Below are positions 1 to 64,000 of a DNA stretch of 64,000 bases, one piece after another. The stretch spans positions 1 through 64,000 of the forward strand of contig NZ_WSZK01000015.1 in NCBI RefSeq assembly GCF_009791395.1, written 5' to 3'. Source of the stretch: Halomarina oriensis (GTDB taxonomy: Archaea > Halobacteriota > Halobacteria > Halobacteriales > Haloarculaceae). Positions within the stretch are counted from its first letter, which is position 1. Every line of letters starts with the position of its first letter. The translations under genes were made by a program, and so were the position numbers. The notes below the pieces were generated by a model. The model made no database searches and was not told where the DNA came from. It saw only the letters and a list, made by a program, of their open reading frames with translations.

Positions 1-319
1 GCCCACTCGGGGCGAATCATACAGCTACGACTGACAGTAACGAACTTATACCTTTCCCCCGAACCGCTTCGACCGACACAGACACCGTAGATTTCAGCCG
101 ATTCACTGACTCACTCGGCGAGATAGTGTTCACGGACCGAGACACCACGGGCCGCCTCGCCGGGGCGTCACTGGAGCGGGCCGACGGACTGCTGGTCGAG
201 GACCCCACCATCGAGGAGGTCGACGTGCTCGCGGCGAACCGTCCGTCGCCCACGGCCGCCGGTCACCGGTGGTCTACCCGCTCCGTGAGCCCTATGCGTC
301 ACGCACGCCCACCGACAGT
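1..319. other. No supported gene; possible coding remnant on the plus strand
   Basis: The start of the window holds no complete gene. A plus-strand frame read from about position 84 to 260 gives a plausible acidic haloarchaeal peptide (LVEDPTIEEVDVLAA near 195-240). It has only a GTG candidate start at 123 and then runs without a stop into the aldo/keto reductase gene in another frame. It could be a decayed gene or chance. The sequence near 48-53 (TTATAC) resembles an archaeal TATA box. Confidence 0.25.
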
Positions 320-1084
320 ATGGACCTCCCACCGGTCGGGCTCGGGACGATGGCTGTCGACGATTCCGCCGTCGTCGAGACGGCTCTCGACGTCGGCTAC
401 CGCCACCTCGACACCGCACGCATCTACGACAACGAGGCCGTCGTCGGGGCCGGACTGGCCGCGAGCGACGTCTCCCGCGAGTCGGTGACGGTCGCCACGA
501 AACTGTGGGTCGACGACCTCGCCGCCACGGACGTCCGCGCCGCGACCGAGGAGAGCGCCGCCCGACTCGGCGTCGACACCGTCGACCTGCTGTACGTCCA
601 CCGACCGCGTGGCCCGTACGAACCGACCGAGACCCTGCCGGCGCTCGACACACTCGTCGACGACGGGCTGGTCGACCACGTCGGCGCCTCGAACTTCACC
701 GTGGACCAGCTCCGGACGGCCCGCGACCACCTCGACGCGCCGCTCGCGGCCCATCAGGTCGAGCGCCACCCGCTGTTCGTCCGTGACGACCTGCTCGCGG
801 ACGCCCGCGAACACGGCTACCCGCTGGTCGCGTACTCGCCGCTGGCCGGCGGGCAGGTCCGGGACCTGCCCGAACTCCAGGCCGTCGCCGACCGTCACGA
901 CACGACGCCCGAAGCCGTCGCTATCGCGTGGCTGACGGGAACGACGGGCGTGGTCACGGTCCCGAAAGCGTCCTCGCGTGCCCACCTCGAAGCGAACCTC
1001 GCGGCCGCGACGCTCGAACTGGACGACGACGACCGGGCCAGCGTCGAGTCGGTCGAGACCGAGCGGGAACTGTTCCCCGAGTGA
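320..1084 (+). CDS. Aldo/keto reductase (short-form, 254 aa)
   Basis: NADPH-dependent oxidoreductase of the aldo/keto reductase superfamily, a cytosolic TIM barrel reducing aldehydes or ketones; the substrate is not predictable. The N-terminal LPPVGLGTM strand, the GYRHLDTARIYDNEAVVG segment with catalytic Asp and Tyr, the TKLW segment with catalytic Lys, the VHRP segment, GASNF, and the C-terminal VPKASS cofactor-binding segment are all present in order. The barrel is compact, like 2,5-diketo-gluconate reductase types. I chose ATG 320 over the in-frame ATG 269 because the family starts right before the PxxGLGT strand and the extra 17 residues are unlike the family. It stands alone, just outside the left end of the provirus. 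A second, longer member of the superfamily lies at 22449-23438. Confidence 0.9.
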   Translation: MDLPPVGLGTMAVDDSAVVETALDVGYRHLDTARIYDNEAVVGAGLAASDVSRESVTVATKLWVDDLAATDVRAATEESAARLGVDTVDLLYVHRPRGPYEPTETLPALDTLVDDGLVDHVGASNFTVDQLRTARDHLDAPLAAHQVERHPLFVRDDLLADAREHGYPLVAYSPLAGGQVRDLPELQAVADRHDTTPEAVAIAWLTGTTGVVTVPKASSRAHLEANLAAATLELDDDDRASVESVETERELFPE

Positions 1085-1184
1085 ACTACAGGCCGGCGAA
1101 GAGAGACGGCGGGTGCCTCTGACAGTACCCCGTTTGCCGCCGTCCTGACGGAGAGCTGTCAACCATATAGCCTTGCCACCTAAC

Positions 1185-1286
1185 ATGAACGGGTCGGAGA
1201 CGGCCCGAGAGAACCTCGAGGCCGAGACCCGGCGGCGACTCCTCGGTCGGAGGGGCGACGAGGCGACGCCGTGGCTCGAAAGGTGA
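1185..1286 (+). CDS. Possible 33-residue small protein
   Basis: A short ORF between the reductase and the left attachment site encodes MNGSETARENLEAETRRRLL and a basic tail. Most codons end in G or C, as in neighbouring genes, and a TATA-like CATATAG lies at about 1163-1170. I recognise no family. Support is codon bias and the TATA-like box only, so it could be chance. Confidence 0.25.
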   Translation: MNGSETARENLEAETRRRLLGRRGDEATPWLER

Positions 1287-1300
1287 CGTCCGAAGTGAGT

Positions 1301-1369
1301 TGGCTGGGGAGGTACGCCCCGTTTCGGTGTCGGATACCGAGCGAGTGGTATCCGGATGGGTCGACACGG
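1301..1369. repeat. Left attachment repeat (displaced tRNA-Ile 3' end plus hairpin)
   Basis: An imperfect direct repeat of the segment at 15271-15340. The identical core GATGGGTCGACACGG (1355-1369) contains the last 13 bases of tRNA-Ile (complement). Next to it is an 8-bp hairpin, CGGATACC/GGTATCCG at 1331-1338/1347-1354. Further left, TGGCTGGGGAGGTA (1301-1314) and CGCCCCGTTT (1315-1324) also match the right copy. This marks the left boundary of the provirus; the integrase gene ends about 60 bp inside it. Confidence 0.8.
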
Positions 1370-1432
1370 TTCTCCGCTTCTCGGTAAACAGTGTGCAGTG
1401 CGTCTCGTTAGTTCGGACTGTAGTCGCTGGGT

Positions 1433-2446
1433 TCATTCTCTCAGATACCTCCGCCGCTGCTCCATCTTCTCACGCTTCGTACGCCGGTCGTAGTGTCGAT
1501 CCAGCACCGTCGCGGATACGTCCATGCGGTCGCTCACAATCTCGGTCGGCACGTCGTCGAGCAGGTGGGCCGTAATGGCCCCCGAGCGTATCTCGTGCGG
1601 CGACCGTGACGAGGGGCACTTGCTGGACGAATCGTAGCTCGTCGCCTCGCACTCGCCGACGTCGCGGTCGTGCGGACACCCCTCGCCGTACTTGCAGGGG
1701 CGCGTCACGCCGTAGATGGTCTGCCGGATAGTCGTCGAGTGAACGCGACCCTCTCGTGTCGTCAGCAGCGGCTCACGCCCGTGTTTGTCCTCGCGGTCGA
1801 TTCGCGGGCCGTTGATGTGGTCCTCGACCACCCGCGAGACGTGTGGCGCGAGAGCGACCCAGCGCTCCCCACGTTCCTGGTTCTTCAGCGGTGTATCCGT
1901 CTCCGGTCGGTGCTTCAGTTCCAGCGAGTCGTCCTCCAGGTCGATGTCCTCGAGGTCGAGTGACCGAATCGCGCCGGTTCGCATCCCCGTCCGCCACAGC
2001 AGAAGCATCACCACGTGCTGGCGGCTCGCGTACTGGTAGCGGTCGAGATACTCGATCGCGGCCTCTGCCCGTGCTGGGTCGATAGTCGTCTCCCTGGCCT
2101 GTTCTGCACCGGAAACCGTGGGGAGCAGAATCTTTGACCGTAAGCCCTCTGGCACGGCATCGATGGATGCGCAGAAGCCCATGAACACCCGGAGTGTGGA
2201 GAGTTGCCCCTGTAGCGTCACAGGCTTCAGTCCGTCCTCCTCGCTCCGAAAGACGCGATAGGCGTGCAGGTCGCGCCCGGTCAGGACGTTGAGGTTCGTG
2301 ATGTCCTCGCGCTGGCACCAGTCGATGAACCGCTCCAGCCGGTAGTGGTGTGTCTGGAGCGTCTGGTCGCTCACTTCGCTCGCTCGCTGGCTAAGGTAGA
2401 GGTCCAGCGCCGCCTCCGGCGCGATGGGGTCGAGTTCGTCACCCAT
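1433..2446 (-). CDS. int: Tyrosine recombinase (provirus integrase)
   Basis: Catalyses site-specific integration and excision at the tRNA-Ile attachment site. The N-terminal region (about 15-110) matches a SAM-like core-binding domain. The catalytic domain shows Arg156 in RTGMRTG, His284 and Arg287 in SPHEIRSGAI, and the nucleophile Tyr319 in DRHYDRR. A cysteine/histidine-rich insert around 250-280 (CKYGEGCPHDR, then two more Cys) is typical of haloarchaeal provirus integrases and may bind zinc. The usual second His of the family is replaced in the SDRMDVSATVLDRHY segment. I start at ATG 2446, overlapping the J-domain gene stop by 8 bp, rather than at the upstream in-frame 2623 that lies inside that gene. 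It is the last gene of a three-gene minus-strand operon. Confidence 0.92.
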   Translation of the reverse strand: MGDELDPIAPEAALDLYLSQRASEVSDQTLQTHHYRLERFIDWCQREDITNLNVLTGRDLHAYRVFRSEEDGLKPVTLQGQLSTLRVFMGFCASIDAVPEGLRSKILLPTVSGAEQARETTIDPARAEAAIEYLDRYQYASRQHVVMLLLWRTGMRTGAIRSLDLEDIDLEDDSLELKHRPETDTPLKNQERGERWVALAPHVSRVVEDHINGPRIDREDKHGREPLLTTREGRVHSTTIRQTIYGVTRPCKYGEGCPHDRDVGECEATSYDSSSKCPSSRSPHEIRSGAITAHLLDDVPTEIVSDRMDVSATVLDRHYDRRTKREKMEQRRRYLRE

Positions 2447-3017
2447 CGAGCATCGCCTCCTTCGCGGACTGCACGCGCTGGAACGCTTCACGGTCGCCCC
2501 CGGCGTCCGGATGCGTCTCTTTCGCCAGGTCGCGGGCAGCGCTTCGTACCGTCGCATCGTCAGCGTCTCGAGGAACGTCGAGTATCTGGTGCGGCGGAAT
2601 GTCGGTCCCCACGTCGACGTCACCCGCCGGGAGCCGAGCGGCAGCGAAGTCCGCGCCGCCGGTCACCACCGGGCGCTGTCCACGCATCCGCGTCTCGTGG
2701 ACCCACAGGTAGACGGTGCGAACGTTGTCGCGGAGACTGCTGTAACGATCACAGGCGACGGCGAACTGCTCGCCGTCCTTCGACCAGCGGAGTACGAATC
2801 CGGGGTCGTCCGGGTTTGCCGAGTACTTCGGCAGCCCGTTCGCCTTCGTGTGCGCGCCGCCCGAGCCGGTCGAGGCACGCCACTCATCGGGGTCGAGGCG
2901 GTCTATCTCGATCGTGAGTTCCTCGGTCGTCTGACCGAGTGAGACACGAAAGCTCGATCGTCGCTTTCGGTCCCGTAGAGGGGTTCGCTCCAACTCCGGC
3001 GGCCAGTCGAGGCTCAC
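2439..3017 (-). CDS. J-domain protein of the integration operon
   Basis: 192 residues. The C-terminal ~55 residues are a DnaJ J domain: PHQILDVPRDADDATVRSAA, then the HPD signature in KETHPDAGGD. Such domains stimulate Hsp70 (DnaK) ATPase. The N-terminal ~135 residues are a beta-rich region without a family I recognise (LGQTTEELTIEID, FVLRWSKDGEQFAVACDRY). The GTG start at 3017 overlaps the stop of the upstream zinc-ribbon gene as GTGA, which argues for translational coupling and against the longer frame from 3101, whose extra residues are an out-of-frame reading of that gene. Placement directly before the integrase suggests a role in recombination, replication or host chaperone recruitment. 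That role is inference. Confidence 0.8.
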   Translation of the reverse strand: MSLDWPPELERTPLRDRKRRSSFRVSLGQTTEELTIEIDRLDPDEWRASTGSGGAHTKANGLPKYSANPDDPGFVLRWSKDGEQFAVACDRYSSLRDNVRTVYLWVHETRMRGQRPVVTGGADFAAARLPAGDVDVGTDIPPHQILDVPRDADDATVRSAARDLAKETHPDAGGDREAFQRVQSAKEAMLDG

Positions 3018-3184
3018 CGTTCGCTCCGTGCGCAGTTGCGACAGGTCGCGTGGCCCGTCTGGGCGTCGTGACCGACGGCCTTCGCCTCGCACGAGTGGCA
3101 CGGGGTTGCGTCGTCGGGTTTTAGAGTAGGCGATGCCTCTTGCCGTGCGCGGGGTTCCAGCCCCGCGAAGGTGTCCGCTTGCAT
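3014..3184 (-). CDS. Small zinc-ribbon protein (56 aa)
   Basis: ATG 3184 to TGA 3014 encodes a 56-residue protein with two CxxC knuckles 15 residues apart: PCHSC (Cys29, Cys32) and CRNC (Cys48, Cys51), ending in ARSER. This is a single treble-clef or ribbon zinc site. The stop overlaps the GTG start of the J-domain gene, making it the first gene of a zinc ribbon, J-domain, integrase operon. Function unknown; a regulator or an accessory that assembles with the J-domain protein is possible. The N-terminal codons contain a perfect GC-rich hairpin (3148-3167), so translation initiation may be structured. Confidence 0.7.
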   Translation of the reverse strand: MQADTFAGLEPRARQEASPTLKPDDATPCHSCEAKAVGHDAQTGHATCRNCARSER

Positions 3185-3226
3185 ATTGGCAGTGGAACCA
3201 CCCGCAGGGGCGTGCCAGCGCCCCTG
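3148..3226. repeat. Two adjacent GC-rich perfect hairpins
   Basis: CGCGGGG-TTCCAG-CCCCGCG (3148-3167) and CAGGGGCG-TGCCAG-CGCCCCTG (3205-3226) are perfect stems with near-identical six-base loops (TTCCAG, TGCCAG). The first lies in the start of the zinc-ribbon gene and the second just upstream, in the divergent region between the integration operon and the first regulator. They could regulate the integration operon or be protein-binding sites. Confidence 0.5.
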
Positions 3227-3291
3227 TATGTCCTACAACGCTCGTTGTGTGCCTACTGTGTCTCGTGCTCCGGGGGTTCCAGTAGCTACAA

Positions 3292-3315
3292 TGTATGACC
3301 TATACAAATATGTAT
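3292..3315. promoter_or_regulatory. Operator-like triple half-site before the first regulator
   Basis: TGTAT (3292-3296), ATACA (3302-3306) and TGTAT (3311-3315) alternate in orientation, giving two overlapping inverted repeats (5- and 4-base spacers) in an AT-rich stretch 60-85 bp upstream of the winged-helix gene at 3378. This fits a multi-site operator for autoregulation. The AT-rich 3292-3360 segment probably also holds the promoter. Confidence 0.45.
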
Positions 3316-3377
3316 TGGACATTCTAGAGTGCATATATCGTACAACTAACGAGCCTATGTTTCAAATTCGCATTTAG

Positions 3378-3701
3378 ATGAGGCACTCTGCCGCCTGGAT
3401 GTCGATTTGGGATGACCGAATTCTTGAATATCTCCAAGAAAACGGTCCATCTCCAGTCGGCGAGATCGCGGAGAACGAGTACATCCACGTCTCTCAGCCC
3501 ACGGTCTCTCGACGATGCCAAAGACTGGCCGAGCATGGGTTCACCGCTAGGGTTGGGAATGGGGTGTACGTAATCACCGAGCGTGGCAAGTCGTACTTGG
3601 CTGGTGAACTCAACGCGGCGGAAAATCAGCCAGACCAGATACCAAAGATGGACAGCGAGCCGGCGACTGAAGGGAAAGAGTCGGGAACTAATGGCACCTG
3701 A
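3378..3701 (+). CDS. Winged-helix regulator, PhiH1-repressor-like (107 aa)
   Basis: A small DNA-binding protein. MSIWDDRILEYLQENGPSPV leads into a helix-turn-helix (GEIAENEYIHVSQPTVSRRCQRLAEHGF) and a wing (ARVGNGVYVITERGKSYLAGEL). This is the layout of haloarchaeal proviral PhiH1-type repressors. Residues 85-107 are a polar tail. It is divergent from the integration operon and close to a triple half-site, so it probably controls the choice between integration and lytic genes. A paralogue lies at 3854-4144 and shares the opening MRxSAxWM and the DxRILEYL block. Confidence 0.75.
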   Translation: MRHSAAWMSIWDDRILEYLQENGPSPVGEIAENEYIHVSQPTVSRRCQRLAEHGFTARVGNGVYVITERGKSYLAGELNAAENQPDQIPKMDSEPATEGKESGTNGT

Positions 3702-3752
3702 GCAGATTCGTTACCCTCACTGGGGGGGTATCGGAAATCGACTTATCGCCAG

Positions 3753-3823
3753 CGTTAGAGTGTGTTAGTTCATCTAAAGCAGATTTCCTCACAATCAGAA
3801 TTATCGGAACGGACACTCTAGCG
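3753..3823. promoter_or_regulatory. Inverted repeat CGTTAGAGTGT / ACACTCTAGCG before the second regulator
   Basis: CGTTAGAGTGT (3753-3763) and ACACTCTAGCG (3813-3823) form an 11-bp inverted repeat with one mismatch and 49 bp between the arms, ending 30 bp before the second winged-helix gene. The core CTAGAGTG also occurs at 3324-3331 before the first regulator. A shared operator bound by one or both paralogues is likely. Confidence 0.5.
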
Positions 3824-3853
3824 GTTATGAGGTCAACCCACTGTCTGTCGAAT

Positions 3854-4144
3854 ATGCGAAAGTCGGCGACGTGGATGGTGTTGTTGGACGAGCGAATCCT
3901 CGAGTACTTAGCAGAAGAACCCTGGTCATCACCGCGTATGATGGTGTCGCGGAGACCATTCCAAGGACTACAGGTGTCGATAGGTCGGTTGCGTGAGAGG
4001 CTAAGAGCGTTGGCTGAGGCAGAATTGATTTCCCACTTATGGGGTGAAGTATTTGAGATATCTAGGAAGGGACTACGGTACTTAGATGAAGATCTCAACG
4101 CTAATTTGGTACCACTCAATCGACCATCGAAATATCAGGTTTGA
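3854..4144 (+). CDS. Second winged-helix regulator, paralogue of 3378-3701
   Basis: 96 residues from ATG 3854. I prefer it to the upstream ATG 3827 because the opening MRKSATWM and DERILEYLAEE then align with the first regulator. A helix-turn-helix follows (MMVSRRPFQGLQVSIGRLRERLRALAEAELI), then a short wing (SHLWGEVFEISRKGLRYLDEDL). Its recognition helix differs from the paralogue, so target sites may differ. An 11-bp inverted repeat lies directly upstream. Two diverged repressor-like genes next to each other recall a lysogeny switch; which one acts as repressor is not visible. Confidence 0.7.
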   Translation: MRKSATWMVLLDERILEYLAEEPWSSPRMMVSRRPFQGLQVSIGRLRERLRALAEAELISHLWGEVFEISRKGLRYLDEDLNANLVPLNRPSKYQV

Positions 4145-4270
4145 TAGGTGCAAACACAGATGTCTGTTCATTTGCCATCCAAATTAGAATATTCCAGCAG
4201 TTGTGACAAGGGAACGGCTCCATCAAAGACGTTATAATTGAGAGTCACATAGAACCAGCCAGCCTAAACA

Positions 4271-4390
4271 ATGAACCGAATAGAACAGGTTTCAGAGAGC
4301 GCACTTGAGCAGCCGCTCCCCGAAAACCTGGAAGGCTGCAGAATCATTGTTCGGACCAAAGACAAAGAGTACACGAGAGAGCTCTCATAG
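4271..4390 (+). CDS. Small protein, 39 aa, unknown
   Basis: ATG 4271 encodes MNRIEQVSESALEQPLPENL, then EGCRIIVRTKDKEYTRELS. Composition is typical of a folded acidic/basic haloarchaeal small protein, with an apparent C-terminal beta-hairpin (RIIVRTKDKEYTREL). No family recognised. It converges tail-to-tail with the PIN-like gene, 7 bp apart, and may be a separate cargo or a partner of that gene. Confidence 0.45.
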   Translation: MNRIEQVSESALEQPLPENLEGCRIIVRTKDKEYTRELS

Positions 4391-4397
4391 AAACAAC

Positions 4398-6737
4398 CTA
4401 CATCTCGAATTCTAAAATTTTGACGTCCAGTAGCTGCGATATAGTTGTTAAATAATCGTCTGCGTCTGCACATAACAGAGGGAGACTCTTTTCACGTGCG
4501 AGTAGTACAGAATCGTGAACAGTTTCTTGTCTCGATATTGCCTCAGAGAGTTCTGCGGTCTCGTAGTCAGCATTCTTTAACTGGTTTAGTTGGTGAAGAT
4601 GCCTTGCTTCTGTGCTGATGCCACCGATTGCGGCTGATTGAGATGCGATGATAGCGGAAATAGGAACATGGAACGTGATCCATGGCACTCCCCTTTGGTT
4701 GATTCGCAGTTTGGGGACCAAGTGCAGAATACACTCTTCAGATAAATACCGCCCATCCGGTCCTTCTTCGATATGCTTCCCCAGTTCTACAGCAGCAGTC
4801 GGTGTAATAACAAGGTCATTAGGAACACCGTGATCATACCTCAATGAATCACCATCAGGAAATGCAATAATCTCCTTGTCATCCAACCACCGATTAATGT
4901 ATGCACTCGCACTCTCGGGGGCATCTGTTTTCTCCCGTGGCATCTTTTGCTGGATTTGTTGCTCAACTTCTTCATTTATTGCCCCCCTCAAATCTGTCTC
5001 GGAAGAAAGTATATCACCAATTTTAGGGAGGATTTCGTTTTTGATAGCATCATCTAAATCAGGGGTATTTGTAACATCTGCAATATCTCGAATGTTCATA
5101 GAGGCAATTCCAGCAAATTCGCCCAACTTACGAAGGCGATCATCACCGCTCACAATACCAGCGCTCTCGCGTTCACAGGCCTCATCGAGAATAAGCATAT
5201 CAGCAATATCAGCCTCGTCAACCGGACCTGCATTCTTGCCAATCTTTCCATCAATTTCTAGTTGAATTAGACCAATTTCGGCTAGCTTACGGAAGACATC
5301 AATGTTGTCGATACCCTTTTTTTGTACAGTAGTGCTTGGTCCTCCTCGATCCTTATGCTTGTTAATCTCGTACAATGAAATCCAAGGTATAACAATATTT
5401 GAGTAAAAGAAGGTATCATTTGTGAAGACCGACTTCAAGACGCACGAACCGCGTTCATCTATAATTTCATGATACAGGGCATTGGTATCCCAAATCCACT
5501 CATCAGTACTCTTATCCGACGCTTTTGAGGTGTTGAACTCGGGGTCAGAGGCTATCTCAAGTCTTTCTCTTACAACTTCAATGATCGACTCGGCAATATG
5601 TGGGTATCCGTTGATATTGGGATAGGATGTGATTATCCCATCTGAAACAGATGCAATTCGTACTGTTACGTTACCGAACGAGAATGCGATGGAGTTGGTA
5701 TTAGGGAAATAATAAGGTTGCAAAAGAACATCGTCTTCATCGTCGGATTCACTCTGGATGTAAAAATCGGTGTCTTCAACTATTTGTTTGATGTCGGCAT
5801 ATTCTACGGATAGGCCATCCTCGCTGTCGGTTCTTATCAAGTGTTTGTTAATGTGAATACCCGTATCTTTCAAATCCACAACTCTTGAGGGAATTCCCCT
5901 CACGATTGGCCCATGGATGTCCTCTGTTTCAAAATGGTGAAGTATATTTGTATCAAAATATCGCCTATTCTTCACCATGTCCGCAATTGCTTTGGAGTCC
6001 ATATTGTTGATCGGCCGGTGAGTGGTGAAGTATGCCTCATCGGGCTCGGAGATGTCACCAGTATACGTTTTTAAATCAAGAATCCGATTATAGTCGCCAG
6101 CATAACTGGCTTCAAAATACTCGGGGGGGACCAGCCCTTCTGGGATATTAATTCTATTAAAGTGGTCATACTCATTGTCAGCCAAATTTCTGAATATTTG
6201 CCAGCCGATCACTAAATCCGCGTTTTTCAAGGATGATTCTACGAATTCCAGTACCTCATCGACGAAATCAGAAAAGTCCCCGGAGTCGTATATATTATAG
6301 CCATCGTCAGATTGGAATTTCTCTAACCGTTGATTCAGGCCATCTATCCATATTGAAGAATCTCGCTCCAATGCAATCAATAAAGGATGTGACTCAGTTA
6401 GCGAATCTAGTTCCTCTATATCCTGCAATGGAAATGCATAGGTGAGTTCATCGGTCTCGTTCTCCATTACGATTTCTGCTAAATCCCCAATCTCGAGTGA
6501 AGAGTTGCTCAGTATGCACTTGTCGGCAAAAATTGAGTATGGATTAGAATAGCTTGGTATAATATTTGACTCGTACAAATCAATATCGCCCAATATTGCG
6601 GGAAGATATCGACTGCGAATTGTTCCGGCATAAGACGGTGAACACCCAACAACATCCGCAATTTCTGATGGAGGAGCCTCGTTGTGGGTCGAGGCGTAAT
6701 CAACTATTGACTGTTGGATGTCTGTTAGATTATCCAT
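4398..6737 (-). CDS. Large HTH and tandem PIN-like nuclease protein (779 aa), provirus cargo
   Basis: The N-terminal ~60 residues look like a helix-turn-helix (IQQSIVDYASTHNEAPPSEI, then CSPSYAGTIRSRYL). FDTNILHHF around Asp262 resembles the first motif of a PIN ribonuclease. WDTNALYH around Asp417, followed by VIPWISLYEINKH, DEADIADMLILDEA and SGDDRLRKLG (about 417-560), is a nearly complete PIN active-site series. The end repeats the theme: VITPTAAVELGKH (Glu651) and HDSVLLAREKSLPLLCADADD near 740-765. PIN domains cleave RNA with acidic residues and metal. It is visibly AT-richer than the flanking virion genes, which suggests separate acquisition. No toxin-antitoxin partner is obvious beyond the 39-residue neighbour. 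A defence or superinfection-exclusion role is inference. Confidence 0.6.
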   Translation of the reverse strand: MDNLTDIQQSIVDYASTHNEAPPSEIADVVGCSPSYAGTIRSRYLPAILGDIDLYESNIIPSYSNPYSIFADKCILSNSSLEIGDLAEIVMENETDELTYAFPLQDIEELDSLTESHPLLIALERDSSIWIDGLNQRLEKFQSDDGYNIYDSGDFSDFVDEVLEFVESSLKNADLVIGWQIFRNLADNEYDHFNRINIPEGLVPPEYFEASYAGDYNRILDLKTYTGDISEPDEAYFTTHRPINNMDSKAIADMVKNRRYFDTNILHHFETEDIHGPIVRGIPSRVVDLKDTGIHINKHLIRTDSEDGLSVEYADIKQIVEDTDFYIQSESDDEDDVLLQPYYFPNTNSIAFSFGNVTVRIASVSDGIITSYPNINGYPHIAESIIEVVRERLEIASDPEFNTSKASDKSTDEWIWDTNALYHEIIDERGSCVLKSVFTNDTFFYSNIVIPWISLYEINKHKDRGGPSTTVQKKGIDNIDVFRKLAEIGLIQLEIDGKIGKNAGPVDEADIADMLILDEACERESAGIVSGDDRLRKLGEFAGIASMNIRDIADVTNTPDLDDAIKNEILPKIGDILSSETDLRGAINEEVEQQIQQKMPREKTDAPESASAYINRWLDDKEIIAFPDGDSLRYDHGVPNDLVITPTAAVELGKHIEEGPDGRYLSEECILHLVPKLRINQRGVPWITFHVPISAIIASQSAAIGGISTEARHLHQLNQLKNADYETAELSEAISRQETVHDSVLLAREKSLPLLCADADDYLTTISQLLDVKILEFEM

Positions 6738-6773
6738 TCAGATATCTTACTCTCACTAGGGAAAACATGGCTA

Positions 6774-7316
6774 TTATACTTTCCAAATGACATTGGCCTC
6801 TTCATTCAATTGGGACCCAGTGAATTGAATATAAGCATTCGCACTCGACAAGTCGGCGTGACCCATCGTCTGACGAATATACTGTGGCGTTGCGCCTCGA
6901 GCAGCGATGAGTGTTCCGTAGGTATGCCGGAGGACGTGCGGCGTCACTTTCTTGCGTAATTCGGTGTCAGCGGCGACAGCCTTCACACGCTTCGTAATGG
7001 CCTGTCGTGAGACGCCAATCTTCTCGTGGCGTTTGAAGTAGTCGCGAAGTGTGCGGAGTGCAGCAGGCTCTCGAACCGGAATCGTTCTCACTGCGTGAGC
7101 AGTCTTTGGTGTCCATCCCGACTGCTCGGGTGGAACCCGAATCTGTTCGTTCTGCCAGTCAACCCACTCCTCGGTCATATGGGCGAACTCGTTCGCTCTT
7201 AGGCCAGTGTAGGCAAGCGTCCGGCAGGTCATCTCGTGGCGAAGGCTGTGGCGTTCGGCAGCGGTCAACAGCTCGTCCAACTCGGTCTCTTCAAGCGGCT
7301 CGCGTTTCCACGCCAT
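6774..7316 (-). CDS. Catalytic-domain-only tyrosine recombinase (180 aa)
   Basis: The protein begins at the catalytic domain, with no core-binding domain. It has Arg40 (TGLRANE), a probable Lys71 (TPKTAHAVR), His127/Arg130 (HVLRHTYGT), His153 (GHADLSSA) and Tyr162. All catalytic residues are present, so it may be active, unlike a decayed fragment. Full-size relatives exceed 280 residues. ATG 7316 is followed upstream by three TGTAAACC motifs (7324-7414), candidate binding or recombination sites. It differs from the integrase at 1433-2446; possible roles are multimer resolution, DNA inversion, or an integrase retained from another element. Confidence 0.8.
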   Translation of the reverse strand: MAWKREPLEETELDELLTAAERHSLRHEMTCRTLAYTGLRANEFAHMTEEWVDWQNEQIRVPPEQSGWTPKTAHAVRTIPVREPAALRTLRDYFKRHEKIGVSRQAITKRVKAVAADTELRKKVTPHVLRHTYGTLIAARGATPQYIRQTMGHADLSSANAYIQFTGSQLNEEANVIWKV

Positions 7317-7323
7317 GTCGCGG

Positions 7324-7414
7324 TGTAAACCGTAGTTGACCTAGAATCTTTGGGGTACATAAGCGAGCGAGCGCCTGCTTCGGCGAGGTTTACAGTCCTA
7401 CAACTCTGTAAACC
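7324..7414. repeat. TGTAAACC motifs, including a 9-bp inverted repeat
   Basis: GGTTTACAG (7387-7395) and CTGTAAACC (7406-7414) form a perfect inverted repeat with a 10-bp spacer. A further TGTAAACC lies at 7324-7331, 8 bp before the recombinase start. This layout fits recombinase core sites or an operator for that gene. Confidence 0.5.
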
Positions 7415-7432
7415 AGCAGCCGACCAGCGAAA

Positions 7433-7630
7433 CTACTCGTCCCGGTCTTCTAATCTCGTTACCCGTTTCACCAGTCCTGGCGTCGCTCGTGACCCATAGA
7501 GTGCGCGGTCGTGGTCCTCGACTTGTTCTAACCGCTGCGCAACGTCGCGAAGTTCGTACGCCGCATAGCCGAGGATAGCAGCGGCCGCGGGTTGTGCGAG
7601 CGTGAACAGCGCGTCGAGAAAGACGCTCAC
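7433..7630 (-). CDS. Small virion-operon membrane protein (65 aa)
   Basis: A GTG start at 7630 overlaps the preceding stop as GTGA. The protein has one hydrophobic segment (FLDALFTLAQPAAAAILGYA, about 4-23) followed by a charged amphipathic helix (ELRDVAQRLEQVEDHDRALY) and a basic/acidic tail. It is the last gene of the minus-strand structural operon. This is the architecture of a small membrane protein with a coiled coil, plausibly a holin-like or internal-membrane virion protein. No family recognised. Confidence 0.6.
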   Translation of the reverse strand: MSVFLDALFTLAQPAAAAILGYAAYELRDVAQRLEQVEDHDRALYGSRATPGLVKRVTRLEDRDE

Positions 7631-8076
7631 GTGTCGCTCACCTCGCTCGCCAGCTCGAGGAGTGGTCGGACCAACCACAACCCTCCCACGATGACCACTA
7701 GCACCAGGATACGCCCCGGAGAGGCGAACAGCGAGCGGAGCGTGCCCTCCAGCGCGCCGACGTCCTCTCCGGGCTGGTAGATGAACGGGTCGGTCGCCTC
7801 GTCGATCGACGGCCCTAGGACGTCCGCGCTGTCCTCCGAGCCGTTGAGCCGACCGTCGTAGTCGACGATCGTGTCGTAGACATCGCGCGTCGGCCCGAAC
7901 AGAAACCGGTTCCCAGCACCGTCCGCCTCCGGGTCGTGGCCTTCTGGCGCGAGGTCGGCGAACCCACCACCCGGCCGGTCGTCGAACTGCCGGCCGATCG
8001 ATTCGTCGACGTCGCCCGCGAGGTGGTCGCCAGTGCCGGCCACGAGGTCGTAGCCGGCTCGTAGCCAGCTCCCCAT
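7627..8076 (-). CDS. Virion-operon protein with C-terminal membrane segment (149 aa)
   Basis: ATG 8076 lies 2 bp after the upstream stop. The N-terminal ~120 residues are acidic and soluble (MGSWLRAGYDLVAGTGDHL, then Gly/Asp-rich linker), and RILVLVVIVGGLWLVRPLLEL near 120-142 is a membrane anchor. The longer frame to 8163 reads over the previous gene and is rejected. Likely a membrane-associated virion component; the family is not recognised. Confidence 0.6.
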   Translation of the reverse strand: MGSWLRAGYDLVAGTGDHLAGDVDESIGRQFDDRPGGGFADLAPEGHDPEADGAGNRFLFGPTRDVYDTIVDYDGRLNGSEDSADVLGPSIDEATDPFIYQPGEDVGALEGTLRSLFASPGRILVLVVIVGGLWLVRPLLELASEVSDT

Positions 8077-8077
8077 C

Positions 8078-8569
8078 TCAGTTCCCCACGAGCGCGGCGA
8101 CAGCCACAAGTGCGGACGCCAAGACAGCCAGGACGGCCATCCCACCGGATGGGTCCGACCCATCGCCGGGGGTCACACTCTCGCGGACGTCGTCCCAGTC
8201 GTTCATCGTATCATCGCCGCCGGGGTTCGTCGATTCGGTGGGTCCGCTCCCAGGGACGAAGACACCGCCGTCGCCGTCCTCGACGCCGACGAACCCGTCG
8301 GGCCACTCCATGTACTCGCTTCCCTCCTCGGGTGCGTTCGTGCTATCGCCGTCCCAGTTCCTCGGGTCTCTGCGTGGGTCGTAGTTGCTCATGTCGTCTG
8401 TGTCAGTCCCGGTGTCGGTCGGGAGGCCGTAGTCGTCCGCTCGCTGCTCGCGTCTGTGCTGCTGGTCGGTGCGTCCCCACGTCTCGACACGACCGTCGCG
8501 GTCGGTGTCGACCGGCGACAGACCGCGCTCGACGCGGCGCTCGTTGAGGTCCTTCTCGAAGCTGCTCAT
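8078..8569 (-). CDS. Virion-operon protein, acidic with a C-terminal membrane anchor (163 aa)
   Basis: ATG 8569 overlaps the propeller stop as ATGA. The sequence is low-complexity and acidic (repeated DTDRDG, GDGSDPSGG), with one C-terminal hydrophobic helix (MAVLAVLASALVAVAALVGN). It may be a membrane-anchored stalk next to the propeller. The much longer in-frame extension to 8938 is Arg/His-rich and is a shadow of the propeller gene. Confidence 0.6.
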   Translation of the reverse strand: MSSFEKDLNERRVERGLSPVDTDRDGRVETWGRTDQQHRREQRADDYGLPTDTGTDTDDMSNYDPRRDPRNWDGDSTNAPEEGSEYMEWPDGFVGVEDGDGGVFVPGSGPTESTNPGGDDTMNDWDDVRESVTPGDGSDPSGGMAVLAVLASALVAVAALVGN

Positions 8570-9609
8570 CGGAACACCGCCAAGTTGGGACTCGTGCTGT
8601 TCACCGCGACGTACAGCGACTGGTCGGTCGGATTGAGCGCCATGTCGTAGATGTACTCGCCGGTACTGGCCTGCGTCTGCCACTCCTGGGTGAGCGACTG
8701 GCCGTCGAACCGATAGGCCGTGATGTACGGTGGCGTGTACTCTTCGCCGACGTAGAGACACTGCTCGCCGAACACCATCGGTGTGATTCCCGTCACGTTC
8801 GGGACCGTCACGGCCCCGTAGCTGACGGGATTCGCGGGATCGGCGAAATCCACCACACCGACCTGCGTGTCGGCGTCGTTGACGGCGACGCGCGTCCCTC
8901 GGGCGGTGAAGTTGCTCCCGCCGTACTGCGGCGGGCAAGCAATCCGACTCACCTCGCTCATCGCGGTCGGGTCCGAAACGTCGTACGCTACCAGTTCACC
9001 GGGGTCGGTGTTGCCCGGCGTCATCACCAGCAGGTCGTTCGATGTGATGGCCGCACCGTCCGGATACGAGTTGTTCAACCCAGTGAGCGAACCAATCTGG
9101 GTGGGCGAGGATGGGTCCGAGACGTCGAAGGCGTACAGTGCCGACGTGGTTCCGATGAACCAGTAGGGCTTCTGCGGGTGGGGATGCCCGACCGAATACT
9201 CGTCGTCGAGTCCCGACGAGTAGGAGTTGATGACCGCCGGAGCGGCCATATCGGAGACGTCGATAGCTTCAATGTTGCCCCCGCCACCGAGCAGGACACC
9301 GCCGCCGGCCCAATGCGTCCCGCCGGTGTACCCCGACAGGAAGCCGAGGTTCGTCGGAGCGGTCGGATCAGAGACGTCCCACGTCGAGTACCCACCGCTA
9401 CTGTTCCCGACGACCGCGTAGTTGCCGTAGACGGCCACCGACTTCGGGTCGGGGAGATTCGTCGCGTCGGTGACCGTCGCCACCTCTCGCGGGCTAATCG
9501 CTCCCTCTCGCGGGTGCGTGTTCGTCGGCGGGTGGGTGACGGATGTCGAACCACCATCGCCGCCGCCACCGTCGCCGCTCGACGACGTCGGACCGGACCA
9601 GTCACTCAT
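8566..9609 (-). CDS. Beta-propeller protein of the virion operon (347 aa), probable spike
   Basis: After a Gly/Ser-rich N-terminus (about 1-40) come at least six LVIVD-type repeats, each with a YxxDVSDPxxP unit (STWDVSDPTAPT, EAIDVSDMAAPA, YAFDVSDPSSPT, VAYDVSDPTAMS, GVVDFADPANPV). This is a seven-bladed-propeller-like surface fold used for binding. Position downstream of the probable capsid genes suggests a receptor-binding or vertex protein, which is inference. It starts at ATG 9609, overlapping the preceding gene by 8 bp. Confidence 0.75.
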   Translation of the reverse strand: MSDWSGPTSSSGDGGGGDGGSTSVTHPPTNTHPREGAISPREVATVTDATNLPDPKSVAVYGNYAVVGNSSGGYSTWDVSDPTAPTNLGFLSGYTGGTHWAGGGVLLGGGGNIEAIDVSDMAAPAVINSYSSGLDDEYSVGHPHPQKPYWFIGTTSALYAFDVSDPSSPTQIGSLTGLNNSYPDGAAITSNDLLVMTPGNTDPGELVAYDVSDPTAMSEVSRIACPPQYGGSNFTARGTRVAVNDADTQVGVVDFADPANPVSYGAVTVPNVTGITPMVFGEQCLYVGEEYTPPYITAYRFDGQSLTQEWQTQASTGEYIYDMALNPTDQSLYVAVNSTSPNLAVFR

Positions 9610-9931
9610 GGCTCACCACCGCCGAGAGTGCCGCCCCTGTGCCGCTGGGGTCACGGAACTCGATGCGCTCGAGCTCCCACTGGTCGAACGACCCGGTCCC
9701 GCCGTTGAGCGGGACGTCCCACTCGGTCCCACCAGTTCCGACGCAGTGCATCACGACATCACCACAGTCGGTGACGACGATTTCGCGGATGTCGCCGCTC
9801 GGGTCGACCGAGTAGGGGTAGGCGCTGCCGTCCTCCTCGACACCGACTGCCTCGTTGATCGTCGCGCGGTTGACGTTGACAGAGACGTCCGTATCCGTCC
9901 GAATCGTCTGCTGGAACTGCCTGCTTCCCAT
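9602..9931 (-). CDS. Small virion-operon protein, possible minor structural protein (109 aa)
   Basis: ATG 9931 (GTG 9940 is an alternative that overlaps the upstream stop). The beta-rich sequence (TDVSVNVNRATINEAVG, IREIVVTDCGDVVMHCVG, LERIEFRDPSG) suggests a beta-sandwich or adaptor. It sits between the second probable capsid gene and the propeller. No family recognised. Confidence 0.55.
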   Translation of the reverse strand: MGSRQFQQTIRTDTDVSVNVNRATINEAVGVEEDGSAYPYSVDPSGDIREIVVTDCGDVVMHCVGTGGTEWDVPLNGGTGSFDQWELERIEFRDPSGTGAALSAVVSHE

Positions 9932-9932
9932 C

Positions 9933-10340
9933 TCAGGCACCTCCGAACAGGGCGCTCACCGCTCTGTTGAGACCGCCGTCGTGGTCGACCGTCGCGGTCA
10001 TGCTGAAGTCGTAGCTGTTCGTCCCATCGCGGTTCTCCACCTCAACACCGATGCTCTCACCGCCCGCAACTGGTTCGGAGAGTGCGAACTCGTAGACGTC
10101 GTTGTCGCCGTCGATGTACTGCTTGCCCTGATAGACGACGAGCGGCCGGCGCGACTGCGATTCGGTCACAAACGGACGCACGCGAAGGTCCAACTCCGCA
10201 CCGAGATAGATGCGGACGGTGACGCGCTCGACGGTGGCGTCACGACTAACCTCCTCGGTGAGTTCGACAGTCTCGCCCGGTTCGACGGTCTCGGCGAAGC
10301 GAACGCTGTAGCGGCCGTTGCTGCCGTCAAAAATCGACAT
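9933..10340 (-). CDS. Probable major capsid protein, VP4-like (135 aa)
   Basis: An almost all-beta protein with alternating hydrophobic strands (YSVRFAETVEPGETVELTEE, VERVTVRIYLGAELDLRVRP, VYEFALSEPVAGG, YDFSMTATVDHDGG), consistent with a single jelly roll. It lies directly after another small beta-rich protein and a one-TM protein, the order VP12, VP7, VP4 known for SH1. The capsid call is from context, size and composition. A minor structural protein remains possible. Confidence 0.5.
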   Translation of the reverse strand: MSIFDGSNGRYSVRFAETVEPGETVELTEEVSRDATVERVTVRIYLGAELDLRVRPFVTESQSRRPLVVYQGKQYIDGDNDVYEFALSEPVAGGESIGVEVENRDGTNSYDFSMTATVDHDGGLNRAVSALFGGA

Positions 10341-10345
10341 GGGGG

Positions 10346-10840
10346 TTACGCCTCGCTGTAGTACAGCCGGGCGTTGCTGTTCGCCGGGTCGACTTCGACC
10401 CCGTCGCTCTCCGGAGCGGCGAGGATACGCAGCTCGAGGTGTCGACCGGGCTTGGCGAACGGTTCGAGTGCGGGATGCATCGGGCGCTCGGTGCGCTCGG
10501 AGGCCTCGGCGTCTGCGAGTTCGCCGAGATCGTCGATGGTCGTCGACGCCAGCACCCGACGCTGGTCGGAGTCGGTGATGGCCGCGACGAGTTCGCCCTC
10601 AATCGCGTCGCCGGCCGTCCCCGAACCGTTGCCAGACGCCACTAGAGCCGCGTAGATGTGTGCGACGTTCCCGGTAGTCCGATTCATGTTGCCGTGGCCG
10701 TGCCACAGAACCTTGTCCTGCTTCACCTGCTCGGCGTACACGGTCACCTCGTTGCCCGATTTGAGCGTGGTCTGTTCGAAGTCGCCGGCCTTGATGACGC
10801 GCTTCGTCCCCGCCTGGGCGAGCTGTGGATCGAATCGCAT
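10346..10840 (-). CDS. Probable major capsid protein, VP7-like (164 aa)
   Basis: A beta-rich 164-residue protein (LKSGNEVTVYAEQVKQDKVL, IEGELVAAITDSDQRRVLAS, HLELRILAAPESDGVEVDP) with a flexible acidic middle. Its ATG at 10840 overlaps the upstream stop as TGATG. Together with the next gene it forms the small paired capsid set expected with the A32-type ATPase at 12377-13042. No homology search was possible. Confidence 0.5.
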   Translation of the reverse strand: MRFDPQLAQAGTKRVIKAGDFEQTTLKSGNEVTVYAEQVKQDKVLWHGHGNMNRTTGNVAHIYAALVASGNGSGTAGDAIEGELVAAITDSDQRRVLASTTIDDLGELADAEASERTERPMHPALEPFAKPGRHLELRILAAPESDGVEVDPANSNARLYYSEA

Positions 10841-11073
10841 CAGACGCCCTCCGGGCCGTCGCCGGCCTGTGCAGGGTTGCCGTTCGGAAGGTACTGTCCA
10901 GCCGTGTCGAGTGCGCTATTACCGATGTTCGCGCCCACAGCGCTCGTCGCGTGGAAGACGACGAAGCCGAGGATGATCGCGAAGACGGTCATCAGCCCAG
11001 AGAGACTGGCGAGGTCGACCGTGCCGAGTCCGTAGGGCATCTGCGCGGTGGTTGCTTTGTCCAGGTTTGCCAT
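10840..11073 (-). CDS. Single-TM virion membrane protein, VP12-like (77 aa)
   Basis: ATG 11073. The middle is hydrophobic (LASLSGLMTVFAIILGFVVF, then HATSAVGANIGN), with short polar ends. It is the first gene of the minus-strand structural operon, immediately before the two probable capsid genes, as VP12 is in SH1. An internal-membrane virion protein is likely. The frame to 11136 extends into the promoter and lacks support. Confidence 0.55.
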   Translation of the reverse strand: MANLDKATTAQMPYGLGTVDLASLSGLMTVFAIILGFVVFHATSAVGANIGNSALDTAGQYLPNGNPAQAGDGPEGV

Positions 11074-11208
11074 AGTTCGTGTGCGACTCTCGCTCTGGCC
11101 CGTTTCGTAAAAACTCGAAGTGTAGTGGGACACCACCGGCTCGCCCTCACCTTCTAGTCCCCCACCACTAGTGTTGTATTTAAGTCTAGACAGTACCGCG
11201 ACAGAACT
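11074..11208. promoter_or_regulatory. Divergent late promoter region
   Basis: Separates the two virion operons. On the plus strand TTGTATTTAAG (11174-11184) lies about 25-30 bp before ATG 11209, so a leaderless transcript is likely. On the minus strand a T-rich stretch (complement of about 11105-11115) lies 30-40 bp before ATG 11073. CTAGT (11154-11158) and ACTAG (11167-11171) form an inverted repeat between them and CACTAGTG (11166-11173) is palindromic, a candidate operator for coordinated control. Confidence 0.5.
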
Positions 11209-11388
11209 ATGGCACTTATCGGACTGGCCGGGGTGACGGTCGTGGCGATTCTGGCGCGGCTCCTTGCCGACGGCGCAAAGGCGAAATTCACCGTCAGAGC
11301 GTGGGCAGTGTACGTTATCGTCTCCTCGGGACTCCCCGCAGGGAGTGTCGTGGGCGATACGATTGCGAGTGTGGGGGGACTCCTCTGA
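11209..11388 (+). CDS. Small membrane protein, start of the ATPase operon (59 aa)
   Basis: ATG 11209 follows a good TATA box and the stop overlaps the next ATG as TGATG. The N-terminal segment (MALIGLAGVTVVAILARLL) and a second one (AWAVYVIVSSGLPAGSVVGD) are hydrophobic, separated by DGAKAKFTVR. A two-segment membrane protein, probably in the virion membrane. Confidence 0.65.
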   Translation: MALIGLAGVTVVAILARLLADGAKAKFTVRAWAVYVIVSSGLPAGSVVGDTIASVGGLL

Positions 11389-11864
11389 TGGCGGGAGCGA
11401 GTCTCTCGCGGGAACATCCGAGCGACCAGCAGTGCGAGCACTGCACGCTCTGGTTCAGTAAGACGGGCATCCACAACCACGAAGCGCACTGCCCGGTATC
11501 GGAGCTCCCAGACGGTGTGACGGTCGTTCGGGAGGATGGCCTCGCGGTCGAAGACGAGCGTGACGACCGAGCCCCCGACACTTCCGAGGAAGTGGCTGAC
11601 ACGGACGATGCTAGTCCCATCCCACTAGCCCCCGACACTCCGAACGAAGAGGGGGCTGTGGTCCTCCCCGACGGTGGGAGCGTCGAGGACGTCCCCAACT
11701 TCGACGACCTCCAGGAGAACGCGGACGAGGATGACGGCGAGCAGGACGAGGCAACGTGCCCGCACTGTGGCTCTGGGTTCGGGATGACCCCGGAGGAGGC
11801 GGCCGAGCACCTGGCGGGCGAGACTGGCACCTGTGGTGACTGTGGCGGGGAGGTGCAGGCGTGA
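11388..11864 (+). CDS. Zinc-finger protein with acidic linker (158 aa)
   Basis: The N-terminus carries a C2HC-type finger (CEHC, then HNHEAHC, residues about 16-35), the middle is strongly acidic, and the C-terminus holds a second metal site (CPHCGSGFG and CGDCGG) around 125-155. It is translationally coupled on both sides, with a TGATG start and a GTGA end. Probably nucleic-acid or protein binding; could regulate late genes or help packaging. Confidence 0.7.
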   Translation: MAGASLSREHPSDQQCEHCTLWFSKTGIHNHEAHCPVSELPDGVTVVREDGLAVEDERDDRAPDTSEEVADTDDASPIPLAPDTPNEEGAVVLPDGGSVEDVPNFDDLQENADEDDGEQDEATCPHCGSGFGMTPEEAAEHLAGETGTCGDCGGEVQA

Positions 11865-12010
11865 TCGACGCCGAGGCGATGACCGACGTGGCGGAGTCCG
11901 TTCGGGAGCACCTGGACGACCTCGCCGACCGGAATGACCTCACGGACGGCGAGAAGGTGGTCGTCGCGGACGCACTCGCCGAGCGTGCCCGGGAGGACTA
12001 CCAGCGATGA
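11861..12010 (+). CDS. Small acidic helical protein (49 aa)
   Basis: The GTG start at 11861 overlaps the previous stop, and its own stop overlaps the next ATG (12007). Sequence MIDAEAMTDVAESVREHLDD, then LADRNDLTDGEKVVVADALA, predicts two helices. No family recognised. Tight coupling on both sides is the main evidence. Confidence 0.65.
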   Translation: MIDAEAMTDVAESVREHLDDLADRNDLTDGEKVVVADALAERAREDYQR

Positions 12011-12384
12011 GCGAGAGCGAGAGCTTCGACGCCACCGCGCTGGCAGCTGAAGCGACGAGCGATCCCGTTGAGGACCTCGCGGCCGAGCACGGGGAGGCGG
12101 CCGCGCCGTCGAGCCCCCCCGACGTCCCGAACGTGTTCGCCCGCCTGTTCGACGGGACGGCACAGGGACCGAGCATGGGCGAACTCCGGCAACAGTACGA
12201 CCTCCCGCGGGGACTGACGATGGCCCTCCGCGGAACGCTTCGCGTCGCGGACACGGGCGGTATTCCACCGCTGTTCGACATCATCGGTGGAACGGCGCTC
12301 ACGCTCCGGTCGCGGGCGACGGCCGGGTCGTCGAGCACGTCGAGCGACGGCGATCGTCCCAGCGGGGTGCCCGGCCGTGAGTGA
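12007..12384 (+). CDS. Unknown viral protein before the ATPase (125 aa)
   Basis: Acidic N-terminus, then VPNVFARLFDGTAQGPSMGE and a more hydrophobic block (LTMALRGTLRVADTGGIPPL, FDIIGGTALTLRSR), ending in a Ser/Gly-rich tail. Its stop lies after the ATPase GTG start. May assist the ATPase; no family recognised. Confidence 0.65.
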   Translation: MSESESFDATALAAEATSDPVEDLAAEHGEAAAPSSPPDVPNVFARLFDGTAQGPSMGELRQQYDLPRGLTMALRGTLRVADTGGIPPLFDIIGGTALTLRSRATAGSSSTSSDGDRPSGVPGRE

Positions 12385-13042
12385 CCCCAACCGCCGGGGC
12401 GTGTGGACCGACCGAACGCACGTGTTCATCAGCGGCATCACCGGCTCTGCCTCGGACATGGGTGGGAAGACCAGTACGGCCAACTGGTGGCTCTGTGAAC
12501 CGGGGAAGGCGTTCGACCTCCGCGTGTTCTTCAACGCCAAAGGCAGTAGTGCGGTCCGTGGCGAGCGCGTGAGCACCGTGCAAGACCTCGCACAGAAGAT
12601 GCGCGAGGGCGTGCGCCACTTCGATTTCGTGCCGGCGACCGCGGACTGGGAAGCTCATCACGACCGCCTCGCACAGTTCGTCGCCGAGCTCCCCCGCAGC
12701 ATGTCGAAACTCGTCGTCCACGACGAGGCACCGGAACTCGGCGACTCCCTCCTTCGGTTCGTCCGGATCTACGGCCAGGAGGACGGGGTGAACTGCAAGA
12801 GTCTCGTCATCGCCCAGTCGCCCACGGACATCAAAGAGAAGTCCGTCATCAAGCAGTGTCCGGCGAAACTCTGGGTCGGGCCGACGAGCGAGGACTACCG
12901 TCACTGGTTCCGCGCCAACGGCATGAGCAACCACTACGAGACGATTGCCGAGGCACGTGCCCCGTACCACCTCTTCTTGATGGAAGGCACCCGCGACGAG
13001 GACTTGACGTTGTACGCGCCCGTGCCGGAGGCGTACGCGTAG
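12377..13042 (+). CDS. A32-type genome-packaging ATPase
   Basis: 221 residues from GTG 12377, which overlaps the previous gene. The P-loop GSASDMGGKTS has Lys31. The Walker B strand is KLVVHDEAPEL (Asp116, Glu117). KSLVIAQSPTDIKEK fits the sensor strand that follows in FtsK/HerA-A32 packaging ATPases. These motors drive DNA into membrane-containing icosahedral capsids (PRD1 P9, SH1 and SNJ1 homologues). It is the strongest lineage marker in the provirus. The longer frame to 12287 is Arg-rich and overlaps the previous gene, so it is not used. Confidence 0.85.
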   Translation: MSDPNRRGVWTDRTHVFISGITGSASDMGGKTSTANWWLCEPGKAFDLRVFFNAKGSSAVRGERVSTVQDLAQKMREGVRHFDFVPATADWEAHHDRLAQFVAELPRSMSKLVVHDEAPELGDSLLRFVRIYGQEDGVNCKSLVIAQSPTDIKEKSVIKQCPAKLWVGPTSEDYRHWFRANGMSNHYETIAEARAPYHLFLMEGTRDEDLTLYAPVPEAYA

Positions 13043-13121
13043 TATGCGGTTCTTATGAGTTGAGCCCTCACTGGCATTCCAACCCCCTAAAGCTAACTGG
13101 GCAGATGCCAGAGTAGACGAC

Positions 13122-13919
13122 ATGTCATGCAGGATGATGGAATTTCAGGAGGCTCCCGAAGGCGAATCCGTACTATGGAAGTATATGGACCTCACGAAGT
13201 TCGTATCACTCTTGGAGAAAGAAGCACTCTTTTTCAGTCAAGTCGCAGGTCTCAGCGACGCCTTTGAGGGTTCAATACCCTCGGAAAACCTCACGTTTCG
13301 GGATCTACGCAAAGGAGATAACTCAGATACCGACTCAATCGGACAGTACAGGAAGTTACTGAATGAGGAGCTTCGTTACTACACATTCGTTGACTGTTGG
13401 CACATCAATGAGCTAGAATCGGTAGCGATGTGGGACCTCTATACGACAAGAGGAAATGGAATTGCAATCACCACGACAGTAGAGCAGTATATGAATAGTC
13501 TCGAAAATAGTGGATACGAAACGTATGCTGGCGCCCTGAATTACATTGACTACAGAAATGAATCTGCCCCTAGGTACAGCAGTCTCTCTCCTGCATTCCA
13601 CAAACGCAAAAGCTACGAGCACGAGAATGAATTTCGGGGCGCCATTCAAGAAGTACCCAGATTCCTCAAAGCTGCAGAATACCACAGAAATTCCGATATT
13701 TTGAAGACAGATATAGAAAATTATGGTCAAACCTCAAGAGAAATTGTCGAGGTAGATTACGTTCCGATTGACATTGATGAAATGATAAACGAAGTATACA
13801 TATCGCCGGGCATGGACTGTTGGCAGGAGTCTGTAGTCAAGACAGTTACTGAATCGCTGAGCGAACTCAGCAAGGACGACGTCAAGCAGTCGAATCTCAA
13901 CGACGACCCGGTGTATTAG
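13122..13919 (+). CDS. DUF2971-like protein, provirus cargo (265 aa)
   Basis: Shows the DUF2971 pattern: WKYMDLTKFVSLLEKEALFF and VAGLSDAFEG near the start, CWHINELESVAMWDLYTTRG in the middle, and KRKSYEHENEFRGAIQEV later. The biochemical role of the family is not known to me. The gene is AT-richer than the viral genes and sits at the join between the ATPase operon and the early operon, a typical cargo site. ATG 13134 and 13137 are alternative starts close to 13122. A defence function is inference from placement. Confidence 0.6.
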   Translation: MSCRMMEFQEAPEGESVLWKYMDLTKFVSLLEKEALFFSQVAGLSDAFEGSIPSENLTFRDLRKGDNSDTDSIGQYRKLLNEELRYYTFVDCWHINELESVAMWDLYTTRGNGIAITTTVEQYMNSLENSGYETYAGALNYIDYRNESAPRYSSLSPAFHKRKSYEHENEFRGAIQEVPRFLKAAEYHRNSDILKTDIENYGQTSREIVEVDYVPIDIDEMINEVYISPGMDCWQESVVKTVTESLSELSKDDVKQSNLNDDPVY

Positions 13920-13948
13920 CACCACTCACAAGAGATGACAAGAGGGCT

Positions 13949-14071
13949 CTACAGGTAAGGCAGGGCACACTCCCACTCGGCGTCCCGATCGTCGAGGAAC
14001 ATCTGGAGTGGGTCGATGAACGCGCGCTCGGCACGGCGGAGTCTCGCCTGCCGACGCTCCCACGAGGTCAT
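13949..14071 (-). CDS. Small basic/helical protein (40 aa)
   Basis: ATG 14071 overlaps the RHH gene stop as ATGA. MTSWERRQARLRRAERAFID, then PLQMFLDDRDAEWECALPYL. A charged N-terminal helix and a Trp/Cys-containing end. It is the last gene of the early minus-strand operon; function unknown. Confidence 0.55.
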   Translation of the reverse strand: MTSWERRQARLRRAERAFIDPLQMFLDDRDAEWECALPYL

Positions 14072-14496
14072 GCTCGCACCGTCACGTAGGTCGTGGACAG
14101 TCCAGGGTCCGTCGAGAAGCGGGCGTAGCCACGGTCACGAAGCAGACTGATGAGTCGCCATGCTTCGTCCGCGTCCATGTCCTGCATCCGCACTGCGAGA
14201 TACGCACACGCCCGACTGCGTCGGAGGTGGCGGCCACGCGAGAGCCGTTTCAGATGGTCCCACGCCTCGGCGAGCTCCGGGTCGCTCGGCGGCTGGCGGC
14301 CGTCCTCGTCCTCTCGGTCGTCGGTGTCCGCTTCGACCGTCGCGGTCATGTGCTCGCGGAGGCTCTGTGCGCGGCTCTTCCCGTCACGCTCACACACCGC
14401 GTCGTAGGCGTCGGCGACGTCCTCACGAACGCGGACCTTCACCTGCTTCGTCCCGCGTGGCTCGCCCTCGCTTCCGGGGATGCCTTCGGTACTCAC
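14068..14496 (-). CDS. Ribbon-helix-helix DNA-binding protein (142 aa)
   Basis: GTG 14496. TKQVKVRVREDVADAYDAVC and ERDGKSRAQSLREHM (about 17-50) form a ribbon-helix-helix fold: one beta strand for DNA contact and two helices. An acidic linker follows, then a C-terminal domain (LAEAWDHLKRLSRGRHLRRS, MDADEAWRLISLLRDRGYAR). The array of GTGGTACCAC palindromes directly upstream (14511-14599) is the obvious operator set, so it is probably autoregulatory or a partition-type centromere binder. The frame to 14991 reads back through the operator and the SWIM gene and is rejected. Confidence 0.75.
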   Translation of the reverse strand: MSTEGIPGSEGEPRGTKQVKVRVREDVADAYDAVCERDGKSRAQSLREHMTATVEADTDDREDEDGRQPPSDPELAEAWDHLKRLSRGRHLRRSRACAYLAVRMQDMDADEAWRLISLLRDRGYARFSTDPGLSTTYVTVRA

Positions 14497-14510
14497 GCCA
14501 ACCACCCCGT

Positions 14511-14599
14511 GAATGGTACCATTCTGTCGGCTAGTGGTACCACCCAAAAACCGCCAGACGTGGCGGGTGTGGTACGGACGAAGACAGTAGTGGTACCAC
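14511..14599. promoter_or_regulatory. Array of GGTACC palindromes (operator or iteron cluster)
   Basis: A perfect 14-bp palindrome GAATGGTACCATTC (14511-14524), GTGGTACCAC at 14534-14543 and 14590-14599, and a half site GTGGTAC at 14569-14575. Centre-to-centre spacing is 21, 35 and 21 bp, so the outer pairs lie two helical turns apart. The palindromes CTCGCGCGAG (14611-14620) and CTCGCGCGCGAG (14622-14633) follow. The array lies just upstream of the RHH gene. Confidence 0.7.
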
Positions 14600-14659
14600 C
14601 CCCTCCCCCTCTCGCGCGAGACTCGCGCGCGAGGGCGCGGGTGCGCGCACGAGAGGCCA

Positions 14660-15046
14660 TCACCGCCACTCACCTCGGAGACGACGGCCACCGTCGGCCA
14701 TGATGCGCTCGACGTGGTTGCTGGCCCGATCGTCGGCGACGTGCTCGACGTCGAAGACGCGGACGGGCTCGCCATCCATGTCGGGGTAGTCGACCGTCGT
14801 GGCCTTCCGGAGCGCGCAGAGGTGCGCACAGGCTCCCGTGTGGTGCTCGAAGCCTGCGCAGTCGCACTCACCTTCGTAGCGTCCGTGGTCCGTCCTGAGA
14901 CGCGCCGTGTGGACTTCTTCGCCGTCCGGGAGCGCAACCCGCCACGTGTCCCACGCCTCGCGCCAGATGGCTGCTCGGCGCGGGTCGGCACGCTCGAACG
15001 ACGTGGTAGCGTCGTCGCGCTCGCCCTCGAAGTCGAGCGGGGTCAC
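14660..15046 (-). CDS. SWIM zinc-finger protein (128 aa)
   Basis: The signature CDCAGFEHHTGACAH (CxC, then CxH) lies in residues about 60-75, inside VALPDGEEVHTARLRTDHGR and CALRKATTVDYPDMDGEPVR. SWIM domains bind DNA or proteins and occur in SWI2/SNF2 and viral proteins. The GTG start at 15046 overlaps the stop of the upstream zinc-ribbon gene. Part of the early operon next to the right attachment site. Confidence 0.75.
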   Translation of the reverse strand: MTPLDFEGERDDATTSFERADPRRAAIWREAWDTWRVALPDGEEVHTARLRTDHGRYEGECDCAGFEHHTGACAHLCALRKATTVDYPDMDGEPVRVFDVEHVADDRASNHVERIMADGGRRLRGEWR

Positions 15047-15153
15047 GCAGTCACCTCCTGGTCGTCACAACTCGGACAGAGGTCACGGGGGATACTACCG
15101 AACCGAGGGGTGGTTCGGACCAGCCGGGAGCCACAGCTCGGGCAATGTCTCAT
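15043..15153 (-). CDS. Zinc-ribbon peptide (36 aa)
   Basis: MRHCPSCGSRLVRTTPRFGS, then IPRDLCPSCDDQEVTA: two CPSC knuckles 18 residues apart form one zinc ribbon. The stop overlaps the GTG of the SWIM gene (GTGA), and ATG 15153 opens the early operon. Function unknown. Confidence 0.65.
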   Translation of the reverse strand: MRHCPSCGSRLVRTTPRFGSIPRDLCPSCDDQEVTA

Positions 15154-15270
15154 GCTGCACCCCCGGTTTCGGCTACGGTAGCCACCAGACTGCGAAGGGG
15201 TCCGTTAGGAAACCTATCGAACTCAACATTGAGCGGGTGCTCCTGAGAAGTTGTATCGTCCGAGAGTAGG

Positions 15271-15340
15271 TGGCTGGGGAGGTAACGCCCCGTTTTTATT
15301 TCGGACAGGAAACGAGTTGTTTCCTGATGGGTCGACACGG
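15271..15340. repeat. Right attachment repeat at tRNA-Ile
   Basis: Matches 1301-1369. It shares TGGCTGGGGAGGTA, CGCCCCGTTT and the 15-bp core GATGGGTCGACACGG (15326-15340). The hairpin here is CAGGAAAC/GTTTCCTG (15306-15313/15319-15326), lying one base from the tRNA 3' end. Its stem sequence differs from the left copy at paired positions. Confidence 0.8.
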
Positions 15341-15401
15341 ATTTGAACCGCGGACCTCCCGGTTATCAGCCGAGCGCTCAACCTAACTGAGCTATCGACC
15401 C
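15328..15401 (-). tRNA. tRNA-Ile(GAU)
   Basis: 74-nt cloverleaf without an intron: acceptor GGGTCGA/TCGACCC, D arm with AGCTCAGTTAGGTTGAGC, anticodon loop CTGATAA with GAU, and T arm with GGTTCAAATCC. The 3' CCA is not encoded; the discriminator base is A. Serves as the integration target of the provirus and remains complete. Confidence 0.95.
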
Positions 15402-15495
15402 GTCAGGGCGCATCTGCGAGTACCGGCGAGATACAATTAAGCGTGTCGCTTCGGCACCGCCGGCTGTCGATTGTCACCCCGTCCCAGCCGCGTCG

Positions 15496-15993
15496 TCAGT
15501 TGTCGCTGCCGCTGCCTCGACTCATCTCGTAGTCGTCGTCGTCGAGGTCGTACGGATCGTCGTCGTCGTTCGGGAATCCGCCGGTGTAGACCCGCCCGGT
15601 GGCGAAGCCGCCGGTCTTGGCGTCGACGTACGGGCGAACGACCCAGCGTCGGACCGCGACCCGGACCGGGTAACGCGTCGGCGGCAGGACCAACAGGAAC
15701 CCGAGGAGGTCCGTCACCAGCCCCGGCGTCAGCAGAAACGCCCCCGCGGCGACGAGGAGTGCGCCGTCGATGAGTTCGTCCTCCGGCAGCGTCCCACGGG
15801 CGAGTTTGCGCTGGATGCGCCTGAGCGTGTGTCTCCCCTCGGCGCGGACGAGCAGCATCCCGACGAGTCCCGTCAGCACGACGAGGAGAATCGTCGCCGT
15901 CGCCCCGATGTTGGGGACGGCGAGGAGGAGCAGGACCACCACGTCCATCAGGGGGATGAGGAGCAGCAGTCCGATGATACGCAGCATACTCAT
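15496..15993 (-). CDS. FxsA family membrane protein
   Basis: 165 residues with three hydrophobic segments (MLRIIGLLLLIPLMDVVVLL, ATILLVVLTGLVGMLLVRAE, ALLVAAGAFLLTPGLVTDLL). The block PGLVTDLLGFLLVLPPTR is diagnostic of FxsA, which in E. coli relieves phage T7 exclusion by F. The C-terminal tail is strongly acidic (DDDDPYDLDDDDYE), a haloarchaeal feature. ATG 15993 fits the usual membrane start (MSMLRII). It is outside the provirus but next to the tRNA target. Confidence 0.85.
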   Translation of the reverse strand: MSMLRIIGLLLLIPLMDVVVLLLLAVPNIGATATILLVVLTGLVGMLLVRAEGRHTLRRIQRKLARGTLPEDELIDGALLVAAGAFLLTPGLVTDLLGFLLVLPPTRYPVRVAVRRWVVRPYVDAKTGGFATGRVYTGGFPNDDDDPYDLDDDDYEMSRGSGSDN

Positions 15994-16147
15994 GGGGATT
16001 CGTAGTTCGTCCGAACGCAAACGTGTTCCGGCCCGGCGCTCGGGACGAGCGACTCCCGTGAGTTCGCGGCGGCCACGAGTGAGACCCGGTCGGCTCGAAC
16101 GCCCCCGAATCAGAACCCTTTGAACCGCCGCCGCCCGACGGCGGGGT

Positions 16148-17809
16148 ATGACCGACGAGTCGCTAGTGGAGTGGCGTGAGTGGGGGACGGCGGCGTTCGC
16201 GGAGGCCCAGGACCGCGACGTGCCGCTGTTGGGCTTCCTGACCGCACCGTGGTGTACGTGGTGTGACCGGATGGAGACGGAGGGCTTCGGCAGTCCGATG
16301 ATCGCCGCGAACGTCGCCGAGGGGTTCGTGCCGGTTCGGGTCGACGCCGACCGTCACCCGGCCGTCAGGGAGCGCTACCAGATGGGCGGGTTCCCGTCGA
16401 CGGTCTTTCTCACCCCCGACGGCCGCCTCCTGAGCGGGGCGACCTACCTCGACCCCGAGGGGCTGCGCTCGGTGGTCGAACGGGTCCGGGAGATGTGGGA
16501 GGAACGCGGGTCGGACGCCGGCCGAGTCCCACGAGCGCTGCGTGACCCCGACCCGCCGCGAGGGGCACTCGACGACCGTATCGAGTCCCACATGGCCGGC
16601 CAACTGGAGGTCTCTTTCGACGAGCAGTACGGCGGGTGGGGGACCGAAGCGAAGTTCCCGCTCGCCCGGACCGTCGAGTTCGCGCTCAAACGTGACCGCA
16701 CACGGGCGCTCCAGACGCTCGACGCCGTCGCCGGACACCTCGCCGACCCCGATGGCGGCTTCTACCGCTACGCCACCAACCGCGACTGGTCGGAGCCACA
16801 CTACGAGCGACTGCTCGACGAGAACGCCGCGCTCGTCCGGGCGTTCGCCAACGCCTACCTACACACCGGCGACGAACGGTACCGCGACGTCGCCGACGAC
16901 GCCATCTCGTACCTGACGACGACGCTCTGGGCACGCGACACGGACGTCGGTGGGACCACCGACCTCGCCGGCGCGTTCGCCGGTAGTCAGGCGGGCGAGG
17001 AGTCGTACTTCGAGCAGCCACCCGAGGACCGCCCGGACGGCAGTCCCGGCGTCGACGAGACGGTGTTCGCCGACCGGAACGGACTGACCGTCGAAGCCCT
17101 CCTGTGGTACCACGCGTACACCGACGACGCCGTCGCCCGCGAGTACGCGCGGACGGCACTCCACACCGTCCTCGACACGCTCGAACGCGAGGGGACCGTC
17201 GCCCACCACGAGGGCGGCCCCGAAGGGCTACTGACCGACCAGGCACGCCTCTTCCGGGCACTCACGACCGCCGCGCAGGTGCTGGGCGGCGGTCGGTACG
17301 TCGACGCCGCCGTCCGAGTCGCCGACCGGACGCTCGACACGCTGTTCGTCGGCGGGACGTTCCTCGACGGGCCTGCGGACGACGAGGCGCTCGGTCTCCT
17401 CGACCGGCCGCTCCGCCCCATCGACACCACCGTCGAGGTGGCAGACGCGCTGGTCGACCTGGCGGGGCTGACCGGCGAGGAGCGTTACCGTGAGGTCGCT
17501 CGGGAGAGCCTCGAAGCGTTCGCCGGCGCACGCGACCGGATGGGCGTCGACGTCGCGGGGTACGCCAGCGCGGTCAGTCGCGTCGTCTCCCGGCCGCTCA
17601 CCGTCGAAGTGACGAGCGAGGCGGGGAGCGACCTCCACCGTGCTGCCCTGCGAATCGCCGACCACGAGAAGGTCGTCGTCCCGAACGCGACGCTCGACGG
17701 CGAGACGGGCGACGACGACGGTCCGCTCGCCTGCGTCACCCTCCACGGTGAGCGCGCGCTGGCCGACACTCCAGCCGAGTTACAGCGTCGTGTCTCCGAA
17801 CTGAACTAA
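16148..17809 (+). CDS. DUF255 thioredoxin-domain protein (YyaL/SSP411-like)
   Basis: 553 residues. The N-terminal thioredoxin fold has the redox motif WCTWC (Cys36, Cys39), then VPVRVDADRHPAVRERYQMG and GGFPSTVFLTPDGRLL. The remainder is an (alpha/alpha)6-barrel region (GGWGTEAKFPLARTVEFALK, GGFYRYATNRDW, DENAALVRAFANAYL) related to six-hairpin glycosidases or epimerases. Shorter than the ~700-residue relatives, with a reduced middle. Cytosolic, with no signal peptide. Substrate unknown. Followed closely by a TrmB-family regulator. Confidence 0.85.
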   Translation: MTDESLVEWREWGTAAFAEAQDRDVPLLGFLTAPWCTWCDRMETEGFGSPMIAANVAEGFVPVRVDADRHPAVRERYQMGGFPSTVFLTPDGRLLSGATYLDPEGLRSVVERVREMWEERGSDAGRVPRALRDPDPPRGALDDRIESHMAGQLEVSFDEQYGGWGTEAKFPLARTVEFALKRDRTRALQTLDAVAGHLADPDGGFYRYATNRDWSEPHYERLLDENAALVRAFANAYLHTGDERYRDVADDAISYLTTTLWARDTDVGGTTDLAGAFAGSQAGEESYFEQPPEDRPDGSPGVDETVFADRNGLTVEALLWYHAYTDDAVAREYARTALHTVLDTLEREGTVAHHEGGPEGLLTDQARLFRALTTAAQVLGGGRYVDAAVRVADRTLDTLFVGGTFLDGPADDEALGLLDRPLRPIDTTVEVADALVDLAGLTGEERYREVARESLEAFAGARDRMGVDVAGYASAVSRVVSRPLTVEVTSEAGSDLHRAALRIADHEKVVVPNATLDGETGDDDGPLACVTLHGERALADTPAELQRRVSELN

Positions 17810-17851
17810 ACTCCCGAATGGTTTTTGTCCGGTCGGGTCTACGACCGGGTA

Positions 17852-18655
17852 ATGGCTAGCCTCCGAGACCTCGGCCTGTCGGAGTACGAGGCACGGGCGT
17901 ACCGTGCACTCCTGACGACCGGTCCGACAACGGCAAAGGAGTTGTCACAGGTCAGTGACGTGCCGATGGGGCGTATCTACGACGTGCTCAACAGTATCGA
18001 GCAGTACAACCTCGTCCGCTCACAGAGCGCCTCCCGCCCGAAGAAGTACGTCGCCGTCGAACCCGAGACGGCGCTCGACCGTCTGCTCCAGGACAAGAAG
18101 CGCGAACTCGCCGAGAAGGAGACCCAGTACGAGGGTATCGTCGACGAACTCGTCGGCAGTCTCGACACGAGCGACGCCGTCGAGGAGCGGTTCTGGACCG
18201 CGGCGGTCGGCCCGGTCGAGACCGCCGACCTCCTCGTCGAGCGCATCGCCGCCGCCGACGAGCGAGTACAGGTCGTCGCCTCGACGTTCTCACAGGGGTT
18301 CGACGTCGACGACCTCGGCGAACGGGTCGCGCTCGAACTCGAACGCGCACTCGACCGCGGCGTCGAGGTGTCGCTCCTGATGCGCCCGCAACTCGTCGAC
18401 GAACTCCCCGAGTCCGTCGGCCAGCGCTACCGCGAGTCCCTCTCGCCACACGAGCGGTTCGCGTGTCGCACCAGCGACGACGTGACGGGCAGTTTCACCG
18501 TCGTCGACGGCACCGAGGTCTGTATCGAGGTCCCCCACCCGCTCCACGACGTGGGGACGTTCGCCATGATCGACCTGAAGGACCGCGAGTTCGCCGGCGA
18601 AATCCGCGACGAGTTCGAACCGCGCTGGGCGGCCGCGACGCCGCTGTCGTTTTAG
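17852..18655 (+). CDS. TrmB family transcriptional regulator
   Basis: 267 residues. The N-terminal winged helix (LRDLGLSEYEARAYRALLTT, GPTTAKELSQVSDVPMGRIY, DVLNSIEQYNLV) is followed by the TrmB C-terminal sensing domain. TrmB proteins respond to sugars or redox state in archaea. I use ATG 17852 rather than the upstream TTG 17825. It follows the DUF255 gene by about 40 bp in the same direction and could control it. A strong hairpin terminator follows the stop. Confidence 0.85.
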   Translation: MASLRDLGLSEYEARAYRALLTTGPTTAKELSQVSDVPMGRIYDVLNSIEQYNLVRSQSASRPKKYVAVEPETALDRLLQDKKRELAEKETQYEGIVDELVGSLDTSDAVEERFWTAAVGPVETADLLVERIAAADERVQVVASTFSQGFDVDDLGERVALELERALDRGVEVSLLMRPQLVDELPESVGQRYRESLSPHERFACRTSDDVTGSFTVVDGTEVCIEVPHPLHDVGTFAMIDLKDREFAGEIRDEFEPRWAAATPLSF

Positions 18656-18661
18656 CGGCCC

Positions 18662-18684
18662 AAAATCGCGTCGACGCGATTTTT
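18662..18684 (+). terminator. Perfect-palindrome terminator after trmB-like gene
   Basis: A 22-bp perfect palindrome (18662-18683) with A4 at its start and T4 at its end, built from ATCGCGTCGACGCGAT and followed by another T, 7 bp after the trmB-like stop. Confidence 0.7.
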
Positions 18685-18704
18685 CAGTCAGTCTTCGCTT
18701 GGAA

Positions 18705-18734
18705 CAGCTGTTAGATAGAGAGCGTGAGTCTAAC
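18705..18734. repeat. Hairpin A with loop AGAGAGCGTGA and inverted-repeat end
   Basis: Stem GTTAGAT/GTCTAAC (18710-18716/18728-18734, one wobble) with loop AGAGAGCGTGA. It matches hairpin B at 19148-19176, which has a different stem and an almost identical loop. CAGCTGTTAGA (18705-18715) is also the exact reverse complement of 19087-19097, so an 11-bp inverted repeat encloses the membrane-protein gene. Confidence 0.6.
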
Positions 18735-18779
18735 GTATCTTCCCGAAAGTATATTCAAACACACAGCAATCACCAAGAT

Positions 18780-19040
18780 ATGGTCTCACTCGGTCTTTCA
18801 CAGGTCCAATTCCTCGTCGCTCACGTGGCAATTGCCGGTTTGGTCTACGTGAGCGTCCGGGATTACGGATGGAACATGGCACTACTGGCCGCTCTCGCGG
18901 CGATTGTACTACCATTCGCCCTCGCGTTCTTCGGTGTCGGACTGGTGAACACGTTAGTGATTGAGCTGGTGGTGCTATCCGCCTATTTCATCCGCAGCCA
19001 GTACCAAGATGGCCGCGCAGCGCACTCTCTCAACCACTGA
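18780..19040 (+). CDS. Small membrane protein between two matching hairpins (86 aa)
   Basis: ATG 18780. Three hydrophobic segments (LVAHVAIAGLVYVSVRDYGW, MALLAALAAIVLPFALAFFG, VGLVNTLVIELVVLSAYFIR), then a short polar tail. No family recognised. The gene is AT-richer than its neighbours, and it is enclosed by an 11-bp inverted repeat and by hairpins with a common loop, suggesting a small mobile or regulated unit. Confidence 0.6.
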   Translation: MVSLGLSQVQFLVAHVAIAGLVYVSVRDYGWNMALLAALAAIVLPFALAFFGVGLVNTLVIELVVLSAYFIRSQYQDGRAAHSLNH

Positions 19041-19086
19041 CAGAGGACCGTTGTTCCTGAGGTATGTGATAGACACGCGGCACACG

Positions 19087-19176
19087 TCTAACAGCTGCGT
19101 CATCACGAACCTGCGTGAAAACAATCCTTGTTCATCGTTTGCCGGTACTGATAGACAGAGAGCGTGGGTCTATCAG
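19087..19176. repeat. Hairpin B and right inverted-repeat end
   Basis: TCTAACAGCTG (19087-19097) pairs with 18705-18715. CTGATAGAC/GTCTATCAG (19148-19156/19168-19176) is a perfect 9-bp stem with loop AGAGAGCGTGG, differing from hairpin A by one loop base while the stem differs in compensated positions. Confidence 0.6.
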
Positions 19177-19200
19177 TCGGCATGAAACGTGGGTCGTCGA

Positions 19201-19995
19201 TTACTCTACGGTGACGGTTGCCTCACGTTCGCCTCCCGACCATCGTAGGTCGAGCGTCATCTCCTCGCCGGGACTTCCAGTAACGGTCGTTGAGTACGTC
19301 CACGACTCGCTCGCCCCGGCTGGAACGTCCAACGAGATTTCGGCGACGGGGGTGATATCCACATCAATACCAATCTGATTGATGGCACCGATGAACGTTC
19401 CGTCCACGTCCCCAGTGTTTTCGACCGTCAGCGTTGCCGTCATCTCTGCTTCGTACGTCTCCGGGAAACTGAACTCACGGACCGCGAACTCTGCTGGTGG
19501 GGTCGCTAATTCGTCGAGAAGTGCGCGTTCGACTCTGTACTCACCCTCGGGCCACCGAAGCGTTACTGCGTCTGCATCGAGTGGTTCCGGGATGTGAAAC
19601 GCAACCCACCCGCCTGCCGAGGGAGTGTACTGTGGTCCGTACGGTAGCGATGGACTGGTCTCCGCGATACCGATATACTCTGTTGGCGTGTACGTCGTGC
19701 CCGCATCGATTTCGAACTCGTCGTAGGCGACCATCGATTCGCCATCGACACCCATCTTGAATACGAGGAATTGCTTCCCTTGCTCACCGAACACGGCCTT
19801 TGAATCGGGAAAGTCGTTCCCGACGACCCACGACTGCGTACCAGCGTCCGTGACTGCGAGCGAGTCACTGGTTGTGGGCGATGAGGTCTGAGTCGAATTG
19901 GTCGAGGCTGACCGAGGGTCGGCTGTCGATGTACACCCACTAAGTCCGAGGGTGAGGCCAGTCCCGACAGTGGAGAGGAGGGCACGGCGCTTCAT
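19201..19995 (-). CDS. Secreted lipoprotein with C-terminal CARDB-like domain
   Basis: 264 residues. MKRRALLSTVGTGLTLGLSG ends at Cys21, a lipobox (LSGC) after a basic N-terminus (KRR), so probably Tat-exported and lipid-anchored. A Ser/Thr-rich linker follows. The C-terminal half (about 170-264) has the TATLTVENTGDVDGTFIGAI and SLDVPAGASESWTYSTTVTG pattern of extracellular CARDB/DUF11-like beta sandwiches. Probably a surface protein; ligand unknown. Confidence 0.7.
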   Translation of the reverse strand: MKRRALLSTVGTGLTLGLSGCTSTADPRSASTNSTQTSSPTTSDSLAVTDAGTQSWVVGNDFPDSKAVFGEQGKQFLVFKMGVDGESMVAYDEFEIDAGTTYTPTEYIGIAETSPSLPYGPQYTPSAGGWVAFHIPEPLDADAVTLRWPEGEYRVERALLDELATPPAEFAVREFSFPETYEAEMTATLTVENTGDVDGTFIGAINQIGIDVDITPVAEISLDVPAGASESWTYSTTVTGSPGEEMTLDLRWSGGEREATVTVE

Positions 19996-20196
19996 ATCAC
20001 GGTTCGGTCAACGGGTGGTAAATATCTTCTGTGGAGAACGATATACTCGTGGCACGTGTCTAACAAAACCGGCAATCCACTTCGGCTGTGGCTTCTCTGC
20101 GGTATCGCACGTGAGCACCGGGGCGGACGACCCACTCTCAGCCACTCGATGCGTACTGTGCGATTCGAGTGATCTGAGAAGGTGAGCGCGCCGTGT

Positions 20197-21132
20197 CTAC
20201 TCGTCGTCGCCGTTGACCTCGCCGCGGAGCGTCGCCATCTCGGCGACGCGTTCGGCGTGGGCGTTGTGCTGGTGGATGGACTCGTCGTTCGACTGCTTCA
20301 TCGTGACGACGGCGTCGTCCGGGAGGTGGTCGAACTGCTCGACGACGCCGTCGGCCATCGCCCGGACGCAGTCCTCGACGAACTTCGCGTCGGCGTGGCT
20401 CTGGTAGGTCATGTGGTCCTCGTCGGGGCGCTTGGCGAGGTTGTAGATGCGTGCGCTCATCGAGTCGCGGGCGACCCCGATGAGGTCGGTGAGTTCGACG
20501 TCCGGCGACCCGGAGGACTCGATGGTGACGGTTGCGTGGCCGCGCTGGGAGTGGCCCGGTTGCGGGACGCGTTCGAGGAACTCGTCGATGGTCTCGCGTT
20601 CGACGCCGAGGTCCTCCAGCGTCGTCCGAGCGCGGGTCTCCGACATCCCCTGCGAACACGGGCAGACGGTCATGCCGACGACGCGTGCGCCGATGGTCTC
20701 GCGGGTGCCCTCATCGGTGGCCGTCGCCGCGGCGATGATGTCGGCGGTCGACTGCGTGACGCGGTCGGACTCGGGCGTCCGGTCGTGGGTGACGTAGGTC
20801 GCCTCCATCCGCACCTCGGCCTCGCTCGTGTAGTCGTGTTTCTCCAGCAGGCGTTCGGCGGCGTCGCCACAGACGTCCTCGGGACGGTAGGCCGTCTGGC
20901 TGACGGCCTGTTCGAGCGTCTCGTCGATGACCTCCATGTTCCGACTCATGTCCGCGCCCTTGCGCCACGACGGCAGGTCGACGTACACCTCGAACTCCGC
21001 CATCAGCACGATGGGACGCTGGTCAGCGCGGTCCAACTTCACGAGTTTCTCGACGCCGGTGACACCGACTCGGTTGAGCCCGACCGTGACGTCCGGGCTG
21101 GATGCCTGAACGTCCGGCAGCTGTTTGCTCAT
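20197..21132 (-). CDS. mptA: GTP cyclohydrolase MptA (FolE2 type)
   Basis: 311 residues, cytosolic. Converts GTP to 7,8-dihydroneopterin 2',3'-cyclic phosphate, the first step of archaeal pterin synthesis, which in haloarchaea also feeds folate and archaeosine. Family marks: [16 protein letters not shown] at the N-terminus, the catalytic [22 protein letters not shown], and [17 protein letters not shown]-like and [17 protein letters not shown] blocks near the end. Length fits COG1469. It is monocistronic and ends 1.1 kb before the unrelated NAD kinase start. Confidence 0.95.
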
Positions 21133-21226
21133 CGATAAACGACAGGCTTGCCAGTCGGTTATGCGTTCCGGAACTCCCGAGAATTACGGGTTGTCGGCGC
21201 TGAAACGTCGGAATCCGTGAGCCGAC

Positions 21227-22039
21227 TCAGTCGAGTTTTCCCAGCGCCGCGAAGAAGTCCAGGTCGGGGCCGGCGATGCGCATCGGCGTCTCCGAGCGGC
21301 GAATCGTCACGTCCGTCGGCGTCTCGACCGTCTGGACACGCCGACCGTCGCCGACGACGACGGCGCTCTCGGGGCCGTCGACCCGGACGACGACCTCGCT
21401 GTCGGGACCGACCACCAGCGGCGGCATCCCCTCCGCGGCGCACATCTCGGTGACGACCAGGCCGGCCGTGTCCGGGTGGACGAGCGGCCCCCCTTCGCTG
21501 AGGTTGTAGGCGGTACTGCCCGTCGGGGTGGCGACGAGGACGCCGTCGGCCCGGCCGCCGGTGTAGAGCGACCCGTCGACGCGGACCTCTATCTCGACGC
21601 CACCGCCGTGACCACGCTGCTCGCCCATCACGACCACTTCGTTGAGCGACGGCGGCAACGCCCAGTCGTCACCGGTCGCCCCGACCCGCGGCAGGTCCTG
21701 AATCGGGAGGGCGTCGCGTTCGTACTGCTCGACCGCTCGGCCGACGGCGTCGACGGCGTCCTCGGGTGCGGTGACGTTCAGAAAGCCCACTTCGCCGAGG
21801 TTGACGCCCATGACGGGGGTCGCGCCCGCACCACGGGCGGTGAACAGGAACGTCCCGTCGCCGCCGATACTGACAACGAGATCACGCGTGCTCATCTCGT
21901 CGACCGGGACACCGGCCGCCTCGACGGCGTCGGCCGTCGCGTCGTCGACCACCACGTCGGCGTCGACGGCATCACGGATGTCGCCCGCGAGCGACGCTGC
22001 TCGGGGGTTGTCCCGCTGTGCGACGATGCCTAGCTCCAT
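21227..22039 (-). CDS. nadK: NAD kinase
   Basis: 270 residues, ATG 22039. ATP-dependent phosphorylation of NAD to [19 protein letters not shown] is the GGDG phosphate-binding motif; [20 protein letters not shown] and [20 protein letters not shown] are the remaining family blocks in order. The longer frame to 22165 is Pro/Arg-rich and lies in the promoter. Cytosolic, monocistronic. Confidence 0.92.
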
Positions 22040-22205
22040 GCGTGGTGCTGGGGCACCGTGGAGCATAACAGACGGGGGTCTCCGACCGGCCACCGTCGGG
22101 GGCGGGGCTACCGTTCCGCTCTCCCGACCGTACTGGTCTCGTGAGGACCACGGACACCGACTCACGACAGTCTGATGTCAACGAGGACCATAGTTCGGGC
22201 GGACC

Positions 22206-22376
22206 ATGACCAAACACCTCGACTGTGTGGTCGACGGCTGTGCCGCCAGTATCGAAGCGGAATCGGAAGACGACGTGATGGCGCAGGTGGAGACGCACGT
22301 CCAGCAGGAACATCCGGACCTCGACCTCGACGACGAGACGGTCGAGATGGTCCGGTCGAACATCCGGACCGTGTAG
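22206..22376 (+). CDS. DUF1059 family small protein (56 aa)
   Basis: MTKHLDCVVDGCAASIEAES, then a helical part (EDDVMAQVETHVQQEHPDLD). The CxxxxxC pattern (Cys7, Cys12) and HVQxxHP are characteristic of the DUF1059 family of small possible metal-binding proteins. Well-spaced ATG 22206 and stop 22376. Divergent from nadK. Confidence 0.8.
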   Translation: MTKHLDCVVDGCAASIEAESEDDVMAQVETHVQQEHPDLDLDDETVEMVRSNIRTV

Positions 22377-22448
22377 CGACGCGGGACGGTCCAGTGAGAG
22401 GACGGTTCGGCCGTGCTGCGGTTCGGCCGCGACCGGTCGGGACCGCGG

Positions 22449-23438
22449 CTACTCCATGAACGAGACGGTCTTCGAGTCGGCGAGACGTCGGAACTGGTCG
22501 TCCGATAGCGAGACGTCGTCCGCGGCGAGGTTCTCCTCCAGTTGTTCGACGGTCCGTGCACCGACGATGGGCGCGGTCACCTGCGGGTGGCGCTGGAGGT
22601 ACGCGAGGCTCACCTGCGCGGGCGTGGCGTCGACCTCCTCGGCGACCGCACGAACCACGTCCAGTACCGCGAAGTTCTCCTCGGTCAGATAGCGGTCGGC
22701 GAACTGACTCGACTCCGCGCCACGCGTTCCCTCGGGCAGGTCCGCCTGGCGCGAGTACTTCCCGGTCAGGAACCCGCCGGCGAGCGGCGACCACGGGCAG
22801 ATGCCGACGTCGTAGGCCTCGCACATGTCGACGTAATCGTACTCTATCTCACGGTTGGCGAGGTTGTAGCGTGGCTGAGCGACGGTGAACGGTTCGTAGC
22901 CCCGTCGATCCGCGATTTCGTTGGCACGAGCGACCTCCCAGGCGTTCGGCTCGAACGTCGACGCGCCGAGGTAGTTGACCCGGCCGTCGTCGACGAACCC
23001 GTCGAGCGTCCGCATGAACTCCTCGGGCGGCGTCCGGTCGTCGAAGCGGTGACAGTAGAGCAGGTCGACGTAGTCCGTCCCGAGACGCTGGCAGATGAGG
23101 CGAATCTGACGGCGGAGGTGTTTGCGGCCGATACCACGGCCGTTCGGGTCGTCCTCGCGCGTCGGCCAGAACACCTTCGAGGCGACGACGAAGTCCTCGC
23201 GGTCACGGGTCGCCAGCCAGTCGCCGATCCACTCCTCGCTCAGACCGTCGCCGTACATGTCGGCGGTGTCGATGAAGTTGCCGCCGTGCTCGGCGTAGGC
23301 GTCGAGGAGCGTGAACGCCTGGTCCTTGTCGACTTCGACGCTGCCGGCGTCCGTCTCGCGGCCGAACCGCCACGTTCCGAAGGGGATGCTTGAGACGGAC
23401 GTCCCGGTCCGGCCCAGCGGTACCGTGTCGAGTTCCAT
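22449..23438 (-). CDS. Aldo/keto reductase (329 aa)
   Basis: NADPH-dependent oxidoreductase. MELDTVPLGRTGTSVSSIPF, NFIDTADMYGDGLSEEWIGD (catalytic Asp and Tyr), VVASKVFWP (Lys), CHRFDDRTPPEEFMRTL, YLGASTFEPNAWEVARANEI, and PIVGARTVEQLEENL are the family blocks in order, closest to the general-stress/YajO group. Cytosolic. Its product and the 320-1084 enzyme are only distant paralogues. Confidence 0.92.
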   Translation of the reverse strand: MELDTVPLGRTGTSVSSIPFGTWRFGRETDAGSVEVDKDQAFTLLDAYAEHGGNFIDTADMYGDGLSEEWIGDWLATRDREDFVVASKVFWPTREDDPNGRGIGRKHLRRQIRLICQRLGTDYVDLLYCHRFDDRTPPEEFMRTLDGFVDDGRVNYLGASTFEPNAWEVARANEIADRRGYEPFTVAQPRYNLANREIEYDYVDMCEAYDVGICPWSPLAGGFLTGKYSRQADLPEGTRGAESSQFADRYLTEENFAVLDVVRAVAEEVDATPAQVSLAYLQRHPQVTAPIVGARTVEQLEENLAADDVSLSDDQFRRLADSKTVSFME

Positions 23439-23565
23439 ACCGCCGGCGTCGCGTGGACGGGTCTTAGGCCCGACGGTGTCACACGACGGGTGACTCGGAG
23501 GAGGGGAGTCGGGAGGGCGAGCGTGGAGGGTAGGGAACGACGGGTGGGTGGGGCGAGCGGGGCCT

Positions 23566-23808
23566 TCAGTCGCGGTGGTGGGCGTGACCGAACACGAGAC
23601 AGACGGCGTTCAGCGAGAGGAGGACGCCGAAAGCGGTCTGTGTCGTCGTCGAGTCGAGTCCCGTCACGAGCAGCGGGAGGTAACAGAACGGGAGCGCCAC
23701 CGCGAGCCAGAACGCGGCGGCGGAGACCGTCTGGAGGGTCGTCTGGACGAGTCGTTCGGGGATGGAGGGGGCGTGCGTTCGGTCGGAACGGAGCGTTTCG
23801 GTCGACAT
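23566..23808 (-). CDS. Two-TM haloarchaeal membrane protein (80 aa)
   Basis: Two hydrophobic helices (VSAAAFWLAVALPFCYLPLL and QTAFGVLLSLNAVCLVFGHA) separated by VTGLDSTTT, with a 30-residue polar N-terminus and His-rich end (HAHHRD). I recognise no functional family. Alone between two unrelated genes. Confidence 0.7.
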   Translation of the reverse strand: MSTETLRSDRTHAPSIPERLVQTTLQTVSAAAFWLAVALPFCYLPLLVTGLDSTTTQTAFGVLLSLNAVCLVFGHAHHRD

Positions 23809-24031
23809 TGGCGGGCGACAGTCTCACTGCATCCTCCGGGGGCTTATAGCCAGCAGAGCTTTCGTCGTATTTTGTGACCGTTCATCGTGTGTTAACAGAC
23901 GGTGAACGACGTTTCACGACGAGTTCACGAACGCTTAGAAGTTTTATCGAGCGCTATGCTCCGTTCTATTGACAGTCAGTTCGTAGCGAGTGTCGTCGTT
24001 CGGCAACGGTCAGGATGGGCGGCTGTCGGGC

Positions 24032-24487
24032 TCAGCCGAGCAGACCGACGTCCACCTGTCGCGGCCCGGCGTCGGTCAGCAGCGTGAGTTCCCCGCGGAC
24101 GTGACGAGCGACGGCGCGACGCCACGCCGCGACGGCCGTCGCGTGGTACTCGCGGTGTGACTCGGTCGAGAAGGGGCGACCGCTCGCACGCAGTCGGTCC
24201 TCGGTCGCCGCGGGCGTCGGATACGGTGGCGCGTCGGCGTCGAACAGTCCCCACGGGTCGACGTGGAGGGCGGCCGGGTCGACGACCGTCCACGCGTCGA
24301 CCGACTCGTCGGCCCCGTCGGGTGGGGCAGACCGGGCGGGAGAGGCGACGTGCAGTCGTGCACGCATCCGGCCGTGGAACGGTGGCGTCGCCCGCAGCAC
24401 CACCGGACGGCCGTTCCGTCGGGCCTCCGCGGCGCTCACCACGTCGTCGGCCGTCACCACGAGCGTCCGGACGGCGGTCGGGTCCAC
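24032..24487 (-). CDS. Conserved-looking haloarchaeal hypothetical protein (151 aa)
   Basis: GTG 24487. A globular protein with MDPTAVRTLVVTADDVVSAA, VDAWTVVDPAALHVDPWGLF, and RRAVARHVRGELTLLTDAGP. No motif recognised. It ends 128 bp before the start of the divergent S66 peptidase gene. Codon bias and acidic composition support a real gene. Confidence 0.65.
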   Translation of the reverse strand: MDPTAVRTLVVTADDVVSAAEARRNGRPVVLRATPPFHGRMRARLHVASPARSAPPDGADESVDAWTVVDPAALHVDPWGLFDADAPPYPTPAATEDRLRASGRPFSTESHREYHATAVAAWRRAVARHVRGELTLLTDAGPRQVDVGLLG

Positions 24488-24615
24488 GCAGTGACCGCGC
24501 GAGCGGGAACGGCTTAATCACGACGGGTCGCCGGGGCGGTGCGGCACGGGCGGCCCCTCGGCACCGACTCTCACGGCCCCCGAACGGCTTTGCCGGTCGA
24601 TTTCCACACTTCCAC

Positions 24616-25665
24616 ATGGCGTTCGTCACACCACCGCCGCTCGCGTCGGGCGACCGTGTCGCCGTCGTCGCCCCCTCCAGCGGTGGCGCACGCTCCGCCC
24701 CGCACGTCCTCTCGCTGGCACTCGACCGCCTCCGTGACCGGTTCGACCTCGACCCGGTCGTCCACCCGACGGCCCGACAGGGCGACGACTTCCTCGCCGC
24801 CCACCCCCGTGGGCGGGCGGCCGCCGTCCACGAGGCGTTCCGTGACCCCGAGATACGGGCTGTGTTCGCCACTATCGGGGGCGACGACCAGTTGCGCGTC
24901 CTCCGCTACCTCGACCCCGCGGTCCTGCGCGAGCACCCCACGCGCTTCTTCGGAATGAGCGACAACACCAACCTGAACCTCTATCTCTGGCGCGAGGGCG
25001 TCGTCTCGTACAACGGCGGGCAACTGCTGAACCAGGTCGGCACGCCCGGTCGGTTCCCGGCGTTCAGCGAGCGCTACCTCCGCCGAGCGCTGTTCGAGGA
25101 GTCGCTCGGCGACCTCGACAGCGCACCCCGGTGGACCGACGACACCGTCGAGTGGGCCGACCCCGACTACGCCGAGACGACCCCGGAGTACGAACCCGCA
25201 CCGGACTGGACGTGGGCCGGTGGCGACGAACGGGTCGAGGGCCGCGTCTGGGGTGGCTGTCTCGCCATCGTCGACTGGCACCTCGCCAGCGACCGGTATC
25301 TCCCCGCCCTCGAACGACTCGACGGGCAGGTGCTCGCCATCGAGACGGCCGAGGACCTGCCGAGCGCCGCCGAAGTGCGCTGGTCGCTGATGTGCATGGG
25401 TGAACGGGGACTGCTCGAACGGTTCGACGCCGTCCTCGTGGGCCGACCGCAGACGCGCAACCGCTTCGAGCGCCCGTCCCGCGAGACGCGCGAACGGTTC
25501 CGCCGCGACCAGCGCGAGGCGGTTCTGAGTCAACTGGCGCGATACAACCCCGAGGCTCCCGTCGTCTTCGACCTCGACTTCGGGCACACGAACCCGACGG
25601 TCCCCCTCCCCGTCGGCGGCCGCGTCGACGTCGACCCGAACGAGGGGACGATACGGTTCACCTAA
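24616..25665 (+). CDS. S66 peptidase (LD-carboxypeptidase/MccF-like)
   Basis: 349 residues. VAVVAPSSGGARSAPHVLSL at the start, the nucleophile Ser in FGMSDNTNLNLYL, the Glu strand in AIETAED, and the terminal His in DFGHTNPTVPLPVG form the S66 triad. Bacterial members cleave L,D-peptides of peptidoglycan or inactivate microcin C. Haloarchaea have no peptidoglycan, so a MccF-like detoxifying or peptide-amide role is more likely (inference). ATG 24616 matches the usual start. No signal peptide, so cytosolic. Confidence 0.85.
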   Translation: MAFVTPPPLASGDRVAVVAPSSGGARSAPHVLSLALDRLRDRFDLDPVVHPTARQGDDFLAAHPRGRAAAVHEAFRDPEIRAVFATIGGDDQLRVLRYLDPAVLREHPTRFFGMSDNTNLNLYLWREGVVSYNGGQLLNQVGTPGRFPAFSERYLRRALFEESLGDLDSAPRWTDDTVEWADPDYAETTPEYEPAPDWTWAGGDERVEGRVWGGCLAIVDWHLASDRYLPALERLDGQVLAIETAEDLPSAAEVRWSLMCMGERGLLERFDAVLVGRPQTRNRFERPSRETRERFRRDQREAVLSQLARYNPEAPVVFDLDFGHTNPTVPLPVGGRVDVDPNEGTIRFT

Positions 25666-25818
25666 CCCGACGGTTCACGGGTCGTTAACGACCGAAAAGC
25701 ACCGTTTCGTCACAGGAGACACCGTTCGCCCCTCGCCGATCGACGGGCACCCGACAGCGCGACACGAGCGCCGGGAGATACGGCCGGTCGGTCACGACGA
25801 CGTGTCCCGGTCGTGGCC

Positions 25819-26091
25819 ATGGTCGTCGCCTCTACAGGAGTGGGTCCCACGGTAGCGAGCGTCCCGTCCGTCACCGGGGTCCGGTCGTGTCCGACCGTCG
25901 GTGCGTCCGGCGAGGACCGCCTGACCGGAGACGGCGGCGCGAACGACAGCGACGGAGACCGACCGACAGACGGCGCGTGTCATCGTGGAAGCGGGGCCAC
26001 GACGTCCAGCGGGTCCGGTCTCGGGGTCGGCGTCCTGGCCGCACTACTCGCACTCGTGGGGACGGCGCTCCTCGCCACACGTCGACGATAG
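25819..26091 (+). pseudogene. Remnant with an archaeosortase-type C-terminal anchor (~90 aa)
   Basis: A short frame whose last 35 residues (GSGATTSSGSGLGVGVLAAL, then LALVGTALLATRRR) copy the layout of the PGF-CTERM anchor of the next gene (GGETTTSSGFGPGFGVFAAL). The signal peptide and most of a protein are missing and the Pro-Gly-Phe of the sorting motif is Gly-Leu-Gly. It looks like the leftover end of a duplicated surface protein. A perfect hairpin GCAACCG/CGGTTGC lies at 26109-26126. Confidence 0.4.
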
Positions 26092-26108
26092 GCGGACGCA
26101 TCACACCG

Positions 26109-26126
26109 GCAACCGTTTCCGGTTGC
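26109..26126 (+). terminator. Short hairpin after the surface-protein remnant
   Basis: GCAACCG-TTTC-CGGTTGC, a perfect 7-bp stem 18 bp after the stop of the remnant. No T tract follows, so the terminator reading is tentative. Confidence 0.35.
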
Positions 26127-26247
26127 AACCGCCCGACGAGAGACCGACTGTAGCCACTGCCTCACCGTCGGTTCCGGTATCGCGTCGACCGTTCTTCCGA
26201 TATAAACGCGCGGGTAACGAAGCACCTCGGTAGTGGAGTTCTCGTCG

Positions 26248-27716
26248 ATGACAGCATCGCACGGGCAACGAGTCGCCGTCGTGGCACTCGTCGCCGCCCT
26301 CGTTGCAGTCCCCGTCGCGTCCGTCGCGGCGACGCCGGGTACTGCACAGTCGACCATCGCTAGCTGTACGACCATCGAGCAGTCCGGCGAGTACACGCTC
26401 GCAGCCGACATCGGCGCGAACGCTCCGGAGGCGCGTGTCTCACCGTCGCTGCCAGCGGCGTGACCATCGACGGGAACGGGAACAGTATCGACAACACGGG
26501 CGGGGGAGCGACGACGGGCGTCCTCGTCCAGGGCGGGAACGCGGTCGTTCGTGACCTCACAGCGACCGGGTGGCAGGACGGTGTCCGGGTCGTGGACGCC
26601 GAGGGCACCACCATCGAGGGAGCGACTCTCAGCGGCAACCAGTACGGCGTCAACGTCCAGCGAACCGGGAGCGCGAGCATCTCCGGTGGCACACTGACCG
26701 GGAACGACGTCGGCGTCGTCGCCGAGGACAGTCAGGTGACGCTCACCGACGTGGACGTGACGGACAACGCCATCGGCCTCGACGGCCTCTACGTCGCCTA
26801 CACGGTCCAGCGGAGCACGGTCTCGAACAACGACGACCACGGCATCCGCGTCAGTTCGGGGAGCCTGACCGTCGAGCGGAGCGCGGTCGAGAACAACGGC
26901 AACACCGGTATCCGCGTCGCCTCGCCGGATTCGGCGACCGTCCGATACTCCATCATCTCGGGGAACGGCGCGGGTGTCACCGCGCAGGGCGGGCAGGTCG
27001 ACGCCCGCGAGAACTGGTGGGGCGCGGAGAACGGCCCGTCCGGTGGCGTCGAGGACCCCGCGACGGGGCGACTCGCCGACGGTGACGGCGACAGCGTCAG
27101 TCAGGGCGTCCGCTTCGACCCCTACTACGTGACCGACCCGCGAACCGGGAGCGGTGAACTCGTCGGCGACGACCCGACGGAGACGCCGACCAGCGACCCG
27201 ACCGAGGAACCACCGACGGAAGAGCCGACCGCGGAGCAGCCGACCGAGGAACCGACGGTCGACCAGCCGACGGACGAACCGGCCGACGACGGTGACGCGG
27301 GAAGCGACGACCCGGCCGGTGACGGTGACGACTCGGCCGGTGGGGCCGACGGCGGTGACGACGACGACGACACCGGCGAGGACACCGACACCGACGACTC
27401 GGCCGGCGACGACACCACGACCGAAGCGGCCGAGGAGCCGAGCGAGACGACCGTCGAACGGACGGACGAACCGACGACGGCCGTGGACGGACAGCAGTCG
27501 ACGACCACGACGAGCGAGAGCGGGACCGACGCGCCCGCCGGGCCGAGCGCACCCGTCAACGGGACCGAGACGACCGATACGGACGGTGGGAACCAGACCG
27601 CACGCGTCATCGGCGGTGGCGAGACCACCACGTCCAGCGGGTTCGGTCCCGGCTTCGGCGTCTTCGCCGCACTCGTCGCGTTCGGCGCGAGCGCACTGCT
27701 GCTCCGTCGGGACTGA
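26248..27716 (+). pseudogene. Frameshifted NosD-like beta-helix surface protein with PGF-CTERM
   Basis: The first frame (from ATG 26248) encodes a signal peptide (VVALVAALVAVPVASVAATP) and STIASCTTIEQSGEYTLAAD IGANA. A frame change near 26430-26442 is needed to continue into the second frame (26460-27716), which encodes ASGVTIDGNG right-handed beta-helix repeats (VRDLTATGWQDGVRV, GATLSGNQYGVNV, SNNDDHGIRVSSG). A Thr/Asp/Glu-rich stalk follows, then the anchor GFGPGFGVFAALVAFGASAL with basic end. The join occurs mid-motif, so a single-base indel (mutation or sequencing error) split one ~490-residue surface glycoprotein-like protein. Confidence 0.8.
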
Positions 27717-27745
27717 ACCGGCGAGAACCACACCGCAGACACCCG

Positions 27746-28699
27746 TTACTCCGTTCGGGACTCGACGGCCGCCAGCGTCGCTTCGAGGTGGTCGCGGTGG
27801 AACCGGACCGCCGCGTCACCGTCTCGCTCCGGGTAGCCCGGTCGCGTGACGACGCCCCGTGAGTCGACGGCCGTCCGGACGACGGCCGCGAGTCGGTAGT
27901 ACGGTCGTCGTTCGCCCCAGTAGTCGGCCGCGAGCGTCGTCGACCGACGGTAGCCGTCGTGGAACGCCTCGCGGAGGGCCGGCGAGGGCGTGTACCAGTC
28001 GACCACGACGTACTCCGTCTTCGCCAGCGAGCACTCCGCGGTGGCGGTCATCGGCCCGCCCCAGTCGAGGAACGTCACCGACCCGTCGTACCGGGCGTTG
28101 CCGGGTCTGAGGTCCCACGGGAACAGCGTCGAGCGGTGGTCGGCGGCCGGTCGGTCCGCCAGCGCACGCTCGATTCGCGGCCGGAGGTCCGCCAGCGCCT
28201 CCGGGAACGCGTCGAGGCCCGTCGCGGTCAGGTGGTCGAACCACGCTGCCCACGACCGGGACGTCTCGACCACGAGGTCGTCGCCGTCGACACCGACCGG
28301 GCCGTGTCCGTCGAAGCGGAACACCTCGTGGAGTTCACCGAGTGCGCGACCGAACGTGGCGACGACGGACCGCCGCTCCGACCGGTCGAGGGCCGTGAAC
28401 CGTTCGTGCAGGTCCTCGCCCGGCGCGCGGTCGGTGAGGAGGTAGCCGTGGCCGTCGAGCGTTCCGGTCGCTCGAACCGTCGGCACGCGAAGCGACGTCC
28501 GGTCGCCGACCGCACGGGTCAGCGTCGCCTCGACGTGCAGACGGGCGGGGTCGGAGTGGAGTTGGACGACGACGGCGTCGCCGTCGACCGTCGCGGTGAA
28601 CGTCCGTTTGACGTTGCCCGCTCGAAGCGCCGAGGGGTCCGAGACCCGACGCTCCGGGAACGTCGTCGTAAGGACGCGGCGAGCGAGGGCGCTGTCCAC
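27746..28699 (-). CDS. Phosphotransferase-fold protein (aminoglycoside/choline kinase-like)
   Basis: 317 residues from GTG 28699. An APH-type kinase fold: LRAGNVKRTFTATVDGDAVV at the N-lobe, HGYLLTDRAPGEDLHERFTA at the hinge, FPWDLRPGNARYDGSVTFLD with the catalytic Asp and Asn, and the metal-binding DWGG. The first His of the usual HxDxxxxN motif is replaced (PWDLRPGN). Substrate unknown; not evidence of drug resistance. It converges with the frameshifted surface gene. Confidence 0.75.
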   Translation of the reverse strand: MDSALARRVLTTTFPERRVSDPSALRAGNVKRTFTATVDGDAVVVQLHSDPARLHVEATLTRAVGDRTSLRVPTVRATGTLDGHGYLLTDRAPGEDLHERFTALDRSERRSVVATFGRALGELHEVFRFDGHGPVGVDGDDLVVETSRSWAAWFDHLTATGLDAFPEALADLRPRIERALADRPAADHRSTLFPWDLRPGNARYDGSVTFLDWGGPMTATAECSLAKTEYVVVDWYTPSPALREAFHDGYRRSTTLAADYWGERRPYYRLAAVVRTAVDSRGVVTRPGYPERDGDAAVRFHRDHLEATLAAVESRTE

Positions 28700-28806
28700 A
28701 CGGGAGGGACGGGCCGAACCGCAAAGTGGGTTTCAGTCCCGGCACCACACGACGAGAGCGCTAGCCGTCGGTCGCCGGGTCGTCGTCCGGGGGAGTCGTT
28801 CTCGCC

Positions 28807-29727
28807 TCAGTCGTCGGCCGACTGCTGGAGTTCGCGCGTGGCGAGTTCGCCGTCCATGTCCACGTCGAGGCCACCGATGACCTTCAGGTAGGGGTACGGC
28901 ATGTCGATACCTTCGGCGTCACAGCGTTCTTTGACCGCCTGGACGAAGTCGGAACGAACCGCCATGAAGTCAGAGCGCGAAGGGTTGGTCATCCAGAACC
29001 GGGTCTGGAGACCGACGTAGGAGTCGGCGAGTTCGGTCACACGAACGTCGGGGGCGGGGTCGGCGAGAATCTCCTCCTGTTGGCTCGCCTCGTCGAGGAT
29101 GACCTCCTTGGCGTGGTCGATGTCGTCCTCGTAGCCGATGCCGAAGACGAACTTCTGGCGGAGTTTGTCGTACGCGACCGGGTTCTTGACCGGGTTGTCC
29201 GCGAGTTCGGAGTTCGGGACGGTTATCTTCTCGTTGTCGAACGTCTTGATCGTCGTCACCCGCAGGTCGATGTCGACGACCCGGCCGACGACGTCGTCCT
29301 GTTCGATCCAGTCACCGACCTCGAAGGGCTTGTCCTTGAGGATGAAGATACCCGCGACGAAGTTGCCTATCAGGTCCTGTGCGGCGAACCCGACTGCGAG
29401 GGCGAGCGCACCACCGAGCGTGGCGAACGCGGCGAGGAACGACCCGAACCCGGCCAGCGCCAACGAGATGGCCAGTGCCGCGAACAGCACCAGGATGCCG
29501 AAGACGTCGTCTGCGAGACTCCGGATGCTCTCGTTGAACCCGCGCGCCTTCAGCGCACGTTTGAGCAGCGGAACGGCGACGAGCCGACCGACGAGGTAGA
29601 CCACGACGAACGCGACGACGAACTTCGCCGCGCCGCCGATGACGCCGCTGAGCAGGTCGAGCCACCCCTCCGTCGTCTCGGGAATCACGAAGTCACCACC
29701 GCCGTCACCTTGCTGGAGCAGCGTCAT
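28807..29727 (-). CDS. Mechanosensitive ion channel, MscS family
   Basis: 306 residues. Three hydrophobic segments (FVVAFVVVYLVGRLVAVPLL, GILVLFAALAISLALAGFGS, LGGALALAVGFAAQDLIGNF) ending in the pore helix with the Gly/Ala pattern, followed by the MscS beta domain (KPFEVGDWIEQDDVVGRVVD, RVTTIKTFDNEKITVPNSEL) and the alpha/beta C-terminal domain. Opens under membrane tension and releases osmolytes. ATG 29727. Confidence 0.92.
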   Translation of the reverse strand: MTLLQQGDGGGDFVIPETTEGWLDLLSGVIGGAAKFVVAFVVVYLVGRLVAVPLLKRALKARGFNESIRSLADDVFGILVLFAALAISLALAGFGSFLAAFATLGGALALAVGFAAQDLIGNFVAGIFILKDKPFEVGDWIEQDDVVGRVVDIDLRVTTIKTFDNEKITVPNSELADNPVKNPVAYDKLRQKFVFGIGYEDDIDHAKEVILDEASQQEEILADPAPDVRVTELADSYVGLQTRFWMTNPSRSDFMAVRSDFVQAVKERCDAEGIDMPYPYLKVIGGLDVDMDGELATRELQQSADD

Positions 29728-29926
29728 TCACGTCCCTCCGCCACACGACGGAACCGCACTGCTCGAACCGGCCGACCGTCGGCAGACCGTGATACGTGCA
29801 TACGACACCGGCCACTCACGGGGCACTAATAAATCCGAACCCAGACCGGGCCACTGATACCCGATGTGCGAGCGTTTGTTCCCCGTCTGACGTTAGTTAT
29901 TTATCATTTTATGTCGAATCGAGACT

Positions 29927-30610
29927 GTGGACGAATCGACGCGAGACGACGGTGAGGACGCCTCGACGGTCGTCGAGACCCTCCAACGCCTCAAGCGTGC
30001 GGGCTCCCGACTGCTCGTGACCGGGTCCGTCAGCGCCGCGGTCCGGGCCCAGCAGACGCGCCACCTGCTCGGGTCGCCCGAGGAGGACCGTGCTCGAATC
30101 CTCGCGCTCGCCGACGACTCCTCGCCGTCGGCACATCTCCCCGAGGGACCTCCCACGGCCGCCGACCGGGTGGCCGTCGTCGAACACCGCGGCGACGTTC
30201 GGTCGGCCACGGTCGCCCGTGCCGAACCGCTACCACCCCGAGAGACCGCGACGGACTCGATGGCGGCGTTCTACGAGGACGTCCTCGCGGCCGTCGCCGC
30301 CGACCGACGGGCGAACGGAGCGCCAGCGCCCGCGACGCTCCGTGTCGGGGTCGTCGGTGGCGGGGCGCTCGTCGACCGGCACGGACTGGACCGGAGCGAA
30401 CGGATGCTCCGCTCGCTGGGAGATACGGTCGTCGCCGACCGGGGGATGTTCCACTGCCACGTCGCCGCCGCGTCGGACGCCGCCGTCGTGGACGCCCTGC
30501 TGCCGTCGTTCGACGTGCACGTCGAACTCCGCCACCGCGAGGGGCTCCCACCGGAACAGCGCTGGTCGTTCCCGGAGACCGACGAACGGACCGAGTGGAT
30601 GTTGTTATAG
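29927..30610 (+). CDS. DUF7504-like protein upstream of the CHAT protease (227 aa)
   Basis: GTG 29927 lies about 25-30 bp after TTATTTAT (29896-29903), so the transcript is probably leaderless. The N-terminus is an acidic helix (TVVETLQRLKRAGSRLLVTG), the middle is a Rossmann-like alternation (RVAVVEHRGDVRSATVARAE, LRVGVVGGGALVDRHGLDRS), and the end is acidic (LRHREGLPPEQRWSFPETDE). I recognise it as the haloarchaeal DUF7504 type with moderate confidence. It stops directly before the CHAT gene, so the two are probably co-transcribed; it may be a sensor or adaptor. Confidence 0.65.
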   Translation: MDESTRDDGEDASTVVETLQRLKRAGSRLLVTGSVSAAVRAQQTRHLLGSPEEDRARILALADDSSPSAHLPEGPPTAADRVAVVEHRGDVRSATVARAEPLPPRETATDSMAAFYEDVLAAVAADRRANGAPAPATLRVGVVGGGALVDRHGLDRSERMLRSLGDTVVADRGMFHCHVAAASDAAVVDALLPSFDVHVELRHREGLPPEQRWSFPETDERTEWMLL

Positions 30611-30631
30611 GTGCCGAGTCGAAGTGCCAGT

Positions 30632-32740
30632 GTGAGCGCGCGTTATCTGACCATCGCCGCCACCGACGACCCGGTCGGTGTCGAACTCGCCGACGACATC
30701 CAGGGAGTGACGACCCGCCTGGAGACGGCGACGGCGGTCAGTCCCGAACCGTGTGAGCCGAGCGGGTTCGTCTTCCCCGTCGACGCCGCGGTTCGACTCG
30801 ACACGACCGCGCTCCGCATCCCACAGCACGTCAACCTCATCGTCCGGGAGATGGACGGCCGCGTCGTCGCGGAGGCAGCGAACCGCAACGAACTCTCGTT
30901 GCCCGACGGCGAGTACGTCGTCGAAGTCACCTCCCTCGCGGTCAAGACCTACCTCGCCATCGACGGACGCCTCCGGTCGACGACCGACGACGTGGGTCGA
31001 CGACTGCTGGTCGACGACGCCGACGACCTTCGCCTGGGCATCCGCTCGATGCACGAGTTCCCCGCGACGACGGTGACGACGACGGACGACCCCGCCGACC
31101 TCGCACGGGCACTCTCCTGTCTCGGGTCGGCGCTCAAGACGACCAGTTCCGAACGGTCCTGGCCGACGCTCCGTGGCCACCCGCCGCTGTTCGAACTCGG
31201 CGATAGCTTCGACGCGCCGCCCGAGTTCGAGCGGACGGACACCCCCGTCGGTATCGAGGTGCCGCCCACCGTCTCCTCGCTGTTCCCGGTCGCACCGCTT
31301 GCGTACTACACCGACGCTACCGTGCGTGTCGGCGGCGGGCCGCGACTGCTCGTCGACGGCGAGGAGTACCCGCTGGACGGACCGGGCGGGTTCGAGCGGA
31401 CCGTCCACCGGACGCTCGAGCGACTGTTCACGCTCGACTGTGTCGTCAGAACCGAGGGGCTGTACCCGGTCGACCTCCACGCACGGCGCGTCGTGGAGGA
31501 CGACCTGTCGTTCGACCCGGCGGCGATGTACGACGCCTCGCTCGTCGAACAGCTTCGCGCCTACCTCGACACTCCCCACGAGACGGTCGAACCGGCCATC
31601 CCCACCTGGAAGTCGACGGTCGACCTCGCACCGGCCGCCGAACACCTCGTCCACCTCCCGTTCGCCGTCGCCGACCTCGCGCGAGTCCGGTGTCCGCAAC
31701 CCGCGCTCTCACCGTCGAACGACGAGGAGTCGAAGGCCATCGAGGACTTCTACCGCAGCGACGGCGGCCTCGTTCGTGGCGTCGTCAGACGCCCCGGCCC
31801 GAACGAGACCCCCTTCGGCGAGGACGTCAGAGTCGTCCAGCCGGAACCGACCGACACCATCGAGCACGCGTGGGTCGGCGACGGGGTACCGATGGGGGCG
31901 TCGAAACCGACGCTGGAGGCGTGCAAGCGCCGCCTCGAAGCCCGACCGAGCGGTGCCATCGAAGTCGCCGTCGTCTCGAACTCTCCGGAGATGCGTGCCG
32001 AGATGGACGTCCGTGACCTGTACGGTCTCCGTGAACTCGTCGCGTTCGACATCGACATCTTCGAGGACCTCACCGGCACGGAACTCACGCGTGTCCTCGC
32101 GGACGACTACGACTTCGTCCACTACGTCGGCCACGTCGACGACGACGGGATGCAGTGTGCCGACGGTCCGCTCGACGCGACCACGCTCGACTACGTCGGG
32201 GCACGCGCGTTCGTCCTCAACGCCTGTCGCTCCTACGAACAGGGGATGGAACTCGTCGAGAAGGGAGCCATCGCGGGCATCGTCACGCTGGCCGAGGTCG
32301 GTAACGAACCGGCGACGCGTGTCGGCCGGACGCTCGCTCGACTCCTGAACGCCGGGTTCTCGATGGCGGGCGCGATGGACGTCCTCCGGAGCGAGACGAT
32401 TACCGGCCGGCAGTACACCGTCGTCGGCGACGCGCAGTTACAGATAGCAGATAGTCGAGGGGGAGTGCCGTTGTATACGGAGATAGAGCGACGCGAAGAC
32501 CAGTATCTGGCGTCGGTCTTCGCGTATCCCACGGCACGAACCAGACTCGGAGCGCTCTGCGTGCCTTATATCGGCGACAACGACGACTGCTACTTCAACT
32601 CGGGACCGGCTGGCGATTTCCTCGTTACCAAGGACGAACTGGAGGAGTATCTCTCACAGAGTCAGCTACCAGTGTTCGTCGAACAGCGACTCAGTTGGAG
32701 CGACGAGTTGCTCAGTTGCCTTCAAAACGAGCGCGATTGA
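30632..32740 (+). CDS. CHAT-domain (caspase-like) protease
   Basis: 702 residues from GTG 30632 (GTG 30611 is an in-frame alternative). The N-terminal ~430 residues are a haloarchaeal-specific beta-rich region. The C-terminal caspase-fold CHAT domain has His497 and His501 in FVHYVGHVDDDG and the nucleophile Cys532 in VLNACRSYEQG, followed by GAIAGIVTLAEVGNEPATRV, the expected small-helix block. CHAT proteases act in programmed cell death and defence in other systems (Craspase, gasdermin-linked proteases). It directly follows the DUF7504-like gene and converges on the 43-residue membrane peptide, a likely partner or target (inference). Confidence 0.85.
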   Translation: MSARYLTIAATDDPVGVELADDIQGVTTRLETATAVSPEPCEPSGFVFPVDAAVRLDTTALRIPQHVNLIVREMDGRVVAEAANRNELSLPDGEYVVEVTSLAVKTYLAIDGRLRSTTDDVGRRLLVDDADDLRLGIRSMHEFPATTVTTTDDPADLARALSCLGSALKTTSSERSWPTLRGHPPLFELGDSFDAPPEFERTDTPVGIEVPPTVSSLFPVAPLAYYTDATVRVGGGPRLLVDGEEYPLDGPGGFERTVHRTLERLFTLDCVVRTEGLYPVDLHARRVVEDDLSFDPAAMYDASLVEQLRAYLDTPHETVEPAIPTWKSTVDLAPAAEHLVHLPFAVADLARVRCPQPALSPSNDEESKAIEDFYRSDGGLVRGVVRRPGPNETPFGEDVRVVQPEPTDTIEHAWVGDGVPMGASKPTLEACKRRLEARPSGAIEVAVVSNSPEMRAEMDVRDLYGLRELVAFDIDIFEDLTGTELTRVLADDYDFVHYVGHVDDDGMQCADGPLDATTLDYVGARAFVLNACRSYEQGMELVEKGAIAGIVTLAEVGNEPATRVGRTLARLLNAGFSMAGAMDVLRSETITGRQYTVVGDAQLQIADSRGGVPLYTEIERREDQYLASVFAYPTARTRLGALCVPYIGDNDDCYFNSGPAGDFLVTKDELEEYLSQSQLPVFVEQRLSWSDELLSCLQNERD

Positions 32741-32872
32741 TTATGGACCGCGGATTGCGCCGGCGCTGGCCGCCGCAGAACCGGCCTGCGACAGCAACAA
32801 CAGCATCGTGAACAGGACGCCGGCCATCTTCGGGTGCTCTGCGATGTACGTCGAGACGTTCGTGTCGGACAT
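32741..32872 (-). CDS. DUF7503-like membrane peptide (43 aa)
   Basis: MSDTNVSTYIAEHPKMAGVL, then FTMLLLLSQAGSAAASAGAI RGP. The pattern of a short polar N-terminus, (A/S)xHPxM and a hydrophobic LFTMLLLLSQAG helix matches the haloarchaeal DUF7503 peptides. Its TAA stop abuts the CHAT stop (32740), convergent, so the genes are adjacent tail-to-tail. Starts at ATG 32872, with an AT-rich promoter at about 32895-32940. Confidence 0.7.
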   Translation of the reverse strand: MSDTNVSTYIAEHPKMAGVLFTMLLLLSQAGSAAASAGAIRGP

Positions 32873-32932
32873 GACAGATGGTACGATGCGCCATGAACCA
32901 ATCAATTTTACTAAATAGATTTTAGAAATTAA

Positions 32933-32959
32933 ACACTAAATTAAGTGTGAAAGTCACAC
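32933..32959. promoter_or_regulatory. Overlapping inverted repeats in the divergent promoter
   Basis: ACACT-AAATTA-AGTGT (32933-32948) and GTGTG-AAAGT-CACAC (32945-32959) overlap by four bases in AT-rich DNA 60-85 bp upstream of the membrane peptide and 210 bp before the divergent gene at 33168. A candidate operator for the CHAT-associated peptide. Confidence 0.45.
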
Positions 32960-33167
32960 CCAGCTCGAACAACCGGGCCGCAGAGCCGCTGTCGCGTCGT
33001 TTTACCGCCGGCAGGGTCGGTGTGGCCGGGAGTGCCCCCGCCGGCAGTAACACGATAAGTGTAGCGCACGTTCGTGGTGGCACGGTGATGATGCTTTCGA
33101 CAGTGCCGGAAGGCCACGACGGACTCGATACGGTGAGCGGCACGACCAGCACCCACGAGGTGTCCCG

Positions 33168-33557
33168 ATGAGCGTCCTTCAGGCGACCGGTGACGGTGAT
33201 CTGGCGGCGACGATTCTGGTGTTCGCCATCAACCTCATCGTCGGAACGGGGGCCATCCACCTCGGCGCGATGCTCGTCGTCGACCGGGACACGGGCTACG
33301 TCAGGGCGGGTATCACCGCGCTCGTGGGTGCCGTCGTGTGGGCGCTCGTCGTCTTCTTCCTACCGGGCGTGCCGGTGCTGGGACCGATACTCGGACTGGT
33401 CATCTTCGTGACGCTCATCAACTGGCAGTACCCCGGCGGGTGGGTCACGGCCGCCGCTATCGGTATCGTGGCGTGGCTGGTCGCCGTCGGCCTGCTGTGG
33501 GTACTGGCGACGTTCGACCTCGTCGGGTTCCAGGCACTCGGCGTCCCCGGCGCGTGA
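33168..33557 (+). CDS. Multi-pass membrane protein (129 aa)
   Basis: Four hydrophobic segments (ATILVFAINLIVGTGAIHLG, AGITALVGAVVWALVVFFLP, PILGLVIFVTLINWQYPGGW, TAAAIGIVAWLVAVGLLWVL). No family recognised. It sits between the CHAT locus and tRNA-Met. Confidence 0.7.
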   Translation: MSVLQATGDGDLAATILVFAINLIVGTGAIHLGAMLVVDRDTGYVRAGITALVGAVVWALVVFFLPGVPVLGPILGLVIFVTLINWQYPGGWVTAAAIGIVAWLVAVGLLWVLATFDLVGFQALGVPGA

Positions 33558-33609
33558 GGCGACCGGACGGACGGTCGCGTCGCTCTCCGAAGCGGTTCTG
33601 AACGAGAAG

Positions 33610-33748
33610 TGGCCGGGGTGGGCTCCGAACCCACGATCTCCGCATGTCCCAGGTGTGGAGTCCGGCGGGACTCCACGGGATGCGGGCAGTTGCCGCGCGA
33701 GTGTGAACCCTATGAGTGCGGCGCTATGTCCAGCTAAGCCACCCGGCC
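33610..33748 (-). tRNA. Elongator tRNA-Met(CAU) with intron
   Basis: Exon 1 is 33711-33748 (GGCCGGG acceptor, D arm, CCGCA, then CTCATA up to position 37), the 65-bp intron is 33646-33710, and exon 2 is 33610-33645 (A, TGCGG, variable loop AGATC, GTGGG-TTCGGAG-CCCAC, CCCGGCC, discriminator A). The intron lies between positions 37 and 38, the canonical archaeal site cut by the splicing endonuclease at a bulge-helix-bulge. Confidence 0.92.
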
Positions 33749-33830
33749 TGTCTCCGAATATCGCCGTTTCGCACTTGACTCTTCCCATCTTCTCCCAGGG
33801 TTTTATGAGACGATAGACAGACCGCGTGGC

Positions 33831-34793
33831 ATGGACACCCCCAGCCTGCTTTCGACCGAACTCGGCGACGACGCCGTCGACGCGAAGGTCCCGCTCGGCG
33901 GCGACGACCTGCTCGTCGTCACCCCCGCTCGAACGCTCGTCTATCGCTCCGAGGGCCTGCTGCGCGACGAGACGGTCGAGACGGTCACCCACGACGTCGA
34001 CCGGGTCGAGGTCACCGAGGGCCGACGCAAGACGACCATCGCCACGACGGCGATGGCTGGCGACCAGGAGTTCACCGTCCCGACCAAGCGTCTCGACGAC
34101 GTCCTCACGCCCTTCCTCAGCGGCGTCCTCCGTACCACCGGCGAGACCAGCGACGAGGAGGCCGTCCTCGCGGTCTACCGCTTCAGCGAACTCACGCTCG
34201 TCGTCACGGAGGGACGGGTCGTCAAACACGTTGGGACCGCGCTTTGGGACACGGACGCCGAGTCGTTCCCGTTCGAGGCCGTCACCGACTTCAGCGTCGA
34301 AGAGGGGAGCGTCGCCACCCAACTCGTGTTGACCGTCGACGGCCGGCCACAGCGAATCAAGGCCCCGAGCGAACGAGCGGGTGCGGTCCGTCAGACCCTC
34401 CAGCGTGCACTGTTCGACTACCACGGCGTCGACTCGCTGGTCGCACTCCGGACGAAGACCACGGCCGACGACGAGGAGGCCGACGGGGACACCGGTGGGA
34501 CCGACGACACCGACGATACCGCCGCCACCGACGAGGAGGAGGCTCCGACCCGGACCGTCGAACCGCTGCTCGGTGACGTCACCGACGGAGGGGCGAGCGA
34601 GGAGCGGACCGAGCACGCGGCGGCGAACGGGACCACGACGACTATCGACGAGCGAACGGCGACGATCCACAGCGACGAGGTGCTCGACCGCCTCGACGCG
34701 CTGGAGGCGACGGTCGACCACCAGACCGACCTCATCGAGCGCCAGCAGGAGACTATCGAGACGCTCATCGAGGAACTTCGGCAGGGTCGCTGA
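33831..34793 (+). CDS. Haloarchaeal conserved protein with C-terminal coiled coil (320 aa)
   Basis: Residues 1-200 are beta-rich (DAKVPLGGDDLLVVTPARTL, DRVEVTEGRRKTTIATTAMA, FPFEAVTDFSVEEGSVATQL) and resemble duplicated PH-like/DUF7115-type domains. Then comes a long acidic linker (DDEEADGDTGGTDDTDDTAA) and a C-terminal coiled coil (VLDRLDALEATVDHQTDLIE, RQQETIETLIEEL). Probably cytosolic; function unknown. DUF name given with low certainty. Confidence 0.7.
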   Translation: MDTPSLLSTELGDDAVDAKVPLGGDDLLVVTPARTLVYRSEGLLRDETVETVTHDVDRVEVTEGRRKTTIATTAMAGDQEFTVPTKRLDDVLTPFLSGVLRTTGETSDEEAVLAVYRFSELTLVVTEGRVVKHVGTALWDTDAESFPFEAVTDFSVEEGSVATQLVLTVDGRPQRIKAPSERAGAVRQTLQRALFDYHGVDSLVALRTKTTADDEEADGDTGGTDDTDDTAATDEEEAPTRTVEPLLGDVTDGGASEERTEHAAANGTTTTIDERTATIHSDEVLDRLDALEATVDHQTDLIERQQETIETLIEELRQGR

Positions 34794-34799
34794 CGGACG

Positions 34800-35006
34800 C
34801 TACTCCGAGAGCAGGCCCCGGACGACGAGGAACCCTCCAGCCCAGAGCACCCCCCAGCCCACGCCACTGGCGAGTGCGACCGTCGTCGAACCGCCGAGCA
34901 GGAACTGACCACCACCGTAGAGTGCGCCCGTGAGGAGCGCGAGCGCCAGGAACCAGACGGCCACGTGCTCTCGGAACCACGACTCTACGGCCCGGCCGAT
35001 GTCCAT
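34800..35006 (-). CDS. Two-TM membrane protein (68 aa)
   Basis: MDIGRAVESWFREHVAVWFL begins an amphipathic N-terminus, then LALALLTGALYGGGQFLLGG and VALASGVGWGVLWAGGFLVV are hydrophobic segments. Typical of small haloarchaeal membrane proteins. Converges with the preceding gene. Confidence 0.65.
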   Translation of the reverse strand: MDIGRAVESWFREHVAVWFLALALLTGALYGGGQFLLGGSTTVALASGVGWGVLWAGGFLVVRGLLSE

Positions 35007-35110
35007 ACACGGCGTGACGGTCCGAGCGTCAACAGCGTTGGGTCGGCGCTCTCGGGGGAGTCAGACGCAACACCAGCTACGACACGGCTCACGGGTGGGG
35101 TCTCGCGGGG

Positions 35111-35470
35111 TCAGGACTCCCGCCCGGTCACCTTCCGGATGCACGACGACCCGAACGGGCCGTGCTCGCCCGCCTGGAGGCGCATGAAGTAGCCCGTGGA
35201 GATGGACGCACCACAGCGCTTGCAGGTGAACTCGCCCTGCTTCTCGATCACCTCGCTCTGGAACTGCAGGAACCGGCCACCCGTCGGGCGGACGATGCCG
35301 TCCTCACGCGAGATGACGCCGCGCATCTCGGCGGTGTCGAGGATGGTCCGCGTCGTCGTCGGGTTGCTGGTGATGGTTTCGAGACGGTCGACACACTCGG
35401 CGAGCGAGAGCTCCTCGTGTTCGAGGCGTTCGAGCAGTTGGACGCCGAGTTCGACCGTCTCGTCGGTCAC
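35111..35470 (-). CDS. DUF5830 family protein with winged helix and zinc ribbon
   Basis: 119 residues. Winged-helix-like N-terminus (ELGVQLLERLEHEELSLAEC, RLETITSNPTTTRTILDTAE, MRGVISREDGIVRPTGG), then a zinc site (FTCKRCGASISTGYFMRLQA, FGSSCIRKVTG). Probably a DNA-binding regulator. The name DUF5830 is recalled from haloarchaeal proteins of this form. Confidence 0.75.
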   Translation of the reverse strand: MTDETVELGVQLLERLEHEELSLAECVDRLETITSNPTTTRTILDTAEMRGVISREDGIVRPTGGRFLQFQSEVIEKQGEFTCKRCGASISTGYFMRLQAGEHGPFGSSCIRKVTGRES

Positions 35471-35607
35471 GTCGGCCGATAGATGGTCGGGTAGCTTAAA
35501 CGGTCCGCCCGGCGTTGGCCGGCGGGCGACGGACGACGGCCACGAGCGGGCCGTGTCGACCCTCCGACGACCAGAAGGAACTTACCCGGCCCGTGGAATC
35601 GAGGCGT

Positions 35608-36264
35608 ATGGACGGCGCGACGCGACGACAGCTATCGGGGCTGGCCCTGGCCGTGGGTGTCGTCGTCGTCGCGTCACTGGCGGTGTCGCCACAGCGCGTG
35701 CTCGAACGCGTCGTCGCCGTCGCCGCCGACCCGGCCGCGTTCACGCTGGTCGTCCTCGTCCTCGCCCTCTGCCGACCCGTGGTCGCGTGGCCGATGACCC
35801 CGCTCGTCGGCGTCGTCGGCTACGTCTTCGGCGTGACCCTCCCCGCGCTGACGCTCGGCCTCACCGTCGCCACGGGGACGGCCGTCCTCCCGTACCTCCT
35901 CGCGCGACGCTACCGCCCCACCGAGGGCCTGCTCGGCTGGGTCGGGACGGCCGGCGCGGACTGTTTCGAGACGGCCGGCGACACCCGTGGGGTCGTCGCC
36001 GCTCGCCTCGCCCCCCTCCCGACGGACGTCGTCTCCTACGGCGCGGGCCTCTCGCGGGTCCCCGTCCGCCCGTACCTGCTGGGGACGGCACTCGGCGAGT
36101 CGCCGTGGGTCGTCGCCGCCCTCCTCGCCGGCCACTCGATGGAGACGCTGAGTACCGACGGTCTCTCCGGAGGTCTCCCGCTCGTGTTCGGCGGCCTCGC
36201 CGTCGGCACGCTGTTGCTCGGCGGCCCGGTCTACCGCCGACTCTCGGCGGGGACGCCGGAGTAG
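35608..36264 (+). CDS. TVP38/TMEM64 (VTT-domain) membrane protein
   Basis: 218 residues. Six or so hydrophobic stretches with the VTT marks VVAWPMTPLVGVVGYVFGVT and LAPLPTDVVSYGAGLSRVPV. These DedA-superfamily proteins scramble or transport lipids in other organisms. ATG 35608 is preferred over the upstream in-frame start at 35515, which lies in non-coding-like sequence. Confidence 0.85.
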   Translation: MDGATRRQLSGLALAVGVVVVASLAVSPQRVLERVVAVAADPAAFTLVVLVLALCRPVVAWPMTPLVGVVGYVFGVTLPALTLGLTVATGTAVLPYLLARRYRPTEGLLGWVGTAGADCFETAGDTRGVVAARLAPLPTDVVSYGAGLSRVPVRPYLLGTALGESPWVVAALLAGHSMETLSTDGLSGGLPLVFGGLAVGTLLLGGPVYRRLSAGTPE

Positions 36265-36292
36265 GCGGGGAGAGGGACTGCTGCCGGACGTT

Positions 36293-36412
36293 TCAGACGA
36301 ACGGGTCCGAGCAGTCGACCACGACGCCGTGGTTCGGGCAGACGTACTTGCAGTGGCGCTTGTACATCGGGGCCTCACAGAACGGACAGGGCCGACCACT
36401 GCGCTCGGTCAT
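36293..36412 (-). CDS. HVO_2523-type zinc-finger peptide (39 aa)
   Basis: MTERSGRPCPFCEAPMYKRH, then CKYVCPNHGVVVDCSDPFV. CPFC, C(x3)C and a terminal Cys match the haloarchaeal zinc-finger family with the hallmark PMYKRHCKYVCPNHG. One or two zinc ions would be needed for folding. Convergent with the VTT gene. Confidence 0.85.
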   Translation of the reverse strand: MTERSGRPCPFCEAPMYKRHCKYVCPNHGVVVDCSDPFV

Positions 36413-36514
36413 GGTGCGTCGTTCGTCGCGCGAGACTTAGGCCGTTGGGATTCGGGGGGAATTCTAGAACGAGTTCGGACAACCCGTTTACGTCGGCCGT
36501 CCCTCCGTGAACTC

Positions 36515-38020
36515 ATGAGCGCGTACGAAGCGAGAGTGCGAGCGACACTCCCTGCCGTCGGTGTCGCACTGGCCGCCGGGGTCGCCGGCGTCGCCGGGTC
36601 CTACGCCGTCACGGGAGCGACACCGGGCTACGTCGTCGCGCCCGTCGAGGGGGCGCTGTCCCGGGCGATGCCCGGCGAGGTGGTGACGTTCGCCATCACG
36701 ACGTTCGGCAGTCTCGGCCAGCAGTTGAACCTCCTCGCGGCGACGCTACTCGTCGTCGGAGCTATCGCGGCCGTCGCGTTCGGCGGCGTGGTCGTCGGTC
36801 GACGTGCGCCGCCGCTGGTCGGGGCGCTCGCGGCCGGCCTCGTCGTCGGTGTCGCCGCGGCGCTCGTGACGGGGACGCCCCTCGCAGGCGTCGGAACGGG
36901 ACTCCCGGTCGCCGTGGCGGTGGCTGCGGTCGACCTGTTCGGTCGGCGCACGACCGACACGACGGTCGACCCCGACCGCCGGAGCGCGCTGGGCGCACTG
37001 GCCGCTGCCTTCGCGTTCGGCGCACTGGGCCTGAACGTCGGCAACCGCCTCGGGAGCGCGAGCGACGATGCCGGCCCCACGGTCCAGGTGGGGAGCGCCG
37101 ACACCGCCAGCCTGCTCGACCAGGCCCGCCAGCGGTCGCTCGGCGTCGATGGACTCGAACCGCTCGTGAGCGACGCGTTCTACCAGGTCGACATCAACGC
37201 GGTCGACCCCGACCTCGACGCCGAGCAGTGGTCGATGCGCGTCACCGGGGCCGTCGAGAACGACCTCGAAATCGACTACGACGACCTGACGGCCCGCGAG
37301 TCCACCCCCGAGTTCGTCACGCTCCGGTGTGTCGGCGAACCGCTCAACGGCACGCAGATGGACACCGCGCTCTGGGAGGTCGTTCCGGTCGCACCGCTGC
37401 TCGACGAGGCCGGCGTCGGCGAGGAGAACTGCTGTGTGATGGCCCGCGCCGCGGACGGCTTCTACGAGGAGTTCCCGCTGTCGGCCCTCCGGAACGCCCG
37501 CATCGCCTACGCGATGAACGGCGAGACCCTCCCCCGCGGTCACGGCGCACCCGCCCGCCTACTCGTTCCCGGTCACTGGGGCGAGATCAACGTCAAGTGG
37601 CTCACCGAACTCGAACTCTTAGAAGAGGAGGCGACGGGCTACTGGGAGGAGCGAGGCTGGCACGGTACCGGTCCGGTCAACACCGTCGCCAAACTCCACG
37701 TCCTCAACCGGAACGAGGGGACCGTCGAGGTGGCGGGCCACGCCTACGCGGGGACCCGTGGCATCTCCCGGGTCGAAGTCTCGACGGACGGCGGGGAGAC
37801 CTGGACCGACGCCGACCTCTCCGACCCGCTGTCGGGGGCCGACGGCGAACCGGCCGAGGACGCCTGGCGACAGTGGGCCTACGAGTACGACGCTCCCGAC
37901 GCCGAACACGAGGTGGTCGTCCGTGCGTACGACGGCGACGGGAGGATGCAGCCACGCGAGGAGGCCGACGCCTTCCCCAGCGGCGCGTCGGGGTGGGTGT
38001 CGCGGACGGTGTCGCCGTGA
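36515..38020 (+). CDS. Membrane-anchored sulfite-oxidase-fold molybdoprotein
   Basis: 501 residues. Residues 1-190 hold about five TM segments (PAVGVALAAGVAGVAGSYAV, LNLLAATLLVVGAIAAVAFG, PPLVGALAAGLVVGVAAALV). The rest is the molybdopterin domain: FYQVDINAVDPDLDAEQWSM, the Mo-ligand Cys in FVTLRCVGEPLNGTQ, NARIAYAMNGETLPRGHGAP, ARLLVPGHWGEINVKWLTEL, and a dimerisation domain (VEVSTDGGETWTDADLS). The catalytic domain is after the TMs, probably outside the cell. Electron acceptor and substrate unknown (sulfite or a sulfoxide are possible). Confidence 0.85.
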   Translation: MSAYEARVRATLPAVGVALAAGVAGVAGSYAVTGATPGYVVAPVEGALSRAMPGEVVTFAITTFGSLGQQLNLLAATLLVVGAIAAVAFGGVVVGRRAPPLVGALAAGLVVGVAAALVTGTPLAGVGTGLPVAVAVAAVDLFGRRTTDTTVDPDRRSALGALAAAFAFGALGLNVGNRLGSASDDAGPTVQVGSADTASLLDQARQRSLGVDGLEPLVSDAFYQVDINAVDPDLDAEQWSMRVTGAVENDLEIDYDDLTARESTPEFVTLRCVGEPLNGTQMDTALWEVVPVAPLLDEAGVGEENCCVMARAADGFYEEFPLSALRNARIAYAMNGETLPRGHGAPARLLVPGHWGEINVKWLTELELLEEEATGYWEERGWHGTGPVNTVAKLHVLNRNEGTVEVAGHAYAGTRGISRVEVSTDGGETWTDADLSDPLSGADGEPAEDAWRQWAYEYDAPDAEHEVVVRAYDGDGRMQPREEADAFPSGASGWVSRTVSP

Positions 38021-38105
38021 CGTGGCGGGCCGTCCGACCGCGGACTCCGGTCCTCGCCGTAGCGACCGATGGAGTTACCACCACACACGAACCCCCTACT
38101 GACGG

Positions 38106-38378
38106 ATGGAGAAGGCACTCTGGTACCTGCTCGCGGGGACCCGCGGCGGCGCGAACCGGGCACGTATCATCCGTGCGCTCTCCGAGCGCCCCCGGAACGC
38201 CAACCAGCTTTCGGAGTGCCTGAACGTGGACTACAACACCGTGCGACACCACCTGGACATGCTACTGGAACACGACGTCGTCGAGACCGGCGGCGGTGAC
38301 TACGGGAAACTCTACTTCCTCACCGACCGCTTCGAGTACCACCGCGAACGGTTCGAGGAGATAACGGAGCACATCTGA
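38106..38378 (+). CDS. ArsR-type winged-helix regulator (90 aa)
   Basis: GANRARIIRALSERPRNANQ, LSECLNVDYNTVRHHLDMLL, then EHDVVETGGGDYGKLYFLTD: a full winged helix with the turn NVDYNTVRHHLDML and a short wing. The TGA overlaps the next ATG (TGATG at 38376-38380), so it is co-translated with a membrane protein and may be its sensor or regulator. Confidence 0.8.
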   Translation: MEKALWYLLAGTRGGANRARIIRALSERPRNANQLSECLNVDYNTVRHHLDMLLEHDVVETGGGDYGKLYFLTDRFEYHRERFEEITEHI

Positions 38379-38677
38379 TGACCACGATGGGAACCTGGGT
38401 GATGGTCGCCAGCGCCCTCGCAACGGTCAACCTCGTCCTTCTGGGCGTGTTGACCGCCGTCTGGGTGCGCAACTACCGGACGTTCCGGTCGGGGATGGTC
38501 GCCGGCCTCGTCGCCTTCGGCGCGGTGATGCTGGTCGAGAACGCCGTCGCCATCTACTTCTTCTTCAGCATGCAGTCGCTCTACTCGATGGACCCCGGCG
38601 TCCAGCAGGTGGTCGCACTGCTGCGCGGGTTGCAGGCGCTCGCACTGGCGTTCCTCACCTACGTCACGGTGAAGTAG
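38378..38677 (+). CDS. Membrane protein coupled to the ArsR-type regulator (99 aa)
   Basis: Three hydrophobic segments (WVMVASALATVNLVLLGVLT, MVAGLVAFGAVMLVENAVAI, VVALLRGLQALALAFLTYVT). The conserved-looking ENAVAIYFFFSMQSLYSMDP suggests a short amphipathic ending. No family recognised; translational coupling implies function with the regulator. Confidence 0.75.
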   Translation: MTTMGTWVMVASALATVNLVLLGVLTAVWVRNYRTFRSGMVAGLVAFGAVMLVENAVAIYFFFSMQSLYSMDPGVQQVVALLRGLQALALAFLTYVTVK

Positions 38678-38742
38678 TCGGAGGATGCCGCCGACGGCAG
38701 TTCTCGCCATCGGACGAAGAGTGAGGGCCGAAGCGTTTCCGA

Positions 38743-39525
38743 TTACTCCGTCGAGAGCGTCACCCGAATCACGTCGGCGACGGCGGGGTACTCGTAGCCG
38801 TTCACGTCCTCGACGGCCGCCACGGTGCCGCGTTCGACGAGGCCGACCCCCGCCCCACGCTGGCGCTGGACCTGATTCTCACCGACGCCCGGTTCCTCGT
38901 TGATCTCGGTCCCCGCGTCCCACAGCGCGACGAGGTCGGTCACGTTCCCCGAGACGGCGTCACCGTCGCGTGCGAACAGCGCGATGCCCTCGGGGTCGGG
39001 CGCGTAGAACAGGTCGTTCGAGGGGACGAACATCGTCGCAAAGGAGAGGTAGTCGCCCGCTCCCGCCTCGAACTCGACCTCGTAGACCCCGCCGGGGCCG
39101 ATAGGTGCCGGCCCGTCCGCACCCACCGGTGTCGTGAACGCACCGCTGTGCCTGACGTGTTCGTCGTGGCCCAGCGCCTCTGCGAGTCGCATCGGCGAGC
39201 CGTCCTCCGCGATCTCTTCGAGGCCGTTGTTTCGCTCCATCTCCCCGGGGGTGAAGAGCGGTTCGCCGTCGCGGTGGACCGCCCACGCACCCGGCGAGAG
39301 CGGTACTGGCTGTTCGGCGGCCTCCTCGTCGGTCGTCGTCAGCGTCAACCCCGTCGAGACGTTCTCGATACGGAGCGTGAACATCGTTCCCTCGCTGGCC
39401 GCCCCGAATCCGGTGACGCTCGCACCGAGCGCCAGTCCGCCCGCCGCGAGCGCCGTCGCGCCGAGGAACCGTCGGCGTGATACTGTACTGTCCGTCTCCG
39501 TCCCGTCGAGTGTGTCGTCGGTCAT
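38743..39525 (-). CDS. Tat-exported spondin-domain protein
   Basis: 260 residues, ATG 39525. The Tat signal SRRRFLGATALAAGGLALGA is followed by spondin-domain blocks: MFTLRIENVSTGLTLT, PLSPGAWAVHRDGEPLFTPG, GLEEIAEDGSPMRLAEALGH, GPGGVYEVEFEAGAGDYLSF, ATMFVPSNDLFYAPDPEGIA. Spondin-N domains mediate adhesion or matrix contact in animals; prokaryotic role is unknown. A perfect 16-bp palindrome precedes the gene. Confidence 0.85.
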   Translation of the reverse strand: MTDDTLDGTETDSTVSRRRFLGATALAAGGLALGASVTGFGAASEGTMFTLRIENVSTGLTLTTTDEEAAEQPVPLSPGAWAVHRDGEPLFTPGEMERNNGLEEIAEDGSPMRLAEALGHDEHVRHSGAFTTPVGADGPAPIGPGGVYEVEFEAGAGDYLSFATMFVPSNDLFYAPDPEGIALFARDGDAVSGNVTDLVALWDAGTEINEEPGVGENQVQRQRGAGVGLVERGTVAAVEDVNGYEYPAVADVIRVTLSTE

Positions 39526-39572
39526 GGTCTGCACCCGGACCTGCGCCGGAGGGGGGCATGAGGATTTTTCAA

Positions 39573-39588
39573 ACATCCTATAGGATGT
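39573..39588. promoter_or_regulatory. 16-bp perfect palindrome upstream of the spondin gene
   Basis: ACATCCTATAGGATGT lies 48-63 bp before the start at 39525, next to a T-rich stretch (39564-39569). Suggests a dimeric repressor site overlapping the promoter. Confidence 0.6.
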
Positions 39589-39689
39589 GTCACGAGTGGT
39601 TCTAGAATTCGTGCCGAGTTCGTCGACAGGAGTGCGAAGCCTCGCCGCTCGACGGGGTCGAAAAGCGGAGAGAACCGCGACAGTTCAGA

Positions 39690-42600
39690 TTACGAGCACT
39701 CGGACCAGCCACACGACTGGCAGGTCTTACAGCCCTCGCTCATGTACAGCGACATCGAGCCACAGGTCGGACACTCGGGGCTCTCGCCCGCCGCGATGAG
39801 GTCCTGGGTGATGTCGGCGTTCTCGTCGGTCGCGGCCCCGTTCTGCACGCCTTCGGGCGGGGTGTCGGCCTCGGCGGCCAGTCCGCCGTCGGTCTCGGGC
39901 GCACTGTCGACGTCGCCCTCGGCGAGTTCCGTGAGGTTCTGCTGTTTGGGGTAGGGCTTGTCTATCTCGTCGTCGAGGTAGCGACGCATCGCCGTCCCGA
40001 TGGCGTCGGGGATGGACTGGATCTGCTCGCCCTTGTCCCACGCGACCTTCGGCGAACGGGTGCCCTGCAGTTCGTCGACGATCTCCTCGGGGTCGACGCC
40101 CGAGCGCAGTGCCGTCGAGATGACCTTCGCCAGCGCCTCGGTGAAGGAGTTGGTGAACCCGCCGGAGTGGCCGATGTTGGCGAACAGCTCGAACGGGCGA
40201 CCGTGGTCGTCCTCGTTGATGTTGACGTATATCTTGCCGTAGCCGGTGTCGATGCGCTGGGTGACGCCGTGGAGCACGTCCGGACGGACCTGCTTCTCGG
40301 CGTAGTCCGGGGCCGCCGCGCCGCCGATGACGGCGTCGATCTCGGTGTCGAGCGCCGCGCGGACGTTCTCGTCGTCGAGGAACCCGTCGAGCCCACCGAA
40401 CATCTCCTCGATCTGGGAGACGATGGCCGCCGCGGCCTCCTCCTCGTCGGCGAACTCGGCGTTGTCCGCGCGCGTCGTCAGCACCTGCTTCGAGCGAGTA
40501 CCGTCGCGGTAGACGGTGACGCCCTTCCCACCGTGGTCGTAGATGTAGCGGTACACCTCGTCCATGTCCTCCTTCGAGGCACTGTTCGGGAAGTTACACG
40601 TCTTCGAGATGGCGGAGTCGACGCCCTGCTGACACGCCGTCTGGACGCTCGCGTGGTCGATACCCGAGAGGTCCGACGTGACGACGAACAGTTCGCCGAT
40701 AGCGTTCGGCACCGTCTCCAGTCCGGTCACGCCGTCGAACTCGTTGTTCGCCATCTGTTCTTGAGCCTCGCGCTTGGCGGCCTCGACGTCGATGTCGTTG
40801 GCCTCCAGCGTGCGCAGGAAGTAGTCGTCGAACTCGACGAGCATCTCGTCGCCCTGCACGTCGTCGGAGACGTTCTTGTAGTACGCGACGTTGAAGATGG
40901 GTTCACAGCCACCCGTCGTGTTGCCGACCATACTCGTCGTGCCGGTCGGGGCGATGGTGGTCGTGTTATGGTTGCGGATGGGGTAGCCCTCGGCCCAGTC
41001 GTCGGCGGACTCGCCGGTCTGGTGCTCGAACCACTCGCGGTACTCGGTGGGGTTCGCGTACTTCGAGTCGGCCCAGTCGTCGAACGAGCCACGCTCCTCG
41101 GCGAGGTCGTGGGAGGCGGCCTTCGAGCCGTGGTTGATCTGCATCATCAGCTGACGGGCGACCTCGTTGCCCTCCTCGCTCCCGTAGCGGATGCCCAGCT
41201 GGATGTAGAGTTGAGCGAGCCCCATGACGCCCAGTCCGATCTTCCGCATCTCGCGGACCTTCTCCTCGATCTTCGGCACCGGGAAGTCGCTCATCGTGAC
41301 GACGTTCTCCAAGAACCGCGTCCCGAGTTCGATGCGCCCCTCGAACGCCTCGGTGTCGATGGCCTCTTCGAGGAACGCGTCGACGGCCGATTCGAGGTCA
41401 CCGTCGTAGTTCTCGCGGAAGACGCGCCAGTCGGGAGCGTCCTCGGCGACGATGGTCGAGAGGTTGATGTGGCCGAGGTTACACGCCTCGTACTCCTCCA
41501 GCGGTTGCTCCCCGCAGGGGTTCGTGGCGAGGATGCGGTGGTCGGGGTGCTCCTCGACGTCGAAGGAGTGCTCCTTGTTGATGCGTTCGAGGTAGACGAC
41601 GCCGGGTTCGCCGTTCTCGTGTGCGCCCGAGACGATGCGGTCCCAGAGCACGTCGGCGGGAATCGACATCTCTTCGCCCGGTTCGATGTACTCGCCCAGC
41701 CCGTAGCGGGAGTACATCTCCCTGGTCTCCTCGGTGGCGACGTGCGGTTCCTCGGTGCGCGGGTTCTCGAAGACGTACTCCTCACCCGCGTACAGCGCGT
41801 CCATGAACTCGTCCGTGACGCCGACGGAGATGTTGAAGTTCGAGAGGTGGCCTTCGACGGCGTTCCGGAGGTGTTTGGGGACGCGGCCGTCCTCGTCGAT
41901 GAGGCCGCGTGCCTCCTCCAGCGCCTCTGAGAACGTCGTGTAGGTGTAGTCGTCGGGGTCGTTGAGTCGCAGGCAGTGCGCCAGGCTCACGTCCTTGTTC
42001 TTCGCGTGGATGAACTCGATGACGTCCGGGTGAGAGATGCGCATGACGCCCATCTGTGCGCCCCGGCGGGTGCCGCCCTGCGCGATGGTCTCGCACATCT
42101 GGTCGAACGTTCGCATGAACGTGATGGGGCCGGACGCGATACCCCCCGTGGAGCCGACGGCGTCGCCGAACGGTCGGAGTCGCCAGAACGCGTAGCCCAT
42201 CCCGCCGCCGGACTGGAACACCTCGGCGGCCTCCTTGGCGGTCTGGTGGATGTCGGTCAGGTCGTCCTCGGGCGAGTCGACGAAACACGCCGAGAGCTGC
42301 TGGAGTTCGCCGCCCGCGTTCATCAGCGTCGGCGAGTTCGGGATGAAAGAGAGGCGCTCCATCGTCTCCTGGAAGTCCTCGCGCACGCTCTCGACGTGCG
42401 AACGGAGGTCGGCGTCGAGTTCCGGGACGACGGTGTCGTAGGCGAACTTCGAGACGTTGTAGACGGAGAGTTCGGTCTCGGTGTCGGTGTCGGCGGTGGT
42501 GCCGGCCCCGAACACGTCGGCGGCGAGTTCGTCGCGCCGTGGGTGGTCGGGTTTGAGCTGTTCGGGCGTGACGGTCACCGTCTCGTCGCGCTTGCCCGCC

Positions 42601-42815
42601 TCGAAGACGACTTCGGCGAGGGCGACGTTCTTGGCGACCCGGACGAACAGTTCCTCCTGCGTCTCGGTGAGTTCGCCGTCGGCGTCGCGCTGGAGGTAGC
42701 GCGCGGGCAGGATGTTGTCGTAGGCGTTGCTCGTCATACGGTCGGCGAGCGTCTCCCCGTCGGTGCGCTTGACGGGCAAGACGAGTTCGTCCGCGGAGAG
42801 GTCGGCCTCGCTCAT
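39690..42815 (-). CDS. nrdJ: Adenosylcobalamin-dependent ribonucleotide reductase
   Basis: 1041 residues, class II. Reduces ribonucleotides to deoxyribonucleotides with adenosylcobalamin. Marks: [20 protein letters not shown] with a redox Cys, the active-site [60 protein letters not shown], and a C-terminal zinc ribbon [26 protein letters not shown]. Vitamin-B12-dependent, oxygen-independent. No intein is visible, although RNR genes are frequent intein hosts. The 347-bp upstream region contains inverted repeats. Confidence 0.95.
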   Translation of the reverse strand: [1041 protein letters not shown]

Positions 42816-43162
42816 AGGCCCCCCACGGCGGTCGGTTCTGGCGTCGGAGTAGTGTGGTGTCCAGTCATCGGTAACGACGAGTGCTTACCGTCCAGCAAGT
42901 TCAACCCATCGGGTCCGGAGATTTTGCTGCCCGGTGTAGTGTCTGATTCTCGAACCGTCAGACGGTTCCAGCCGTCTCACGGTGTCCGTTCGAGGGATTG
43001 GACGGTCCGATATTAACCGTTGGCGGACCGGAGTGAAAGTGCCCCGGCGAGCGAGAAATCGCCCGCAGTGAGGCCGGTTCGAGTCGAAAGGAGAGGGTGT
43101 TGACGGGGGCTGTCGGTCCCGACAGCCGACGGATTTATTCCCGTCGTGGGTGAAACGCTACC
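42816..43162. promoter_or_regulatory. Divergent region before nrdJ with inverted repeats
   Basis: AACCGTCAGACGGTT (42953-42967, 7-bp arms, 1-base spacer) and the overlapping GACGG-TTCCAG-CCGTC (42961-42976) lie 140-160 bp before the nrdJ start. ATATTAACC (43009-43017) could be a TATA region. I see no cobalamin box. No gene is visible here. Confidence 0.4.
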
Positions 43163-43360
43163 ATGGTCGTCTCGCAGCTCGGACAGGTCCCGCTCCCCGA
43201 CGTCCTCTTGGCGCTGGTCGCGCTGGTCGTCGTCCTGTTCGTCGCCCGACTGGTCCTCCGTGTCGCCTGGAAGGTGGCGGTCCTCGCGCTCGTCGTCCTC
43301 GCCGGCCTGTGGGTCACGGGGATGACGGACGTCCTCCCTCAGCTGCCAGCGCTGCTGTAG
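43163..43360 (+). CDS. Two-TM membrane peptide (65 aa)
   Basis: LPDVLLALVALVVVLFVARL and AVLALVVLAGLWVTGMTDVL are hydrophobic. Small membrane protein of unknown function; codon bias is good. Convergent with trpG. Confidence 0.65.
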   Translation: MVVSQLGQVPLPDVLLALVALVVVLFVARLVLRVAWKVAVLALVVLAGLWVTGMTDVLPQLPALL

Positions 43361-43392
43361 TGGCCGCCGTCTCCCGCCCCGACATCGGCGAC

Positions 43393-44004
43393 TCAGGCCG
43401 TCGCTAGCCGCAGGAAGTTCGCCACCACGTCGTGACCGCGTTCGGTGAGCACGCTCTCGGGGTGGAACTGCACGCACTCGATGGGGAACTCGCGGTGCCG
43501 GACGCCCATCACGAGGCCGTCGTCGGTGCGTGCGCTCACCTCGAAGCAGTCCGGAACCTCCGTCGCCACCAGCGAGTGGTACCGCCCCGCCCGGAGCGGC
43601 GAGGGGAGGCCCTCGAACACCCCCTCGCAGTCGTGGTCGACGGCGTGGGCCTTGCCGTGGACCGGGTCGGGCGCACGGCCCACCGACCCGCCGTAGGCGT
43701 AGACGGCCGCCTCCAGGCCGAGACAGACCCCTAGCGTCGGCACGTCGGGACTCACCTCACGGAGGACGTCCATCGTGACGCCCACGTCGCGGTCGTTCTC
43801 GGGGTGGCCCGGTCCCGGCGAGACGACCACCGCGTCGGGGGCGTACTCGCGCACGTCGGCGAGCGAGGCGGTGTTACGGACGACGTGGGTGTCGGCGTAG
43901 TCACCGACGTACTCCACGAGGTTGTACGTGAACGAGTCGAAGTTGTCGACGAACAGCACGCGCGGGCGGTCGGCGGTGGTCGGTTCGACGGTCGGGGCGC
44001 TCAT
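43393..44004 (-). CDS. trpG: Anthranilate synthase component II (glutamine amidotransferase)
   Basis: 203 residues, class I glutamine amidotransferase supplying ammonia to TrpE. VLFVDNFDSFTYNLVEYVGD, VVSPGPGHPENDRDVG, the nucleophile Cys in TLGVCLGLEAAVYAYGG, and the His-Glu pair in CVQFHPESVLTERG. Its start overlaps the trpE stop (ATGA at 44004-44001), so they are coupled. Last gene of trpDFEG. Confidence 0.95.
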   Translation of the reverse strand: MSAPTVEPTTADRPRVLFVDNFDSFTYNLVEYVGDYADTHVVRNTASLADVREYAPDAVVVSPGPGHPENDRDVGVTMDVLREVSPDVPTLGVCLGLEAAVYAYGGSVGRAPDPVHGKAHAVDHDCEGVFEGLPSPLRAGRYHSLVATEVPDCFEVSARTDDGLVMGVRHREFPIECVQFHPESVLTERGHDVVANFLRLATA

Positions 44005-45788
44005 CGTGACGCCTCCGGGGCGTCGGCGGCCGTGTCGCCCGCGGCGGCCTCGTCACTCCCGCGACGGCGTTCGTCGGTGGGTGACGACGGCACCTCCTCG
44101 ATGGCCTCCAGAGCGGCGAGGACGCCGCGCATCTTCGATTCGGTCTCGTCGTACTCGCTGGTCGGGTCCGAGTCGGCGACGACGCCCGCACCCGCACGGA
44201 CGGTGACGCGTTCGTCGCCCGCGTCGGTCTCCTCGACCGTCGCCGACCGGATGACGATGGCGACGTCGGCGTCGCCGGTCCACGAGTAGTAGCCGACGCC
44301 GCCGCCGTAGAGTCCTCGCGGCGACATCTCCAGGTCGTCGATGACCTCCATCGCCCGGACCTTGGGTGCACCCGAGAGCGTCCCCGCGGGGAACGAGGCG
44401 CGGGTCGCGTCGAACGCGTCCGCGTCGGGAGCGAGTCGCCCCGTCACCGTCGACTCGATGTGCTGGACGTGGCTGTACTTGAGGACGTTCATGAACTCCT
44501 CGACGCGGACGCTCCCCTGTTCGGACACCACGCGCACGTCGTTTCGCGCGAGGTCGACGAGCATCGTGTGCTCGGCGCGTTCCTTCTCGTCGGCGAGCAA
44601 CTCGCCCGCGAGCCGGCGGTCCTCGACCGGCGACGCGCCCCGAGGGCAGGTGCCCGCGATGGGGTTGGCGACCACCCGGTCGCCGCCGACCGAGACGAGC
44701 GTCTCGGGACTCGCACCGACCAGTCGCCGGTCGCCGAAGTCGAGTGCGAACATGTACGGCGAGGGGTTGACCTCGCGCAGCGAGGCGTAGAGACCCAGCG
44801 GGTCCAACTCCCCCGTCAGTTCGCGCTCGCGGGAGACGACCGCCTGGTAGACGTCGCCGTCGAGGACGTGTTCCTTGGCCGCCCGGACGGCGTCCTCGTA
44901 CTCCTCGCGCGGCCCCGCACGTTCGGCCTCGCGGACGAACCCACCCAGTTCGGGGGCGTCGGCGTCGGCGAGCACGTCCCGGACGCGTTCGGCCTCGGCG
45001 AGGAGTTCGTCGTACAGCGCGTCCGCGTCCTCGTCGGCCCGGACGAGCGGCGTGAACACGAGTTCGAGCGTATCGGTGGCGTGGTCGAACGCGAGCACCC
45101 GGTCGGCGAGGACGAACTGCGCGTCGGGCGTCCCCGTGTCGGGCCGCTCGACACCCACCTCGGCGAGGTGGAGGTCGTAGACGGCCTCGTAGGCGAGGAA
45201 GCCGACGAGACCGCCGGTCAACCGCTGGCGGTCGCCGTCCGGGAACCCGCGCGTCGGCACGTCCGGGAGCGCCCCGCGGAGGGCGTCGAGCGTGTCGCCC
45301 TCGGCGAGTCCGAGGTCGGCGTAGCGGTCGTCGAACACCGCGACGTCGCTCGACGGTCCACGGTCGCTGTCGCTCCCTGGTTCCGACTCGCCCTGCTCGT
45401 CGGGACCACGGTCGCTCTCTCCGGTCGCCCGCTGCCCCCCCGCGCGTTCACTCGCGTGACCCACGGTCGCCACGGCTGCCGGGTCGACGCAGAGGTAGGA
45501 GTATCGCGCGTGTCGTTCGGCGCTCTCGTCGGCGGTGTCCGCGAGGTCGGCGGCGGGGGCGAACGCGCCGTCCGGATCCGAGGAGGCGACCTTCTCGGCG
45601 CTCTCGAGCAAGAACCCGTACTCGCGGTCGCTGGCCGCACGCAGCGTCGCGTAGGCGGTGAGCGGTTCGACGTCGGTGTCGAGTGTCGCCGTCGCGTGGA
45701 CGACGGCCGGTCCGTCGGTGACCAGGTCACGGAAGCGCTCGCGCGAGCAGTCGAGCGTGACGCCCGTCTCGCCGGGCGACCCCGTCAC
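44001..45788 (-). CDS. trpE: Anthranilate synthase component I
   Basis: 595 residues from GTG 45788. Converts chorismate and ammonia to anthranilate. The tryptophan feedback-site motif is FLLESAEKV near the N-terminus. The catalytic block includes NPSPYMFALDFGDRRLVGAS, PETLVSVGGDRVVANPIAGT, EFMNVLKYSHVQHIESTVTG, and SPRGLYGGGVGYYSW. Longer than bacterial forms because of an acidic insert (GESDRGPDEQGESEPGSDSD). GTGA overlap with trpF. Confidence 0.95.
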   Translation of the reverse strand: MTGSPGETGVTLDCSRERFRDLVTDGPAVVHATATLDTDVEPLTAYATLRAASDREYGFLLESAEKVASSDPDGAFAPAADLADTADESAERHARYSYLCVDPAAVATVGHASERAGGQRATGESDRGPDEQGESEPGSDSDRGPSSDVAVFDDRYADLGLAEGDTLDALRGALPDVPTRGFPDGDRQRLTGGLVGFLAYEAVYDLHLAEVGVERPDTGTPDAQFVLADRVLAFDHATDTLELVFTPLVRADEDADALYDELLAEAERVRDVLADADAPELGGFVREAERAGPREEYEDAVRAAKEHVLDGDVYQAVVSRERELTGELDPLGLYASLREVNPSPYMFALDFGDRRLVGASPETLVSVGGDRVVANPIAGTCPRGASPVEDRRLAGELLADEKERAEHTMLVDLARNDVRVVSEQGSVRVEEFMNVLKYSHVQHIESTVTGRLAPDADAFDATRASFPAGTLSGAPKVRAMEVIDDLEMSPRGLYGGGVGYYSWTGDADVAIVIRSATVEETDAGDERVTVRAGAGVVADSDPTSEYDETESKMRGVLAALEAIEEVPSSPTDERRRGSDEAAAGDTAADAPEASR

Positions 45789-46414
45789 GGTTCGCCACCT
45801 CGTGTGGCACTGACGAACGCGGCCATCGCGTCGTGGTCCTTCTCGCCGGGGGTCGCCTCGATGCCGCTGGCGACGTCGACGGCGAACGGGCCGACCGTGC
45901 CGACCGCCTCGGCGACGTTTTCGGGGGTCAGTCCGCCGGCGAGGACGACGGGCACGTCGAGCGTCTCGACCAGTTCGCGGGTCCGCGTCCAGTCGTGAGT
46001 CTCGCCGGTGCCGCCCGCCCCGTCGGCGTCCGTCGAGTCGACGAGGACGGCGTCGGCCGCGGCCGCGTAGGCCGCGTGGTCGCCCGCGAGGTCCGTCGCG
46101 GCGACGACCCGTGCGTCGGTCGAAGCGGCGAGGTCCGAGACGGCAGCGGGGTCGAGACCGTGGACCTGGACGACGTCGGTGTTGACCTCCTCGACGAGTG
46201 TGGCGGCGTCGTCGGGTGTCTCGGGCATCGTCACGAGCACCGTCGTCACGAACGGCGGCACGTCCGCGACCAGGGTGGCGGCGTCCGTGGCGGTGAGTTC
46301 ACGGGGCGTCTCGACCGGCACGTCTACGACGAACCCGAGGGCGTCGGCCCCGGCGGCGACCGCCGCGTCGCGGTCGCTGGCCGAGGTGATGCCACAGAGT
46401 TTCGTTCGCGTCAT
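45785..46414 (-). CDS. trpF: Phosphoribosylanthranilate isomerase
   Basis: 209 residues, ATG 46414. Amadori rearrangement of phosphoribosylanthranilate. MTRTKLCGITSASDRDAAVA with the catalytic Cys7, ADALGFVVDV, VVQVHGLDP, and VDVASGIEATPGEKDHDAMA with the catalytic Asp. TIM barrel of normal size. The stop overlaps the trpE start, and the gap to trpD is 7 bp. Confidence 0.95.
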   Translation of the reverse strand: MTRTKLCGITSASDRDAAVAAGADALGFVVDVPVETPRELTATDAATLVADVPPFVTTVLVTMPETPDDAATLVEEVNTDVVQVHGLDPAAVSDLAASTDARVVAATDLAGDHAAYAAAADAVLVDSTDADGAGGTGETHDWTRTRELVETLDVPVVLAGGLTPENVAEAVGTVGPFAVDVASGIEATPGEKDHDAMAAFVSATRGGEP

Positions 46415-46421
46415 CGCAGGG

Positions 46422-47429
46422 TCACACGGAGACCGTGACGCCACGGAGGGCGTCGAGTTTCTCGCTGGCGGCCCCCGAGTCGATGGACTCGCGGGCGCGG
46501 TCGACACCGTCGGCGAGCGAGGCGGCCTCGCCCGCGACGTAGATGGCCGCTCCGGCGTTGGCGAGGATGATGTCCCGTTTCGCGCCGGTCACCTCGCCGG
46601 CGACGATTCCCCGGAGGTCCGCGGCGTTCTCCTCGGGCGTCCCCCCGGCGACGGCGGAGACGGGGGCGTGGTCGAGCCCGAGGTCGGTGGGCGTGACGGT
46701 GAACTCCTCGACGGACTCGCCGCGGACCTCGGCGGCGACGGTCTCGCCGTGGAGACAGATCTCGTCCATCCCGTCGCCGTGGACGACGAGCGCACGGTCG
46801 ACCGGGAGGTTCGCCAGCGCACGGGCGAGGACGGGGACGAGGTCCGCGTCGTAGACGCCGACGACCTGCGCGTCCGCGCCGGCGGGGTTCGTCAGCGGCC
46901 CGAGGACGTTGAACAACGTCCGCATCCCGAGTTCGCGGCGCGGGCCGATGACGGCCTTCATCGCGGGGTGGAACACGGGGGCGAGCAGGAAGCCGATACC
47001 CTGCTCCTCGATAGCCTGTTCGACGGCCGGCGGTTCGGCGGCGATGTCGACGCCCACCTCGTCGAGCACGTCCGCACTGCCGGAGTTCGAGGAGACCGAG
47101 TAGTTGCCGTGCTTGGCGACGGCGATGTCCGCCCCGGCGGCGACGACGGCGCTGGTCGTCGAGACGTTGATCGTGTCGTAGTCGTCGCCGCCGGTCCCGC
47201 AGGTGTCGACCAGGGGTGTCCGGTCGGGATCGATTGTCCGCGCGGCGTCGCGCATCCCCTCGGCGAACCCGGCGATCTCCGCTTCCGTCTCGCCTTTCGC
47301 CCGGAGCGCCGCCAGCAGCGCACCGATCTGTGCGTCCGTCGCGCCGTCGAACACGGCCGTCGATACCTCGCGTGCCTCCGCCTGTGTCAGGTCCGCGCCG
47401 TCCGTGACGCGCTCGATGTGGTCCATCAT
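46422..47429 (-). CDS. trpD: Anthranilate phosphoribosyltransferase
   Basis: 335 residues. Joins anthranilate to PRPP. The glycine loop GTGGDDYDTINVSTTSAVVA, AKHGNYSVSSNSGSADVLDE, and LGPLTNPAGADAQVVGVYDA are present. First gene of trpDFEG; the haloarchaeal partner genes trpCBA are usually elsewhere and are not in this window. The preceding promoter has two TGTACA boxes. MM start (47429 or 47426). Confidence 0.95.
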   Translation of the reverse strand: MMDHIERVTDGADLTQAEAREVSTAVFDGATDAQIGALLAALRAKGETEAEIAGFAEGMRDAARTIDPDRTPLVDTCGTGGDDYDTINVSTTSAVVAAGADIAVAKHGNYSVSSNSGSADVLDEVGVDIAAEPPAVEQAIEEQGIGFLLAPVFHPAMKAVIGPRRELGMRTLFNVLGPLTNPAGADAQVVGVYDADLVPVLARALANLPVDRALVVHGDGMDEICLHGETVAAEVRGESVEEFTVTPTDLGLDHAPVSAVAGGTPEENAADLRGIVAGEVTGAKRDIILANAGAAIYVAGEAASLADGVDRARESIDSGAASEKLDALRGVTVSV

Positions 47430-47451
47430 AGATTGGTGATGAGCGTTGTTG

Positions 47452-47480
47452 GTCTGTGATGTACAAGTGTGTACACAGAC
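47452..47480. promoter_or_regulatory. TGTACA pair in an inverted repeat before trpD
   Basis: TGTACA at 47460-47465 and 47470-47475 start exactly 10 bp apart, inside a perfect inverted repeat GTCTGTG/CACAGAC (47452-47458/47474-47480). This lies 23-51 bp before the trpD start. TGTACA is the TRP-box consensus reported for TrpY in Methanothermobacter; whether a related regulator acts here is inference. Confidence 0.55.
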
Positions 47481-47623
47481 TTAACCTTGTTGTCGTCGGC
47501 TCGGGGACGCGGTGGGTCGATTTCTCGACGCTTCGAGCGGGAAACCGTCCCACGGCACGGGGGGCGCACCGCCGTGCCGTTCGGAAAGGTTCAAGTACCA
47601 TCGCCGGATACGAACGAGTGCGA

Positions 47624-47698
47624 GGGTTGGTGGTCTAGGCTGGTTATGACACCTCCTTGACATGGAGGAGGTCGGCAGTTCAAATCTGCCCCAACCCA
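47624..47698 (+). tRNA. tRNA-Val(GAC)
   Basis: 75-nt cloverleaf: acceptor GGGTTGG/CCAACCC, anticodon stem CCTCC/GGAGG with loop TTGACAT (anticodon GAC), T arm with CAGTTCAAATCTG, discriminator A. No intron. Confidence 0.95.
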
Positions 47699-48437
47699 TC
47701 TCTGGTGGCGCAACGCGACGAGCGGAGCGAGGAGCCAGCGCCACCGAACGGCGAAACGGTCGGTTCGAACTCGGGAGCGAAGTGACCGAAGTTCGAATCG
47801 TCCTCGATCCATCCTTCGCGTCACCACGACTCCGAGCGACGCGAGATGGTCACGGGGATTCGAAGCAGGGAGCGAGCGACCGGAGTTCGGGTCTGCCCCG
47901 ACTCGTCTCCGATTCCTCACGACGTCGAGTCCTGTGCCCGGCATCGAACACGCCTGTCGACCCTTTTCGGAGGACGCCGGGCAGCACTACCCACCGAATC
48001 TAAAGAAATCAGCCGCATACAGTGAGTTTTGTGACTGAAGTGCGAAGATACCAGAACAACTGTTGCACTGAACCGAATCTATAAGTGGATATGGGGAAAC
48101 CTGGCGTGTGAGGCGCGCCGTCGAACGTCAGCCGACCCGAGAACGCGAAGGGGCGGCTCACGCGTGCTCAACGACGACGACGCACCTCGTCGTCACGGGG
48201 TCGAGACAGCGGTTTCCCAGTCTCTGCCGACCCCGTGGCAGCCGGCCCGCCAACGGACTGGCACCTGCGGTCTTGCTGTCGGGGACACTACGCTGGACCG
48301 GCCAGTCACGGGACGCGGAGTACAGCCGTCACGACGAGTCAGACGAGCGACGACCGTCGTGTACGACCGTTACAGTCACGGCGGCCAGGTCTGCACGGAC
48401 GAACACTCCTTTGTCGCGTCGTCGCGTAACGGGGACA
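47699..48437. repeat. No gene; degenerate repeats resembling tRNA-Val 3' ends
   Basis: GGTGGCGC (47704-47711) and GCGCCACC (about 47738-47745) form a hairpin after the tRNA. Two imperfect ~49-bp repeats (about 47762-47810 and 47859-47907) share GGGAGCGA, GACCG and AGTTCG, and their ends resemble the tRNA 3' segment AGTTCAAATCTGCCCC. They may be decayed integration copies or low-complexity chance. The rest to 48437 is promoter-like DNA before the GH15 gene. Confidence 0.45.
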
Positions 48438-50324
48438 ATGGAGTACCGTTCGATAGCGGCCTACGGCCTCGTCGGGAACCGCGAGACGGGTGCGCTCGTC
48501 GGCCCCGACGGCAGCGTCGACTGGTTGCCGTTTCCCCGCCTCTGTTCCCCGAGCGTCTTCGCCCGCGTCCTCGACGTCGACATCGGCGGGTGGTTCTGTC
48601 TGCGTCCCATCGGCGACTTCGAGTCCACCCACGAGTATCTCGACGACACGTCCGTCCTCCGGACGACGTTCCACGGCGGCGACGGGACGCTGACGCTCAC
48701 CGACTTCATGCCGCCACACGGCATCACCCACCCCGAGACGGTGACCGAACGGTCGCTCGTCCGGCGCGTCACCTGCGTCGAGGACGAGGAGACGCTCGAC
48801 GTGTCGTTCCGACCGCGGTTCGACTACGCGCGCGGCGAGACGACCATCGAGAGCATCGCCGAGTCACACGCGGGCGACGGCCGCACCGACGACGGCGGCA
48901 TCGTCGGCTACCGGGTCACCGGCGGCGAGCGGACCCTCTCGCTGTGGACCGACGCGGACCTCGACTTGACCCGACGCGACGCGACGGGCAGTGTCACGCT
49001 GACCGAGGGCGAGTCGCGGTGGTTCGTCCTCACGGAGGGCGACGGACCGCGGCCGACGTACGGGGACTGCCAGCGGAGTCTCGAAGCGACCCTCGACCAC
49101 TGGCGCGGGTGGGTCGGGTCGTTACCCGGTGTCGGCGGCGAACACCGCGACCTGCTGGCTCGCTCGGCGGTGACGATGCGCCTGCTCTCGAACGCGCGAA
49201 CGGGAGCCATCGCGGCCGCCCCGACCACGTCGCTCCCCGAGGATATCGGCGGCGTCCGCAACTGGGACTACCGGTTCCACTGGATGCGCGACTCCTCCAT
49301 CGTCTCGCGGGCGCTCTCGCGGTTGGGTGCGACGGAGGCCGCCCGCGCGAACCTCGACTGGTGGCTCGACCACCTCAACGAGTACGGCCCGGCCAGCGAG
49401 GAGGTCCTGTTCCACCCGCTGTACGACCTCTATCCGGACGACGACACGGTCCGGACGACCGAGATCACGCTCGACCACCTCTCGGGCTACCGTGACTCCG
49501 CACCGGTCCGTATCGGCAACGCCGCCTACGACCAGAAACAGCTCGACATCTACGGGGAGCTGCTGCTGAGCGCGAGCGAACTCGTCGGGGCGGGCGTGAC
49601 GCTCTCCGACGAGGAGTGGGCGGGGCTTCACCGTATCGTCGAACACGTCTGTGAGGTCTGGCAGGAGCCGGACTACGGCATCTGGGAGGTCCGCAGCCAG
49701 CCCGAACAGTTCGTCAACTCGAAGGTGATGTGCTGGGCGGCCGTCGACCGGGGCATCGAACTCGCCACCGGGCGCGGCGAGTCCGTCCCCGAGCACTGGG
49801 TGCGGACCCGCGAGGAGATACACGAGACGGTCTGTGAGCGGGGGTTCCGCGAGGAGCAGAACGCCTTCGTTCGCTCGTTCGAGGCCGACGAGGCGCTCGA
49901 CGCCGCCTGTCTACGAATCCCGCTGGTCGGGTTCCTCCCGGCCGACGACCCCCGCGTCCAGGGGACCATCGACGCCATCGTCGACCGCCTGCTCGTCGAC
50001 GACGGCCTCGTCCAGCGCTACGAGGGGCCGGACGGACTGCCGGGCCGGGACCACGCGTTCGTCCTCTGTACGTTCTGGCTCGTCGACGCCATGGCGGCGG
50101 CGGGGCGGCGAGACGCGGCTGCGACGGTGCTCTCGGACATCCTCGACCGTGGCTCCTCGCTGGGCCTGTTCGCCGAGGAGATCGACCCGATGAACGGTGA
50201 ACAGCTCGGGAACTACCCGCTGGCGTTCGCACACGCCGGTCTCGTCAACAGCGTCCTCGGCCTCACGCGGGCGGGCGAGGACCGCGTCGGTGTCGACGAG
50301 ACGGTTCCGACACACCACGACTGA
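48438..50324 (+). CDS. GH15 glucoamylase/trehalase-like glycoside hydrolase
   Basis: 628 residues from ATG 48438 (long upstream frames are rejected because their sequence is Arg-rich). N-terminal beta domain (YRSIAAYGLVGNRETGALVG, PDGSVDWLPFPRLCSPSVFA), then an (alpha/alpha)6 barrel: PEDIGGVRNWDYRFHWMRDS, LFHPLYDLYPDDDTVRTTEI with the probable general acid region, IGNAAYDQKQLDIYGELLLS, GIWEVRSQPEQFVNSKVMCW. Inverting hydrolase of alpha-glucosides such as trehalose or maltooligosaccharides. No signal peptide, so cytosolic. Confidence 0.92.
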   Translation: MEYRSIAAYGLVGNRETGALVGPDGSVDWLPFPRLCSPSVFARVLDVDIGGWFCLRPIGDFESTHEYLDDTSVLRTTFHGGDGTLTLTDFMPPHGITHPETVTERSLVRRVTCVEDEETLDVSFRPRFDYARGETTIESIAESHAGDGRTDDGGIVGYRVTGGERTLSLWTDADLDLTRRDATGSVTLTEGESRWFVLTEGDGPRPTYGDCQRSLEATLDHWRGWVGSLPGVGGEHRDLLARSAVTMRLLSNARTGAIAAAPTTSLPEDIGGVRNWDYRFHWMRDSSIVSRALSRLGATEAARANLDWWLDHLNEYGPASEEVLFHPLYDLYPDDDTVRTTEITLDHLSGYRDSAPVRIGNAAYDQKQLDIYGELLLSASELVGAGVTLSDEEWAGLHRIVEHVCEVWQEPDYGIWEVRSQPEQFVNSKVMCWAAVDRGIELATGRGESVPEHWVRTREEIHETVCERGFREEQNAFVRSFEADEALDAACLRIPLVGFLPADDPRVQGTIDAIVDRLLVDDGLVQRYEGPDGLPGRDHAFVLCTFWLVDAMAAAGRRDAAATVLSDILDRGSSLGLFAEEIDPMNGEQLGNYPLAFAHAGLVNSVLGLTRAGEDRVGVDETVPTHHD

Positions 50325-50381
50325 CCGACGGGCCGACGGGTGACCGACTGACCGACGGGTGACCGTCGCGGGCCGCCGCCG

Positions 50382-50717
50382 TCACTGCGGCGCGTTCTCG
50401 ACGCTCGACGACTCCCGCGTGCGGTCGCGTTTTCGCAAGGTCTCGTGGACGCCGACGACCATCGTCGGAATCAACAGCATGAAGAGATGTTCTTCGATGG
50501 GGATGCCGAGCAGTTCGACGCCCGTTCTGAGCGGTATCTCGAAGACGCCGACCTCGAGGGTGTACCAGTCCCAGACGTACGCGAACGGGTAGAGCACGAG
50601 CGTCGTCCGGGCGGCCGCACGCCACGCGTCGGCGTAGGTGACGAACGCCACCGCGACGACGGCCCACGCCACCTCCGTGACGAGGTAGGTGTACGGGCCG
50701 AAGACCGTGATGTCCAT
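50382..50717 (-). CDS. Lycopene-cyclase-domain protein (111 aa, single repeat)
   Basis: ATG 50717. Three hydrophobic helices (ITVFGPYTYLVTEVAWAVVA, TTLVLYPFAYVWDWYTLEVG, LLGIPIEEHLFMLLIPTMVV). GIPIEEHLFMLLIPT matches the PxE(E)xxF motif of the lycopene cyclase domain. The usual archaeal enzyme has two such domains (~230 residues), so this is a half-size form, like the CrtYc/CrtYd subunits. No partner is adjacent; the carotenoid role is inference. Confidence 0.75.
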   Translation of the reverse strand: MDITVFGPYTYLVTEVAWAVVAVAFVTYADAWRAAARTTLVLYPFAYVWDWYTLEVGVFEIPLRTGVELLGIPIEEHLFMLLIPTMVVGVHETLRKRDRTRESSSVENAPQ

Positions 50718-50814
50718 GTGTCGTGTTGGCCTTCCGACGGGAAAGTCCTGCGTGCTTGCCACGTCGTCGGCCTAGCTTCATAACCGCGGGTGGTGAACAT
50801 ATCGGGAGAGCACA

Positions 50815-51957
50815 ATGGACATCGCAGATATCGCGACTCAGGAGTTCGTCGAGGTCGACGCCGACCAGCGCCTCTCGAAGGTCCGCTCCATCTTCGAGCG
50901 GGAGAACCCGAAGGGCGTCATCGTCACCGACGACGGCGACTACAGCGGGGTCATCACCCAGCAGCAGTTGCTCCAGTCGCACATCGAGGACGACACGAAA
51001 GCCGGCGCGATGGTGAAGTCCGCGCCCAAGATAGAGCGAAACGCCGACGTCCGTGACGTCGCCCGGATGCTCGTCGAGGGCGACACCAAGGTCGCGCCCG
51101 TCTTCGAGGCGGGCGACCTCTGGGGTATCATCGACGCCGACGCCATCCTCCGCGCCGTCCTCGACAACCTCGACGTGCTGACGGTCGACCAGATATACAC
51201 GGACAACGTCGTGAGCATCACCGAGGACACCCACCTCGGCCGTGTCATCAACCTCCTGCGCGAGAACAGCGTCTCGCGACTGCCGGTCGTCAACGAGGAC
51301 GGCCAGCTCACCGGGATGGTGACGACCCACGACATCGTCGACGTGGCCGTCCGCAACATGGACAAGGCTACCCAGGGCGACCGTGCGGGCGACATCGAGC
51401 GCATCCTCGACCTGCCGGTGTACGACGAGATGTCGAGTCCCGTCAGCACCATCGACCTCGAAGACTCCGTCAAGGACGCCGTCGAGATGATGTTCGAGTA
51501 CGACTACGCCGGCCTCGTCGTCACGCCGGAGTACGACGACTCGCTGGTCGCGGGCATCCTCACCAAGACCGACGTACTCCGTGCGCTCACCTACACCGAG
51601 GAGGAGCATATGGACGTCCAGATCACGAACGTCGAAGTGCTGGACACCATCACCCGTGACGACATCCGCCAGTCCATCGAGCAGGTCGCAGAGAAGTACC
51701 AGGAGATGAGCGTCCAGCACGCTCACGTCCGCTTCCACCAGCACCGCGAGAAGCTCCGTGGCACCCCGCTCATCCAGTGTCAGATTCGCCTGCGCACCAC
51801 CCACGGCCAGGTCGCCGGGTCCGGCGAGGGCTACGGCGCGGAGTCGGCGTTCCGTGTCGCCCTCGACAAACTCGAACGCAACGTCGTCCAGATGAAGGGG
51901 ATGCGCTCCGACGAGGAGTACAAGGGTCAACTGCTCCGCAAACTGAACGAACTGTAA
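50815..51957 (+). CDS. Four-CBS-domain protein with ribosome-hibernation-like tail
   Basis: 380 residues. Four CBS repeats (about 1-58, 64-120, 123-190, 205-265) with signature endings GVITQQQLLQSH, GIIDADAILRAVL, GMVTTHDIVDVAV and GILTKTDVLRALT, forming an adenine-nucleotide sensor. The C-terminal ~100 residues (SVQHAHVRFHQHREKLRGTP, LIQCQIRLRTTHGQVAGSGE, GYGAESAFRVALDKLERNVV) resemble the beta-alpha pattern of S30AE/HPF ribosome hibernation factors. A nucleotide-sensing ribosome binder is an attractive inference. Confidence 0.75.
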   Translation: MDIADIATQEFVEVDADQRLSKVRSIFERENPKGVIVTDDGDYSGVITQQQLLQSHIEDDTKAGAMVKSAPKIERNADVRDVARMLVEGDTKVAPVFEAGDLWGIIDADAILRAVLDNLDVLTVDQIYTDNVVSITEDTHLGRVINLLRENSVSRLPVVNEDGQLTGMVTTHDIVDVAVRNMDKATQGDRAGDIERILDLPVYDEMSSPVSTIDLEDSVKDAVEMMFEYDYAGLVVTPEYDDSLVAGILTKTDVLRALTYTEEEHMDVQITNVEVLDTITRDDIRQSIEQVAEKYQEMSVQHAHVRFHQHREKLRGTPLIQCQIRLRTTHGQVAGSGEGYGAESAFRVALDKLERNVVQMKGMRSDEEYKGQLLRKLNEL

Positions 51958-52044
51958 GTCGAACCGCGACCACACGCGCGACGCATTTTATCGCTGACCC
52001 GAACAATCGGAACGAAGTTAACGGCGGCAGGTCTATCGACGGCT

Positions 52045-52335
52045 ATGGCTGTCGTCTCCGCCGCCCGCTACACGGTCAGCGCGCTCGAACTGACGCTCGC
52101 CCTCGGCCTGCTCGGCATCGCCGCCGTCCACGCGCTCATGGGCGTCCCTACCGCCTTCCTCCCCGCGGTCGGTGGCGTGGGCCTCCTCGGCGGTGCGCTC
52201 GCGCTCTCGCCCGTGGGACGTCGTCGGTTCCGGCAGCACGCGACGGCGCGGGACGACGTCCTGCTGTTCGTCGGGACGCTCGCCGTCGGGGCGCTCACGC
52301 TGGGCGGGTTCCTCGCGCTGGGCGTCGTCTTCTGA
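52045..52335 (+). CDS. Membrane protein (96 aa)
   Basis: Three hydrophobic segments (LELTLALGLLGIAAVHALMG, PTAFLPAVGGVGLLGGALAL, LLFVGTLAVGALTLGGFLAL) with a basic loop (PVGRRRFRQHATARDD). No family recognised. Confidence 0.65.
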   Translation: MAVVSAARYTVSALELTLALGLLGIAAVHALMGVPTAFLPAVGGVGLLGGALALSPVGRRRFRQHATARDDVLLFVGTLAVGALTLGGFLALGVVF

Positions 52336-52817
52336 CCGGCACTCGCAGCGTCGACCAACACAGACGCCGTGTCTCACGACAGCCACGACCGGCACACAAC
52401 GTCTCTCACGCGGGGTCACTCCGGTTCAGCTGTTACGTGTGCCGCGTGCCGCGTGTGTGTCACTGGACCCGGCCATCGTCGTGTGGTTGCCGATCAAACA
52501 CTGTAGCCGCCCAGAGGGTAGTGAGAAGTAGAGAGCCGCGGAGGCTGTCAGAGGCACGACGATGGCACATCGCAGGCTCTCGCACTCCGCTTACGCGAGA
52601 CTGAGACAGTCCCCACTCCTCAGCCCATCCGTAAGCAATCCGTCCGACTCACGGAGCCTGCATAACTGATTCCTTCGGTCCCGAAGCGACTTATTTGCAA
52701 TGAGGTAGCATACACACGTTCAGGAGTATCGTCGACTACGAACCGTACCGACCGCTTCCGGCGATATCAGTTCGCCTACCAGTTCACTTTAGCCGGTCCG
52801 TGACCGAGTATCGTAGT
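52336..52817. other. No gene seen; promoter of the HTH_10 gene at the right end
   Basis: This stretch has no supported reading frame. TCTCGC/GCGAGA (about 52589-52611) forms a short hairpin, and ACTTATTTGC (52689-52698) is AT-rich. Nothing else stands out. Confidence 0.5.
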
Positions 52818-53516
52818 ATGATAGTTATCGCCGACATCAGCGTCTCGGCGGACCAGTTTCCCCTCGGTCGGATTCTCGAGGCCTACCCGTCCGTCGAAAT
52901 CGAACTGGAACGCTTGGTCCCGCTGCAAGACGGCATCATCCCGTTGTTCTGGGTCTCCGACGGCGACTCGGCGGCTATCGAGGAGACGCTCAGAGACGAC
53001 CCGCTGACGAACTCCGTCACTCGGCTCACTCAGACCAACTCCAGAGTGCTGTTCGAAGTCGAGTGGGGGCCAGAGGTGAACGGGCTCGTGCAGGCGCTCT
53101 TGCGCTCCGACGCGCGCTTGCTGGCCGCCGAAGGGACCGCCGATATCTGGGACTTCCGGATCCAGTTCGACACACGGGCGGACATGGCACACTTTCGCAG
53201 GCTGTGCACCGACGCGGAGATCTCGCTCACGCTCCGGCGACTCTACAACCCGATGCTCCCCGAGGAGAGTGGCGCGCTCTCCAACGAACAGTACGAGGCG
53301 CTCGTGACCGCGTTCAGGGCAGGATACTTCGAGGTTCCCCGCGCGAGCAAGATGAGCGACCTCGCGGCCGGGTTCGGAGTGAGCGACAGCGCGTTCTCCC
53401 AGCGCATCCGCCGGGGCATCTCCTCGCTCATCGCCGAGACGCTCATGCCCGAGTTCGGCCACCGTGGCCAGCGCGCCGATCCAGTGTCGTGGAACGTCGA
53501 CACCGACAATCGCTGA
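52818..53516 (+). CDS. Bat-type HTH_10 transcriptional regulator
   Basis: 232 residues, ATG 52818. N-terminal ~150 residues are a bacterio-opsin activator sensing domain (MIVIADISVSADQFPLGRIL, EAYPSVEIELERLVPLQDGI). The C-terminal HTH_10 is NEQYEALVTAFRAGYFEVPR, ASKMSDLAAGFGVSDSAFSQ, RIRRGISSLI. Such regulators respond to light, oxygen or redox in haloarchaea. A DUF7344 regulator follows after 100 bp. Confidence 0.88.
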   Translation: MIVIADISVSADQFPLGRILEAYPSVEIELERLVPLQDGIIPLFWVSDGDSAAIEETLRDDPLTNSVTRLTQTNSRVLFEVEWGPEVNGLVQALLRSDARLLAAEGTADIWDFRIQFDTRADMAHFRRLCTDAEISLTLRRLYNPMLPEESGALSNEQYEALVTAFRAGYFEVPRASKMSDLAAGFGVSDSAFSQRIRRGISSLIAETLMPEFGHRGQRADPVSWNVDTDNR

Positions 53517-53615
53517 CCGTCAGCCAGGGTTCACTTCGCAGTTGAAGTTTGGAACCCCACTGATTGCTTGCTACCGAAGGTAAGCTATGTACGGCTAGGG
53601 TGGTGACTCTCTCCT

Positions 53616-53978
53616 ATGGAGTCCGACGAACACGTGTCGGTCGACGATATCTTCGAGGGGCTGAGTCACAACCGACGACGGCTCGCGCTCCAGTACTTCA
53701 AGCAGTACGAGAACCCCATCGAACTCGACGACCTCGCCGAGCGAATCGCCCGCTGGGAACAGACCCCCACAGCAGTTCCCGCCGAGGTAGAGGTCGAAGC
53801 CGTCCGAACGGCGTTGCACAGGACTCACCTGCCGAAACTGGACGAACTGGGGTTCATCGAGTACCAGTCCGAGCGTGAGGCGATTCTCACGAACAACGCT
53901 CGCATCACTGCTGCGATGGAGAACGCCATCATCGTCGTCGGGTTCCTGTACGACGAACCGGCTGGTGACGACGACTGA
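53616..53978 (+). CDS. DUF7344-type winged-helix protein (120 aa)
   Basis: VDDIFEGLSHNRRRLALQYF, KQYENPIELDDLAERIARWE, AVRTALHRTHLPKLDELGFI, EYQSEREAILTNNARITAAM. The opening and the LHRTHLPKLDELGFIEY segment are typical of the haloarchaeal DUF7344 family. Likely DNA-binding. Downstream of the HTH_10 gene. Confidence 0.8.
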   Translation: MESDEHVSVDDIFEGLSHNRRRLALQYFKQYENPIELDDLAERIARWEQTPTAVPAEVEVEAVRTALHRTHLPKLDELGFIEYQSEREAILTNNARITAAMENAIIVVGFLYDEPAGDDD

Positions 53979-54698
53979 CGCAAGTCGGAACCGCTCGTAG
54001 AGCCCAGTCACGGCTACTCCCGATACCTGACTGTCAGGGCTGGCGTGGGAAAGTTAGACCAGTAGCCACTTCGTCGTCGAACGTGACGACGGCTCACTCC
54101 TTCGGAAGTACGTCGGAGGCACCCGAGACACGACCGTCGTCAGGAACCGCCACTACTGGGCGGTACTCACCCACCTGCTAGCCGTCCCGACGGTCGATGG
54201 TCGGGGCGTATGCGTTCCTCCCCACCGGAACGCGCTTTTTGTCTGGCAACATCAGTCGCTCACGGGTTGATTCGAGTGGGTTGAGAATGGGGGGTCGCGT
54301 CGGGGTCCCCACCGAGACATGTCAGAGGCACGGTTCCCCACCTGCTGCTGAACAGCACCGACGCGGTTCCTCGCTCGGAGCGTTGCGAGAACGCACTCTA
54401 CAACTCATCCACCTTCGTGAGCGAGTAAATACGACAACACCCGTCCGACAGATAGTCGCTCCCTTCGACACCGAACGACGTGTTATAGTGTCAGGTAAGC
54501 AACCGAACATCGAGGGTGTCAGACAATACGAACAGTCTCGGAGCACGTCGTCAGTGGTTGTCTGGTTGCGTCCTCTCTCGGTAGACCTACGCACTCCGTC
54601 TGACGACGCCGGCACCCCGCGACGGGAGTGGTTCCGGCGCGATGGCCGTCCACGAGAACTCGTGTCCGGGGTTTCGAGACCGACTGTCGACGCCCTCG
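53979..54698. other. 720 bp without a supported gene
   Basis: A plus-strand frame at 54197-54754 is Arg/Ser-rich, out of line with haloarchaeal composition, and overlaps the end of the malic enzyme gene. A short plus-strand frame ending near 54427 (ERCENALYNSSTFVSE) looks protein-like but has no start. CCTGACTGTCAGG at 54027-54039 is a short hairpin. It may hold a decayed gene. Confidence 0.45.
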
Positions 54699-56969
<2,271 letters not shown>

Positions 56970-57091
56970 ACCCGCATCCGCGACAGGCGGGAGCAAAAAG
57001 CTATCCGAGGGACGGCCGAGATGTGTGAATCGTCACCGTGCCCCATCCCGCGAACGGTGGGGGTAAGTGCGTCCGGTCCGCAGATCGAAGT

Positions 57092-57919
57092 ATGGAGTCA
57101 CGGTTTCGGACCCTCACCGCCCTCTCGGCCGGTCTGACGTTCGTGCTGGTCCTCCTCGGCGTCTACACGGCCGCGGCGGGTGCGGGCCTGACGTGCAACG
57201 CGCGGTGGCCGCTGTGTGACGGCGCGGTGTTCGGCCTGTTCCCGGCGAACTGGCCGAGTTTCATCGAGTGGTTCCACCGCCTCGTCGCCATGGTGACCGG
57301 GTTCGTCATCCTCGGAACGACGGTCGAAGCGTTCCGCGGCGCGGCCGGTCGGAAGACGAAGGGCGCACTGGCGCTGGCGACGCTGTTCCTGCCGGCCCAG
57401 ATCGTTCTGGGTGCGCTCACCGTCACGCAGTACGAGTGGGCCGTCCTCACCGCCCACTTCGTGACGGCGACGACCATCTTCGCGGGCGTCGTCCTCGCGG
57501 CGCTGTGGGTACGTGAGAGCGGTGTGACGACCCGCCGCCTCCGACTGACGACGCTCGCGTTGCCCGTCACCATCGGCGCGATGGTCGCTCTCAACCCGCG
57601 GACGTTCGTCGCCTACACCCCGCCGATGCAGGTAGCGTACTACGCCGTCGGACAGGCCGCGTTCGCCGGGGCGCTGGCGCTGGTCGTCTGGGCCGGACGG
57701 GCGGGCACGACCGCTCGCCTCCGCCTGCCGGCCCTCGGCTGTTCGGCGCTCCTGTTCGGCCTGCTCGTCGTCGGGCGACAGGTGTACGGCGTGACGGGCC
57801 AGTACCTCTCGCTGACCGCGACGGCGCTCGCACTGGGACTCGCTCTCCTCGGCTGGTGGCTGGTCAGGAACGCCGACGCCGGACGCGGGCGGAGTCGCGG
57901 CGTCCCGTCGGACGACTGA
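57092..57919 (+). CDS. ctaA: Heme A synthase, CtaA/COX15
   Basis: 275 residues with eight hydrophobic helices. Oxidises heme O to heme A for cytochrome c oxidase. AGLTCNARWPLCDGAVFGLF, WPSFIEWFHRLVAMVTGFVI with heme His, QIVLGALTVTQYEWAVLTAH with a second His. The CNARWPLC cysteine pair of group-1 archaeal forms is present. The corresponding late helices have a weak His pattern, as in short archaeal forms. ATG 57092 is preferred. Confidence 0.9.
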   Translation: MESRFRTLTALSAGLTFVLVLLGVYTAAAGAGLTCNARWPLCDGAVFGLFPANWPSFIEWFHRLVAMVTGFVILGTTVEAFRGAAGRKTKGALALATLFLPAQIVLGALTVTQYEWAVLTAHFVTATTIFAGVVLAALWVRESGVTTRRLRLTTLALPVTIGAMVALNPRTFVAYTPPMQVAYYAVGQAAFAGALALVVWAGRAGTTARLRLPALGCSALLFGLLVVGRQVYGVTGQYLSLTATALALGLALLGWWLVRNADAGRGRSRGVPSDD

Positions 57920-57979
57920 ACGCAAAACCTGCCCGTTCTCGCCGCAAGCTTAAAACCGAAATCCGACGCAAGGGAAGGT

Positions 57980-58909
57980 ATGAGCGACAAATCGTCGATA
58001 GACCGCCGTGCGTACCTCACCGCCGTCGGATCGGGGTCGGTCGCCGCACTCGCTGGCTGTCTCGGTGAACCCGACGCCGAGAACGACACCGCCGGCGGTG
58101 GCGACGGTGACGGCAACGACTCGATGGGCAACGACTCGGGCAGTGGGGACGGCGAGGAGCAGGCCATCGTCGCCGGCACCGCGCCGGGGTTCCCGCCGTT
58201 CGAGATCAAACAGGACGGCGAACTGACCGGCTTCGACGTCGAACTGCTCGAAGCGGTCGTCGAGGCCGCACCGGGCTACACGTTCGACCGCTGGTCGGAG
58301 TTCGAGTTCGACTCGCTCATCCCCGCACTCACCGGCGGCGACATCGACGTCATCGCCGCGGCGATGACCATCACCGAGGAGCGCAGACAGACCATCGCGT
58401 TCACCGACGCCTACTACGAGGCCGACCAGTCCATCCTCGTCCGTGCGGACGGTGACTTCCAGCCCACGGAACTCGGTGACCTCGCGGGCCGTCCCATCGG
58501 TGCCCAGACCGGGACGACCGGCGAAGGCGTCATCCGGAGCGAACTCATCGAGACGGGCGACCTCTCGGAGTCGAACTACAACGGCTACGGCAACTACACG
58601 CTCGCGGTGCAGGACCTGGAGAACGGCAACATCGACGCCATCGTCATCGACAAACCGGTCGCCGAGACGTTCGCCAGCGAGCGCGACGTCGAGGTGGCGT
58701 TCACCTACGAGACCGGCGAGGAGTACGGGTTCGGCATCCGGCAGGACGCGGGCGACATCCAGAGCGCGCTCAACGAGGGACTGGCGACCGTCGAAGAGGA
58801 CGGCACCTACGAAGAGCTCCGCAACGAGTGGTTCAGCAGCGAGTCGACGACGACCGAGTCGGGGGGCAACGAGTCTGCGGGGACCGAGTCCACGAGCACC
58901 GAGTCGTAG
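57980..58909 (+). CDS. Amino-acid ABC transporter substrate-binding lipoprotein
   Basis: 309 residues. SIDRRAYLTAVGSGSVAALA ends at Cys27 (lipobox LAGC after a double Arg), a Tat lipoprotein of the outer face. An acidic linker leads to the SBP_bac_3 fold: IVAGTAPGFPPFEIKQDGEL, TGFDVELLEAVVEAAPGYTF, IPALTGGDIDVIAAAMTITE, GAQTGTTGEGVIRSELIETG, DAIVIDKPVAETFAS. The tail is again acidic (ESGGNESAGTES). Followed without a gap by the permease gene (stop 58909, ATG 58910). Confidence 0.93.
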   Translation: MSDKSSIDRRAYLTAVGSGSVAALAGCLGEPDAENDTAGGGDGDGNDSMGNDSGSGDGEEQAIVAGTAPGFPPFEIKQDGELTGFDVELLEAVVEAAPGYTFDRWSEFEFDSLIPALTGGDIDVIAAAMTITEERRQTIAFTDAYYEADQSILVRADGDFQPTELGDLAGRPIGAQTGTTGEGVIRSELIETGDLSESNYNGYGNYTLAVQDLENGNIDAIVIDKPVAETFASERDVEVAFTYETGEEYGFGIRQDAGDIQSALNEGLATVEEDGTYEELRNEWFSSESTTTESGGNESAGTESTSTES

Positions 58910-59695
58910 ATGGTCCTCTCGTCGGCGTCTCCGCTCGTCTTCGACCCCATCGCCGCCCAGGCGCTCCCGCTGGAGTGGCTCCCGCCGGACTGGCAGTTCG
59001 TCGTCCGGAACTGGGACTACCTGGCGGGGGGCCTCGGCGTCACCATCGTCCTGACGGCGACGAGCATCCTGCTCGGCTTCCTCGCGGGCTTCCCGATGGG
59101 GGCCATCGAGGTATACGGCAGCGGGCCGCTCAAGCGACTCGTCTCGACCGTCGGCGTCGTCCTCCGGGCGATTCCCATCGTGGTCATCCTCGTGTTCATG
59201 TTCTTCGTCGCCCCCATCCCGTTCCCGAGCGGCGAGTTCGGCATGTGGCTCCCCGGTATCGGGTCGTTCGACATCGGCTTGAGCGCCTTCGCCGCCGCGA
59301 CGGTCGGTCTCGGCCTCCGGTCGGCGGCGTACCAGGCGCAGATATTCCGCGGGGCACTCCAGAGCGTCAGCGGCGGGCAGATGGAGGCCGCCCGCTCGGT
59401 GGGCATGAGCAAGCTCCAGGCCATCCGCCACGTCATCATGCCACAGGCGCTCCGCCGGTCGATTCCGGGCTTCCAGAACGAGTTCACGATCGTCCTCAAG
59501 GACACCTCCGTCGCGTTCGCCATCGGGCTGGCCGAACTGCTCAAACGCAGCTACGACCTGTTCGTCGAGTCGACGACGGCCGTCCTCGAGGTCATCCTGT
59601 TCATCAGCATCCTGTATTTCATCATGACGTTCGTCACCAACCGCACGCTGGATTACCTCGGAGAGTACTACGCCATCCCCGGAGGTGAGGGATGA
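58910..59695 (+). CDS. Amino-acid ABC transporter permease (first)
   Basis: 261 residues. Hydrophobic segments DYLAGGLGVTIVLTATSILL, VVLRAIPIVVILVFMFFVAP and ILFISILYFIMTFVTNRTLD. The EAA-type loop EAARSVGMSKLQAIRHVIMP QALRRSIPG couples to the ATPase. Starts directly after the lipoprotein gene and ends with ATGA overlap to the ATPase. Confidence 0.93.
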   Translation: MVLSSASPLVFDPIAAQALPLEWLPPDWQFVVRNWDYLAGGLGVTIVLTATSILLGFLAGFPMGAIEVYGSGPLKRLVSTVGVVLRAIPIVVILVFMFFVAPIPFPSGEFGMWLPGIGSFDIGLSAFAAATVGLGLRSAAYQAQIFRGALQSVSGGQMEAARSVGMSKLQAIRHVIMPQALRRSIPGFQNEFTIVLKDTSVAFAIGLAELLKRSYDLFVESTTAVLEVILFISILYFIMTFVTNRTLDYLGEYYAIPGGEG

Positions 59696-60507
59696 GCGAA
59701 CGAACCGACGGCCGGGGAGACGTGAGCGAGCCGTCGAGTACGGCAGAGGACGGCCGTTCGGCGGGCGACCCGCTGCTCCGCGTCGAGAACCTCCAGAAGT
59801 CCTACGGCGACGAGACGGTGCTCCGTGGCATCGACTTCGACCTCGACAGACGCGACGTGGAGGTCATCATCGGCCCCTCCGGGTCCGGGAAGTCGACGAT
59901 GCTCCGCTGTGTCAACCGTCTCACCGAGTTCCAGGGCGGGACCATCTCCCTCGACGGCGAGTCGGTGATGGCGATGAACGAGAACGAACTCCGACGGCGC
60001 GTCGGGATGGTGTTCCAGGACATCAACCTGTTCGCCCACCTCACGGCGCTGGAGAACGTCACCCTCGGCCTGCGGAAGGTCCTCGACATGAGCAAGGGCG
60101 ACGCCGAGGACAAGGCGATGAGCCAGCTCGAACGGGTCGGACTGGCCCCGCAGGCCGCCTCCTACCCGGCGGAGCTCTCGGGGGGGCAGAAACAGCGCGT
60201 CGGCATCGCTCGCGCGCTGGCGATGGACCCCGAACTGCTCCTGTTCGACGAGCCGACGAGCGCGCTCGACCCCGAACTCGTCGGGGAGGTGCTGGAGGTG
60301 ATGCGTGACCTCGCCGACGGCGGGATGACGATGCTCGTCGTCACCCACGAGATGGGGTTCGCTCGCCGGGCCGCGTCGTCGCTGATGTTCCTCGACGAGG
60401 GGAAGATCGTCGAACGAGGGCCACCGGAACAGCTGTTCGACAGTCCCGAGCGCGACCGGACGAGGGAGTTCCTCGCCCGGTTGACGACCATCTCCGAGGA
60501 GGCCTGA
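59692..60507 (+). CDS. Amino-acid ABC transporter ATP-binding protein
   Basis: 271 residues. Walker A GPSGSGKSTMLRCVNRLTEF, Q loop GMVFQDINLFAHLTALENV, signature ELSGGQKQRVGIARALAMDP, Walker B ELLLFDEPTSALDPELVGEV, H loop VVTHEMGFARRAASSLMFLD. An acidic/Gly N-terminal extension (SERTDGRGDVSEPSSTAEDG) is haloarchaeal. GlnQ-type energy module for both permeases. Confidence 0.95.
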   Translation: MSERTDGRGDVSEPSSTAEDGRSAGDPLLRVENLQKSYGDETVLRGIDFDLDRRDVEVIIGPSGSGKSTMLRCVNRLTEFQGGTISLDGESVMAMNENELRRRVGMVFQDINLFAHLTALENVTLGLRKVLDMSKGDAEDKAMSQLERVGLAPQAASYPAELSGGQKQRVGIARALAMDPELLLFDEPTSALDPELVGEVLEVMRDLADGGMTMLVVTHEMGFARRAASSLMFLDEGKIVERGPPEQLFDSPERDRTREFLARLTTISEEA

Positions 60508-60529
60508 GCGCGATGGACGTGATGCGCCG

Positions 60530-61519
60530 ATGAGCGGGGAGCGGTCGACGGCTCGGCAGGCGCTCTCGAACGCGGGCCGCCAGCTACCCGCCGGTCGGTC
60601 CCTCGGCCTCGCCGTCGGTGCGCTGTTCTGGTGCTGGCTGGTCGTCCGCTGGGTCGCCATCTGGCTCGGCAGCAAGGAGCCGTTCTTCCCGGCGACGTTC
60701 TTCGAGGGACTGGCCACCGGCTTTCGCAACGACGGCCTCGTCATGCAACAGACCGGTGGGGCGCTCGCTCCCGTCCTCGACTTCGTCGCCGGGGTCTGGT
60801 TTCTCTTCTCCGACCTCGCGGGGTTCGTCGCGTTCGGCGTCGAGTACCTGCCCGAACTCGCGGAGGGCGCGTGGCTCACCGTCGTCCTCACCGTCACGGG
60901 TATCCTGTTCGGTCTGGTCATCGCCGTCCCGCTGAGCGTCGCTCGCGTCTACGGCGGCCCCGTCACCCGCGGACTGTCGCTGGGCTACATCGAACTGCTC
61001 CGGGGGACGCCGCTGCTCGCCCAACTGTTCGTCCTCTACTTCGGGCTGAACCTCTCACAGTACTTCCGGGGGTTCACGTTCGGCGTGCTCCCCTCGGCGG
61101 CCGTCTGGGTCGCTATCGTGGGGTTCACGGTCAACTCCGCGGCGTATCAAGCCGAGTACATCCGTGCCGCACTCGAATCGGTCGAGTCCGGCCAGTTGAC
61201 GGCGGCACGCGCCATCGGCCTCTCACGGACCGAGGGCATCCGCCACGTCGTCTTGCCACAGGGTCTTCGCTACGCGATTCCGGGGTGGACGAACGAACTC
61301 ATCTACCTCATCAAGTACTCCTCGCTGGCGGCGTTCATCACCGTCGTCGAACTGTTCGAGTCGGGGCGCATCATCGCCAGCGACACGTTCGCCTACCTGA
61401 ACATCTACGGGATGCTCGCGCTGTTCTATCTGGCGCTCGTCCTCTCGGCCACCCTGTTCATGGGCTGGGTCGAGAACCGGGTGGCGATTCCGGGTCTCGG
61501 CGTCCGCGACGGGCGCTGA
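60530..61519 (+). CDS. Amino-acid ABC transporter permease (second)
   Basis: 329 residues, ATG 60530. Longer N-terminus with an extra hydrophobic segment (LGLAVGALFWCWLVVRWVAI) before the core (GAWLTVVLTVTGILFGLVIA, LLRGTPLLAQLFVLYFGLNL). EAA loop AARAIGLSRTEGIRHVVLPQ GLRYAIPGW. Together with 58910-59695 it makes the heterodimeric permease of a polar amino acid importer. Confidence 0.93.
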   Translation: MSGERSTARQALSNAGRQLPAGRSLGLAVGALFWCWLVVRWVAIWLGSKEPFFPATFFEGLATGFRNDGLVMQQTGGALAPVLDFVAGVWFLFSDLAGFVAFGVEYLPELAEGAWLTVVLTVTGILFGLVIAVPLSVARVYGGPVTRGLSLGYIELLRGTPLLAQLFVLYFGLNLSQYFRGFTFGVLPSAAVWVAIVGFTVNSAAYQAEYIRAALESVESGQLTAARAIGLSRTEGIRHVVLPQGLRYAIPGWTNELIYLIKYSSLAAFITVVELFESGRIIASDTFAYLNIYGMLALFYLALVLSATLFMGWVENRVAIPGLGVRDGR

Positions 61520-61525
61520 GGGGAC

Positions 61526-62587
61526 TCAGAACTCGGTGACGACTTCGACGCCGACCGTCTCGAAGTCGGTCATCGCCGCGAGTCGTTCCGGAACGTCGTC
61601 CAGCGGCACCTCCCTCGTGACCAGCGCGCCGGGGTCCAGTCGGTCACCCGCCACGAGCGACAGCACCTCGTCGTAGCGGGTCGGCGGCATCCCTCGTGCG
61701 CCGAGTATCGACAGTTCGCGACCGGCGATGGCGTCGGTCGGCAGGGGAATCTCACCGTGGTCGTCGTCGCCGGTCAACCCCACTTGGAGGTAGCGACCCG
61801 CTCTCCGGAGGCCGGCGATGGCGTCACGAGCGGTGGTTCGGCTGCCGAGGGCGTCCATCGCGACGTGTGCGCCACCGTCGGTCGCCTCGCGGACGGCCGT
61901 TGCGGTGTCCTCCACCGTGCTCGCGTCGACCGTCGCGTCCGCACCCAACTCACGGGCTTTCGCCAGCGGTGCCTCGCGCACGTCGATGGCGACGACCCGA
62001 GCACCCAGTGCGCGGGCGACCTGCACCGCGGAGAGACCGACGCCGCCACAGCCATGGACCGCCAGCCACTCGCCCGCACCGATGGCCGCGCGGTGTTCGA
62101 GCGCGTGGAACGCGGTGACGTAGCGACAGCCGAGGGCGGCCATCGCCGTCGGAGAGACGCTCTCGGGTAACGGAACGAGGTTGTAGTCCGCGGCGGGGAC
62201 GGCGACGAACTCCGCGAACGCGCCCGGTGCGTCGGCCTCGAAGCCCAGTGCCGTGCCGTTCGGGCAGACGTTGCCTCGGCCCGAGTGACAGTACGAACAG
62301 GTGCCGTCACCGAGGCAGAACGGGACGGCCACTCGGTCGCCCTCCGCGATGGTCTGGACGTCCGCGCCGACGTCGACGACGTGTCCGGCGGGTTCGTGGC
62401 CGAGCACCTGCCCTCGTGGCACGCGGTCGTCCACCCAGTCGCCGTGACCCTGCCACGCGTGCCAGTCCGAGCGACAGATGCCGCAGGCTTCCACCTCGAC
62501 GACGACCCCGTCCGGAGGTGCGGTCGGTCGGTCGCGCTCCTCGATTTCGAGCGGTTCGCCGTACTCCCGGACGACTGCGGCGCGCAT
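61526..62587 (-). CDS. Zinc-dependent alcohol dehydrogenase family protein
   Basis: 353 residues. GICRSDWHAWQGHGDW holds the catalytic zinc Cys, GHEPAGHVVDVGADVQTIAE the zinc His/Glu, CSYCHSGRGNVCPNG three of the structural zinc ligands, and LAVHGCGGVGLSAVQVARAL the NAD-binding Rossmann motif. Oxidises a primary or secondary alcohol, or reduces an aldehyde; substrate unknown. ATG 62587. Convergent with the transporter. Confidence 0.92.
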   Translation of the reverse strand: MRAAVVREYGEPLEIEERDRPTAPPDGVVVEVEACGICRSDWHAWQGHGDWVDDRVPRGQVLGHEPAGHVVDVGADVQTIAEGDRVAVPFCLGDGTCSYCHSGRGNVCPNGTALGFEADAPGAFAEFVAVPAADYNLVPLPESVSPTAMAALGCRYVTAFHALEHRAAIGAGEWLAVHGCGGVGLSAVQVARALGARVVAIDVREAPLAKARELGADATVDASTVEDTATAVREATDGGAHVAMDALGSRTTARDAIAGLRRAGRYLQVGLTGDDDHGEIPLPTDAIAGRELSILGARGMPPTRYDEVLSLVAGDRLDPGALVTREVPLDDVPERLAAMTDFETVGVEVVTEF

Positions 62588-62737
62588 GGTCGCGGTTCGT
62601 AGGGGTGGTGGTTAACTGTCCCTGCGTGCCTCGCGGTCGCTCTGGCGTCGCTACCATCGAGAGACTGGCGACCGTCGCGCGACCGTTCCGATATGTGACA
62701 TATGTCGTAGCCGCTCTGTTCGGTTCTGTTTCCCTCT

Positions 62738-63070
62738 TCAGCGGTGTATCAGGCCCAGAACCCGACTTCGAACGTCGTCGGCGGAGGCGAACGTCTGATC
62801 GTCCGTCGAAGCGAGGACTTCTCCGAGGGGTTTCACCCCGTCTTGGGTCTCGACTTCGTAGTCGCCGTAGGTCTCGACCAACTCCGTCGTCGTGGTCGGA
62901 TACGCCTGCGTTTCGAGTGCCTCGTCCAGGTCACCAAGTCGCCCTTCTGGGTCGCCAGGCATCGGCTGGTCTTCATCGGCGTAATCACGTACCTTCTCTC
63001 GTCTCCGCTCTGGCTGGCGTCGCTCTTCGTCGTCCGCTCGGCCGTCTCGTTTCTGCTCGCTGTTCGTCAT
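62738..63070 (-). CDS. DUF5789-type small protein (110 aa)
   Basis: Charged N-terminus (KRDGRADDEERRQPERRREK), then LGDLDEALETQAYPTTTTEL, VETYGDYEVETQDGVKPLGE, VLASTDDQTFASADDVRSRV. YPTTTxELxxxYGDxE and GxxxLGEVL are the pattern of the haloarchaeal DUF5789 proteins. Function unknown. Confidence 0.75.
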   Translation of the reverse strand: MTNSEQKRDGRADDEERRQPERRREKVRDYADEDQPMPGDPEGRLGDLDEALETQAYPTTTTELVETYGDYEVETQDGVKPLGEVLASTDDQTFASADDVRSRVLGLIHR

Positions 63071-63268
63071 CTCCTCCTATACGAGAGCCGTTCACATAAC
63101 GGTGCAGGCATCCCTTTGAGCAACTCTCACCCGCCCGATTGACGTTCGCGTGGACTACCTCGGCTCGGCCGCTCGAACAGCGGTACACTCGCGACACAGT
63201 CCGTCGCCAGGCGTCCGCCAGCCAGCATGTATCGTCCGTCCGACCGACGCCCTCGACGACGTGTGCCG

Positions 63269-64000
63269 TCAGTAGAAGTCGGCCAGCCCCGACTGCTGGT
63301 CGCCGCTCTCCTCTCCGTCCGGGTCTTCCGATTCGGTATCGGTCGCGTTCGCGTCGTCGTTCGTCGCTTCGTCCAGTTCCGCCTCGGCGTCCTCGTCGTC
63401 GAACTCACCGCCCGCGAACGCGCCGTCGGAGTGCTCGACGGCCGCCTCCTCGCGTAACTGCTGGGCGTCCTCGACGATGGACTGGACCTTGTTCGTGTCC
63501 TCGCCACTGCCGGTGACGAACGCGACGTGTTTCGCCTCCAGCTCGTAGGCCGCGGCCATCCGCACCGTCAACTCGCGGTTCTTGCAGTGGTGGGTCATCA
63601 CTTCGAGGTACGGCAGCACCTGCTTGCGGGCGCTGGCCATCGACATCCCGCCCGTCTCGGCGATGTGTCGAGCGACGTAGTCGCGTTTGTCCCGCGAGGC
63701 GCGCGAACTGCCGAGTTTGCGCCAGTAGCTCGGTGGGCCGTAGCGTGTCCACCCGCCTTTCTGTCCGGAGCGTGCGGCGGCGACGCCGGCGGTCATGTTG
63801 TCGCTCGCGTAGCGCCAGTAGGAGTAGTTCTGCGTCGCCCGGACCCGACCCAGCCAGCGGTCGGCGTTGGCGAGGAAGCCGTAGGCGTCGGCGAGTTCGG
63901 TGCCGTGGTAGTCTTTCGGGAGGTTGTCCTCGATCCAGTTCACCATGTCGTCGGGCGTCTCGTCGACGTCGTAGGAGAACTTCAGTGCGCCCTCGGCGTC
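63269..64000 (-). CDS. rfcL: Replication factor C large subunit, C-terminal part (cut by window edge)
   Basis: The frame is open to the window end; the stop is at 63269. Sequence EGALKFSYDVDETPDDMVNW and DAYGFLANADRWLGRVRATQ match the collar region of archaeal RFC large subunit. The acidic tail ends in QQSGLADFY, a PIP box that binds the PCNA clamp. The AAA+ ATPase part lies beyond 64000. Clamp loader; cytosolic. Confidence 0.88.
   Translation of the reverse strand, partial: DAEGALKFSYDVDETPDDMVNWIEDNLPKDYHGTELADAYGFLANADRWLGRVRATQNYSYWRYASDNMTAGVAAARSGQKGGWTRYGPPSYWRKLGSSRASRDKRDYVARHIAETGGMSMASARKQVLPYLEVMTHHCKNRELTVRMAAAYELEAKHVAFVTGSGEDTNKVQSIVEDAQQLREEAAVEHSDGAFAGGEFDDEDAEAELDEATNDDANATDTESEDPDGEESGDQQSGLADFY

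Follow-up and report, generated by a model that had tools for sequence, protein, structure and literature searches.

A CHAT-family gene and a small gene that converges on its 3' end form, as judged from their co-occurrence, a near-obligate haloarchaeal pair, and the reading that best accommodates the data, with a probability of about 0.62 by our estimate, is a two-gene regulatory pair in which a caspase-fold protease would be controlled by a private peptide ligand, with a DUF7504 protein as an accessory component. The pair was studied in a window consisting of positions 1 to 64,000 of contig NZ_WSZK01000015.1 from Halomarina oriensis (GCF_009791395.1), that is, the whole 64,000-nucleotide stretch of DNA analysed. 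The features of the sequences that carry this reading are the pairing itself, the conservation of a catalytic dyad, the coevolution between the peptide tail and the protease and, in one genus, the replacement of the peptide leader by repeats of the tail.

The three open reading frames and their coordinates, as given in a preliminary description of this DNA, proved correct on re-examination (Table 1); the CHAT frame starts directly after the DUF7504 stop, without a gap, at a GTG in position 30611 (alternative start GTG 30632), and the CHAT and peptide genes converge with abutting stop codons (32740/32741). Residues are numbered here from 30611, His508 and Cys539 corresponding to His501 and Cys532 from 30632. 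Most loci have, upstream of the peptide ATG, an AT-rich, TATA-like element at comparable spacing, as judged by eye, whereas the inverted-repeat promoter formerly proposed for the peptide gene is weak, since the palindrome at 32933-32948 is imperfect, has 5-bp arms and is not preserved in L013, the nearest relative.

Table 1. Features of the CHAT-peptide locus in the window, and loci of the related repeat proteins
Feature	Position or loci	Strand	Basis or remark
DUF7504 protein gene, 227 aa	29927..30610	+	Pfam PF24336, E=3.6e-35
CHAT-family caspase-fold protein gene, 709 aa	30611..32740	+	Alignment, AlphaFold model, Foldseek; Pfam CHAT in 11/28 relatives
Predicted catalytic His508 (His501 from 30632)	32132..32134	+	His in 250/252 homologues
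Predicted catalytic Cys539 (Cys532 from 30632), motif LNAC	32225..32227	+	Cys in 250/252 homologues
Putative tail-docking segment, CHAT residues 641-670	32531..32620	+	Couplings; residue 653 at 32567-32569
43-aa peptide gene (DUF7503), convergent	32741..32872	-	Pfam PF24335, E=8.8e-21
Predicted mature tail SAGAIRGP after signal-peptidase-like site AAA↓S	32744..32767	-	Register conserved in 183/199
TATA-like promoter element of peptide gene	32900..32918	-	AT-rich, judged by eye
Repeat-protein loci, one genus	L114, L115, L118, L169-L171, L173-L175		Same convergent site

The CHAT protein is best read as a predicted cysteine protease of the cytosol, with a caspase fold. By itself the window protein matches no Pfam profile, and searches of NCBIfam and of PDB sequences gave nothing useful; the Pfam CHAT profile (PF12770) is matched by 11 of 28 relatives of the protein, the best at 2e-5. 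Alignment and model together point to an N-terminal beta domain, a middle domain, the CHAT domain and a C-terminal beta domain, and the Foldseek matches of the AlphaFold model (pLDDT 87.6, pTM 0.89), namely gingipain R, separase, SAVED-CHAT and procaspase-3, indicate a caspase-like fold. The histidine and cysteine that had been singled out as catalytic are each conserved in 250 of the 252 distinct CHAT genes. No TPR match was obtained in the profile search, no export signal is evident on the protein, and no CRISPR gene was recognised beside the window copy or the other copies in the same genome, as far as the listed neighbours were annotated.

CHAT homologues are present in 271 of 292 Halobacteria genomes (93%), with one to 13 CHAT genes per genome, and DUF7503, the Pfam family of the peptide, in 252 of the 292; among the control genomes, both DUF7503 and DUF7504 were found solely in H. 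volcanii. Outside Halobacteria, weak CHAT relatives were found in four genomes from one family of the same phylum, in which no peptide was detected. No member of the CHAT family was found in 50,697 phage records or in a viral-contig scan, and 26 of 72,556 plasmid records contain a relative. When pairing was counted with a peptide HMM built without the tail columns, and with a convergent peptide accepted at up to 350 nt from the CHAT gene, 200 of 252 distinct CHAT genes had such a neighbour, usually within a few bases (41 pairs overlap by 4 nt and 40 have abutting stops), and of 94 loci chosen solely by their DUF7503 match, 91 include a distinct CHAT gene paired with the peptide, far above chance. 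About eleven type-1 CHAT genes have an intact dyad and no nearby peptide. The genome of H. oriensis holds five more CHAT relatives besides the window copy, and all four of its other full-length copies have at the 3' end a convergent frame of 41-48 codons ending in Gly-Pro, some of which only were recognised by the DUF7503 profile. One CHAT-DUF7504-peptide set of this genome (L011, G000:C30) is surrounded by short genes reminiscent of a provirus or plasmid. At another locus (L145, 1145-1495), two near-identical peptide frames lie beside a single CHAT gene, as if the peptide gene had been duplicated in tandem.

This recurrence of the CHAT-peptide pairing and the conservation of the catalytic residues, the two points on which the preliminary description said that its module could fail, both favour that module, although the part of that proposal that made it a self-contained set of three genes holds for the protease and the peptide, which co-occur across the whole archaeal class, and not for DUF7504. 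In 136 loci, DUF7504 is upstream and adjacent in 72, and downstream and divergent from the peptide in 17, and it is regarded as an optional companion because of these figures; in H. oriensis it adjoins the window CHAT gene and three of the four other full-length copies. Its AF2 model (pLDDT 87.9) has a RecA-like fold and matches KaiC in Foldseek (E 7.6e-7), with a degenerate Walker A in which the segment LLVTGSVSAAVRAQQTRHLLG has no GKT/S and no Walker A lysine. The best reading of DUF7504 is that of a pseudo-KaiC accessory regulator, associated with about two thirds of the loci.

The peptide of the window scores 73.7 bits against DUF7503 (cut-off 27). Across 199 peptides the order of elements is an invariant Pro, a Lys or Arg (196/199) and a 12-residue hydrophobic core, followed by a polar turn that is mostly Ser/Thr-Gln-Ala-Gly (SQAG), by [AV]-x-[AGSC] and by a tail of 8 or 9 residues in most of them; the [AV]-x-[AGSC] motif stands at the same register in 183 of the 199, where it is far commoner than at any other register. 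The end is Gly-Pro in 193 of 200 convergent peptides, and five of the other seven fit the loss of the last two residues alone (L180, L272, L278, L282 and L283), L180, L282 and L283 being paralogous pairs of one genome (G263). This anatomy suggests a signal-peptide precursor from which a ligand of 8-9 residues would be released, rather than a membrane anchor, despite a net-negative n-region. Signal-peptide-like is a better description than the former label of membrane peptide, and in some copies (L009 and L011) the hydrophobic stretch does not reach the length of a membrane helix. The idea of a stable anchor in the membrane, its tail lying outside, was set aside, because an outside tail could not meet a CHAT protein that has no visible export signal.

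The convergent gene of one genus lacks the hydrophobic segment. Its product has an N-terminus like MSERDSGTV and, after it, a 13-mer of the form [MYFS][TN]ADGN[SG][SG]GISGP, with ISGP at its end, repeated 4-13 times; a sister genome has at the same site an ordinary peptide starting MSETDSGTV. The leader has been replaced in these proteins by multiplied tail repeats, and therefore the tail is the part that is kept and multiplied. A second, diverged CHAT clade (type-2; L153-L168, L183-L189, L194-L197 and L203-L204) includes loci with another small GP-ended frame at the same site (L160, L161, L165, L184, L186, L188, L189 and L203); a GP peptide is detectable beside few of the type-2 genes, and beside many none was detected. 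The diverged copies of the peptide vary in their N-terminal part and retain the GP end, and some of the type-2 peptides have no signal sequence.

These variants also bear on a mechanism developed from the preliminary description, in which CHAT would cut the peptide at a conserved HP[KR] site and free a hydrophobic piece that attacks membranes. Gingipain R and separase, the structural relatives of the CHAT protein, cleave after Arg, and the conservation of a basic residue in 196 of 199 peptides would suit such a cut; nevertheless, a basic residue is equally expected at a signal-peptide boundary, the L009 and L011 stretches fall short of a membrane helix, and the strong coevolution described below lies in the C-terminal tail and not at HP[KR]. 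The units of the repeat proteins have no basic site, and the cleavable HP[KR] was set aside because these proteins, which also have no hydrophobic segment, lack it. Membrane attack by a cleaved product is, on balance, very unlikely.

The connection between tail and protease was analysed by residue coupling in 193 CHAT-peptide pairs (effective number 148; 22,681 inter-protein column pairs). The coupling between CHAT residue 653 and tail position -6 ranks first of the 22,681, with z 10.1 against 5.3 for the runner-up, and it ranks first again in both disjoint halves of the CHAT tree (z 6.2 and 6.4). Among the top 50 couplings, 12 link CHAT residues 641-670 to the tail, where 0.5 would be expected. 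Simply counting the branches of the CHAT tree on which two sites change together did not set the 653/-6 pair apart, which is attributed to saturation, both sites changing on about a quarter of the branches; within-clade permutations were used for this reason, and in 180 within-clade peptide shuffles at three cut-offs the real z of 10.6 was never matched (best 8.4). Linkage of the 3' ends was rejected as the cause of the coupling, since residues 691-709, the nearest to the junction, give one of the top 50 and residues 641-670 give 12.

The states at 653 and -6 go together as Tyr with Gly, His with Ser or Thr, Asn with Ser, Asn or Thr, and Leu with Phe, Ile or Val; outside the fitted set, the repeat-protein genus has Trp653 with Gly in four loci, His653 with Ser in L169 and Phe653 with Ser in L171, the last with no clear fit to this pattern. 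Further couplings along the segment (649/-4, 651/-6 and 653/-9) would suit an added antiparallel strand, and tail position -4 couples more weakly to CHAT residues 77 and 285, which are uncoupled to each other; these two couplings are mutually inconsistent and count against the docking reading. This coevolution shows functional coupling, of whatever direction or chemistry, and we infer from it that the tail probably docks physically on the C-terminal domain of the CHAT protein.

In the mechanism that we favour, the convergent small gene would make the dedicated peptide ligand of its neighbouring CHAT protease, as a precursor with a signal-peptide-like leader, an [AV]-A-[AG] cleavage motif at which the leader is presumably removed, and an 8-9 residue Gly-Pro tail. 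The tail would dock on the cognate CHAT protein, in the C-terminal beta domain around residues 641-670, and thereby switch the protease; our leaning is that the docked tail would keep the protease off until the peptide disappears, restraint being more likely than activation. The leaderless repeat proteins and the absence of an evident export signal on the CHAT protein suggest that the two would meet inside the cell.

A toxin-antitoxin or abortive-infection system would go further, with a labile peptide that inhibits a self-directed protease and a cell that dies when peptide synthesis is lost and the protease is freed. Tight cognate pairs with private specificity and the caspase fold are compatible with such a system, and so are the repeat proteins, since inhibitors built of tandem units, such as calpastatin, are common. 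Nevertheless, the family is near-universal, chromosomal and not found in viruses or phages, none of the three proteins matches a known anti-phage defence profile in PADLOC, and some dyad-intact CHAT genes have no peptide gene close to them, all of which make this reading doubtful. A role in death or defence is possible, and defence in particular is argued against by the near-universal, chromosomal occurrence of the family, which is unlike that of sporadic defence islands.

In a different reading, the peptide would be a pheromone, its precursor being exported and cut, and the tail would accumulate outside, be re-imported and switch CHAT as cell density rises, much as in Phr-Rap or AimP-AimR. 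The signal-peptide anatomy with its -3/-1 motif in 183 of 199 peptides, the variable tails matched to each receptor, the presence of several paralogous pairs in a genome (with as many as 13 CHAT genes) and the tandem-repeat precursors of one genus can all be read in this way, but repeat precursors and some type-2 peptides without a signal sequence, as well as the net-negative n-region, are at odds with it, and we hold it as a tentative possibility. Its full form, with a caspase-fold receptor-protease that detects a secreted 8-9 residue Gly-Pro peptide within the cell, in almost all haloarchaea and through paralogous private channels, is rather improbable. The density signal for disk formation in H. 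volcanii is reported to be a small molecule that is resistant to proteinase K and extractable with ethyl acetate (PMC12240190), and it is not evidence for a peptide pheromone because of these properties.

The regulatory pair that we favour resembles the RRNPP systems (Rap-Phr, AimR-AimP) in its precursor of about 40 amino acids with a signal-like leader and a short variable C-terminal peptide, in the adjacent receptor and in the several paralogous pairs per genome. It differs from them in a caspase-fold CHAT receptor in which no TPR domain was found, in the convergent genes, in the Gly-Pro-ended tail, in its occurrence here in Halobacteria and in an export step that is putative. The CHAT fold and His-Cys dyad are shared with Craspase TPR-CHAT/Csx29 and with SAVED-CHAT, the latter a Foldseek match; unlike in these CRISPR-associated proteases, neither a TPR nor a SAVED domain was recognised here, nor a CRISPR effector among the neighbours as far as they were annotated, the partner is a tiny peptide and the family is near-universal in its class. 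Separase and gingipain R are the best structural matches, at very low identity (10-17%), and in the separase-securin system a partner protein binds separase and holds it, whereas the partner here would be a short peptide tail.

The first and third genes of the window are members of DUF7504 and DUF7503, both Pfam families of unknown function. No paper came up in literature searches for DUF7503 or for the CHAT domain in combination with haloarchaea, and the link to CHAT, the coevolution and the repeat variant are absent from the literature searched for these families. A caspase-fold protease with what appears to be its own coevolving peptide ligand, in 93% of the haloarchaeal genomes sampled, is likewise not described there. 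Strong caspase-like activity has been reported in Haloferax volcanii without a gene homologue (PMC3615174), and the CHAT family is a testable candidate for the gene behind it. The CHAT-peptide pairs also bear on possible signalling by short peptides in archaea, and the coevolving pair of residue 653 and tail position -6 lends itself to a specificity swap.

Elsewhere in the window, positions 33610-33750 of the minus strand read like an intron-containing tRNA gene, where ARAGORN reported none. At 1433-7316 there is an AT-rich island (about 43% G+C at 4-6 kb), a probable integrated element, flanked by integrase-like frames at 1433-2623 (-) and 6774-7316 (-) and containing a 779-aa frame with a possible PIN-like region.
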